A DNA stretch of 41,777 bases from Bacteroidales bacterium (lineage in GTDB: Bacteria; Bacteroidota; Bacteroidia; Bacteroidales; UBA932), in NCBI GenBank assembly GCA_017617715.1, contig JAFZVQ010000001.1, forward strand, positions 1 through 41,777, read 5' to 3'. Below are positions 1 to 41,777 of this stretch, piece after piece; the stretch's first letter is position 1; every line of letters begins with the position of its first letter. The notes under the pieces are model-generated. The model was not told the origin of the DNA and did no database searches. It saw nothing but the letters and a program-made list of their open reading frames with translations. Both the position numbers and the translations under genes were made by a program.

Positions 1-87
1 GTGATTTGCACTAAAGCCTTTGTTGTAATACAAATCAATGGCTCTTTCGTAACTCTCCTGTTGTTTCTTGGTGTGTGGTACGAACAT
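1..87 (-). CDS. 5' end of a leftward gene cut by the window edge (possible transposase or HTH protein)
   Basis: Reading leftward from an ATG at 87, 29 codons run open to the window edge. The start reads MFVPHTKKQQESYERAIDLY, then YNKGFSANH. A polar lysine/glutamine start followed by an amphipathic segment and a KGFSANH-type turn resembles the first helix-turn-helix of some insertion-sequence transposases, but this is only a resemblance over 29 residues. The stretch is clearly AT-richer than the rest of the window and is followed by a repeat block, both of which fit mobile or acquired DNA. It could equally be a small host DNA-binding protein. Too short to assign. Confidence 0.4.
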   Translation of the reverse strand, partial: MFVPHTKKQQESYERAIDLYYNKGFSANH

Positions 88-92
88 TTTTA

Positions 93-108
93 ACTCGTGT
101 TTACGAGT
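93..108. repeat. Perfect 6-bp inverted repeat upstream of the partial gene
   Basis: ACTCGT-gttt-ACGAGT forms a perfect 6-bp-arm palindrome with a 4-base loop, six bases upstream of the leftward ATG at 87. It could be an operator, a small 5' hairpin, or part of a mobile element end. No decisive evidence. Confidence 0.4.
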
Positions 109-130
109 CAACTTTTTTCAGGGAAAGACA

Positions 131-436
131 ACCTTCCCCAAGGTGGGGCGAATTGTGGCGGGACCTTCCCCGGGGGAATGCTGGCAGAAGGGTCTGGGTG
201 GCTGATTGGCTGGGGAAGGTGCCCGTCGGAAAATGGGACCTTCCCCGCCACGGTCCCCGCCCAGCCCCAGCCACGGGGGAATAATGGCGGGACCTTCCCC
301 AAGGTGGGGCGAATAATGGCGGGACCTTCCCCAGGGGAATGCTGGCAGAAGTGGTTGGGTGGCTGATAGGCTGGGGAAGGTACTATGGGGAAAAGCAGAC
401 CTTCCCCAAGGTGGGGCGAATTGTGGCGGGACCTTC
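131..436. repeat. Cluster of 90-bp GC-rich inverted-repeat elements (two full copies, one partial)
   Basis: Two 90-bp copies at 131-220 and 292-381 differ at 7 positions (about 92% identity). A third, partial copy covers 399-436 and breaks off into the 3' flank of the DUF389 gene. Each full copy starts with ACCTTCCCC and ends with its complement GGGGAAGGT, so the unit can fold on itself, and an internal GGGACCTTCCCC adds further pairing. A shorter subunit resembling GGGGcGAATaaTGGCGGGACC also recurs between the copies (about 274-300). No convincing gene lies between 88 and 456. The structure looks like a small non-coding mobile or REP/MITE-like repeat; there is no ORF for its own mobilisation. 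Confidence 0.7.
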
Positions 437-456
437 TCCGCAGCGCAAAAGCAGCG

Positions 457-1671
457 CTAAAGCGCCGGGGAAGGGGTAGCGAGGGAGCCGGGCCGGGCCG
501 AGACGTCGTCGGTACCTTCGGGCCGGGCTGCCGAGTCGTCGTCGGCACCTTCGGGCCGGGCTGCTGAGGCGTCGGCGGCTCCTTTGTATTTGGCCAGCTC
601 GATTTTCAGCTCGGTGATGGTCTGGTTGAGCTCCTGGATGGTTTTTAGGTAGTGGTCGTTGAGGTCGCGGATGACTTCGTTCTGGTTGATGTTCTGGGTG
701 GCGGCTTCTTCGTGGAAGATGATCTGGTCGCTGTGGAGGCCGTAGCTCTGGGCGTTGCGGCGGAGGGCCTGCTTGGCGGTGATGTCAAGCGCGGCTCCGG
801 CGAGGTACAGGTCGAGAGTCTGCTCGCGCCCTGAGACATTTATGTCATAATCAAAGATATAGCTCGAGCCGATAATCTTGTTGTTCTGGACGAAGCGTTC
901 GGCGCTGATGGTGAAATTGTTCTCCCTGATCGTCACCACGGCGGAGATGACGCTCGGGACCAGCATCACCAGGAGCACGGCGGCCACGATGCGGGGGTTC
1001 CTCTTCCGCTGGCGCTCGTCGGCCGGGGCGCTCTCGAAGCCAAGGAGCTTGGTCACAAGGAAGGTCGAAATCGCTATGAACGACGCATTTATCAGGAACA
1101 GGTAAAAGGCTCCGGTGATGTACTGCACGTTGAGACTGGCCACGCCATAGCCGACGGTGCACAGAGGCGGCATGAGCGCGGTGGCAATCGCCACTCCGGA
1201 GATCACGGTGCCCCTGTCTTTCCGGGCATATTCCAGCATGCCCGCAATGCCGCCGAACAGCGCTATCAGCACATCGAAAATGGTCGGACGCGTGCGCGCA
1301 AGCAACTCGGTGGGGTTGCTCAGCCTGAGCGGCGACACCAGGAAATAAAGGCTGGCAGCAATGATGCTGATGCCCACCATCACGAAAAAGTTCTTGAACG
1401 AACTCTTCAGCAAACCGGTATCGTTGGTGCCCAGGCTGAAGCCCACACCCAGTATAGGACCCATCACCGGGGAGATGAGCATCGCGCCGATAATGACCGG
1501 AATGGAGTTCACGTTCAGTCCGACGGAGGCTATTATTATTGCGCACGCCAGAATGATCACGTTAGGCCCGCGGAATGCGATATTCTTCCGGATACCGCCT
1601 GCAGCGGTCAGCCGGTCGATGTCATCTTCCAGGTAAACGATGTGACGAAGATATCTTGTGATTATGCTCAC
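457..1671 (-). CDS. DUF389 / TIGR00341-family integral membrane protein
   Basis: 404 residues with a GTG start at 1671; no good Shine-Dalgarno. The N-terminal 30 residues are polar, followed by about six or seven hydrophobic segments (roughly 36-52, 57-78, 92-113, 132-150, 155-175, 183-203, 228-250). The conserved family signature is visible as PVIIGAMLISPVMGPILGVG near residues 58-77 and ATALMPPLCTVGYG near 163-176. The part after residue 250 is soluble, includes a coiled-coil-like stretch (LNQTITELKIELAKYK), and ends in a tail with imperfect SAARPEG-acid repeats. The DUF389 family is membrane-located with no established function. The gene lies 10 bp downstream of the Omp85-type gene and is probably cotranscribed with it. 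The repetitive tail is encoded by DNA adjoining the repeat cluster, so it may have been extended by repeat expansion. Confidence 0.85.
   Translation of the reverse strand: MSIITRYLRHIVYLEDDIDRLTAAGGIRKNIAFRGPNVIILACAIIIASVGLNVNSIPVIIGAMLISPVMGPILGVGFSLGTNDTGLLKSSFKNFFVMVGISIIAASLYFLVSPLRLSNPTELLARTRPTIFDVLIALFGGIAGMLEYARKDRGTVISGVAIATALMPPLCTVGYGVASLNVQYITGAFYLFLINASFIAISTFLVTKLLGFESAPADERQRKRNPRIVAAVLLVMLVPSVISAVVTIRENNFTISAERFVQNNKIIGSSYIFDYDINVSGREQTLDLYLAGAALDITAKQALRRNAQSYGLHSDQIIFHEEAATQNINQNEVIRDLNDHYLKTIQELNQTITELKIELAKYKGAADASAARPEGADDDSAARPEGTDDVSARPGSLATPSPAL
505..567. repeat. Short tandem coding repeat in the DUF389 C-terminus
   Basis: Two near-identical 30-bp units (505-534 and 538-567, separated by an extra GTC) encode SAARPEGTDD- and SAARPEGADD-type peptides on the minus strand. 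The units share the ACCTTC core with the neighbouring extragenic repeats, which suggests but does not prove a common origin. Confidence 0.65.
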
Positions 1672-1681
1672 TACGGATTGT

Positions 1682-3106
1682 CTAGAACTGGTAGTTGATG
1701 CCTATGCCGATCCAGGGATCTGCCTCAAGTCCGGGAGTGAAGCACTTGGCAAACTCGGCGGAGATGATGAAGTTCTGGTTCATGGCGAGTTTCAGACCTG
1801 CGCCGGCGCTGTAGATCAAGTCTTTGACGCGGCCGGGGTCGTAGATCTTGCAATCTTTCCCTTCATAGCCGGGGATTTCCTTGAGCACCAGATCGTAGAT
1901 GCCGGCGACGGGCTGGAGGACGCCGTTACGGTCGTAGGCCTTGGTGATGATGCCTGCATCGAAGAACGGGTTGACTGCCAGGTAGAAGTACTGGTTGAAG
2001 AGCTTGAAGTTCACGATCTTCACACGCAGTTCGGTGTTGGCCCATGCCATGCCTTCGGCGAGGATCCTGTTCTCACGCAGGCCGCGGATGGTGTTGGAGG
2101 AACCGAAGCCCTCGGAAATCATGTTGCGCTGCACCAGCAGAGGGATGTTCTGGATCATGTAGAACGGAGTCTCGCCCAGAATGGTCTGCTGCCAGGCCAG
2201 ACGGTATGCGAACACAGGGTCGCCGGCGGGGAGATGGATGGGAATGTCGATGTAGTGGCGGAAGTAGACGCAGGCCTTCAGGTATTTGTGGTCCAGCACG
2301 TTACCGTTGAGGTAGGCTTCTGCCCAGATGCCCCTGTTGGGGGCGGCTTCGATGTCGCGGGTGTCGAACACCAGGCCGGCATTAATCTCAAGCGCCATGC
2401 CGCCGTCAGCCTCATCTGCCGGGATAGCCCCGAGGGTGCGGTATCTGTTGTAGAGGGTCAGATCGGTGTCGTAGTAGGTCTTGTTGCCGTCTTTCTTTAG
2501 ATCGACGCCGGTGTCGTTCATGTTGCCGAGGTCCCACTTCCAGAAGTTGACGCCAGCCGCCCAGTTGAGGTGGTCGGTGACGCGTCCCTGCACGTTGGCA
2601 AGGCCCCTGAGCATCTTACGGCTCATGCCATAGTAGTTGACGTTGTGACCATTGTAGATGACGTCCCTGTTGGACCAGAGGGTGTAGTCCTGCATGGAGG
2701 CGGGACCGTTGAAGCCCCAGAAGCTGTACAGGGGGTCGTTCATGTATGTCACGGACGCGTTGATGCGCATGCCGGGAATGAGATACTTGGAGTCGTAGGC
2801 CAGATAGAGGCGCATACGGTGGCTCTTTGTGAAGTAGGAGGCCTCCCAGCTGATCTTGTGGAGAGGATCGGGGTAGGTGCCGCCGTCGCCGTAATAATAG
2901 ACGTCGCCGAAGGCTCCGGCCTGGAAGCCGTTGTCCATGGAATAAGTGGCGGTGGGCAGGACGCCGAGGCTCCAGCCGGTCTTCATTTCTTTCTCCTGTG
3001 CGGGAGCTGCCGGCTCCTGGACGGGCTCGGAGAGTTCCTGAGCGAAAATCTGGAAAGCTGTTCCTGTTGCGAACACGGCAAGGGCCGTGAGGATGAGTTT
3101 CTTCAT
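1682..3106 (-). CDS. Omp85-superfamily outer-membrane beta-barrel protein (BamA/TamA-like barrel without POTRA)
   Basis: 474 residues starting with a signal peptide (MKKLILTALAVFATGTAFQI, cleavage probably after FAQ). A short Pro/Glu-rich linker (about 24-42) replaces POTRA domains; the remainder is amphipathic beta strand. The Omp85 loop-6 signature appears as IRGLREN at about 340-346, inside a TIRGLRENRIL...NTELRVK context, and the chain ends in the aromatic membrane-insertion motif NYQF. In BamA the IRG arginine sits inside the barrel. Without POTRA repeats this is unlikely to be the essential BamA; it fits the shorter 'BamA/TamA family' barrels common in Bacteroidota, whose substrates are unknown. 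It is followed 10 bp later by the DUF389 gene, with its own promoter at 3136-3143. Confidence 0.85.
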   Translation of the reverse strand: MKKLILTALAVFATGTAFQIFAQELSEPVQEPAAPAQEKEMKTGWSLGVLPTATYSMDNGFQAGAFGDVYYYGDGGTYPDPLHKISWEASYFTKSHRMRLYLAYDSKYLIPGMRINASVTYMNDPLYSFWGFNGPASMQDYTLWSNRDVIYNGHNVNYYGMSRKMLRGLANVQGRVTDHLNWAAGVNFWKWDLGNMNDTGVDLKKDGNKTYYDTDLTLYNRYRTLGAIPADEADGGMALEINAGLVFDTRDIEAAPNRGIWAEAYLNGNVLDHKYLKACVYFRHYIDIPIHLPAGDPVFAYRLAWQQTILGETPFYMIQNIPLLVQRNMISEGFGSSNTIRGLRENRILAEGMAWANTELRVKIVNFKLFNQYFYLAVNPFFDAGIITKAYDRNGVLQPVAGIYDLVLKEIPGYEGKDCKIYDPGRVKDLIYSAGAGLKLAMNQNFIISAEFAKCFTPGLEADPWIGIGINYQF

Positions 3107-3135
3107 GAAAATATGCGGTTAAAATTAATAGTTGG

Positions 3136-3143
3136 CAAAGATA
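3136..3143 (-). promoter_or_regulatory. Bacteroidota -7 element for the Omp85/DUF389 pair
   Basis: TATCTTTG on the minus strand matches TAnnTTTG, 29 nt before the ATG at 3106. No clear TTTG -33 box at the usual 19-21 bp spacing. It overlaps nothing coding and separates this pair from the upstream 181-aa gene. Confidence 0.6.
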
Positions 3144-3150
3144 CGAAAAA

Positions 3151-3696
3151 TCAGATAAACTTCCTTATGCGCGAGACTACGTAGCTGCGCTCGTTGGGCA
3201 TATCGGTGTAGAAATTAATGTAAGGAAGCCCTGATTTCCTGGCGTATGCCTTGGATATCAAGTATTTGACCCTTATGTCATGGCTGTGCCCGGAGCCCAG
3301 CATCACGACCGCCCTGGGCGCGCCGCCCTGTGAGAGCACGAAGCTGTAGGGCTGGCCCCATTCTGCGCGGTACACTTTGCCCGGCATGGTCCTGTAGAGC
3401 TGGAACACGTCTGCGGCGGGGCCTGCGATTTCGGTCACCGGCACATCCTCGCGAATGCCGTAGCCGGCGAAATCGGACTGGAGGATTTCACGGAAATATG
3501 ATTTCCACTGGCCGTCGGTCCTGTCGACCTCGGGAGCGGGATTGTACTGCTGGCGGGCAGGCTGAGGCTCCCGGACGGGGGATGTGCGGGGGGCCTGGTT
3601 CTGCACCAGATTGTTCACGGCTTCTTTCACCTGATCCAGGGTTTTTCCGGTCACGGATCCGGCCACTGTGTTGAGAAGATTCTTTAAAAGTCCCAT
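3151..3696 (-). CDS. Conserved hypothetical protein, possible nuclease-like fold at the C-terminus
   Basis: 181 residues. Residues 1-35 form an amphipathic helix-like start (MGLLKNLLNTVAGSVTGKTL), residues 36-60 are a Pro/Gln-rich linker, and 62-181 form a compact domain. The C-terminal half has a core beta strand ending PRAVVMLGSGHSHD, then a helix with conserved-looking K/Y/R residues, and closes with GLPYINFYTDMPNERSYVVS. That ending resembles small endonuclease-like domains in which a Lys-bearing strand precedes a 'GLPY.RFYT' strand, but I cannot see a clear PD-(D/E)xK triad, so the fold call is tentative. No signal peptide. The start is supported by an ATG at 3694-3696; the 77-bp divergent spacer to the next gene contains promoter-like TATTTTTA. 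Confidence 0.6.
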   Translation of the reverse strand: MGLLKNLLNTVAGSVTGKTLDQVKEAVNNLVQNQAPRTSPVREPQPARQQYNPAPEVDRTDGQWKSYFREILQSDFAGYGIREDVPVTEIAGPAADVFQLYRTMPGKVYRAEWGQPYSFVLSQGGAPRAVVMLGSGHSHDIRVKYLISKAYARKSGLPYINFYTDMPNERSYVVSRIRKFI

Positions 3697-3733
3697 AAAA
3701 CGAATTGGCTAATTTCCGTAAAAATACAATTTT

Positions 3734-3766
3734 TTTGACAAATATGCATAGAAAAGCGTATATTTG
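3734..3766 (+). promoter_or_regulatory. Bacteroidota promoter for the small barrel gene
   Basis: TTTG at 3734-3737 and TATATTTG at 3759-3766, separated by 21 bp, match the Bacteroidota TTTG/TAnnTTTG promoter. The likely transcription start falls at about 3771-3774, so the mRNA is essentially leaderless, and this rules out the longer reading from upstream ATGs. Confidence 0.7.
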
Positions 3767-3773
3767 CCATACT

Positions 3774-4343
3774 ATGAGAAAGATACTTGCAATCCTCCTC
3801 GCCCTTCTTCCCGTGTGCATGTCCGCCCAGAACAGGCATCATGCAGAAGCAGGATTCGGTTATGCCATACCCGCAGAACTTATGGCGGAAAGCCTTTCGA
3901 CCAAGGAATCCAGGACCGTGTGTCTCTACGGCGAATACCGTTTCCAGTTCACAAAGGGCTTTTCCGCCGGCGTGAATTATGCTTTCGTGCCCAACCATAA
4001 GGGCGAACCCTTGCCCGTCGATTCGTCGGAGACCACTCCTGAATTCACAATCAAGACCCGCTACCACAGCATCAACGCGGTGGCGGAATACAAATACGGG
4101 GTTTCACAGGCTATGTCGTTTTTCGTGGGGCTCGGCGGCGGCACCCAGTACCGCTACGCCACTTTTTCCCACTCCCTGACGCCCCGCAATATCTGGAGCG
4201 CTGACGTGTTCATGCGTGCCGGTCTGGAAATCTATGACCATCTGCGGTTCACAGTGGGCCACGTCCACGACCTGCACTATCCGTTCGAAAAAATATCCAC
4301 GGGCGCGCCCTATTATTACTTTTCCGTCGGCTGGTCCTTCTGA
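3774..4343 (+). CDS. Small outer-membrane beta-barrel protein
   Basis: 189 residues from the ATG at 3774, which directly begins a signal peptide (MRKILAILLALLPVCMSAQ). The mature part alternates hydrophobic and polar residues in eight or so short strands (for example FGYAIPAEL, VCLYGEYRFQF, GVNYAFVP, NAVAEYKYGV, FFVGLGGGTQYRYA, FMRAGLEI, FSVGWSF) and ends in an aromatic F, typical of OmpA/OmpX-like porin-family barrels. An upstream in-frame reading would include the promoter and is rejected. No partner genes that reveal a role; the sulfatase starts 41 bp later and may be read from its own promoter. Confidence 0.75.
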   Translation: MRKILAILLALLPVCMSAQNRHHAEAGFGYAIPAELMAESLSTKESRTVCLYGEYRFQFTKGFSAGVNYAFVPNHKGEPLPVDSSETTPEFTIKTRYHSINAVAEYKYGVSQAMSFFVGLGGGTQYRYATFSHSLTPRNIWSADVFMRAGLEIYDHLRFTVGHVHDLHYPFEKISTGAPYYYFSVGWSF

Positions 4344-4384
4344 AATAGGTTTTTCCGATTAGTTTCCGTATCTTAGTGGTCGTT

Positions 4385-6661
4385 ATGACCAGTAAGACTA
4401 AACTGATATCCGGTATAGCGGCCGCCGGCGGTGCGCTGCTTGCCTCCGCTCCCTCTTTGGCGCAACACAGCCCCGTGGCCCCCTTCAACGGCAAGGTGGG
4501 CAAAACGGTTGAAGACACGAAAACCGATTATCCCGCCCACAACCCGGTGGCCCGCCTGGGCGCGCCGAACGTGGTGTGGATAATACTGGACGACACCGGC
4601 TTCGGCGTGAGCTCCGCTTTCGGCGGCCTGGTGGAGACGCCCGCCCTGGACTACCTTGCCGAGAACGGCCTGCGTTTCAACAACTTCCACACGGCATCCA
4701 TAAGCGCCGCCACACGCTCCTGCCTGCTGACGGGCCGCAACCACCACAACTGCCACATGGGACGCTTCAACGACGACAAGTTCGGCGTGCCCGGCTACGA
4801 CACCTACCTGCCGATGGAGAACGGCACCATCGCCGAAATCCTTCGTGAAAACGGTTACGCTACCTTCTGCGTGGGCAAGTACAACGCCATACCGGTGGCC
4901 GACGGCTCCAACGCGGGCCCCTTCAACCGCTGGCCGACGGGACGCGGTTTCGACCACTACTACGGCTTCAACCCGGCTTCCGGTTCCGGTGACCAGTGGC
5001 ATCCGCTGATGTACCGCGACACCCACCGTGAGCCCGAGGATCCGCAGGGCCGTCCCGCCATAGTCCGCCTCGCCGACGAGGCTATCAACTACATCGCCGA
5101 AGAGCAGACGGCCGCCCCCGACAAGCCGTTTTTCCTCTATTTCGCCCCTGCGGCCACCCATACCCCTTATCATGCGAGCCCCGAATGGATCGAAAAATAC
5201 CACGGCCGTTTCGATGCCGGTTGGGAAGACTATGCCCGCAGGACGCTTGAGAACCAGCTCCGTATGGGGATAGTGCCCGCAGGCACGCAGCTCCCGCCGC
5301 CCAACCTGGACGTGCAGGAGTGGGATAAGCTGTCGTCGGACGAGCGCAGGCTCTACGCCCGCCAGATGGAGGCGTTCGCCGGCTTCATGTCCCAGACCGA
5401 CCATGAAATCGGCCGTCTCGTGGATTTCCTGCGCCGTATCGGGGAGCTTGACAACACCTTGATAATAGTAGCGTTAGGCGACAATGGCCCCTCCGGTGAG
5501 GGCTCCAACACCGGCGGACGCGACATGTCTCCCAAGAAGGAGAAGGAATACATAGCCGCCGAGCTCGCAAAGTACGACCACTACGGCGACGAACGCACAT
5601 GGCCGTTCTACCCGACCGGCTGGGCACAGGCCTGCGCGACCCCGTTCCGCTACTACAAGAAATGGGCTGACTACGAAGGCGGCACCCACGACGGCCTGAT
5701 AGTGTTTTACCCTGACGGCCAGCTGCAGAAGGGCGGAATACGCACCCAGTACACCCACGTGACCGACATACTTCCGACCACGGTGGAGCTGACCGGCAGC
5801 AGCGTGCCCAAGACCATCAACGGCTACAGGCAGACCGCCGTCGAAGGCACCAGTTTCGCCTACGCCGTCAATTCCCCCGACGGCAACGTGCCCGACCGTA
5901 AGACCCTGCAGTACTATGAGATGAACTCTTCCTACGCCCTCTATAAGGACGGCTGGAAGGTGCAGTTCCCAAACGGCTCGGTGAACAAGCAGGTCCGCTC
6001 GTTCTTCCCCGACACCGACGTCCACCTCTACAACCTGAAGGAAGATTTCAATGAGACCCGCGACCTTGCAGCCGAATATCCGCAGAAGGTGAAGCAGATG
6101 CTCCGGGAGTTCGACAAGATAGCCCGCAAGAACAACATTTACCCGCTCAAGAACGGCAAATCTGCCGACCCGGACTATCCGGAACCTGCCCGCAGGCATT
6201 ATGACATATTCACCGGATCGCGTCCATGGGCAGAGTATACTTATTTCGACGGCACGCTGGGCAAACCGTACACTTTCGCCGTTTACATCGACGAGGCCGG
6301 CCCGGATGCCAGCGGAGTGCTGCTCTCCATCAAGGGATTTGCCCTTTATGTGCTGGACGGCACGCCCGTCTATGCCGCATCCGACGGCTCCAGGCTCGTG
6401 GCGGATGCCAAGCTTCCTGCCGGCGCGTCCGTGGTGAAGGTGCGTGCTGAGCATAATGAGAAGAACAAGACCATCATACAGCTCTTCATCGACGACCGCC
6501 CGGTCGGCACAAAAGTCCTGAATATCAAGCAGAACATTCCTCCCAAGGCCAACTGCATCAACGTTGGCCGCCAATGGGGATTACCCGTGAATGCGGACTA
6601 CGTGTCCCCGTTCCAGTTCTCCGGAAAGATATTCAAGGCCACGATAGACGTGGACCGCTGA
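4385..6661 (+). CDS. Arylsulfatase-family protein (large AtsA-type), with S-x-A-x-R in place of C-x-P-x-R
   Basis: 758 residues from the ATG at 4385; the GTG at 4376 overlaps a weak -7 element (TATCTTAG, 4369-4376), so ATG is preferred. Residues 1-27 are a signal peptide ending SLAQ. The catalytic domain begins at PNVVWIILDDTGFG (metal ligands Asp69, Asp70) and contains ALGDNG (Asp366, Asn367). Where sulfatases carry the formylglycine motif C/S-x-P-x-R followed by LLTGR, this protein reads S107-A-A-T-R111 then SCLLTGRNHH. The Ser would need anaerobic sulfatase-maturating enzyme, and the Pro is Ala. The C-terminal 130-150 residues form a lectin-like beta domain normal for this long subfamily. 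Family members hydrolyse sulfate esters, but with this motif phosphodiester or other hydrolysis, or inactivity, are real alternatives. No maturase or other sulfatase gene is nearby. Confidence 0.85.
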   Translation: MTSKTKLISGIAAAGGALLASAPSLAQHSPVAPFNGKVGKTVEDTKTDYPAHNPVARLGAPNVVWIILDDTGFGVSSAFGGLVETPALDYLAENGLRFNNFHTASISAATRSCLLTGRNHHNCHMGRFNDDKFGVPGYDTYLPMENGTIAEILRENGYATFCVGKYNAIPVADGSNAGPFNRWPTGRGFDHYYGFNPASGSGDQWHPLMYRDTHREPEDPQGRPAIVRLADEAINYIAEEQTAAPDKPFFLYFAPAATHTPYHASPEWIEKYHGRFDAGWEDYARRTLENQLRMGIVPAGTQLPPPNLDVQEWDKLSSDERRLYARQMEAFAGFMSQTDHEIGRLVDFLRRIGELDNTLIIVALGDNGPSGEGSNTGGRDMSPKKEKEYIAAELAKYDHYGDERTWPFYPTGWAQACATPFRYYKKWADYEGGTHDGLIVFYPDGQLQKGGIRTQYTHVTDILPTTVELTGSSVPKTINGYRQTAVEGTSFAYAVNSPDGNVPDRKTLQYYEMNSSYALYKDGWKVQFPNGSVNKQVRSFFPDTDVHLYNLKEDFNETRDLAAEYPQKVKQMLREFDKIARKNNIYPLKNGKSADPDYPEPARRHYDIFTGSRPWAEYTYFDGTLGKPYTFAVYIDEAGPDASGVLLSIKGFALYVLDGTPVYAASDGSRLVADAKLPAGASVVKVRAEHNEKNKTIIQLFIDDRPVGTKVLNIKQNIPPKANCINVGRQWGLPVNADYVSPFQFSGKIFKATIDVDR

Positions 6662-6667
6662 GAATCC

Positions 6668-7474
6668 TTAATCGAGCATTGCGGCGATGCTGCCGTAGTA
6701 CTTCTTTGAGAGGGGGATGCCTTCTTCCCTGTCCACTCCCAGATCCGCAAAGAACAACCCGGAGGAGTCTTTGCGGATTGATTTTACATGCTTGGGATTC
6801 ACTATGAAGCATCTGTGCGCACGGGCGAATCCGGCCTGTTCGCAGAGCGGCTCCAGGTTTTTCAGGGTATTGCGCAGCTGGAAGCGCTTTTCTATGCCGT
6901 TCTCCAGATAGTGGACCACGATGTAATTCTCGTTGGATTCAATATAGAGCACGGATGAAGATTCGGTGATGAATTTGAGCTGGTGGCGGTTGTCGTAGAA
7001 CTTCAGCCGGACGCCGTCCTGGACGGGTTCCGCATTGTAGTTCTCATTCGCCACGGCAAGCAGCGTGAGAATTATATATGGGTAAAGGGACACTGAACCA
7101 ATGGCTGAGATGCTGCGGCCGAACCAGCTGAACCATCCGTCTTCGCCCCTGTTCATAAGCACCAGGAACAAGCCGGTGAAAGCGCAGTACACTAGTGTCT
7201 CGATAAGGCACCAGGCGAAAAACTTGTAAAGGTCCATGCTCATGTGCTTTCTGAGAAGCCAGAGCAGCAGCCTGGAAAGCAGCATCACTCCCAGGATTAT
7301 GGTGAAGCAGATGATGATGTTGAACGTGGAGACATTGCCGGCTCCTGCCGTCATAAGCCTGCACAGCGCCGCGGGTTCATAAAGAAACACGCTGACCAGA
7401 AAGAAGGCCGGTACGGCGAGCGCGAATATCAGATTCAAAAAAAATGAAGTCAAAGATTTTGTATTTTTCCTCAT
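6668..7474 (-). CDS. Membrane-anchored LytTR-family transcription regulator
   Basis: 268 residues from the ATG at 7474. A longer reading from 7525 would run through the promoter at 7497-7528 and is rejected. Residues about 14-150 contain four hydrophobic segments (LIFALAVPAFFLVSVFLYE, IIICFTIILGVMLLSRLLLWL, LIETLVYCAFTGLFLVLM, LYPYIILTLLAVA). Residues about 165-268 form a LytTR DNA-binding domain with its hallmark segments SVLYIESNENYIVVHY, FARAHRCFIVNPKHVKSIRK and GIPLSKKYYGSI. There is no receiver domain and no histidine kinase next door, so the membrane part is the likely sensor. It is divergent from the acyltransferase operon and separated from it by the repeat array that it most probably binds. 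It ends 6 bp from the sulfatase stop (convergent), with no visible terminator between. Confidence 0.9.
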   Translation of the reverse strand: MRKNTKSLTSFFLNLIFALAVPAFFLVSVFLYEPAALCRLMTAGAGNVSTFNIIICFTIILGVMLLSRLLLWLLRKHMSMDLYKFFAWCLIETLVYCAFTGLFLVLMNRGEDGWFSWFGRSISAIGSVSLYPYIILTLLAVANENYNAEPVQDGVRLKFYDNRHQLKFITESSSVLYIESNENYIVVHYLENGIEKRFQLRNTLKNLEPLCEQAGFARAHRCFIVNPKHVKSIRKDSSGLFFADLGVDREEGIPLSKKYYGSIAAMLD

Positions 7475-7477
7475 TTC

Positions 7478-7590
7478 GTCACAAATTTTGGTGTGACAAA
7501 TATAAGGATAATATTTTTTAGTCACAAAAATCCCGGGGTTTCGTCACAAAATAGCTTATTTCGTCACAAAAACATGCTTTTAGTCGCAAA
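7478..7590. promoter_or_regulatory. Array of direct repeats, likely LytTR operators
   Basis: GTCACAAA occurs at 7478-7485, 7521-7528, 7543-7550 and 7563-7570, with GTCGCAAA at 7583-7590. Start-to-start spacings are 43, 22, 20 and 20 bp, i.e. about two helical turns (four for the first gap). Most copies are preceded by TTTC or TTTA (extended consensus TTTcGTCACAAAa). LytTR proteins such as AgrA and AlgR are known to bind 9-10 bp direct repeats about 21-22 bp apart on one DNA face, and this array has that geometry. GTGTGACAAA at 7491-7500 may be a degenerate extra half-site. The copy at 7521-7528 contains the -33 box of the regulator's own promoter; the copy at 7583-7590 ends 4 bp before the -33 box of the rightward promoter. 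Confidence 0.75.
7497..7528 (-). promoter_or_regulatory. Promoter of the LytTR gene
   Basis: On the minus strand TTTG (7528-7525) and TATATTTG (7504-7497) are spaced by 20 bp, an excellent Bacteroidota promoter. The likely transcript starts near 7490, giving a leader of about 16 nt that contains the first repeat (7478-7485). The -33 box lies inside a GTCACAAA repeat, which suggests autoregulation by occlusion. Confidence 0.7.
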
Positions 7591-7594
7591 TCCT

Positions 7595-7624
7595 TTTGCC
7601 CGGCTTGCGCATGCACTACTTTTG
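7595..7624 (+). promoter_or_regulatory. Promoter of the acyltransferase operon
   Basis: TTTG at 7595-7598 and TACTTTTG at 7617-7624 (TAnnTTTG), 18-bp spacer. Transcription would start about 20 nt before the ATG at 7651. Repeats of the array abut the -33 box, the usual position for an activator. Confidence 0.65.
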
Positions 7625-7650
7625 CACTGCCAAACAGAAAAAATTTGACA

Positions 7651-9003
7651 ATGACTATCCCCGAATGGACAAGGCTCGAGAATTCGGCCATCATATATCC
7701 CTCCTGCCAGACGCGGAAATACGCCGCAATGTACAGGCTTTCAGTAACCCTTTCCTCAGATGTCGACAAGGATAAGCTCGACGAAGCCCTCAAGACGGTC
7801 ATCCACCGTTTCCCCAGCTTCCGGTTCACCGTGCGCAAGGGCCTCTTCTGGTGGTTCCTCCGCCGCCTGGAAAACGAACCGGCCATCACCCGGACTTCCG
7901 GGCTCGAGAGTTTCAACATGAAGAAGAATGCCGGCTACATGTTCAAGTTGTCTTGTACCGGACCCCGTGTCGACCTGGACGTGTTCCACGCCCTCACGGA
8001 CGGCACCGGCGGCATGACCTTCCTGCTCAGCGTCGTGGCCGAGTACGTCAGGTTGACGACCGGCACCCGGATCACATATGGCAAGTGGGTCTACAACCCT
8101 TTCGAGGAGCCCGATGAGTGCGAGATCGAAGACGGTTTCGACCAGTTTTCCGGCACCAAGGGGGCGCTCGACAACGAGGAAAAGGCCTATCATGTGAAAG
8201 GACGCACTGAAAAGTCCGACGTGCTCAACTCCCTGGGCGTTTCCATCCAGGAAAATCAGCTGACGGACAAGGCCCGCGAGCTGGGCTGCACCGTCACCGA
8301 ACTGGTCTCTGCCCTCATGCTGGTGTCCCTGCAGGAACTGCGTGAGGCGGACCCTTCCCGCCGCAAGCGCACGAATATACGCATGGAGGTTCCCGTGAAT
8401 CTCCGTCCCATCTTTGGTAGCAGGACACTCAGGAACTTCTCTTCCTACATCTATCTCGGCGTCGATGTGAGCAACGGCAACCTAAGCTTTGAAGACACGC
8501 TGCGCGAGGTAAGGAGCCAGAAGAGCCTCTATCTCCAGCGCGGCCGCCTGTTGCGCCGCATAGCCGCCAACGTGGCCCTGGAAGACAACCTGGCTATCAG
8601 GTGCACCCCGCTCTTCATTAAGCGGCCCGTCATCAACCTTATCAACCACCTGAAGGGCGACAATTACAGCACCTACACCTTTTCCAATCTCGGAAGGATT
8701 GATCTTCCCGAGGAGATGAGGGAGTATGTCAGGGACATCCATTTCGTCCTGGGACGCACCCGTGAACGTTTCGGATCCTGCGCCTGCGCAAGCTACGGCG
8801 GCCGGCTGAATCTCGATTTCTCCCGCAAGATTGCCGGAGACGATTTTGAACGCACGTTCATCAGGAACCTGCGCAGCCTTGGCATCTGGGCCACGATATC
8901 CGTGCCTTCCGAACCGCTTCGTCCGGAGCATGGAAAGGATGTTCCGGCAAAGGCCGTACTCAGCGGCAAAGGCTTGATTCCGAAATTCTTACTTTCTATT
9001 TAA
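7651..9003 (+). CDS. Condensation-domain/alcohol acetyltransferase-like acyltransferase
   Basis: 450 residues from the ATG at 7651. The CoA-dependent acyltransferase superfamily motif HxxxDG is intact: His113-A-L-T-Asp117-Gly118 in DVFHALTDGTGG, with the preceding strands that normally form the acceptor tunnel. The second half holds the expected RMEVPVNLRPIFGS and SNLGRID segments found in wax-ester synthase/PapA5/alcohol acetyltransferase relatives. Such enzymes move an acyl group from a CoA or carrier protein onto an alcohol or amine; the substrate here is unknown. No signal peptide, so cytoplasmic or membrane-peripheral. First gene of an operon with a PlsC-like acyltransferase, an acyl-CoA ligase and DUF3737, and read from the LytTR-controlled promoter. 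It lacks adenylation or carrier domains, so it is not an NRPS module. Confidence 0.8.
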   Translation: MTIPEWTRLENSAIIYPSCQTRKYAAMYRLSVTLSSDVDKDKLDEALKTVIHRFPSFRFTVRKGLFWWFLRRLENEPAITRTSGLESFNMKKNAGYMFKLSCTGPRVDLDVFHALTDGTGGMTFLLSVVAEYVRLTTGTRITYGKWVYNPFEEPDECEIEDGFDQFSGTKGALDNEEKAYHVKGRTEKSDVLNSLGVSIQENQLTDKARELGCTVTELVSALMLVSLQELREADPSRRKRTNIRMEVPVNLRPIFGSRTLRNFSSYIYLGVDVSNGNLSFEDTLREVRSQKSLYLQRGRLLRRIAANVALEDNLAIRCTPLFIKRPVINLINHLKGDNYSTYTFSNLGRIDLPEEMREYVRDIHFVLGRTRERFGSCACASYGGRLNLDFSRKIAGDDFERTFIRNLRSLGIWATISVPSEPLRPEHGKDVPAKAVLSGKGLIPKFLLSI

Positions 9004-9040
9004 TTTAGTATATTTGCAGCCTGTAACAAAAGGATGCAAA

Positions 9041-9598
9041 ATGGATATCTGGGGTAAATTCTGCGGATTCGTACTCAAGACTCTCGGCTGGAAAATAGCC
9101 AACGGCGCCGTCGAAGAAGATAAATGTGTCATTCTTGGTGTCCCGCACACCAGCATTTGGGATTTCCTGATTTCCTACCTCTACTACCGCTCATGCGGTG
9201 AAAAGGCGAGGTGCATGGTCAAGAAAGAGTTTTTCTTCCCGCCCCTGAGCTGGCTGCTCCGTGCCATGGGCGGCATCCCGGTGGACCGCAGCAACCCCAC
9301 CAACATGCTTCGCAGTGTGATCAGGGAGATGGAAGCCCCCGGCCGTTTCCACCTTGCCATATCTCCGGAAGGCACCCGTAAGCCCGTCAAGAACTGGAAG
9401 ACCGGATTCCATCTCATCGCCCGCACTGCAGGCGTCCCGGTGTATCTCGGCTTCTTCGACTGGGGCACCAAGACGGTGGGCAGGGGAGAGAAGGTGGAGT
9501 TGACTGACGATCCACGGGCTGACATGAAGCGTATCCAGGAGCTCTACGAGCAGATGCATCTCACGGGCAAGCATCCTGAAAAATACATCACCCACTAG
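9041..9598 (+). CDS. PlsC-like (LPLAT family) acyltransferase
   Basis: 185 residues from the ATG at 9041; a reading from the TTG at 9014 would overlap TATATTTG (9009-9016), a possible internal promoter. The acyltransferase motifs are visible in order: Hx4D as His36-T-S-I-W-Asp41, the GGIPVDRS block around 85-92, SPEGTR at 108-113, and VPVYLG near 131-136. In LPLAT enzymes His/Asp form the catalytic dyad and the EGTR block binds the phosphate of the acceptor. It is shorter than typical PlsC (about 240 residues) and lacks a clear transmembrane start, which matches a small soluble or peripheral subgroup. It lies 37 bp after the condensation-type gene and 1 bp before the ligase, so it probably acylates the same lipid as its neighbours. 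Confidence 0.85.
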   Translation: MDIWGKFCGFVLKTLGWKIANGAVEEDKCVILGVPHTSIWDFLISYLYYRSCGEKARCMVKKEFFFPPLSWLLRAMGGIPVDRSNPTNMLRSVIREMEAPGRFHLAISPEGTRKPVKNWKTGFHLIARTAGVPVYLGFFDWGTKTVGRGEKVELTDDPRADMKRIQELYEQMHLTGKHPEKYITH

Positions 9599-9599
9599 A

Positions 9600-11234
9600 A
9601 TGAGACACAATTTCCAATCTCTTTCCGACGTTCTGAACTACAGCACTGCGAAGTACGCCAGACGCACGGCGTTTTCGCTCATCGACGGCTCGCAGTCATA
9701 TACATACGCCACTTTCAACGAAACCTGCCGCAGGATTTCCCGAGAACTGACCAACTTCGGCATAAATGCCGGAGACAAGGTGGCCATCCTCGCCCAGAAT
9801 TCCCCCAACTGGCCGGTCGCTCTTTTCTCAGTGACTGCATTCGGTCGAATCGCAGTGCCCATGCTCACGGAGCTTTCCGTCAACGAAATCACCAATATTC
9901 TGGTACACTCCGACGCCAAGGCCCTTTTCGTCAGCAAACGCCTGCTCTCCAAGGTCCCGGAGAACATCCTGTCCCGGATGCACATAGTCATCTGCACCGA
10001 CGACCTTTCCGTCATCCGTGGCGAAGACCGCGCCTACACCTGCGACGGCTACATTTCCAACCCGCTGCCGGACGACCTCGCATGCATAATCTATACGTCC
10101 GGCACCACCGGGGCCGCCAAGGGCGTGATGCTCACCCATAAGAACTTCTGCGCCAATATCTACGCCTCCTGGGTGGCCGCACATGCCTACCGCCGCGACG
10201 TGTTCCTGTCCATACTGCCGCTGGCCCACACCTACGAAATGAGCGTCGGCATGCTGTATCCGTTCTCCGTCGGCGCCCGCGTGTGCTACATCAACCGTCC
10301 CCCGACCCCTTCGGTGCTGCTTCCTGCGTTCAGGAAGATTCGCCCCACGATGATGCTTTCCGTGCCGCTGGTCATCGAAAAGATATTCCATTCCAGCATC
10401 GTGCCCACCATCGAAAAGAGCAAGTACCTGACCTGGATGCGCAAGTTCAGCCCGTCTCTGCTGTGCTTCCTGGTGGGCTTGCGCCTGAAGAAGACTTTCG
10501 GCGGACGCCTGCGCTTCTTCGGCATCGGCGGCGCTAAGCTCGACCCGGAAGTGGAGCGTTTCCTCGGGAAGGCAAAGTTCCCGTACGCAATAGGTTACGG
10601 CCTCACGGAGACCGCTCCTCTCATATGCAACGCCAACCCCAGGCAGACGCACCTCGGCTCCACCGGCATTGCCGCTGCCGGCGTGCAGATCCGCCTCGAA
10701 AACCGGAACCCCGAGACGGGGGAGGGCGAAATAGTGGTCAAGGGCGACAACGTGATGCGGGGGTACTATAAAGACTACAACCGCACGCTTCAGGTGCTGT
10801 CGCAGGACGGCTGGTTCCGCACCGGCGACCTCGCCACCGTGGACAAGAAGGGCCGCTACTCCATAAAGGGACGCATCGGCACCGTCATACTCGGGCCTTC
10901 AGGGGAGAACATCTATCCCGAAGAGATCGAGAACGTGATCAACAACATCGCCGACGTCTGCGAGTCGCTGGTGGTGGAGCGCGACGGCCATCTGGTGGCC
11001 CTCGTGCATTTCAACGACAACGTGCTCGACTGGAATTATGAGAACCAGGACCGTTTCATCGCCGACCTCGAGCGCCGCAAGCAGGAAATCCTCGAATTCG
11101 TGAATTCCCATGTCAACAGGAACAGCCGTATCAAGGAGGTGGAGGTGGAGAAGCAGCCGTTCGTGAAGACCGCCACGATGAAAATCAAACGTTTTCTCTA
11201 TAAGGAAAAGAAGGATGAAAGTAATAAGCAATAA
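9600..11234 (+). CDS. Long-chain acyl-CoA/AMP-forming ligase (FadD-like)
   Basis: 544 residues. ANL-superfamily motifs are all present: the phosphate-binding loop YTSGTTGAAKGVMLTHKN (about 165-182), the adenylate-binding YGLTETAP, the GWFRTGDLATVDKKG hinge region, and the C-terminal GPSGENIYPEEIE with KTATMKIKR, whose lysine region completes thioesterification. It would activate a fatty acid (or another carboxylate) to an acyl-adenylate and load it on CoA or a carrier. In the operon it could supply the acyl donor for the two acyltransferases. The start codon is separated from the previous stop by a single base, and the 3' end overlaps DUF3737 by 20 bp, strong signs of translational coupling. 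Substrate chain length cannot be told from sequence. Confidence 0.9.
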   Translation: MRHNFQSLSDVLNYSTAKYARRTAFSLIDGSQSYTYATFNETCRRISRELTNFGINAGDKVAILAQNSPNWPVALFSVTAFGRIAVPMLTELSVNEITNILVHSDAKALFVSKRLLSKVPENILSRMHIVICTDDLSVIRGEDRAYTCDGYISNPLPDDLACIIYTSGTTGAAKGVMLTHKNFCANIYASWVAAHAYRRDVFLSILPLAHTYEMSVGMLYPFSVGARVCYINRPPTPSVLLPAFRKIRPTMMLSVPLVIEKIFHSSIVPTIEKSKYLTWMRKFSPSLLCFLVGLRLKKTFGGRLRFFGIGGAKLDPEVERFLGKAKFPYAIGYGLTETAPLICNANPRQTHLGSTGIAAAGVQIRLENRNPETGEGEIVVKGDNVMRGYYKDYNRTLQVLSQDGWFRTGDLATVDKKGRYSIKGRIGTVILGPSGENIYPEEIENVINNIADVCESLVVERDGHLVALVHFNDNVLDWNYENQDRFIADLERRKQEILEFVNSHVNRNSRIKEVEVEKQPFVKTATMKIKRFLYKEKKDESNKQ

Positions 11235-12057
11235 GGAGTTCGGTGGCGAGAGGCCGCTGTACTGCGAGCATGGGCTGCGCCTGGAGAACGTCACCATCCA
11301 CGCCGGAGAGTCGGCGCTGAAGGAGACGTCCGATATCGAGGCCGTGGGCTGCCGTTTCGAGGGGAAGTATCCCTTCTGGTGCTGCGAAGGCTTCACGGTG
11401 AAGGACTGCCTGTTCACCGAGGGCGCCCGCGCCGCCCTGTGGTACAGCAGCGGCCTGCTGATGGAAGACACGCTGGTCGAAGCGCCCAAGATGTTCCGGG
11501 AGATGCGGGACCTCAAACTGCGCCGGGTGCGTATCCCCAATGCGGCCGAAACCTTCTGGAATTGCCGCGAAGTGGAGCTTGAGGACGTTGATGTGGACAA
11601 GGGGGATTATCTTTTCATGCATTCCTCCGGAATACGTATCCGGGACCTGAAGCTTCAAGGCAACTATTCATTCCAGTATTGCAAGGACGTGGAGATACAT
11701 GATTCCATCCTGCACACCAAGGACGCCTTCTGGGAGACGGAGAACATAACTGTCTATGATTCAGTGATTATAGGAGAGTACCTGGGCTGGTATTCGCGCA
11801 ACCTTCGCCTGGTGGGCTGCCGCATCGGCGGCACCCAACCGCTCTGCTATGCGGAGGGCCTTGAACTCGTGAACTGCACTTTCGATCCCGATGCCGACCT
11901 GGCTTTCGAGTACTCCTCGGTGGATGCGGATATCAGGGGCGCCGTCACCTCCGTCAAGAATCCCCGCACCGGCCGCATCGTAGCTGATTCGTACGGCGAA
12001 ATAATCCTTGACTCCAACATCAAATCCCCCGGCGACTGCTCGATAATCACCCGGTGA
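11215..12057 (+). CDS. DUF3737-family right-handed beta-helix protein
   Basis: 280 residues composed of about ten rungs of 20-22 residues with alternating hydrophobic positions and recurrent 'C/V-E-L-x-x-C/V-x' patterns (for example GLRLENVTIHAGESALKE, DIEAVGCRFEGKYPFWCCE, DLKLRRVRIPNAAETFWNC, NITVYDSVIIGEYLGWYSRN). This is the pectate-lyase-like solenoid assigned to DUF3737, a family with no established activity. No signal peptide, so it is cytoplasmic. The ATG is inside the end of the ligase gene, with AAGGA-type purines just upstream. In such operons it may be a scaffold or a lipid/carbohydrate-binding partner; that is inference. It is the last gene before the hairpin at 12076-12108. Confidence 0.85.
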   Translation: MKVISNKEFGGERPLYCEHGLRLENVTIHAGESALKETSDIEAVGCRFEGKYPFWCCEGFTVKDCLFTEGARAALWYSSGLLMEDTLVEAPKMFREMRDLKLRRVRIPNAAETFWNCREVELEDVDVDKGDYLFMHSSGIRIRDLKLQGNYSFQYCKDVEIHDSILHTKDAFWETENITVYDSVIIGEYLGWYSRNLRLVGCRIGGTQPLCYAEGLELVNCTFDPDADLAFEYSSVDADIRGAVTSVKNPRTGRIVADSYGEIILDSNIKSPGDCSIITR

Positions 12058-12075
12058 TTATTTACAGCACACATA

Positions 12076-12108
12076 CCGAAAAAGGCCGGCTTTTGCCGAC
12101 CTTTTCGG
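12076..12108. terminator. Bidirectional hairpin terminator
   Basis: CCGAAAAAGGCCGGC-tttt-GCCGACCTTTTCGG folds into a long stem with A-rich and T-rich flanks on the two arms, so it can terminate both the rightward DUF3737 operon and the leftward tRNA. The last base is also the 3' discriminator base of the tRNA. Confidence 0.75.
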
Positions 12109-12181
12109 GTGCGATGTGGGGCTCGAACCCACGACACCCAGAACCACAATCTGGTGCTCTACCAACTGAACTAATCGCACC
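12108..12181 (-). tRNA. tRNA-His (anticodon GTG)
   Basis: On the minus strand the cloverleaf is complete: acceptor GTGCGAT/ATCGCAC, D arm with AGTTGGTA, anticodon stem CCAGA/TCTGG around loop TTGTGGT (anticodon GTG), and T arm GTGGG-TTCGAGC-CCCAC. The base before the acceptor is G (12181, G-1) opposite C73 (12108), the identity pair of histidine tRNAs. CCA is not encoded: the bases after C73 read CGA. Its promoter lies at 12195-12225. Confidence 0.95.
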
Positions 12182-12194
12182 GTGTTAGAGGATG

Positions 12195-12225
12195 CAAAGA
12201 TACGAATCTTTTTCGTACCTGCAAA
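12195..12225 (-). promoter_or_regulatory. Promoter of tRNA-His
   Basis: Minus-strand TTTG (12225-12222), 19-bp spacer, TATCTTTG (12202-12195): a textbook Bacteroidota promoter, 13 bases before the tRNA 5' end. It sits just past the S46 stop codon. Confidence 0.8.
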
Positions 12226-12228
12226 TTT

Positions 12229-14280
12229 TTATACCCCTAATTCGGCCACAATCCTGTCGAAATGTGCGAACTCCTTGAGAATCCACACCACGTAGCGTAT
12301 GTCCACGTTGACGCTGCGGTTGTAGTCGGGGGTGAACAGGACCTCCGAGGCAAGGGACTCCTTGTTGCCGTCGAAGAGCAGGCCGAGGATCTCGCCGCGG
12401 CTGTTGAGGACGGGGGAGCCGGAGTTGCCGCCGGTGCTGTCGTTGTCGGTGATGAAATTGATGCGCATCTTGGGCGAGGCGGCCTCCAGGGCCGTCTTCA
12501 GCGCGGCAGGGATGCAGAAATCGTAGGAGTCGGGGTCGTGCTTCTCCAGCAGGCCCGCCACGGTGCTGCAGTAGTCGCAGTGCACGGCGTCGCGAGGGTC
12601 GAGCCTGCGCACGCGGCCGTAGTTGACTCGCATAGTCGAGTTGGCGTCGGGGTAGGGATTGAGCTTCCTGGCCTCCTGCATGGCGTGGAGGGCATGTGTG
12701 TAGTCCTTTGTCAAGGCGCTGATGTCCGGCTCGCCCATGAGATCCTTGACGGCATTGTTGTAGCTGACCACGCGCACGTCGCAGAAGAACCGCACCAGCG
12801 GATCATCTTCGTGGGCATCCAGGAACGCCTTCATGTCGGCCTTAGGATCCAGATAGACGGCAATCTCTTCCGGCTTGCTCATCCAGCTGCCGTCCCAGAG
12901 GAATGCGCACATGGCGTCGTAATCTTTTCCGAACTTCGCCTTGACTTCCGTCTGCCAGGGACCGAGCATGTCGTCTGAGACGTGTTCGTAGAAGGTTTCC
13001 AGGCTGTAGCGGAACAGCTCGCGCTCCACGCGCAGGTCGGTCTGGTCGTAGTTGCGCTGCGAGGTCCTGCGTACGCCCGCCACCTTGTCGTCGGAGTAGC
13101 GGGATGCGAGCATGGCGGTGCGTGAGGCCACCGGCTCCAGCTGCGTGCCGCGAATGATGCACTCCCTGAAATAGTGGGTGTTGGCCTCGGCCTTGGCTAT
13201 GCGTGAATAGCGGTCGCGCAGCCCGCCGGCCGGGTCGCCCCATTTTTCCCTGCGGGCCGGGTCGGCGTCCAGCCAGGCAGAGAGCTCCTCCTCGACGGCA
13301 CGTTTCTTCCCTGCCGCATCGAAACGCTTATAGCACTGAAGCTCACCAAGATACAGCTCCTGTGCGTTCGACAGGCCAAAAAAGTGGTTGGAATACTTCA
13401 GGCGGATTCCCGGGTCGCGGTCCATCCACTTGGAAATGATGTCCATCTGGGCGCCGCGTATGCTGGTCTGGATTGGCAGCTGCACGCTGGTCAGATAATC
13501 CACCTTGGCCGAAGACGCATAGCGGTCGGTGCTTCCGGGGAAACCGATTATGGTGGTCTTGGTGCCCTCCCGGTAGCCGTTGCGGGCGAACTTCAGATAT
13601 TTATCTGCATGCAGCGGCACATTCTCAGGGGAATAGGGCGCGCTGCTGCCGTCCGGGGCGGTGTAGATGCGCAGGAGGGCGAAGTCGCCCTTGTGCTGCG
13701 GCCACTCCCAGTTGTCGGTGTCGCCGCCGAAGGCTCCGATGCGCGAAGGCGGGGCGCCCACCAGACGGATGTCCTTATATTCCTGATAAAGTGAGATATA
13801 GTATTTGTCGCCACGCCAGGCCACGCTCAGAATGGCTTCATAGCCGGTCTTATCCTTGTAGCGCTTTTCCATGATGCCGCCCAGCTTGCGCATCATCATC
13901 ACTCCCGGCTTGATCTGGCCGCTGTCCAGCAGCTCCTGCACCTCGGCCGTGACATCGATGGTGCCGCGAAGGAACTGCACGCAGCGCCCTTTGATCGGAA
14001 TCTCCTCCCCGGGCGTGCGGGCCCAGAAGCCGTCCTCAAGATAGTTGTGCTCCTTGTCGCTTAGGTCGAAGACGTCGCCGTAGGCCACGTGATGGTTGGT
14101 AATCACCAGTCCGTCAGCGGAAACAAGGCTTCCCGTGCCCATGAAATCGATGGCCACCACGCAGTCGCAGAGCTCGCGGGTGCGCTTGTCCACCTTGTCG
14201 GTCATCCACATTCCTTCGTCGGCGAATGCGGCCGCGGCGAAGGCAAGAACCAAGATAATTGACGAAATAATCCTTTTCAT
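12229..14280 (-). CDS. S46-family dipeptidyl peptidase, DPP7-type specificity pocket
   Basis: 683 residues from the ATG at 14280; an in-frame extension to 14739 runs into the TonB-receptor gene and is rejected. Signal peptide MKRIISSIILVLAFAAAAFA, then the family's mature start DEGMW. Catalytic residues: His in TNHHVAYGD (63-64), Asp in the GDTDNWEWPQHKGDFALL region, Ser620 in STGGNSGSPV. S46 enzymes are periplasmic exopeptidases that release N-terminal dipeptides. The pocket residue is Gly in LFDGNKE, which in DPP7 accepts hydrophobic P1 residues, whereas DPP11 has Arg there for Asp/Glu. Odd points: the N-terminal segment before the His is about 25 residues shorter than in typical S46 proteins, and the Cys normally found in CTGE and NHHC are Gly and Val. 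Promoter-like TATATTTA at 14293-14286. Divergent from the TonB receptor gene. Confidence 0.88.
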   Translation of the reverse strand: MKRIISSIILVLAFAAAAFADEGMWMTDKVDKRTRELCDCVVAIDFMGTGSLVSADGLVITNHHVAYGDVFDLSDKEHNYLEDGFWARTPGEEIPIKGRCVQFLRGTIDVTAEVQELLDSGQIKPGVMMMRKLGGIMEKRYKDKTGYEAILSVAWRGDKYYISLYQEYKDIRLVGAPPSRIGAFGGDTDNWEWPQHKGDFALLRIYTAPDGSSAPYSPENVPLHADKYLKFARNGYREGTKTTIIGFPGSTDRYASSAKVDYLTSVQLPIQTSIRGAQMDIISKWMDRDPGIRLKYSNHFFGLSNAQELYLGELQCYKRFDAAGKKRAVEEELSAWLDADPARREKWGDPAGGLRDRYSRIAKAEANTHYFRECIIRGTQLEPVASRTAMLASRYSDDKVAGVRRTSQRNYDQTDLRVERELFRYSLETFYEHVSDDMLGPWQTEVKAKFGKDYDAMCAFLWDGSWMSKPEEIAVYLDPKADMKAFLDAHEDDPLVRFFCDVRVVSYNNAVKDLMGEPDISALTKDYTHALHAMQEARKLNPYPDANSTMRVNYGRVRRLDPRDAVHCDYCSTVAGLLEKHDPDSYDFCIPAALKTALEAASPKMRINFITDNDSTGGNSGSPVLNSRGEILGLLFDGNKESLASEVLFTPDYNRSVNVDIRYVVWILKEFAHFDRIVAELGV

Positions 14281-14334
14281 ATCCGTAAATATAGCACACT
14301 TTTTTGAAAAAATGCTTACCTTGCAGAGTAAAAC

Positions 14335-17319
14335 ATGAAGTCCGCCCTGAAACATATTGCAGTTCTTGCCTGCCTGCTGCTGTCCGCCGCCGTGCTGGCC
14401 CAGCCCTATACCGTGAAGGGCACGGTCACCGACAAGGCCACCGGCGAGCCCGTCGAGTTCGCCACCGTGGTGCTCGAAGCCTCCGAACAGTGGGCCGTGG
14501 CAGACGCCCAGGGCCGCTTCAGCATCCCTGGCGTGAAGGTGCCCAAGACGGTAATCACCGCCTCCTGCCTGGGCTACGTGAGCTATTCTATCGAAATCAC
14601 CGTCAGCAAGGACATCGACAACCTCAGGATACGCATGGACCAGGACAACCTTGCCCTCGAGAAGGCTGTCGTGACCGCAAAGGAGAACGAAAGTGCAGCC
14701 ACCACGTCCCGTACCATTGACAAAGCCGCCCTGGAGCACATGCAGGTGATGAACGTCACCGACATATCCAGCCTGCTGCCGGGCGGCGCCACGTCCTCCG
14801 CGGTGCTCACTTCCGAACAGCAGTTCAACATTCGCGCCGGCACTGGCGAAAGCGGCAACTCTTCTTTCGGCACCGCCGTGGAAGTGGACGGCGTGCGCCT
14901 CTCCAACAACGCCACCTACGTGGACTTCAAGTCGAACGGCGTAAAGGGAGTGTCCACCAACAACATAGCATCCGCCAACGTGGAATCGGTGGAAGTCATT
15001 TCCGGTGTGCCTTCCGTGGAATACGGCGATATGTCCTCCGGCGTGGTGAAAATCAACACCAAGAAAGGCAAGACCCCCTGGTCCGTGACCATGTCCACCA
15101 GCCCGCGCACGAAGCAGGTCTCCGTGAGCAAGGGCTTCGGCCTTGGACAGACAGGCAGCGGCGCCTCCCGCGGTGTGCTTAACACCAGCCTGGAATACAC
15201 CCGTTCGATCTCAGAACAGATGTCGCCCTACACTTCCTACCTGCGCCGGCAGCTGTCCCTGACCTACAGCAACACAATCTCCTCCGGCATCTTCCAGTCC
15301 AAGCCACTCAGGCTCACCGCTGGCGTGACCGGCAACCTCGGCGGCCTTGACAACTCCGCCGACCCCGACAAATTCTCCGAAACCTTCGTAAGGCAGCGCG
15401 ACAACGCCATCAGGGCCAATTTCAACGCCGGCTGGCTGCTGAGCCTCGACTGGATCACCAATATCGAATTCAGCGCTTCCGCAGCCCTCAGCGACAAACA
15501 GTCCCGGGAGAACAAGCTCTACCATGAAAGCGTCGCCATGACGGCAATGCATGCCAGGGAAGAGGGCTACTACATGTCCGAGCCCTACAGCGCAGGCGAC
15601 GCCAACAACGCCGTGATGGTTGCACCCGGCAGCTGGTACAACACCATGTGCGTCGATGACCGCCCCCTCACCACGAAGATGACCCTGAAAGCCAACTGGG
15701 CCCACAATTTCGGAGCGGTGAGTAACAAAGTCAAGGCCGGAGCCGACTGGAGCCACGACCGCAACCTCGGCGTGGGCCTGTATTCCGAAGATTTCCCCAC
15801 GGCTCCATCCTATAGGGAATACCGCTACTGCGACAACCCTTCGATGAACAACATCGGCATCTATCTGGAAGACAACCTGATGATTCCGGCGGGGCAGGGA
15901 CGCATCAACCTGATAGCCGGCTTGCGAGAAGATATCACCTCCGTGGCCGGTTCGGCATACGGCACCACATCCAGCCTGTCCCCCCGCTTCAATGCCAAAT
16001 ACACTGTGCTCGACCCCAAGCTGAACCGCGACAAATTCATGCGCGAGCTCTCCTTCAGGGGCAGCTGGGGCGTGGCGGTGAAGCAGCCGTCATTCTCGAT
16101 TCTCTATCCCGTGCCGAGTTATTTGGACGTGAACACTTTCGTATCCACCGCCTCCGCCGACAACACAGTCTATCGCGCCTACTACGTGCGCCCCCATACC
16201 ATAGAGTACAACCCCAATCTCCGTTGGCAGAAGAACCACCAGGCCGAATTCGGCATCGACACCGACCTGGCCGGCAACAAAATATCGCTGGTGGCGTACT
16301 ACACGAAGTCGATGGACACCTATAAGCTCATGACCGGCTACGAACGCCTGAGTTATGCCTTCACTAACGTGGCCGACGTGCAGGGCCTCCCCATACCGGC
16401 CGGCGACAGGATCTACAGACTCGACCCTGCGACCGGCGTGGTCACCGTTTCCGACCGCACCGGAGCGCAGCCTGCCCTCGAGGTCAACCATTCTGTCCGC
16501 AAACAGTTCATCAGCACGTCCACCGAGGTGAACCAGAACAGCCCGCTGAACCGTTTCGGCCTTGAATGGGTGGTGGTCTTCAAGGAGATCCGTCCCATCC
16601 ACACGACTATTAGGGTGGACGGCAACTTCTATTCCTATCGCAGCTACAATACCGACATCGAGGCCTATTGCCCGAGCACTACGGCCGGCAGCGACGGCCA
16701 GCCGTTCAAATACATCGGCTACTATTTCGGCGGCAACAGTATCGCAAACGGCAAGGAGAGCCGGAGCATCAACAACAACATCACCCTCACGACACATATC
16801 CCGAAGGTCAGGATGATTATCACTATGAAGCTGGAGACCAGCTTGCTGAACTATTCCCGCAGCCTTAGCGAAAGGCCGGACGGCCAGCGCTCCTATGCCC
16901 TCGACAACCGCGCCGAATTCCTTTCGTTCGACGAAAACAATTCCATTTACGGCGATGAGTGCTACACGGTCATGTTCCCGGACTACTATGTGTCCTTCGA
17001 CAACCCCGAGCCGGTGCCGTTCCTCGAGAAGATCAGGTGGGCAAAGACCAACGATCCCGACCTTTACCAGGACCTCTCGAAGCTGGTGGTCACTTCCAAC
17101 TATCTCTACTATTTCAACAAGGACTACATTTCCCCTTACTTCAGCGCCAATTTCAGCGTGACCAAGGAGATTGGAGACATAGCCTCCGTGTCATTCTACG
17201 CAAATAATTTCTTCAACAACATTGGGCAGGTCTATAGCACCAGGACCAATACCTATGCATCCCTCTACAGATTCATTCCCAGATTCTATTACGGACTCAC
17301 TATCAGATTAAAATTCTAA
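14335..17319 (+). CDS. TonB-dependent outer-membrane receptor with carboxypeptidase-regulatory-like domain
   Basis: 994 residues. Signal peptide MKSALKHIAVLACLLLSAAV (cleavage near LAQ). Residues about 25-108 form the CarboxypepD_reg-like beta sandwich (YTVKGTVTDKATGEPVEFAT...GYVSYSIEITV). Residues about 110-235 form the plug (DISSLLPGG, AVEVDGVRLSN, NVESVEVISGVPSVEYGDMS). The rest is a 22-strand barrel ending in an aromatic residue (YYGLTIRLKF). It lacks a SusD partner; instead it is followed by a DUF4876 lipoprotein and a DUF6850 barrel. Receptors of this shape import large nutrients or chelates using TonB energy, but the ligand is not evident. The first two codons lie 54 bp from the divergent S46 start; a weak TACCTTGC -7-like element is at 14317-14324. 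Confidence 0.9.
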   Translation: MKSALKHIAVLACLLLSAAVLAQPYTVKGTVTDKATGEPVEFATVVLEASEQWAVADAQGRFSIPGVKVPKTVITASCLGYVSYSIEITVSKDIDNLRIRMDQDNLALEKAVVTAKENESAATTSRTIDKAALEHMQVMNVTDISSLLPGGATSSAVLTSEQQFNIRAGTGESGNSSFGTAVEVDGVRLSNNATYVDFKSNGVKGVSTNNIASANVESVEVISGVPSVEYGDMSSGVVKINTKKGKTPWSVTMSTSPRTKQVSVSKGFGLGQTGSGASRGVLNTSLEYTRSISEQMSPYTSYLRRQLSLTYSNTISSGIFQSKPLRLTAGVTGNLGGLDNSADPDKFSETFVRQRDNAIRANFNAGWLLSLDWITNIEFSASAALSDKQSRENKLYHESVAMTAMHAREEGYYMSEPYSAGDANNAVMVAPGSWYNTMCVDDRPLTTKMTLKANWAHNFGAVSNKVKAGADWSHDRNLGVGLYSEDFPTAPSYREYRYCDNPSMNNIGIYLEDNLMIPAGQGRINLIAGLREDITSVAGSAYGTTSSLSPRFNAKYTVLDPKLNRDKFMRELSFRGSWGVAVKQPSFSILYPVPSYLDVNTFVSTASADNTVYRAYYVRPHTIEYNPNLRWQKNHQAEFGIDTDLAGNKISLVAYYTKSMDTYKLMTGYERLSYAFTNVADVQGLPIPAGDRIYRLDPATGVVTVSDRTGAQPALEVNHSVRKQFISTSTEVNQNSPLNRFGLEWVVVFKEIRPIHTTIRVDGNFYSYRSYNTDIEAYCPSTTAGSDGQPFKYIGYYFGGNSIANGKESRSINNNITLTTHIPKVRMIITMKLETSLLNYSRSLSERPDGQRSYALDNRAEFLSFDENNSIYGDECYTVMFPDYYVSFDNPEPVPFLEKIRWAKTNDPDLYQDLSKLVVTSNYLYYFNKDYISPYFSANFSVTKEIGDIASVSFYANNFFNNIGQVYSTRTNTYASLYRFIPRFYYGLTIRLKF

Positions 17320-17330
17320 CATCGTATTAT

Positions 17331-18650
17331 ATGAAACGGCTAGTTAGTACGCTCACCGCACTTCTCGCAATCGCTATGATTTCAGGCTGCAAGCCTAAGA
17401 TCGTGGCTGTCGAGATCAACGTCCAGCTGATGTATCAGGATGCCCCCTTTGCCGTCGAAGGCATATTGGTAAGCCTCTCCGATGCCGCGGGCACCGCCAC
17501 GTTCTCTGGTTATTCCGATGCCGCCGGCGTGGCCAAATTCACCGTGAACCCCGGCAACTACATGGCTTCGTCAACCTACAGGGTTATGGAAAACGATAAA
17601 TATGTCGTTTATAACGGTTCTAATTCTACCATTCTTGTGGGGGAAGGAATTCCGGGCAATTTCACTTTACCTTTATCCAAGGTCAGTTCCCAGCCGCTTA
17701 TTATCAAAGAACTCTACTTCGGCGGCTGCCCCAAGGATGACGGCTCCGGAGCTTTCTCCGACGATGCTTATTTCATTATTTACAACAACACCCCGTTTGA
17801 GGTAGATGCCTCCGACTTGGTCATTGGCTCTCTTAATCCCTACAACGGACATTCCAACAACAAATTCTACGGAACCGACAACAAGCTTATCTATGAATCC
17901 GATAACTGGTTGCCGGCCGGTGGCTCCATGTGGTATTTCACCCAACCAGTGAAGATACCGGGTTATTCCCAAATTGTCGTGGCGGTATTCGGCGCAATTG
18001 ACCACAGGGTCACTGTGAAGGCTTCGGTCAACCTGGCCAATCCCGACTACTATTGGATGTCGAACAGCGATATTCCTGCCTATACTAATAAGAAATACGT
18101 CGTGTCGGACCTAATCCCCACCAGCCACTATCTTTCCGGCTTCCAAATCAACAAGGCCAACGCCTGGACGCTTTCCAACAATTCGCCGGCATTTTTCATA
18201 GGCATGATGCCTAAGGCCCAACTTGAGCCGCTGTGCAAAAACACCGCGAATTTCGACCTTACGGGAGGTAACGATGATAGGGGCTGGTCTGTCAAGTTCC
18301 CCAAGGCCAATGTATTAGGTGCTATCGAAGTTTTCAAGTCGGACAAAATCGAGACCAGCAAGCTGCGTTTCTCCTCCGACATCAATACAGGATATGTCGT
18401 CCTCGCCAACCAGTTGGGCTACACCATCTACCGAAACGTTGATAAGGAAGCCACAGAGGCCCTTCCTGAGAACGAAGGCAAACTGGTCTATAATTATGCC
18501 GGAGGCACCCAGGATGTCGAAGGCACCACCGATCCTTCCGGCATCGACGCTGAGGCATCCATAGCCGCCGGCGCCCATATCGTCTATCTCCAGACCAATG
18601 ACTCCGGCAAGGATTTCCACCAGAGGAAAGTCGCTTCGTTGAAGAAATAA
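17331..18650 (+). CDS. DUF4876-type surface lipoprotein
   Basis: 439 residues. Signal MKRLVSTLTALLAIAMISGC with the lipid-anchored Cys at 20. Residues about 27-95 form a carboxypeptidase-regulatory/PEGA-like domain (VEGILVSLSDAAGTATFSGY). Residues about 120-440 resemble a lamin-tail-like beta sandwich typical of DUF4876 (PLIIKELYFGG, DDAYFIIYNN, DASDLVIGS). The gene is 11 bp after the TonB receptor and 9 bp before the DUF6850 barrel, so the three are one operon. A role as the receptor's cell-surface ligand-binding partner, analogous to SusD, is inferred. Codon use is visibly AT-richer than in the neighbours, especially 17580-18480. The function of the family is not established. Confidence 0.75.
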   Translation: MKRLVSTLTALLAIAMISGCKPKIVAVEINVQLMYQDAPFAVEGILVSLSDAAGTATFSGYSDAAGVAKFTVNPGNYMASSTYRVMENDKYVVYNGSNSTILVGEGIPGNFTLPLSKVSSQPLIIKELYFGGCPKDDGSGAFSDDAYFIIYNNTPFEVDASDLVIGSLNPYNGHSNNKFYGTDNKLIYESDNWLPAGGSMWYFTQPVKIPGYSQIVVAVFGAIDHRVTVKASVNLANPDYYWMSNSDIPAYTNKKYVVSDLIPTSHYLSGFQINKANAWTLSNNSPAFFIGMMPKAQLEPLCKNTANFDLTGGNDDRGWSVKFPKANVLGAIEVFKSDKIETSKLRFSSDINTGYVVLANQLGYTIYRNVDKEATEALPENEGKLVYNYAGGTQDVEGTTDPSGIDAEASIAAGAHIVYLQTNDSGKDFHQRKVASLKK

Positions 18651-18659
18651 TCATTTTAG

Positions 18660-20243
18660 ATGAAACTCCGTATCCTGTCGGCAACACTCTGTCTCCTGGC
18701 CATGACCCTCCCGGTCCGTGGCCAGGAAGCGGCAGTGTGCTGCGATTTCTGTTTCGCCACAGGTATCAACCCCCACCTGTCCCTGTCCAATCCCTCGGCC
18801 ATCTCCGCTTTCGGAGGGCACATTTCCATGGCGGAACTGGATTTTCGCAAGGACAACGGCGCCTTGATATCCCTGACGGAATCGCCCGACAGCTACAAGG
18901 CTGGTGCTGCCACGGAGTCTTATTTCAAAGTGTCAGACAAAATCACATTCCACGGACGTCTGTCGTGGTCGTATATCAGCGGCCGCCAGATGGGCGCCCA
19001 GGTGCTTATGGATCCGGACTTCAATCCGGTCAACTTCCTCGAGAGTGACGAAGCAACCGTCGGAGTCAAGAACCGTGAGGACTATTCCATGTTGGGCGCC
19101 ATGTCCTATAAACTCGGCGACAAATGGGCACTTGGCTGCGAAGCTGATTATTCCGCAGCCGACCAAACTAAGGTCAAGGATCCCCGGTTCTCGAATGTGT
19201 GGATGGACCTTGCCCTTAAGTCGGGCTTCAGTTTCACGCCTGCCGACGACAAGCTGCTGGGCGCCTACCTGTTCTACCGAAGCACTATGGAACAGGTGCG
19301 TGGAGGCATATACGGCACCACCGACAAGCAGTACTTCGTCATGGCCGACAAGGGCGGCTTCTTCGGCACCGTCGCTGGATTGTCGGGAGATATCGACTAT
19401 GTGCCGATGACCGAATACAGGCCCATGAAAAATGATTTCTTCGGCTTGTCCCTGCAGGCGCTGACCGGCGCGTGGAGCAATGAACTGGAGGTTTCCTACC
19501 GCATGGGCTATTATGGCAAGCAGGCTTCCGGTTCCGCCACCTACTTTGAGTTCTCGGGGCTGCGGGCCGGCTACGATGGCGGCTTCCTTGCACGCTCCGG
19601 GAGTAATATCCACAAAGCCACGCTGAGCCTGGATTACGAACTGCTCGGCAACGATGAGAACGTGTTCAAGTTTGTGACGCCGTCGGGGCAGGAGACCCGT
19701 GTCGAGTATTCAGGCAAGAACCACATTTTCGACCGTCACATGGCTTCCGCCGCCATTTCTTATGTGTGGCACAAGGGCGCAGACGGATATCTCCCTGAAT
19801 TCAGCATCGGCGCAAACGTCAGCGGCCGTGGCCGTGTCCAGACCACTGTCCTGTATCCTTTCTACAGGAACACCGACTGCTTCACCATCGACGCCGAAGC
19901 CTTTGCAGACCGCAATATACGCAAAGGTGCTTCCGTTTTCTCATTTGGCGGGAAACTGGCTTTCCGCAGCGGCTGGGGCACGCCGAAGGACGATGGCACC
20001 TATGCCACCACCACATCCTCCAACCTGAAGAGTTTCGACAATTATCTTTTCCGTCAGTTCGAATTCGACACCGCCCCTGCCGCCGGCGCCGGCCTGTCGT
20101 TTGCCTACACCCGCATCATTTCGGACAAGGTCGCCCCGTATGTGAAACTGTCCGACTCCTTCTTGATGCTGCTTGCCGAGCCGCAGTATCTCGGAGGCCG
20201 CATCCGAAATGTGGCCCTGATAGCGATAGGCTGCAATTTTTAA
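18660..20243 (+). CDS. DUF6850-type outer-membrane beta-barrel protein
   Basis: 527 residues with signal MKLRILSATLCLLAMTLPVR (cleavage near RGQ). The mature chain is made of long alternating strands separated by polar loops (for example FHGRLSWSYISG, YSMLGAMSYKLG, WALGCEADYSAA, ATLSLDYELLGN) and ends VALIAIGCNF with a terminal Phe, consistent with a 14-18-strand barrel. I match it to DUF6850 from the context of the TonB receptor/DUF4876 trio and the overall pattern; this is moderately sure. It may be a second outer-membrane component of the same import or surface system. Its stop is 6 bp from the convergent DUF4837 stop. Confidence 0.75.
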   Translation: MKLRILSATLCLLAMTLPVRGQEAAVCCDFCFATGINPHLSLSNPSAISAFGGHISMAELDFRKDNGALISLTESPDSYKAGAATESYFKVSDKITFHGRLSWSYISGRQMGAQVLMDPDFNPVNFLESDEATVGVKNREDYSMLGAMSYKLGDKWALGCEADYSAADQTKVKDPRFSNVWMDLALKSGFSFTPADDKLLGAYLFYRSTMEQVRGGIYGTTDKQYFVMADKGGFFGTVAGLSGDIDYVPMTEYRPMKNDFFGLSLQALTGAWSNELEVSYRMGYYGKQASGSATYFEFSGLRAGYDGGFLARSGSNIHKATLSLDYELLGNDENVFKFVTPSGQETRVEYSGKNHIFDRHMASAAISYVWHKGADGYLPEFSIGANVSGRGRVQTTVLYPFYRNTDCFTIDAEAFADRNIRKGASVFSFGGKLAFRSGWGTPKDDGTYATTTSSNLKSFDNYLFRQFEFDTAPAAGAGLSFAYTRIISDKVAPYVKLSDSFLMLLAEPQYLGGRIRNVALIAIGCNF

Positions 20244-20249
20244 TTAAGG

Positions 20250-21230
20250 CTACTGGGCCCACTCCCAGGAATACAGAATCGATTCTACCTGGCGGAGGTA
20301 CTGGCGTTTATCGTACTTAGGTGCATAGACAAAGGCCTCCGCCACGATTATGTCCTTGCCGTCCCTGGAATAGAAGGAATGGGACACGAAGGGGCCGCCC
20401 ATGTAGTCGTTTTCCACTTCCCAGAGACCGCGCACCTGGGCGAAATCGCGTCCGCGGTAGCGCAGGAACTCTATCTGGGGCGGCATGTAGGTGCCGGTGG
20501 TCATCCATGTGTTCTCGAACATCCCGGGCACGTTCTTCTTCAGATACTCGTTGCGGCGGGATATTATCTTAGCGAGGGAGAGCTCGTCGGCGGCGCCGGT
20601 GGCGGGGTACTTGTAGATCAGTATGCCCTGCATCGTGTACTGCTTCTCGTCGGCAATCCAGCCGAAGTCGGATGTGATCTTCTTCAGTTTGTAGCCCATG
20701 GGGAAGTGGGGCGAGCCGCCGAATACTTCCGCCACCTTTGGGGCTATCTCGCGCTCCTCATAACGTATGGAGTTGCGTATCACGCGGTCGCGTTCGGCCT
20801 GCTCGATGAAACTCACCACCGTGCTTCCGTTGTCCGAGAGAAGCTGCGCCGCCCTTTCGGAGTCGGGCGCATTCACCTGCACGAGGCACTGGGGCGCGGC
20901 CCAGACGTCCTGGCGGTACTGAATGGAGCAGGAGTCCACCTGGGGATTGAGGGCAAAATACAGGATGTTGCGGTGCACCTTGAAAAGGTCGCCGAAGCTT
21001 CCCGGGGGCACGTTGACGAGGGAATAAAGGGGCTCTTTCTGCACCAGATAGGGGCAGTCGCAGGCAAGCAGGTCGCGCACCCTTGTGCCGAGGTTGCCTT
21101 CCCAGTCGGCCTTTTCGATGACCACGATTATTTCGCCGGCCTTCCCGCTCACGTTGGGAAGCAGCGCCTTGGTGTTCTTGCATGATGCGAGGGCCAGCAT
21201 GACCATCATCGCCAAAAGTACCTTTTTCAT
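20250..21230 (-). CDS. DUF4837-family lipoprotein
   Basis: 326 residues from the ATG at 21230; a TTG nine bases upstream also reads in frame but is less likely. Signal MKKVLLAMMVMLALASCKN with lipobox ALASC (Cys17). The DUF4837 pattern is visible: GKAGEIIVVIEKADWEG near the start, PPGSFGDLFKVHRNIL, PMGYKLKKITSDFGWI, and a C-terminal YRGRDFAQVRGLWEVEND. Function unknown. It lies 5 bp after rseP and is the last gene of the dxr-rseP operon, an arrangement that may link it to envelope homeostasis. Confidence 0.88.
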   Translation of the reverse strand: MKKVLLAMMVMLALASCKNTKALLPNVSGKAGEIIVVIEKADWEGNLGTRVRDLLACDCPYLVQKEPLYSLVNVPPGSFGDLFKVHRNILYFALNPQVDSCSIQYRQDVWAAPQCLVQVNAPDSERAAQLLSDNGSTVVSFIEQAERDRVIRNSIRYEEREIAPKVAEVFGGSPHFPMGYKLKKITSDFGWIADEKQYTMQGILIYKYPATGAADELSLAKIISRRNEYLKKNVPGMFENTWMTTGTYMPPQIEFLRYRGRDFAQVRGLWEVENDYMGGPFVSHSFYSRDGKDIIVAEAFVYAPKYDKRQYLRQVESILYSWEWAQ

Positions 21231-21235
21231 ATCTG

Positions 21236-22537
21236 TCAATGTATTAATCGTCCAATGTCGTTGCCGAAAGCAAGCACCATGAGTGCCAGCAGCAGCACCA
21301 TCCCTATCATCTGCGTGACCACGAGGAAACGGTCCGAAGGCTTGCGCCCGGTGAGCATTTCATATAGGGTGATCAGTATGTGACCGCCGTCCAGCGCGGG
21401 TATGGGCAGCAGGTTCATGATGCCGAGCATCACGCTGAGCAGCGCCAGTATGTTGAGGAAGCGGAACCAGTCCCAGACGGAAGGGAACACCTGCCCTATG
21501 GCTATGAAGCTGCCGACCGACTTGTATGCGCCGGTGGAGGGGCGGAACAGCAGCCCCAGGTCGCGCACGTAGCCGCTCATGGTCTCCCCGGTGAGGCGCA
21601 GACCGGCGGGAATTGCCTCCAGCAGCGAATACTGGCGGCGCTCAATCTGCGGGAGACGCAGATATACGCCAATCTGCCCGAGCGAATCCACCCGCACCGG
21701 GACGGCAAGGGTGTCGGCGCCACGGAGCACGGTGGCCGTGACCGTGCCGCCGCGATAGTCCGCCAGCACTTCGCGGGCGTCCTGGATGAAGGAAATCTTC
21801 CTGCCTTCGAAAGCGGTCACGCGGTCGCCGGACACCAGCCCGCAGGAGGCGTTGCCGGAGTCGAAGCGCATGGAATCCACCACGAAAGGCACGGCCAGGT
21901 CGAACATCCCGGCGCTGTTGAGGACTTCTCCGATGTAAGCCTGGTCGATGTAGAGGTCGAGGGTGTCGGTGCCGCGCAAAAGCTTGGCCGAGCGCACGTC
22001 GCGTCTTGCCAGGTCGGCCTGCAGCATGCCGAAGTTCTGCGGCTCGTAGCCGTCGAAGCTGATGATGTGGTCTCCCAGCCTGAATCCCATTTCCTGCGCC
22101 AGTTCATTCGGAGCAATCTGCGCATTCTCGTTGCTTATATAGGCTTCGCCCCAGATGCCGGCTATGACTATGTACACCAGCACGGCGAAGATGAAGTTGT
22201 TCACCACGCCTCCGGCCATCACGAAAAGCCGTTTCCAGGCCGGCTTGCTTCGGAATTCCCACTCCTTGGGCTCATGCTTCAGCTGCTCGAGGTCCATGGA
22301 TTCGTCTATCATCCCGGCAATCTTGCAGTAGCCGCCGAAAGGCACCCAGCCTATGCCGAACTCGGTGTCGCCCCAGTGCCACCTGGCAAGCGCTTTGCCG
22401 CCGGCATCGAAGAATAGGTAGAATTTGTCCACCTTGATCCCGAACAGGCGGGCCCACAGGAAATGCCCCAGCTCATGCACGATTATGAGCAGGGAAAGGG
22501 CGAGTATGACCTGGAGGGTCTTAATTAATGCAACCAT
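21236..22537 (-). CDS. rseP: RIP zinc metalloprotease RseP
   Basis: 433 residues. The catalytic motif HELGH lies at residues 21-25 inside the first membrane helix (His21, Glu22, His25), and the second zinc ligand motif NLLPIPALDGGH lies near 380-392 in a late helix. Between them are a PDZ-like region (about 130-230, containing GDHIISFDGYEP) and a further hydrophobic stretch. This site-2 protease cleaves anti-sigma factors and signal-peptide remnants within the membrane. In Bacteroidota the targets are poorly known. It overlaps dxr by 17 bp, so translation is coupled. Confidence 0.95.
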   Translation of the reverse strand: MVALIKTLQVILALSLLIIVHELGHFLWARLFGIKVDKFYLFFDAGGKALARWHWGDTEFGIGWVPFGGYCKIAGMIDESMDLEQLKHEPKEWEFRSKPAWKRLFVMAGGVVNNFIFAVLVYIVIAGIWGEAYISNENAQIAPNELAQEMGFRLGDHIISFDGYEPQNFGMLQADLARRDVRSAKLLRGTDTLDLYIDQAYIGEVLNSAGMFDLAVPFVVDSMRFDSGNASCGLVSGDRVTAFEGRKISFIQDAREVLADYRGGTVTATVLRGADTLAVPVRVDSLGQIGVYLRLPQIERRQYSLLEAIPAGLRLTGETMSGYVRDLGLLFRPSTGAYKSVGSFIAIGQVFPSVWDWFRFLNILALLSVMLGIMNLLPIPALDGGHILITLYEMLTGRKPSDRFLVVTQMIGMVLLLALMVLAFGNDIGRLIH

Positions 22538-23675
22538 CGGCTATCTTCGCTACTTCGGCGTTGGTCTCGAAAATGTCTTCGAGCGAAGGGTTTGCAGCAA
22601 AATTCAAGCCAGCGAGACATTTTTCATTGATGCGCGATATGTCGTAGAATCCGATCTGTCCTTTCAGGTAGGCCGCCACCGCCACTTCGTTGGCCGCATT
22701 GAGGGCGCAGGGAGCGTTCCCGCCCCTTTCTATGGCTTCGAACGCGAGCCTGAGGTTGGGGAAACGGGACAGGTCGGGAGCTTCGAAACTCAGGCTGCCG
22801 AGCTGCGCGAAGTCGAGCTTGCGGTTGCCCACGGTGATGCGGGCGGGGAAGGAAAGGGCGAAGCCTATGGGCTCTCGCATGTCGGGACAGCCGAGCTGCG
22901 CTATGACGGCGCCGTCGGTGAACTCCACCATGGAATGGATGATGGATTCAGGATGCACCACCACGTTGATGTCTTTCGGGGCCACGTCGAAGAGCCAGCG
23001 GGCCTCGATGACTTCGAAGCCTTTGTTCATCATGGTGGCGGAGTCTATGGTCACCTTGGCGCCCATGTCCCAGTTGGGGTGCTTCAGGGCGTCGCCGGCC
23101 TTCGCGGCCGCTATCTGCGTCCTGCTCCAGGTGCGGAACGGGCCGCCGGAAGCTGTCAGATGGATTTTTTCGACCGTGTTGCCCTGGGCGCCGAGCAGGC
23201 ACTGGAAGATGGCGGAGTGCTCGGAATCCACCGGGAGTATCACGGCGCCGTGCTCGCGCATGGTCCTGGTCACGAGGGCGCCGGCGGCGACCAGCGTCTC
23301 CTTGTTGGCGAGGGCCACTATCTTGCCGGCTTCGAGCGCGGCGAGGGTGGGGCGGAGGCCGCTGAAGCCCACCATCGCGCCCACGACTATGTCCACGCCG
23401 TCGCCGCGGACCAGCGAGCACAGGCTGTCCACTCCGGCCCAGACTTTGGAGTCGCTGTCGCGCAAGGCCTCGCAGACGGCCTCGTAGCGCGCTTCGTTGC
23501 AGATCACGACGTTATTGACATCGAACTCCCTGGCCTGCGCCGCAAGCAGTTCAGCGTTGTTGTTGGCGGAGATAAGCTCCACTTCGAAGAGGTCCCGGTG
23601 CTGGCGCACCACGTCGAGTGTCTGTGTGCCTATGGATCCGGTGGACCCAAGTATGGCTATCTTTCTTTTTTTCAT
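22521..23675 (-). CDS. dxr: 1-deoxy-D-xylulose-5-phosphate reductoisomerase
   Basis: 384 residues. NADPH-binding GSTGSIG at residues 10-16, the metal/substrate motifs VDSEHSAIFQ and TASGGPFR, and MNKGFEVIEA with the catalytic-loop HPESIIHSMV region are all intact. The enzyme converts DXP to MEP, the committed step of non-mevalonate isoprenoid synthesis. Length is typical (about 385-400). Its ATG overlaps the preceding stub's stop by 4 bp and it is followed by rseP, the dxr-rseP pairing common in Bacteroidota. Confidence 0.97.
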   Translation of the reverse strand: MKKRKIAILGSTGSIGTQTLDVVRQHRDLFEVELISANNNAELLAAQAREFDVNNVVICNEARYEAVCEALRDSDSKVWAGVDSLCSLVRGDGVDIVVGAMVGFSGLRPTLAALEAGKIVALANKETLVAAGALVTRTMREHGAVILPVDSEHSAIFQCLLGAQGNTVEKIHLTASGGPFRTWSRTQIAAAKAGDALKHPNWDMGAKVTIDSATMMNKGFEVIEARWLFDVAPKDINVVVHPESIIHSMVEFTDGAVIAQLGCPDMREPIGFALSFPARITVGNRKLDFAQLGSLSFEAPDLSRFPNLRLAFEAIERGGNAPCALNAANEVAVAAYLKGQIGFYDISRINEKCLAGLNFAANPSLEDIFETNAEVAKIADGCIN

Positions 23676-24046
23676 TTCCCTAATGAATCTGCCGCTTCTT
23701 TCGCCTGAAGCAGGCTGTCGATGTTGAGGGTGGTGTCGCCTGCAAGGACACGGGAAAGGTTCTCTGAATACAGTTTCCAGCGCGTCAGGGCGCTTTCCAG
23801 GGAATCTATCTTGATGGCGTTGTCCACTGCGACCCTGCGGAAATGGGCGTCAGGGTAGCCTGGAATGGTGGTGCGCAAAGGCGTCAGCGCTATCAGGGCG
23901 TAGAGTCCGCCCACCACGACCACGAACGCCGTCACCACCCTGAGGATGAATCCCAGGCGGCTGAAACGGAACTGGCGTATCATCCTGTGGGTGTCGTCTT
24001 CCACCAGGCTGAGCCGGTATGATTTATTCAGATTGTTTTTCCCCAT
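23672..24046 (-). CDS. M23-peptidase-like N-terminal stub, membrane anchored
   Basis: 124 residues: a short polar start (MGKNNLNKSYRLSLVEDDTH), a single hydrophobic helix at about 36-52 (VVTAFVVVVGGLYALIAL), then a periplasmic segment with a coiled-coil-like helix. The first 60 residues resemble the start of Bacteroidota M23 peptidases, but the chain stops at SLGK before any HxxxD or HLH zinc motifs, so no peptidase domain exists. Either a natural short family or a truncated gene; the clean 4-bp overlap with dxr favours a maintained short gene. Confidence 0.65.
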   Translation of the reverse strand: MGKNNLNKSYRLSLVEDDTHRMIRQFRFSRLGFILRVVTAFVVVVGGLYALIALTPLRTTIPGYPDAHFRRVAVDNAIKIDSLESALTRWKLYSENLSRVLAGDTTLNIDSLLQAKEAADSLGK

Positions 24047-24063
24047 AAAAAATGCTATTTTTG
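24033..24063 (+). promoter_or_regulatory. Promoter of ruvX-def
   Basis: TTG at 24033-24035 and TATTTTTG (TAnnTTTG) at 24056-24063, spacer 20 bp. It overlaps the upstream ATG at 24052, so that ATG would precede the transcript start; the next in-frame start is GTG at 24070. Confidence 0.6.
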
Positions 24064-24069
24064 CAAATT

Positions 24070-24483
24070 GTGGACAGAATCATCGGCATAGATTACGGAA
24101 GTGCGCGTGTGGGGGTTGCGCAAAGCGACCCGCTCGGCATCTTCGCATCCCCTCTGGAGACTGTGCCGTCTGCAAAGATAATAGATTATCTGCAAAAATA
24201 CGCTCTCGCCGAGACTATCTGCAAGTTTGTGGTCGGTTACCCGCTCAACCTGGACGGCCGCCCCGCTTCTGCAGCCCCCGACGTGGATGCATTCCTTGCG
24301 CGTCTCCAGAAGTCTTTCCCGGATGTGCCGGTGGCCCTCGAAGACGAACGGTTCACCTCGGTGCTCGCCCATAAGGCAATGATAGACGGAGGCATGAAGA
24401 AAAGCGACCGCAGGGACAAGAATTCCGTGGACAAGATCAGCGCGGCCATAATTTTGCAAGCATATTTGGACAAGAAGAAATGA
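24070..24483 (+). CDS. ruvX: Holliday junction resolvase-like RuvX/YqgF
   Basis: 137 residues from the GTG at 24070; an ATG at 24052 gives six more residues but sits upstream of the inferred transcript start, and the family normally begins 4-6 residues before the DYG. The RNase H-like active site is present: Asp in IIGIDYGSARVGVA, Glu in VALEDERFTS, Asp in SVDKISAAIILQ. Proteins of this family resolve four-way junctions or process rRNA ends. The gene overlaps def by 4 bp. Confidence 0.93.
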   Translation: MDRIIGIDYGSARVGVAQSDPLGIFASPLETVPSAKIIDYLQKYALAETICKFVVGYPLNLDGRPASAAPDVDAFLARLQKSFPDVPVALEDERFTSVLAHKAMIDGGMKKSDRRDKNSVDKISAAIILQAYLDKKK

Positions 24484-25034
24484 TACAGCCTATTTACCTG
24501 TACGGCTCGGAGGTGCTCCGCGAAAGGGCGGCCGAAGCCGATCTGAGCAAGAAAGATGAACTCACGGCGCTGATCGCCGACCTGAAGGACACGCTCAAGC
24601 GTTCCGAAGGGTGCGGGCTCGCCGCTCCCCAGATAGGGGTGAGCCTGCGGGTGCTGATAGTGGACGGCGACGAGATGGAGGAAGTGTATCCCTATCTCAA
24701 GGGCTTCAAGCGCACACTTATCAATCCCGTGATACTCGAAGAAAGCCCGGAGCATTGCGAATATGAGGAAGGCTGCCTCAGCGTGCCCGGAGTCTATTGC
24801 AACGTCCGCCGGCCGGTCAGCATAAAAGTGCGCTACTACGACGAAGAGTTCAAGGAGCGCACGGAAGTCTTCGACAAATTCGGCTGCCGCATGATACAGC
24901 ACGAGATGTCCCACCTGGACGGCGTGCTCTTCACCGACCTCGTGGCCCCTATACGCCGCAAGATGATTGCCAAGAAACTGCTCAATATTTCCCACGGCAA
25001 GGTCGCAACCCGATATAACTCTAAAATCAAATAA
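24480..25034 (+). CDS. def: Peptide deformylase
   Basis: 184 residues. Motif I GCGLAAPQIG (44-53), motif II EGCLS (Cys99), motif III QHEMSHLDG (His141, Glu142, His145) are intact; these three ligands hold the Fe/Zn ion that removes the formyl group from new proteins. Length normal. It overlaps ruvX by 4 bp and is followed one base later by a 43-aa ORF. Confidence 0.97.
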   Translation: MIQPIYLYGSEVLRERAAEADLSKKDELTALIADLKDTLKRSEGCGLAAPQIGVSLRVLIVDGDEMEEVYPYLKGFKRTLINPVILEESPEHCEYEEGCLSVPGVYCNVRRPVSIKVRYYDEEFKERTEVFDKFGCRMIQHEMSHLDGVLFTDLVAPIRRKMIAKKLLNISHGKVATRYNSKIK

Positions 25035-25035
25035 C

Positions 25036-25167
25036 ATGCATCTATTCTACGTTAAACCCGAAATCGAGGAACTGGACGCCCTGTACCTGCTTGCACTGGC
25101 CGCCAGCTCCGACGTCGAGTCATCGCTCGAAGACTTCGACGGCAGCTTCACTGAATTGACCTGGTAA
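25036..25167 (+). CDS. 43-aa peptide gene upstream of the tandem GLUG-like lipoproteins
   Basis: 43 residues from the ATG at 25036, one base after the def stop. It begins MHLFYVKPEIEELD, has a central hydrophobic stretch (ALYLLALAASSD) and an acidic/serine-rich end (SSLEDFDGSFTELTW). This 'K-P-E-I-E-x-L' start with a small-residue centre resembles short peptide ORFs often found before surface-protein loci in gut Bacteroidales and also leader peptides of ribosomal peptides, but no maturase is present. No signal peptide. Coding status is supported by its clean frame, proximity to neighbours and by the strong ribosome site that follows. Function unknown. Confidence 0.6.
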   Translation: MHLFYVKPEIEELDALYLLALAASSDVESSLEDFDGSFTELTW

Positions 25168-25170
25168 AAA

Positions 25171-25176
25171 AGGAGG
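25171..25176 (+). promoter_or_regulatory. Strong Shine-Dalgarno site (AGGAGG)
   Basis: AGGAGG four bases before the ATG at 25181. Bacteroidota genes usually lack such sites, and none of the neighbours has one this strong, so high translation of the first lipoprotein is likely. Confidence 0.6.
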
Positions 25177-25180
25177 AATC

Positions 25181-28100
25181 ATGAAACAGACAAGACTTTT
25201 CATTTTTGCCGTCCTTGCCAGCGTGACGGCCATTTCATGCGAGAAAGAAATCGCTGAGATCCAGACTGTTCCCGAAGTGGAAAAAGTCTATGCATCATTC
25301 TCCGCCACCGGAGAGGACATCACCAAAGTCAGCCTCGATTTCGCTTCCGAGACGAGCAAAGTCCAGTGGCAGGACACCGACGAGCTCGCCGTTTTCGACG
25401 GCGTGTCGAAGAACGTCTTCACCATGAAGTCCGGCAGCAACACCGGCGCCTCCGCTGTCTTTGAAGGCGAAGTCGCTGCGGAAGCAGGCACCTTGTACGC
25501 CGTGTATCCGGCAGCCGGCGGCCTCGACATCGACGGCACCAACATAAACGTGAACGTGCCTGCCGAGCAGACAATTCCTGCCGGCGGTTGCGCCGACCCG
25601 AAGGCACTCGTGGCCGTGGCTTCAGGCGCAAAGGGCGGCGCCCTTGCATTCAAGCAGGTCTGCGGCCTGCTGAAGGTCAGCTTCGCCGCCGCCAACGTTC
25701 GTGAGATCACCATCAGCGGCACGGCGCTTGCCGGAGAGGCCAAAGTCGCCCCCGACGGCACCCTGGTCGAGCCCTTGAAGCCTGTGGAAAGCATCATCCT
25801 CACCCACGCCGACGGCATTTTCCCGGCCGGCACCTACTACGTTGCGGTGCTTCCCGGCACCACTCCCGCCGGCAAATTCTCCATCTCCCTTAAGAAAGGT
25901 CCTTCAGAAGGCTTCCGCGGTTCTTCAAACGCAGTGACTTTCGCCCGCTGCAAGGGCCTTGACGCCGGTTCGCTTGACGTCCTGACCACCAAGACCATCA
26001 TCACGACCATGGCAGAGCTGTTCGACTGGAACGCCAACCGTGTGGTCTCCGCCGAATCAGGCGAAGAAGTAGTGTTGCTCGGCGCCGACATCGACATGGA
26101 GAACGAGCCCTGGACCCCCAAGGACTTCAAAGGCTATTTCGAAGGACAGGGCCACAAGCTCTATAACCTCAACGTGAGCCGTTCTTCCAACGCCTGCTTT
26201 ATCAACACACTCACAGGTTCGATGCAGAACGTCACGTTCGGCAGTTCCGACGGCGTTTCCTACGACGGCTCCAGCCGCATCGAGCAGAACAATCCGGAAG
26301 ATAATTCCGAGTCCGCATGGCGCTACGCCGGTCTTGTCACCCGCCTTTCCGAGGGATCTTCGCTGAACGGCGTTTACAGCTTCGTGCCCGTGAGCGTGGC
26401 AGCCACTTCGACCAGCAAAACGCGCGTCGGCGGCCTCGTGGGCATAGTTGCCGGAGCAGCCAGCTTGACCGACTGCACCAACTTCGGCGACGTGACCAAC
26501 AACGCCACAGGGCCGGTGGCGGCAGGTTCCCTTGCCGGAATCGTGGGCTGGGCGGACGCGGCCGTGACTATGAGCTTCGTCCAGAACAAGGGTAACGTGA
26601 CCTCGAAGAACCTCAAGACGCAATACATCGCAGGTTTCATCGCCTACGAAAAAGCGACCGGATCCAACCTCACCGACTGCGCCAATTCAGGCAGCATCAT
26701 GGCCGAAGCCGAAGGCTCCTGCGCCATGTGCATCGGCGGCTTCATAGGCGAAGCCGGCAATTCCACACTGACCAACTGCAACAACGACGGCTTCATCTAC
26801 AGCACCTGCGACGGCGAGTTCAAGGCCGGCGGCTTCATCGGACGTGCTAATTCCAGCTGCACCCTCACCGGATGCATCAACGGAGATGCAGCCACCATCA
26901 CCTTCAATCCAGCCACTTTTGGCAGCAGGGCATTCATAGCCGGCATCATCGGCAACGCCCCCAGCGCCAACTCCGGCACCGTGAGCCTGCAGCAGTGCAA
27001 GAACTACGCTCCCCTGAGCGCTACCCACCGCAATATCGATGCAGTAGGCGGTCTGGTCGGCTTCCTTAACATGAGCGGCGGCACCGTCAGTATTTCCGGT
27101 TGTGATAATTTTGGCGAAATATCCCGCATGGTCAACGATGGTGAAGTGGCAAAAAACAACAGCATCTGCATCGGCGGCATAGCTGCCAATCTGGCCTGTG
27201 GCACAGGATCCTCCATCACAGACTGCACCAACTATGGTGCCGTCAAGACCAACACCTACCAAAAGAGCGGTGTTGTCCGTATTGCGGGAATAGCCGGATA
27301 TCTTCAGTCCTACACCAGGGTGTATAATTGTACCAACAACGGGAATATTGAAGTAAAAACCGGGAAAGTGGATACGATGGAGGGTAGCTATCTTTGTGAA
27401 GGCGGAGTTATCGGGCACATGTACAAAGGTTGCAGCATCGAGTACTGCTTCAACACCGGTAAAGTGTCCTCCGACCGCCAGCAGGTCAACCGCGTGGGCG
27501 GCATTGTGGGGACATGCAATTCCAGCCGTGTAGTTTCATGTGAAAACATAGGAGATGTCGTTGTCGAGATACCTGACGACGTGCAGGTAAGCCTCTGGCA
27601 GGCAATCGGAGGAATCGTCGGTTTCTCCGAAGGCACCACTACCGGATGCACCTGGGAGCTTAAAGAATGCGTCAATCGTGGAAATGTGTCTGCAAGAATC
27701 AATGACGTACCCAACTACGAAGGGCGTTTTTCAGTGGGAGGCATTATCGGCCAGCCCATCAACACGCTTCCGATAAGCGGCAATGTGAACCATGGCGACG
27801 TCACCGCCATGAACACCAATACCTCCACGCCCTGGTCTTATGCCGGCGGTATCATGGGTATGGATGACGATCCCAAGGTGACTATGAGCTCAACCTTGTC
27901 CGACAACAAGAACTACGGCACTGTCGCCAATCTCACGGACAAGGCGAATAACGCCGCCGGCGGACTTTACGGTAAGATAGGCAAGGCCACTACAGCTACA
28001 GGAACCAATTTCGGAAAGGTGTCCGGCAAGTTTGCCGGTGCCGTGGCGGGCGTCAATTCCATAGAGCTGAGGGCAACCCTCTGCGATGCCGTCACCGTGA

Positions 28101-28204
28101 ACGGCGTCACTAAAGCCGCCGCTGAAAACGAAGCGACATGGCTCTGCCCGGCCAACACCGGCACTATCCTTACTGCCTACGTAGCACATAGTGACGGCGA
28201 GTAA
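25181..28204 (+). CDS. Large surface lipoprotein: fimbrillin-like N-terminus plus GLUG-like beta-helix repeats
   Basis: 1007 residues. Lipobox ending at Cys20 (VTAISC) then acidic EKE, compatible with surface export. Residues about 35-265 form a fimbrillin-like domain (WQDTDELAVFDGVSKNVFTM, FPAGTYYVAVLPGTTPAG). A short hinge leads to residues 290-1007 with roughly 15-18 repeats of the type 'GGxxGxx...x-C-x-N-x-G-x-V' (for example VGGLVGIVAG..LTDCTNFGDV, IGGIAANL..ITDCTNYGAV), i.e. GLUG-like beta-helix rungs with regularly placed Cys-x-Asn. Such proteins are adhesins or matrix proteins; the ligand is unknown. The stretch 27060-27680 is AT-richer than the rest. One base overlap with the next paralog. 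Confidence 0.82.
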   Translation: MKQTRLFIFAVLASVTAISCEKEIAEIQTVPEVEKVYASFSATGEDITKVSLDFASETSKVQWQDTDELAVFDGVSKNVFTMKSGSNTGASAVFEGEVAAEAGTLYAVYPAAGGLDIDGTNINVNVPAEQTIPAGGCADPKALVAVASGAKGGALAFKQVCGLLKVSFAAANVREITISGTALAGEAKVAPDGTLVEPLKPVESIILTHADGIFPAGTYYVAVLPGTTPAGKFSISLKKGPSEGFRGSSNAVTFARCKGLDAGSLDVLTTKTIITTMAELFDWNANRVVSAESGEEVVLLGADIDMENEPWTPKDFKGYFEGQGHKLYNLNVSRSSNACFINTLTGSMQNVTFGSSDGVSYDGSSRIEQNNPEDNSESAWRYAGLVTRLSEGSSLNGVYSFVPVSVAATSTSKTRVGGLVGIVAGAASLTDCTNFGDVTNNATGPVAAGSLAGIVGWADAAVTMSFVQNKGNVTSKNLKTQYIAGFIAYEKATGSNLTDCANSGSIMAEAEGSCAMCIGGFIGEAGNSTLTNCNNDGFIYSTCDGEFKAGGFIGRANSSCTLTGCINGDAATITFNPATFGSRAFIAGIIGNAPSANSGTVSLQQCKNYAPLSATHRNIDAVGGLVGFLNMSGGTVSISGCDNFGEISRMVNDGEVAKNNSICIGGIAANLACGTGSSITDCTNYGAVKTNTYQKSGVVRIAGIAGYLQSYTRVYNCTNNGNIEVKTGKVDTMEGSYLCEGGVIGHMYKGCSIEYCFNTGKVSSDRQQVNRVGGIVGTCNSSRVVSCENIGDVVVEIPDDVQVSLWQAIGGIVGFSEGTTTGCTWELKECVNRGNVSARINDVPNYEGRFSVGGIIGQPINTLPISGNVNHGDVTAMNTNTSTPWSYAGGIMGMDDDPKVTMSSTLSDNKNYGTVANLTDKANNAAGGLYGKIGKATTATGTNFGKVSGKFAGAVAGVNSIELRATLCDAVTVNGVTKAAAENEATWLCPANTGTILTAYVAHSDGE

Positions 28205-31200
28205 TGAAACTGCGCTATCTTTTGCCCCTTGCGCTGCTGGCCATTCCGGCGTGCCAGCCCGAATCCGCCCCGTCCCTGACGGGCCCGGAGCCGGGCCGGC
28301 AGACCGTGGTGCTCCAGGCGCTGCCTGAGCAGACGGCGGGCAAAAGCACTCTCGATTTTCCCTCCGTGCTCTGGGAAGACAGCGACCGGATCGCAGTCTT
28401 CGACGGCTATGGCAAGAACGTATTCACCATTCCCGAAGGCGGCAACCGGGGCAAGTCGGCCACATTCAAGGGTGAGGTGCATGAAGGTGCCGCCGAACTC
28501 TATGCCGCCAGCCCTGCCGATGCCGCACTGGAGTGCGCATCAGGCGCAATCACCGTGCAGGTGCCTTCGGTCCAGCGCATCGGCACAGGCCGCTGCATAG
28601 CGCCTGAAGCGCTGGTGTGCGTGGCTAAGGCAGAGGGCGGCTCGCTGCAGTTCCGCAACGTGATTTCGCTTGTGCGCGTGACAGTGAGCCGCACGGACAT
28701 CACAGCTGTAATCCTTAAAGGCACCAACCTTTCGGGCTCGGCGGTGGTCGCCCCCGACGGCACCCTATCCGGCGTGAAATCCGGCGCTGCCGAAGTGCAG
28801 CTGCTCCCGGAAGGGGAGACCTTCGCCCCCGGGACCTACTACGCGGCTGTGCTTCCGGGCGCCACCCCTGCCGGCGGCTTTTCCCTGTCGCTGGTGCGCT
28901 CGGACGCCCTTTCCGGCACCCGCACCGCTTCCGGGCAGACCGTGTTCCAGCGGGGTAAAGGCCTGGACGCCGGCACCCCCGAATCTGCCGTCAGCTGGGA
29001 GAAACTGATCCTCACAAAGCAGCAGTTGTTCGCCTGGAATGCCCTCCGCAGCGATTCGGATGAATCCGACGAGGTGCGCCTTGGCGCCGACATCGACATG
29101 CAGATGGACCCGTGGACTCCGAAGGGCTTCGCGGGCAGTTTCGACGGGCAGGGACACTGCCTCAGCGGCATCAACGTCGTGAGCGACACCTATGCCGGCT
29201 TCTTCCGCGTGCTGAGCGGTTCGGCGGTCGTGAAAAACACCGTGTTCGGCAGCGCCGACGGCAGCAGCTACGACGGCGTGAGCACCATTCGCCATGCCAA
29301 TCCTGCCAACAACTACACCTGGTACTATGCCGGCGTGGTGGGCAAGGTCGAAGGCAGCGCAAGCCTCTCGGGGATAGTCAATTATGCCACGATTGAAGTG
29401 GCTCCGGGCTGCAATTCCAAGACACGCATGGGCGGCATCGTGGGCAACTGGAACAGCACGTCCGAATGCAAAGGGCTTGTCAACTACGGTACGGTGCGCA
29501 ACCTCGCATCCGCTACTGGCCAGGCCGGTTCATCCGATACCACATCCAACAGCAGCATAATGGGCGGCGTGGTCGGTTTCCTCGACACCCGCACCATCGT
29601 GTCCGCCTGCATCAACCATGGCACCGTGTCCAACGTCAATCCCGGCGTCTCCTCAGTGGGCGGCGTGGTCGGCTACGACGGACGCGGCTCCACCATAAAG
29701 AACTGCACCAACTACGGCTCCGTCAGCCATGCGGCTACTGCCGACGTCGTGGCCGAATCCGCCGCGGCGGGCATAATAGCTTATGCCAAAGGGGCTTCCA
29801 GCACCTTCGGAAGCGTGTCCGGCTGCCGCAACGAAGGCTCCGTCACAGCTTCCAGCGGCGGACAGAATTTCCGTCTGGCGGGCGTGAGCGGACTGACCCA
29901 GTATTACGACGTCACCGATTGCACCAACGCCGGCGAGGTCCGCTTCTCCGGCACCACCACCGGGGGCGGATATCTTGCCATCGGCGGTGTGGTCGCCCAC
30001 ACCTATAACGGATGCACGATAAAGGGCTGCCGCAACGAGGGCCCCGTGAGCTCCAACCGCCTGCAGGTCAACCGTATAGGCGGTGTGACAGGCAACCTCA
30101 ACAGCAGCATCATGCGGAACTGCACAAACGCAGGCCCCGTGACGCTCGACATCTCCGGCACGGCCCTGGGCAACTGGGAAGGCGCCGGAGGCATCGCGGG
30201 TTTTGCCGAAGGGCAGGCGTCCGTGATTGAAATCTCCGGCTGCGTCAACGAAGCCGGCGGCACCGTCACGGCCGTGGTCAACACCAACGGTCGCAGCGAC
30301 TACAGCCGTTGCGCTGCCGGCGGCATACTCGGCATGCCCTACGACACCATGTCCCTGACGGGCAACGTGAACCACGCTGAAGTGTCGCTGCAGAACGTCC
30401 ATGCATCGGCCCCCTACGCCTATGTGGGCGGGATAATCGGCCAGGACAAAGGGGCGCGCGGCTACTGCACCGTGACGGACAACATCAATTACGGCCCGGT
30501 GCGCAGCGTTTCCGGCCGGTCCGGCTATTCCGGCGCGGGCGGCATTTTCGGCAACATCGCTTCGGCCACGTCCATTATCGGCAACCGCAACTACGGTCCG
30601 GTGTCCGGGACGGTGGCGGGCGCGTTGGCCGGAATCAACGCCTGCTCGTTCAGCGCCGTCGTGTGCGATGCCGTGACGGTGAACGGCACCACCTATGCCA
30701 ATGCCTCCGACAAGACGGCCTGGGCGTGTCCTTCCTCCACCGGCACAATCACCGTGCGCGTCATGCCTCACTCCGATCCGGAGGCCGAGCCTTCGTCTCC
30801 CGGAGATGCTCCTGCCCCCCTCGACCCCGGCAACAAGGTGGTCGCCCACAGGGGCGGCGCCACGGAGTGCGGCTACCCCGATAATTCCAGGGCTGCGCTG
30901 CGCTACGCCATGAGCCTGGGTTGCTATGCCAGCGAGTGCGACATCTACTGGACCAAGGACAACAAGGTGATCGTGGCCCATGCCAACAGCGAGGACTATA
31001 TCAACGGCATGCATCCGTGGGAAGCCAATGCCGCCGATATTATTGCGGCAAAGCGTCTCTCCAACTATGAAAGGATACCGACGCTGGAAGAGTATATAGA
31101 CATAGTGATGGAAAGCGGCAGCAAGACTAAGCTCTTGCTCGACATCAAGATGATAGATACTCCTTCACTGGATTACGACCATCCTGCAAAGGCTGCGCTG

Positions 31201-31632
31201 CGTGCCATTGAGATAGTGCAGGAGAAGAACGCGCAGAATTTCGTGGAATTCATCTGCACTGGTTATACCAATGTCATGTCGAAGATTGCCGCTCCTATGA
31301 AAGCCGCAGGACTCAACTGCGGATGGATGAACGGAGATATATCAGCGACGACGTTCAAGAACAAGGGCTATACCAACTGGGCGAATCTCAATACCCGCGA
31401 CCACTTCAAACTTGGCAGCGGGGAAGATAAGGGCACCGGTTACCGCACTATCACCGAGTTCAAGAATGCAGGCCTGCAACTGAGCGTCTTCCACATCGAT
31501 AAGCAGTCCGGCAACAGCAGCGCCGTCTACACCGACGCCACGGTCCAGGCCTATCTCGATGAGTACGCCTACCTCCGCTGCATCACCACCAACTACCCCG
31601 CCTGGCTCATCCAGAAGACAAAGGGATTATAG
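28204..31632 (+). CDS. Paralogous GLUG-like surface lipoprotein fused to a C-terminal GDPD domain
   Basis: 1142 residues. Lipobox ending at Cys17 (AIPAC). It repeats the layout of the upstream gene: fimbrillin-like region (about 30-265), then GLUG-like rungs (about 290-855), including the shared ending CDAVTVNG. A Pro/Glu-rich linker (857-878) leads to a glycerophosphodiester phosphodiesterase domain (about 879-1142). Its active site is VAHRGG (His882, Arg883), SECDIYW (Glu911, Asp913), IVAHAN (His926) and LLLDIK (Asp980, Lys982; family usually Glu at 980). GDPD enzymes cut glycerophosphodiesters into glycerol-3-phosphate and an alcohol, requiring a divalent metal. This would be an outer-surface enzyme tethered to an adhesin-like solenoid. 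Downstream promoter-like DNA separates it from the mutase. Confidence 0.88.
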   Translation: MKLRYLLPLALLAIPACQPESAPSLTGPEPGRQTVVLQALPEQTAGKSTLDFPSVLWEDSDRIAVFDGYGKNVFTIPEGGNRGKSATFKGEVHEGAAELYAASPADAALECASGAITVQVPSVQRIGTGRCIAPEALVCVAKAEGGSLQFRNVISLVRVTVSRTDITAVILKGTNLSGSAVVAPDGTLSGVKSGAAEVQLLPEGETFAPGTYYAAVLPGATPAGGFSLSLVRSDALSGTRTASGQTVFQRGKGLDAGTPESAVSWEKLILTKQQLFAWNALRSDSDESDEVRLGADIDMQMDPWTPKGFAGSFDGQGHCLSGINVVSDTYAGFFRVLSGSAVVKNTVFGSADGSSYDGVSTIRHANPANNYTWYYAGVVGKVEGSASLSGIVNYATIEVAPGCNSKTRMGGIVGNWNSTSECKGLVNYGTVRNLASATGQAGSSDTTSNSSIMGGVVGFLDTRTIVSACINHGTVSNVNPGVSSVGGVVGYDGRGSTIKNCTNYGSVSHAATADVVAESAAAGIIAYAKGASSTFGSVSGCRNEGSVTASSGGQNFRLAGVSGLTQYYDVTDCTNAGEVRFSGTTTGGGYLAIGGVVAHTYNGCTIKGCRNEGPVSSNRLQVNRIGGVTGNLNSSIMRNCTNAGPVTLDISGTALGNWEGAGGIAGFAEGQASVIEISGCVNEAGGTVTAVVNTNGRSDYSRCAAGGILGMPYDTMSLTGNVNHAEVSLQNVHASAPYAYVGGIIGQDKGARGYCTVTDNINYGPVRSVSGRSGYSGAGGIFGNIASATSIIGNRNYGPVSGTVAGALAGINACSFSAVVCDAVTVNGTTYANASDKTAWACPSSTGTITVRVMPHSDPEAEPSSPGDAPAPLDPGNKVVAHRGGATECGYPDNSRAALRYAMSLGCYASECDIYWTKDNKVIVAHANSEDYINGMHPWEANAADIIAAKRLSNYERIPTLEEYIDIVMESGSKTKLLLDIKMIDTPSLDYDHPAKAALRAIEIVQEKNAQNFVEFICTGYTNVMSKIAAPMKAAGLNCGWMNGDISATTFKNKGYTNWANLNTRDHFKLGSGEDKGTGYRTITEFKNAGLQLSVFHIDKQSGNSSAVYTDATVQAYLDEYAYLRCITTNYPAWLIQKTKGL

Positions 31633-31641
31633 TTTTTTTAT

Positions 31642-31649
31642 TATATTTG
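31642..31649 (+). promoter_or_regulatory. -7 element of the mutase-M23-miaB operon
   Basis: TATATTTG (TAnnTTTG) 22 bases before the ATG at 31671; no clear -33 box. A T-rich run at 31632-31640 precedes it. Confidence 0.55.
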
Positions 31650-31670
31650 GCAAAATAACCAATTACAAAT

Positions 31671-33038
31671 ATGGGAGCATTTCACGCATATGATATCCGC
31701 GGAATCTACAATGTGGATTTCGACAAGCAGACCGCCTACAAGGTGGGCTATTTCCTTCCCGAGCTTCTCAAGGCCGACAAGGTCCTGGTGGGCCGCGACT
31801 GCCGCCTCTCCGGACAGGAGATCCACGATTATCTGATCAAGGGCATTACCGATGCCGGCGCAGATGTGGACGACATAGGCTACAGCAGCACTCCGCTGGT
31901 GTATTTCGGCACGGCGAATTATGGCTACAAGGCTTCCGTGCAGATCACGGCCAGCCACAATCCCCGCGAGTACAACGGCATGAAGGTCAGCCGCGAGAAC
32001 GCGCTTCCCGTGGGCTTCGACACCGGCCTCGGCCAGATAAAGCAGTGGATCGAGGAAGGCAGGCCCACGCCCGTGGCCGCCAGGCGCGGCACCGTCAGGG
32101 AGATAGACATCAAGCCTGACTACATCAAGTTCCTGCTCAAATACAAGGGCGATTATTCCAATCTCAAGATAGCGTTCGACCTCTCCAACGGCATGAGCAC
32201 CCTCTTCGCCAAGGAAATCTACAAGGGCGAAGACGCCACCTTCCTCTTCGACGAGATGGACGGCAGCTTCCCCAACCATGAGCCCAACCCGCTCATTCCC
32301 AAGAACGTGGAGCCTCTGCGGGAGCTTGTCCGCAAGATTGGCGCCGACATCGGCGTGATCTATGACGGCGACGCCGACCGCGTGATGTTCGTCGATGAGA
32401 AGGCACGCTTCGTGGCCCCCGACCTCATCATCGCCCTGATGGCCTACTACTTCTGCGACGAGAGGGGAGAGAAGAATCCCAGGGTGCTGCAGGAAATCCG
32501 CAGCTCCAAGGCCGTGGGAGAGTTCCTCGCCGATTATGGTGCAGAGATGCACACCTGGAGGGTGGGGCGTGCCTTCGCCGCTCCCAAGCTCCGCGAGATA
32601 GACGGCCTCTGGGGCGGAGAGCTCGCAGGCCACTACTATTTCAAGGATTTCTTCTACTCCGACAGCGGCATGCTGGCTTCCATGATAGTGCTCCGCATCG
32701 TGGCAGGCCTCAAGAAGAAAGGCCTCACGCTCGGCGGCGAAATCGACAAACTGACCCGCTACCGCAACTCCGGCGAGATCAACTTCAGGGTTGAGGACAA
32801 GAAGGGCGCCATGGACGCGGTGCGCGACCATTTCTTCGCCCAGGCCAAGCCGGATGCATTCATGGACTTCGACGGCTATCGCGCCGAGTATCCCGACTGG
32901 TGGTTCAATATCCGCCCGTCCAACACCGAACCTTACCTGCGCTTCATCTGCGAAGCGGCCACCGATGAGGTGATGGCAAAGAAAATCGCTGAAGTACAGG
33001 AGATTATCGAGACACGTTTCGGGGGGACGAGAGCCTGA
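31671..33038 (+). CDS. Phosphomannomutase/phosphoglucomutase
   Basis: 455 residues. Phosphoserine loop TASHNP (Ser95-His96-Asn97), metal-binding DGDADR (232-237), sugar-specificity loop GELAGH and phosphate-binding RPSNTEPYLR near 420-429 are intact. Length matches the bacterial PMM/PGM type of ManB/AlgC/GlmM kin; GELAGH fits the PMM/PGM group rather than GlmM. It interconverts hexose 1- and 6-phosphates for glycan precursors. Stop and next start overlap (TGATG). Confidence 0.92.
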   Translation: MGAFHAYDIRGIYNVDFDKQTAYKVGYFLPELLKADKVLVGRDCRLSGQEIHDYLIKGITDAGADVDDIGYSSTPLVYFGTANYGYKASVQITASHNPREYNGMKVSRENALPVGFDTGLGQIKQWIEEGRPTPVAARRGTVREIDIKPDYIKFLLKYKGDYSNLKIAFDLSNGMSTLFAKEIYKGEDATFLFDEMDGSFPNHEPNPLIPKNVEPLRELVRKIGADIGVIYDGDADRVMFVDEKARFVAPDLIIALMAYYFCDERGEKNPRVLQEIRSSKAVGEFLADYGAEMHTWRVGRAFAAPKLREIDGLWGGELAGHYYFKDFFYSDSGMLASMIVLRIVAGLKKKGLTLGGEIDKLTRYRNSGEINFRVEDKKGAMDAVRDHFFAQAKPDAFMDFDGYRAEYPDWWFNIRPSNTEPYLRFICEAATDEVMAKKIAEVQEIIETRFGGTRA

Positions 33039-34095
33039 TGAGACGCATAACGGTACTGATTATCCTGAGCCTAAGCTGCCTTGGCGTCCGCGCCCAGGTG
33101 GATTCGGTGCGCGTCGTCCCGCAGAATGACTCGCTCGCCGTCCAGGTGGACACCCTGGACAGGCCCGCCGACATCGGCAGCGGGCTGCAGTTCTTCGCCC
33201 GGGGGAACGGTGCGCCCGTAGATACCCTCGACGTGGGCGACGGCCGCATCCAGATAGTCCTCAAGGACGACAACACCTGGTACTTCATAAAGAACGTCTC
33301 CGCCCTTGCCGAGACCGACCTTTTCTCCCAGTGCTGGCGTGAACATATAGTTAACCCTTATAACGACACGCCGCTGGACAGCATTCCCTACAGGGTCACG
33401 GTCTGCCTGGTGGATTCGGTGAGCCGTTTCGTGTGCCCGCACAAGGGCAAGGTGTTTTCCAAGTTCGGGCTGCGCAAAGGCCGCAGGCACACCGGATGCG
33501 ACGTGCCTTATCCCACAGGCACTCCTGTCTATTGCGCTTTCGACGGCAGGGTGCGCCTCGCCGAAAGGCACAAAGGCTACGGCAACCTCGTAATCGTGCG
33601 TCACGAAAACGGCCTTGAGACATTTTACGGGCACCTTTCCCGCATCGACGTCATTGCGGGGCAGTGGGTCCACGCCGGCGACCTCCTGGGCCTCGGCGGC
33701 TCCACGGGCCGCTCCAGCGGGCCGCACCTCCATTTCGAGACGCGCCTCCGCGGACATGCCTTCGATCCAGAGTGGATAGTGGATTTCGAAAACGGCAGCC
33801 TGCGGAAGAACGTGTTCGTGCTCAAGCGCAGCTACCTTTCTCCCTACAGCAAGTATGTGCCTACATCCATCGATGAGGAGGAGGAAATCTACATGACCGA
33901 CGAGCAGATACGCGCCGAAGAGGAACGCATCGCCAAAGAGCGCGCCGCGATGAAATACCACACCATACGTTCCGGCGACACCCTGTCTGGCATTGCAGTG
34001 AAGTACGGCACCACGGTGTCCAAGATCTGCAGCCTCAACCAGGGGCTCAAACCCACTACCATCCTCAGCCTGGGACGTAAAATACGGGTGAAATA

Positions 34096-34096
<1 letters not shown>
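33038..34096 (+). CDS. M23 peptidoglycan DD-endopeptidase with C-terminal LysM
   Basis: 352 residues. Signal peptide MRRITVLIILSLSCLGVRAQ. The LytM domain (about 130-255) carries HTGCD (His151, Asp155) and GPHLHFE (His230, His232), the zinc ligands and catalytic His. After a charged linker (about 285-303) one LysM module (about 306-352: SGDTLSGIAVKYGTTVSKI) binds peptidoglycan. It would open cross-links for cell growth or division. It overlaps the mutase by one base and miaB by one, an operon with tight spacing. Confidence 0.93.
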
Positions 34097-35401
<1,305 letters not shown>

Positions 35402-35412
<11 letters not shown>

Positions 35413-37480
35413 CAGCAGGTTTCTGGTTGCCGCGGCGTTTGCCGCCGGCAGGGGACGGTGTGCGTTCCTGGGGCTGCTGGCCGCCGGGTTTCTCGACGTT
35501 GCCGCCCCTGTCGTTGCCATAGTTGCCGCCCCGGCCGTGGTCGGGATCGTGCTCCTGGGAGCTGCGGTGCGATTTGATGGACTCGCCGGCCTCCTTGAGG
35601 GATGAGAGCGTGCCGGGCAGTCTCTTGACTCCGGGTATGGACATTTTGCGGTAGGGCCTTTCCTCGCCGGTGCCCCAGAAGTCGTCGGAATCCCAGCGGT
35701 TGCGTTTAGGCATCTCCCTTTCCACCCTGTCGTTCCTCCTTGCCAGCAGGGCAAGGTTGAGGGATTCGAACACGTACATTCCGTCGGCCGCGAAATCCAG
35801 CGCAGGGGCGACTCCGAGCGTGCGGAGGAATCTGCCGTCTTCCTCATAGAGGTTCAGCACTATCACGAAGTAGGAGTCGGTGTTGTAGATGTCGTCGATG
35901 GTGCACTTGGGGTCGCGGCGCACGGATTCAAGGCTGAGCCACACTTTGCGGGCGTTGTTGGGACCCCAGTAGATTTCCTCCACCCCCTTCATTTCATAGG
36001 AGGGGTCTTCGAATTTGTCTATAACGGGGCAGACCAGCCGGTCGGCCAGTTCTATGTCGAGACCGGCGTCGGTCAGGCGGGTCTTGCAGTTGACCACCTG
36101 CCCCATTCCGAAGGGCTGGCGGAAGATGGGAAGGCGCATGGCGTCCTCCAGCGTGCGCCTTGACCGGAGGTCGGGGGCCGGACGGTCCTGCATTCCGGTG
36201 ATGCCGAGGTTCTCGCCCTCTATGATTTCCGTGTACCGGTCGGCTGCGTTGAGGGGATTGTACATCCTGTCAAGTTCGTAGGAGCGCAGGCCGAGTCCGC
36301 TGATCACGTCGGCGTTGTTGATGGGTCGGTAATCGGTGAGATCGACGGAGAAGGAGGGTATAGCGGGGCAGTTGATATCCCGCATCGCCATCCACAGGCT
36401 CTCGCCTTCTGCGTTGTAGATGATGCCTTCAGCGCAGTCGGCTTCGAACCATCCCCATCTGGACACGTCTCCCAGGGGCGTGCCGTCGCTTTCGCAGAGC
36501 ACCGCCTTCACGGTGTAGTAGAGTCCGCTGTTGGGCTCAAGCATGGCGCCGGGGTGCTTTTCCTCATCCACGACGGGCTCGAAACGAACGAAACGGTCGT
36601 AATGCCAGTCGATGCGGAGGTCGTAGCAGGCGGCGCCCCTGATGCGGCGGTTGTTGTCCAGCCGGACTTCTTTCAGGTTGTTGCGGTGGAACCTGTGGCC
36701 GATCGCACCTGTGTGCCATGCCGCTGCACGGACAGGGTCGCCGGCGGGGTCGTACGGGAACACATAGCCCTGGAAGGGGAATTCTTCCGTCTTCTGCATG
36801 CGGCTGTCCCATACTTCGTGCACGAAGTCGGCAGTCAGCACTTCATATCCGCCGTAGCGGCTGGAGATTGCCAGGTTGTTGAAAGGCAGGAGGGTCTGGC
36901 CGTCGCTGCTTATGATGCCCTTGAGCCCGTTCCATGCGGAGCGTGCCGTGCCCCTGCCGTTGTAGAACGAAGGGGATGCCGTGAACTGCGGTTCGAACAC
37001 TTCGTTGCCTTGCATGTCGTACAGGCCCCACATGGGCTTCAGGCCCACGCGGGGGACTTCCACGTCGCGCTCGGCCGCTATCAGGGATTCGTTGCGCAGC
37101 ACGTTCACCGCAACGCATTCCGGAGGGATGACGAAACGGCCGGACTGGTCGGCCAGGCCGCGGCGGCGCACCTTGCCTTCCTTGATCGTGACTTCGCAGA
37201 GTCCGGATTTGTCGAATTTCCCTATGTCGTCGTACTGGGGCGGAATCACCCATCTGCCGGTGGCGTCGATAAGGCCTTTCAGCCCCGTCTTTTCCACGAC
37301 GGCGAAGCCGCTGTTGAACTTTTTGGCGGATTGATACGAAGGAGGGATCACCCAGTTCTTGTCTTTGTCCTGGTAGCCGTACAGCTTGGTTTCCTTGTCT
37401 TTGACGGGCTTGAGGTCCTGCGCTCCGGCAGCAGTGGCCAGGCAAAGCAGGGCGGTGATTGTGAGTATGCGAAGTTTCAT
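35402..37480 (-). CDS. Secreted WG-repeat protein with long unique region
   Basis: 692 residues. Signal peptide MKLRILTITALLCLATAAGA. Residues about 28-210 hold four or so WG-type repeats ('GLIDATGRWVIPPQYDDI', 'GLADQSGRFVIPPE', 'GLYDMQGNEVFEP'), a beta fold seen in secreted and surface proteins. Residues about 215-640 have no recognised family. The end (about 641-692) is Gly/Arg/Pro/Gln-rich and probably disordered. It is 9 bp after the L,D-transpeptidase gene, so likely cotranscribed. Function unknown; an envelope or secreted role is inferred. Confidence 0.8.
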
Positions 37481-37489
37481 ATGGTTGAA

Positions 37490-37975
37490 TTATTCTTGTA
37501 TTTTGTCGGGTAGTATTATGACCACGGTGCCCACGCGTACGCGCTGCCGGAGGTCGGTGATATCTTCATTGGTCAGGCGTATGCAACCTTCAGTCGCCCT
37601 GGTGCCTATGGATTCTGGGAGGTGGGTGCCGTGGATGCCGATGTCGCGCCGGCAGGGCACGTCGAGCCGAAGGAACCATGGGCCGTAGGCGTTGCGGACG
37701 GGGCCTTTGCCGTCGCCGAAGTCGTGGGTCAGGCCGCGGGAGTTGAGAATTTCGTTTATGGTGAACCTGCCTTCCGGAGTCTTCCGGTCGCCGTTTCTGG
37801 TCTTGTTGCCGTAGTTGGTGCCGCAGGCTATGGGGTAGCTCTTTATCAGGGTGCTGTCGGGCGCCATCAGGCTGAGCGTCATTGCCTGCTTGTCCACCAC
37901 GATGAAAGGATTGCCGGGCAGGGACTCAGGCTGGGCGCCGAGAAGGCACGCCAATATAATGATCAGAGCGTTCAT
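37490..37975 (-). CDS. L,D-transpeptidase (YkuD family)
   Basis: 161 residues from the ATG at 37975 (a GTG three bases upstream lies closer to the promoter). A short hydrophobic start (MNALIIILACLLGAQPES) serves as signal peptide. YkuD active-site pattern: His115 in GIHGTH, then Cys131 in ATEGCIRL, where Glu replaces the usual His before Gly-Cys. The family forms 3-3 peptidoglycan cross-links or attaches lipoproteins. Shorter than many YkuD proteins and lacking LysM. Confidence 0.88.
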   Translation of the reverse strand: MNALIIILACLLGAQPESLPGNPFIVVDKQAMTLSLMAPDSTLIKSYPIACGTNYGNKTRNGDRKTPEGRFTINEILNSRGLTHDFGDGKGPVRNAYGPWFLRLDVPCRRDIGIHGTHLPESIGTRATEGCIRLTNEDITDLRQRVRVGTVVIILPDKIQE

Positions 37976-37980
37976 CACTG

Positions 37981-37988
37981 CAAATATA
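37981..37988 (-). promoter_or_regulatory. -7 element of the L,D-transpeptidase/WG-repeat pair
   Basis: Minus-strand TATATTTG six bases before the ATG, predicting a leaderless transcript. A T-run and TTGAC lie further upstream but the spacing (10 bp) is too short for a standard -33 box. Confidence 0.6.
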
Positions 37989-38049
37989 CATTTTTTTTGT
38001 CAACGCGACAGATTTCTTCGCGCAGACCGTCCTTATCGGGGAAAATTGT

Positions 38050-38057
38050 TAAATTTG
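38050..38057 (+). promoter_or_regulatory. -7 element of the AAA+ gene
   Basis: TAAATTTG (TAnnTTTG) 19 bases before the ATG at 38077; no TTTG at the usual spacing upstream. Confidence 0.5.
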
Positions 38058-38076
38058 TAATCCGACAACACATATT

Positions 38077-41049
38077 ATGGCACGAAAGAAAAACACCAGT
38101 GAAGAAATAATTGAAGAAATGGATTATGCCCGGTTGGGGGAGTACCGGCTTTATTGTTGCGTGGACAGCAACAATACGGAGTATCCCGTCGAAGGCATAA
38201 TCAGCAGCATAGACTTTGATAAGGGCCTCTATCTCCATATAGACCTGGGCCTTCCAGAGGATGAGGATGCGAGCCTCCTGAACGTCGACGTGTCCACCCT
38301 GGTGAGTTCCCGGTCCGTGGATTTCGATTTCAACGAAAGCAGCATACAGCTTTTCCGGGACGGGGACCGTCTCCACGTCGAACCGGTTCCGCTCGACAGC
38401 CTGCTGGATGACGATTTTGCCGGGTTGGAAATGCTGGAGATAATCACCGTGGCCCTTTACCGGGACGGCGAGCTGGTCGGCAGCCACGACATAATGTTCA
38501 ACAGTTCCGAGCCGCAGATTGACCAGACTCCCGGGGAGGATTCCGCCGATGATCCTGCCCGGCGCATGGAACTGATATCCACCTACATGGGATGGGAGAA
38601 CTACAAGATGCGCATGCAGGAACTCTTCACCCGTTGCGAGGTGGGGCGCATCCGCGAGGAGGCCGGCCTTGCCATGAACCCGCCCCGTCTGCACACCGCC
38701 ATAATCGGCAATCCCGGCACAGGCAAGACCACCTGCGTGTCCCTTATGGCCAGCCTGTGCAAGGCGCTTGGCCTGCTGGACACGGACACTATCTGGACCG
38801 TCCGGGTGTCGTCGCTCGCGACGGCAAGCGTGAATTCGGAAAACGAAGCCGTCATCTCCGCTGTGGAAAGCGCGCAGGGCGGCACGTTGGTCATCGACCG
38901 GGCGCACGAGCTCTACAAGACCGACAACAAGGGCAATTACGACACCGAGGGGCGCATAGTGCGCGCGCTGGTGGACGCCCTGAGCAATACGGAGCGATAC
39001 AAGCGCTGGATGCTGGTGCTGGTAGGGGAGCCCGAAGGCATGGAATTCCTGCTTTCCACCTACCCCGAACTGGACCAGTACCTGTCGGATCCCATCTACC
39101 TGGAGGATTTCAAGCCTGAAGAGCTGTTCAGCATGTTCGACATGCATTGCGCCGAGCGGGGAATAAAGCTCTCGGACGAGGCCCGCCGCAAGCTTGAGAT
39201 GTTCGTGCTCCATAAATACAACCGCAGGGGTGCCGGGTTCCAGAACGCCTGGCTGATAAGCGGGCTGTTCGACGACTACATAGTCCCGGCCATGTACAAG
39301 CGCCTCCATGGGCTGTCTTCGCCCACGCCGGAGCAGCTTGCTCTCGTGCTTCCGGACGACATTCCCGCCATAGGGGAGGCTCCGGACAATGCGATGGACG
39401 AGCTGGACGAACTGATAGGGCTTGCCAAGATAAAGACCAAGGTCAAGGACTACCTGAACGCCATAAAGCTTGCCAGCCGCCGTATGGAAATGGGCCTTCC
39501 CACAAATATGCCGCGCCTGCACATGGCTTTCCTGGGCAATCCGGGCACGGGAAAGACCACTGTGGCGGAGATTATCGGCAGGGTGTTCGCTTCCTGGGGC
39601 ATTCTTTCAGGCGGCCGTGTCATACGGACTGAAAAGAGCCAGATGGTGGGCCAGTATATAGGGGAGACTGAGTTCAAGATGAAGAACCTGCTTGCCCGGG
39701 CCAGAGGCAACATACTTTTCATAGATGAAGCCTACCAGCTTGTGGAAGGCGGTGAAAGGGATTTCGGACGCATAGTGATGAATTCGCTCCTGACCGAACT
39801 CGGCAAGGAGAATTCGGACATGGTGGTGATACTTGCCGGCTACACGGCTCCCATGAAGAAACTGCTGGAGAGCAACGAGGGAATAGAAAGCCGCTTCCCC
39901 AACGTGTTCAACTTCGAAGACTACACCACCGACGAGCTTATGGAGATAGGCCGGCTGATGATACGCAAGCAGGGATTCATCCTCACTGAGGGTGCGGCCA
40001 GGAATATGCGTTCCATAATCGAGGAGGAGTCCGACAGGCCTTCGCCCCGTTTCGGCAACGGCCGTTTCGTGTCGAACCTTATACAGAATGAAGTGCTTGC
40101 CACCCTCGGAGCCCGCACTGCGAAGCTCAGTAATCCGACCAGGGAGGACCTGTGCACCATTCTTCCCGAGGACGTGGTGCTGGGCAAGGCCCAGAAAGAC
40201 GTGGTCTTCGACGACGTGGCGATCGATGCCGCACTTGCGAAGCTCGACGCCCTGGCGGGCATGGCCGGCGTCAAGAAGGCCATCCACAATTTCGTGCAGT
40301 CCGCGCGCTACCTGCATTCCATTGGGGAGCGCTACGTGGGCAGGGGATTGCTGAGCTGGCGCTTCATCGGCCCCAGCGGCACCGGCAAGAGCACGGTGGC
40401 CGAAATCATGGCCTGCATACTCCGCGGCATGCGCCTGATCACCAACAGCCACATCACCGAAATCAAGGGCGAACGCATCTTCAACGTGTCGGAGCACGAC
40501 TGCGACGAAGTGTTGCGCGATGCCGTGAAGAAGTCCTGCAACGGCCTGATATTCATCAATGTGGACGAGCCTAAGTTCAACGACGACAGGTTCAGTTACG
40601 GCCGCAGCGTGGAGCAGATACGCCTCAAGGTCAAGGAGCTCACCATCGAGTCGGGAGGGGAGTGCGCCCTGATCCTGGCCGAGCTCGATTCCCCGCACGG
40701 CAAGGTGGCGCAGCAGCTTTCGGAGTCCGGCGTTTATGAATTCGACCACACCCTGGTGTTCAGCAAATTCACCCCGGAGGAACTCTTCCAGATTCTCTGC
40801 AACTGCCTGGCCCGGTACAAGGCCCGCTTCGGCGAGGCCGCCAAGGCGCACATGATGTCCTACATCACTGAAATGGCCGCTTCCGCAGAGGTCAGCGCCA
40901 GGACCATGAAACTCATGTCCCGCACGATCTGGCAGCAGGTCATACTTCGCGAGTCGTCCCGCCCGAAGCCTGCAAAGGTCCATGAAATCAAGCTCGAAGA
41001 CGTACAGACCTTCAAGTGGGATTCCAAGAAAGGAAAGATAGGATTTTAA
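38077..41049 (+). CDS. Three-module AAA+ protein (CbxX/CfqX-SpoVK type)
   Basis: 990 residues. Residues 1-185 are an unrecognised acidic domain; then three tandem AAA+ modules spaced about 277 residues apart. Walker A: GNPGTGKTT at 211-219, GNPGTGKTT at 487-495, GPSGTGKST at 765-773. Walker B: module 1 reads TLVIDRAHEL (Asp274, Arg275 replaces Glu); module 2 reads ILFIDEAYQL (Asp550, Glu551, complete); module 3 reads LIFINVDEP (Asn828 in the Asp place, with Asp-Glu two positions later). The SRF arginine finger (Arg606) is present only in module 2; the matching places are LDQYLSDP in module 1 and SESGVYEFD in module 3. AAA+ CbxX-like proteins remodel partners using ATP. It is followed 11 bp later by clpP. 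Not a canonical ClpX or ClpA. Confidence 0.9.
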   Translation: MARKKNTSEEIIEEMDYARLGEYRLYCCVDSNNTEYPVEGIISSIDFDKGLYLHIDLGLPEDEDASLLNVDVSTLVSSRSVDFDFNESSIQLFRDGDRLHVEPVPLDSLLDDDFAGLEMLEIITVALYRDGELVGSHDIMFNSSEPQIDQTPGEDSADDPARRMELISTYMGWENYKMRMQELFTRCEVGRIREEAGLAMNPPRLHTAIIGNPGTGKTTCVSLMASLCKALGLLDTDTIWTVRVSSLATASVNSENEAVISAVESAQGGTLVIDRAHELYKTDNKGNYDTEGRIVRALVDALSNTERYKRWMLVLVGEPEGMEFLLSTYPELDQYLSDPIYLEDFKPEELFSMFDMHCAERGIKLSDEARRKLEMFVLHKYNRRGAGFQNAWLISGLFDDYIVPAMYKRLHGLSSPTPEQLALVLPDDIPAIGEAPDNAMDELDELIGLAKIKTKVKDYLNAIKLASRRMEMGLPTNMPRLHMAFLGNPGTGKTTVAEIIGRVFASWGILSGGRVIRTEKSQMVGQYIGETEFKMKNLLARARGNILFIDEAYQLVEGGERDFGRIVMNSLLTELGKENSDMVVILAGYTAPMKKLLESNEGIESRFPNVFNFEDYTTDELMEIGRLMIRKQGFILTEGAARNMRSIIEEESDRPSPRFGNGRFVSNLIQNEVLATLGARTAKLSNPTREDLCTILPEDVVLGKAQKDVVFDDVAIDAALAKLDALAGMAGVKKAIHNFVQSARYLHSIGERYVGRGLLSWRFIGPSGTGKSTVAEIMACILRGMRLITNSHITEIKGERIFNVSEHDCDEVLRDAVKKSCNGLIFINVDEPKFNDDRFSYGRSVEQIRLKVKELTIESGGECALILAELDSPHGKVAQQLSESGVYEFDHTLVFSKFTPEELFQILCNCLARYKARFGEAAKAHMMSYITEMAASAEVSARTMKLMSRTIWQQVILRESSRPKPAKVHEIKLEDVQTFKWDSKKGKIGF

Positions 41050-41060
41050 ATGTTAACCAT

Positions 41061-41735
41061 ATGAACGACAAAGAATTCACCAGCTTTGCCCTGAAGGGGC
41101 AGGGCATCAGTTCCACGACGCTGGGCCGCTACAGGTCTGCTGTCGATGCCTATATCAATCCGTCCATTATTGAGGAGCGCAAGCTTAATGTCGCCCAGAT
41201 GGACGTGTTCAGCCGCCTGATGATGGACCGCATCATTTTCCTGGGGGTGCAGATCGACGACGACGTGGCAAACATAATCATCGCTCAGCTGCTGTTCCTC
41301 GCCTCCGTGGATCCCAAGGCCGATGTCTCCCTGTATATCAACACTCCCGGCGGGCAGGTCTCCAGCGGCCTCGCCATCTACGACACCATGCAGCTGATCC
41401 AGCCCGATGTCGCCACCATCTGCACCGGCATGGCCGCCTCGATGGGCTCGGTGCTCCTTTGCGCCGGCCAGCAGGGCAAGCGTTCCGCCCTGCCCCATTC
41501 CCGCGTGCTGATCCACCAGCCCCTCGGCGGCACCCAGGGCCAGGCTTCCGATATCCTCATCGCCGCCAAGGAGATAGAGAAACTCCGCACCGAGCTCTTC
41601 ACCATAATCTCCCACCACTCCGGCCAGCCCTATGAAAAAGTCGCCGCCGACGGCGACCGCGACTACTGGATGACCGCCCAGGAAGCCCTCTCCTACGGCA
41701 TGGTCGACAAGATCCTCAGCAAGAAGTCAGAGTAG
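41061..41735 (+). CDS. clpP: ATP-dependent Clp protease proteolytic subunit
   Basis: 224 residues from the ATG at 41061 (a reading from 41016 overlaps the AAA+ gene and is rejected). Catalytic triad Ser127 (GMAASMGS), His152 (VLIHQP), Asp201 (DRDYWM), with S-to-H spacing 25 and H-to-D 49 as in E. coli ClpP. The TPGGQVSSG oxyanion strand is intact. It forms the tetradecameric protease chamber that works with ClpX/ClpA-type unfoldases. The gene following it lies outside the window; clpX usually follows in Bacteroidota. A short linker of 11 bp to the AAA+ gene suggests cotranscription. Confidence 0.97.
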   Translation: MNDKEFTSFALKGQGISSTTLGRYRSAVDAYINPSIIEERKLNVAQMDVFSRLMMDRIIFLGVQIDDDVANIIIAQLLFLASVDPKADVSLYINTPGGQVSSGLAIYDTMQLIQPDVATICTGMAASMGSVLLCAGQQGKRSALPHSRVLIHQPLGGTQGQASDILIAAKEIEKLRTELFTIISHHSGQPYEKVAADGDRDYWMTAQEALSYGMVDKILSKKSE

Positions 41736-41777
41736 CCCTCACGGCCCCTACCGCTGAGACGAAGAAGATTTAAAAAA

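Follow-up and report, generated by a model that had tools for sequence, protein, structure and literature searches.

The gap between the gene for a membrane LytTR protein and a divergent acyltransferase operon, in a 41,777-bp stretch of Bacteroidales DNA (the whole of which is here called the window), quite probably holds a compound, bidirectional operator of six TTTnGTCACAAA boxes that serves this divergently encoded, four-helix regulator. Comparison across genomes showed that the array is conserved and phased, that its direct and inverted boxes appear to share a mode of recognition, and that it also stands at the operon where the regulator gene is absent.

The box array and its two promoters

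Five direct copies of GTCRCAAA (S1 to S5, Table 1) were found on the + strand by direct reading and with a repeat finder, the latter giving start-to-start spacings of 43, 22, 20 and 20 bp. These repeats and spacings had been given in the preliminary description and were reproduced by direct reading, the repeat finder and a pattern scan, but the count of five boxes was too low, as an inverted copy, GTGACAAA, had been overlooked. GTCRCAAA occurs six times on both strands of the 41,777-bp window, five of these inside the array, and a shuffled window is expected to hold 2.73; the Poisson estimate for five copies on one strand within 113 bp is about 6e-15. The weakest box is S5 (GTCGC), which also shows the most letter variation among orthologues, often reading GTGGC. 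LytTR sites are described in the available part of PMC4847170 as repeats of 9–11 nt, direct or inverse, with 11–13 bp spacers. The spacing in the window agrees with this published distance (repeats 11–13 bp apart, or about 20–24 bp start to start), and the earlier suggestion of a LytTR-site geometry is borne out both by the 22, 20 and 20 bp seen here and by a peak at 20–22 bp in paralogous loci.

Table 1. Features of the LytTR–acyltransferase region, with positions in the window
Feature	Position	Strand	Remarks
Regulator gene, 268 aa	6668..7474	-	four predicted membrane segments, then LytTR domain at residues 172-267
Box S1 (GTCACAAA)	7478..7485	+	4 bp upstream of regulator start codon; pairs with the inverted box as the left half of an inverted repeat
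Inverted sixth box (GTGACAAA on +, TTTGTCAC on -)	7493..7500	-	overlaps regulator -7 box
Regulator -7 box TATATTTG	7497..7504	-	TAnnTTTG in 28/29 orthologous regions
Box S2 (GTCACAAA)	7521..7528	+	CAAA part is the regulator -33 TTTG on the - strand (7525-7528)
Box S3 (GTCACAAA)	7543..7550	+	74 bp before operon -7 box
Box S4 (GTCACAAA)	7563..7570	+	54 bp before operon -7 box
Box S5 (GTCGCAAA)	7583..7590	+	34 bp before operon -7 box
Operon -33-like TTTG	7595..7598	+	kept in 2/29 orthologous regions
Operon -7 box TACTTTTG	7617..7624	+	aligned TAnnTTTG in 29/29 orthologous regions
Operon gene 1, condensation-type acyltransferase (alcohol acetyltransferase-like)	7651..9003	+	PF07247, E 4.4e-6
Operon gene 2, PlsC-type acyltransferase	9041..9598	+	PF01553, E 2.1e-12
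Operon gene 3, AMP-binding acyl-CoA/ACP ligase	9600..11234	+	PF00501, E 1.4e-79
Operon gene 4, DUF3737	11215..12057	+	PF12541, E 3.7e-121

The regulator matches PF04397 over residues 172–267 (E 5.6e-14; 52.6 bits against a curated cut-off of 22.6), and its Kyte–Doolittle profile has four peaks, at 6–43, 42–77, 85–108 and 121–143, all N-terminal to the LytTR domain. A search of solved structures returned one usable LytTR match, 3d6w (E 1.7e-6). The start codon is most likely the ATG at 7474 rather than the mechanically listed GTG at 7525, because the start codons of orthologues align there. Besides the divergent acyltransferase operon the regulator has a sulfatase gene as neighbour (4376–6661), and among the listed ORFs of the window no separate membrane-inhibitor gene, the second partner of a two-gene LytTR Regulatory System (LRS), was seen beside it. 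At the far end of the operon, a tRNA-His (gtg) gene lies on the - strand just past the DUF3737 gene (12107–12180), and elsewhere in the window a 33-bp tandem repeat of 2–3 copies (489–584) occupies the C-terminal end of the 457–1671 ORF.

Bacteroidetes-type promoters have the consensus TTTG / TAnnTTTG. The -33 TTTG of the regulator promoter is present inside S2, as first described, and is kept in 19 of the 29 orthologous regions introduced below. The TTTG at 7595, proposed as the matching element of the operon promoter, is also present, 4 bp after S5, but it is not conserved: 27 of the 29 regions have no TTTG (spacer 17–21).

Conservation at orthologous, paralogous and unlinked loci

A scan for relatives of the regulator, using one genome per species, returned 27 loci in Bacteroidales metagenome assemblies, many of them from the rumen. 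The acyltransferase gene adjoins the regulator in 26 of the 27, PlsC was found in 21, the ligase in 21 (at least 68% identity) and DUF3737 in 17, two of the misses of the last being cut contigs. PlsC is absent from L048, L052 and L053 despite enough flank, some other misses of operon genes are contig ends, and L056 has PlsC and the ligase without the acyltransferase. Orthologous sequences were assembled into 29 distinct intergenic regions, from the 27 loci and two relatives of the same genus less one duplicate (L047, with an intergenic region identical to that of L046). The preliminary description had pointed to related genomes with the same divergent pair as the place to look for the repeats, and there both boxes and spacing proved to be conserved: in the alignment the boxes are in register in all 29 regions, the stretch that runs from S3 up to the -7 box of the operon is free of indels, and S4 lies exactly 54 bp from that -7 box in 29 of 29 regions by weight-matrix scan (25 of 29 by the strict pattern). 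The box consensus among orthologues is TTTnGTCACAAW. Repeats that are phase-locked to the operon -7 box and keep their spacing among relatives uphold the original reading of the region as an operator array.

The circuit is not confined to one locus: many paralogous loci show the same layout. The LytTR relatives at these loci share about 25–36% identity with the regulator, are mostly from the same genus, and have unrelated partners: FabF, FabH, AMP-ligases, GDSL lipases, a family-8 glycosyltransferase, a PlsC protein and DUF6051. One clade has a noncoding element in place of a partner gene. The Pfam search gave no match for the thioesterase-like partner at L063 or for the partner at L085. Box pairs 20–22 bp apart number 36 in 56 paralogous regions, counted with regions shorter than 150 bp left out, whereas 300 shuffles gave 0.08, and 2 at most. 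With the strict pattern, such a pair is present in 26 of 58 paralogous regions, and not all paralogues fit. A box stands 54 bp from the target -7 box in 15 of the 58, compared with 0.01 in shuffles. Pairs at 74, 54 and 34 bp from the -7 box, again by the strict pattern, amount to 28, 25 and 1 in the 29 orthologous regions, 22, 15 and 7 in the 58 paralogous regions, and 14, 8 and 3 in the 17 regions upstream of unlinked acyltransferase operons, the shuffle control for this phasing, counted at 54 bp, being about 0.01 or less.

Several features of individual paralogues deserve mention. In the clade with a noncoding partner (L066, L070, L071, L074, L076, L079, L110 and L112), the divergent promoter, apparently driven by the array, leads into a short stretch of noncoding DNA with a conserved AAGTTAAAGTACA and a terminator-like hairpin. 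This element is a putative LytTR-controlled small RNA; an Rfam search assigned the element of these eight loci to no family, its one match being a tRNA in L080. A third box type, (A/G)CC(A/C)C, repeated at about 20 bp, occurs upstream of fabH at four loci with a more distant LytTR (L091, L093, L095 and L096), and similar boxes were seen at three unlinked acyltransferase operons (L177, L178 and L180). The genome of the window encodes a second LytTR relative (L098, contig C52), divergent from a fabF-like gene across a short gap with no visible array.

Acyltransferase operons were also found away from any regulator gene. Thirty acyltransferase loci were examined, 15 further places being left out; 10 are linked to LytTR, and the other 20 have no LytTR in the fetched flank. 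Seventeen of the unlinked loci keep boxes phased to the -7 box, with 21 box pairs at 20–22 bp against 0.014 in 500 shuffles. L190 and L192, unlinked homologues of operon gene 1, have no array upstream. The upstream of L191, a fragment lying at the end of a contig, could not be judged. In three genomes (G008, G015 and G080) the layout at the unlinked operon, GTCCC, a gap and then GTCAC (about 41 bp), is that of the LytTR gene of the same genome, and in G022 a LytTR–PlsC pair and an acyltransferase lie at separate places with arrays at both. An unlinked array is held by seven of 12 genomes in which the LytTR gene has no detected local array, compared with four of 30 others (p 0.006); this comparison counted 13 of 48 LytTR loci as having no local array, among them five (L060, L070, L075, L077 and L083) with at least one weight-matrix box that missed the strict criterion, and left out L107, where no more than 47 bp of upstream sequence was usable. 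One genome, G077 (80% complete), has the array and no LytTR match at E 1e-3.

A blind search for GTCACAA N11-15 GTCACAA in 121 genomes of the same genus gave 31 matches, against four for the reversed pattern. They represent 24 distinct places, of which 15 adjoin the 5' side of a divergent family LytTR gene, one is upstream of an unlinked acyltransferase, and eight have neither a family LytTR nor an acyltransferase in the fetched flank, some being inside ORFs. The equivalent search with GTCCCAA pairs was not enriched (eight matches, 19 for the reversed pattern); two of the eight are upstream of an acyltransferase and one is beside a same-strand family LytTR ORF. In the genome of the window (77% complete), the AT-rich array is found only in the window; of the six pattern matches, the other three are GTCGCA pairs whose flank contains no LytTR of the family. 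An irregular, iteron-like set of GTCACAAA repeats with inverted copies was noticed at L140 (G154, contig C7), away from a family LytTR gene.

Recognition and regulation

The core of the inverted box, GTGAC (7493–7497), is invariant in all 29 orthologous regions, but the box overlaps the regulator -7 box, and its conservation alone could therefore be that of promoter sequence. From comparison between loci it is nonetheless a predicted binding site and not just promoter sequence, because it recurs at paralogous and unlinked regions and changes its letter with the direct boxes. A direct box follows it at a distance of 28 or 29 bp in 24 of the 29 orthologous regions, in 28 of the 58 paralogous ones and in 11 of the 17 unlinked ones. 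Where S2 reads GTCAC it pairs with an inverted GTGAC in 14 of 14 non-orthologous regions, and where S2 reads GTCCC it pairs with GGGAC in 19 of 25 and with GTGAC in six of 25 (Fisher 3e-6, which ignores shared ancestry); S1 set against the inverted-box letter gives 13:1 and 4:10 (p 1e-3, with shared ancestry again ignored). Together with S1 the inverted box makes an inverted repeat, usually 14–15 bp start to start and 15 bp in the window. S1, the inverted box and S2 are all present at seven of the 17 unlinked acyltransferase operons, and the inverted box with S2 at 11. Because S1 and the inverted box persist at some operons with no LytTR nearby, the S1 end appears to be more than a simple autoregulation site, which suggests that it may also serve the operon; co-operative binding or looping could be the means.

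It could be argued that all of the boxes are mere promoter elements (TTTG/CAAA), or chance AT-rich repeats, with no protein binding to them, and the overlap of S2 and the inverted box with the -33 and -7 elements of the regulator would fit that reading. It is exceedingly improbable, given that S3 and S4 are conserved yet overlap no promoter element, that operons lacking the regulator gene still carry boxes, that letter changes beyond the TTTG part affect direct and inverted boxes jointly, and that shuffles yield almost none.

The boxes are very probably bound by the LytTR product. Recognition by some other DNA-binding protein, with the LytTR gene a mere neighbour, would accommodate the arrays that lie away from any detected LytTR gene, but it is improbable, since the LytTR gene is what loci with unrelated partners have in common, 15 of the 24 places in the blind search border one, and a 20–22 bp spacing is that of LytTR sites. 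Also on the side of another binder is the correlation between box letter and protein residue, which is not significant once phylogeny is considered. Among 69 protein–array assignments (eight using an unlinked array), Glu182, at a position picked from a scan of 108 domain columns, is present in 42 of 42 proteins with GTCAC-type arrays and in 10 of 27 with GTCCC-type arrays, the other 17 having another residue. Loop residues set LytTR specificity, according to the available text of PMC4847170. We infer that residue 182 lies in the recognition loop. Letter and residue differ together between sister groups, L067, L072 and L113 having Glu and GTCAC, and L063, L064, L065 and L115 having Ala and GTCCC. 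In a phylogeny-aware pair test, two to three pairs agree and none oppose (p 0.25, with only four independent pairs), and because of this number of pairs the specificity of Glu182 is kept as a lead. Residue 258 (Lys/Arg) was tried as the letter-specifying residue and rejected (Fisher p 0.48). A CRP-type site was rejected as well: the TCACA half-sites are direct and 20 bp apart, and the GTCCC variants have no TCACA.

With the LytTR protein as the binder, a mechanism can be proposed. Its protomers, held on the membrane, would bind adjacent boxes co-operatively. The four direct repeats S2–S5 (22, 20 and 20 bp) would share a helix face and reach the -33 region of the operon, and the inverted pair of S1 and the inverted box would lie over the -7 box and 5' leader of the regulator gene. 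Occupation of S3–S5 would then activate the operon promoter, which has a good -7 box and usually no consensus -33, and protomers on S2, the inverted box and S1 would block the better-formed promoter of the regulator. Activation of the acyltransferase operon is probable: a conserved -7 box with no -33 TTTG in 27 of 29 regions suits dependence on an activator. On balance the protein may also repress its own gene, a slightly favoured reading, as boxes that lie on the -7 and -33 elements suit repression by occupation.

Less likely, though not without precedent, is an arrangement in which the LytTR protein on the array stimulates its own promoter too, giving positive feedback as in LRS. In the available parts of PMC6193735, the LRS repeats of S. 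mutans lie just upstream of promoters and give positive autoregulation, and a transmembrane LytTR, with repeats near the promoter, also occurs in LRS-like operons (B. thetaiotaomicron and B. ovatus). The layout in the window argues against it, and is the whole of that argument: S2 holds the regulator -33, the inverted box covers the -7 and S1 falls in the leader, and the direct repeats run backwards with respect to the regulator promoter and forwards with respect to the operon.

The partners of LytTR paralogues that act on acyl lipids include a condensation-type acyltransferase, PlsC, an acyl ligase, FabF, FabH and a GDSL lipase. The presence of a membrane domain, and the number of partners related to lipids, make a cue from the envelope or from lipids plausible, and a signal of the membrane or lipid kind can be put forward tentatively. 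More speculative still is a scheme in which four-helix LytTR paralogues throughout the genus would be one-component membrane or lipid sensors, with a six-box grammar phased to the -7 box, acting in trans and tuned to GTCAC or GTCCC by Glu182.

Relation to known LytTR systems

The rumen Bacteroidales are largely uncultured, and few pairs of regulator and operator have been described for them. Since boxes, spacing and phase are the same across paralogues with unrelated targets, the targets of membrane LytTR proteins, unlinked ones included, may be predictable from sequence alone. The rules of LytTR recognition are poorly known, and the GTCAC/GTCCC switch in the sister groups offers a one-residue test of specificity. 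An acyl-lipid regulator embedded in the membrane would, in addition, be a case in which to ask how an integral membrane protein can recognise DNA and sense the envelope. In the literature searched, which was limited to open-licence papers and so is weak evidence of absence, no description of a multi-box, bidirectional LytTR lattice in Bacteroidales was found.

Operators of the AgrA, YpdB and PlnC type resemble the present array in having short repeats one to two turns apart, direct or inverse, and co-operative binding is reported for PlnC and YpdB (available part of PMC4847170). In that part of the source they usually have two repeats, whereas here there are six boxes, four direct and an inverted pair, between two divergent promoters, and they belong to response regulators, whereas the regulator here is a membrane protein with no receiver domain. 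The LRS (HdrRM, BrsRM) and the LRS-like operons of Bacteroides also have repeats that adjoin the promoter, and the Bacteroides cases share with the window a transmembrane LytTR and a promoter of the TAnnTTTG kind, TATCTTTG, the B. thetaiotaomicron form being TGTA-19 bp-TATCTTTG (PMC6193735, as far as its text was available). Unlike those systems, the window has a divergent gene pair and not one operon, with no membrane-inhibitor gene seen alongside; its repeats differ in sequence and number from those of B. thetaiotaomicron (TCCGGTATTCA / ACCGGAAATCA); and, in place of the positive autoregulation of LRS, its layout makes repression at the regulator's own promoter the probable outcome (same source).

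In protein architecture the regulator resembles HigX, a transmembrane LytTR protein of Caulobacter crescentus with four helices, which its authors term a 'fused LRS' and in which the membrane domain is needed for DNA binding or regulation (available part of PMC13384398). Both proteins have four predicted membrane helices followed by LytTR, with no separate periplasmic domain, and hydropathy places all four segments of the regulator N-terminal to LytTR in one protein, as in a fused LRS. Envelope-related targets are a further shared trait. In the excerpts available, the ChIP motif of HigX is an abutting 8-bp inverted repeat, whereas the array here consists mainly of direct repeats at 20–22 bp with one spaced inverted pair, and HigX is alphaproteobacterial whereas the present regulator is from Bacteroidales. 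LytTR repeat sites, LRS-like operons in Bacteroides and the four-helix HigX are already published (PMC4847170, PMC6193735, PMC13384398); what appears to be new is the proposed six-box, bidirectional LytTR lattice of Bacteroidales, which at some loci stands apart from the regulator gene.
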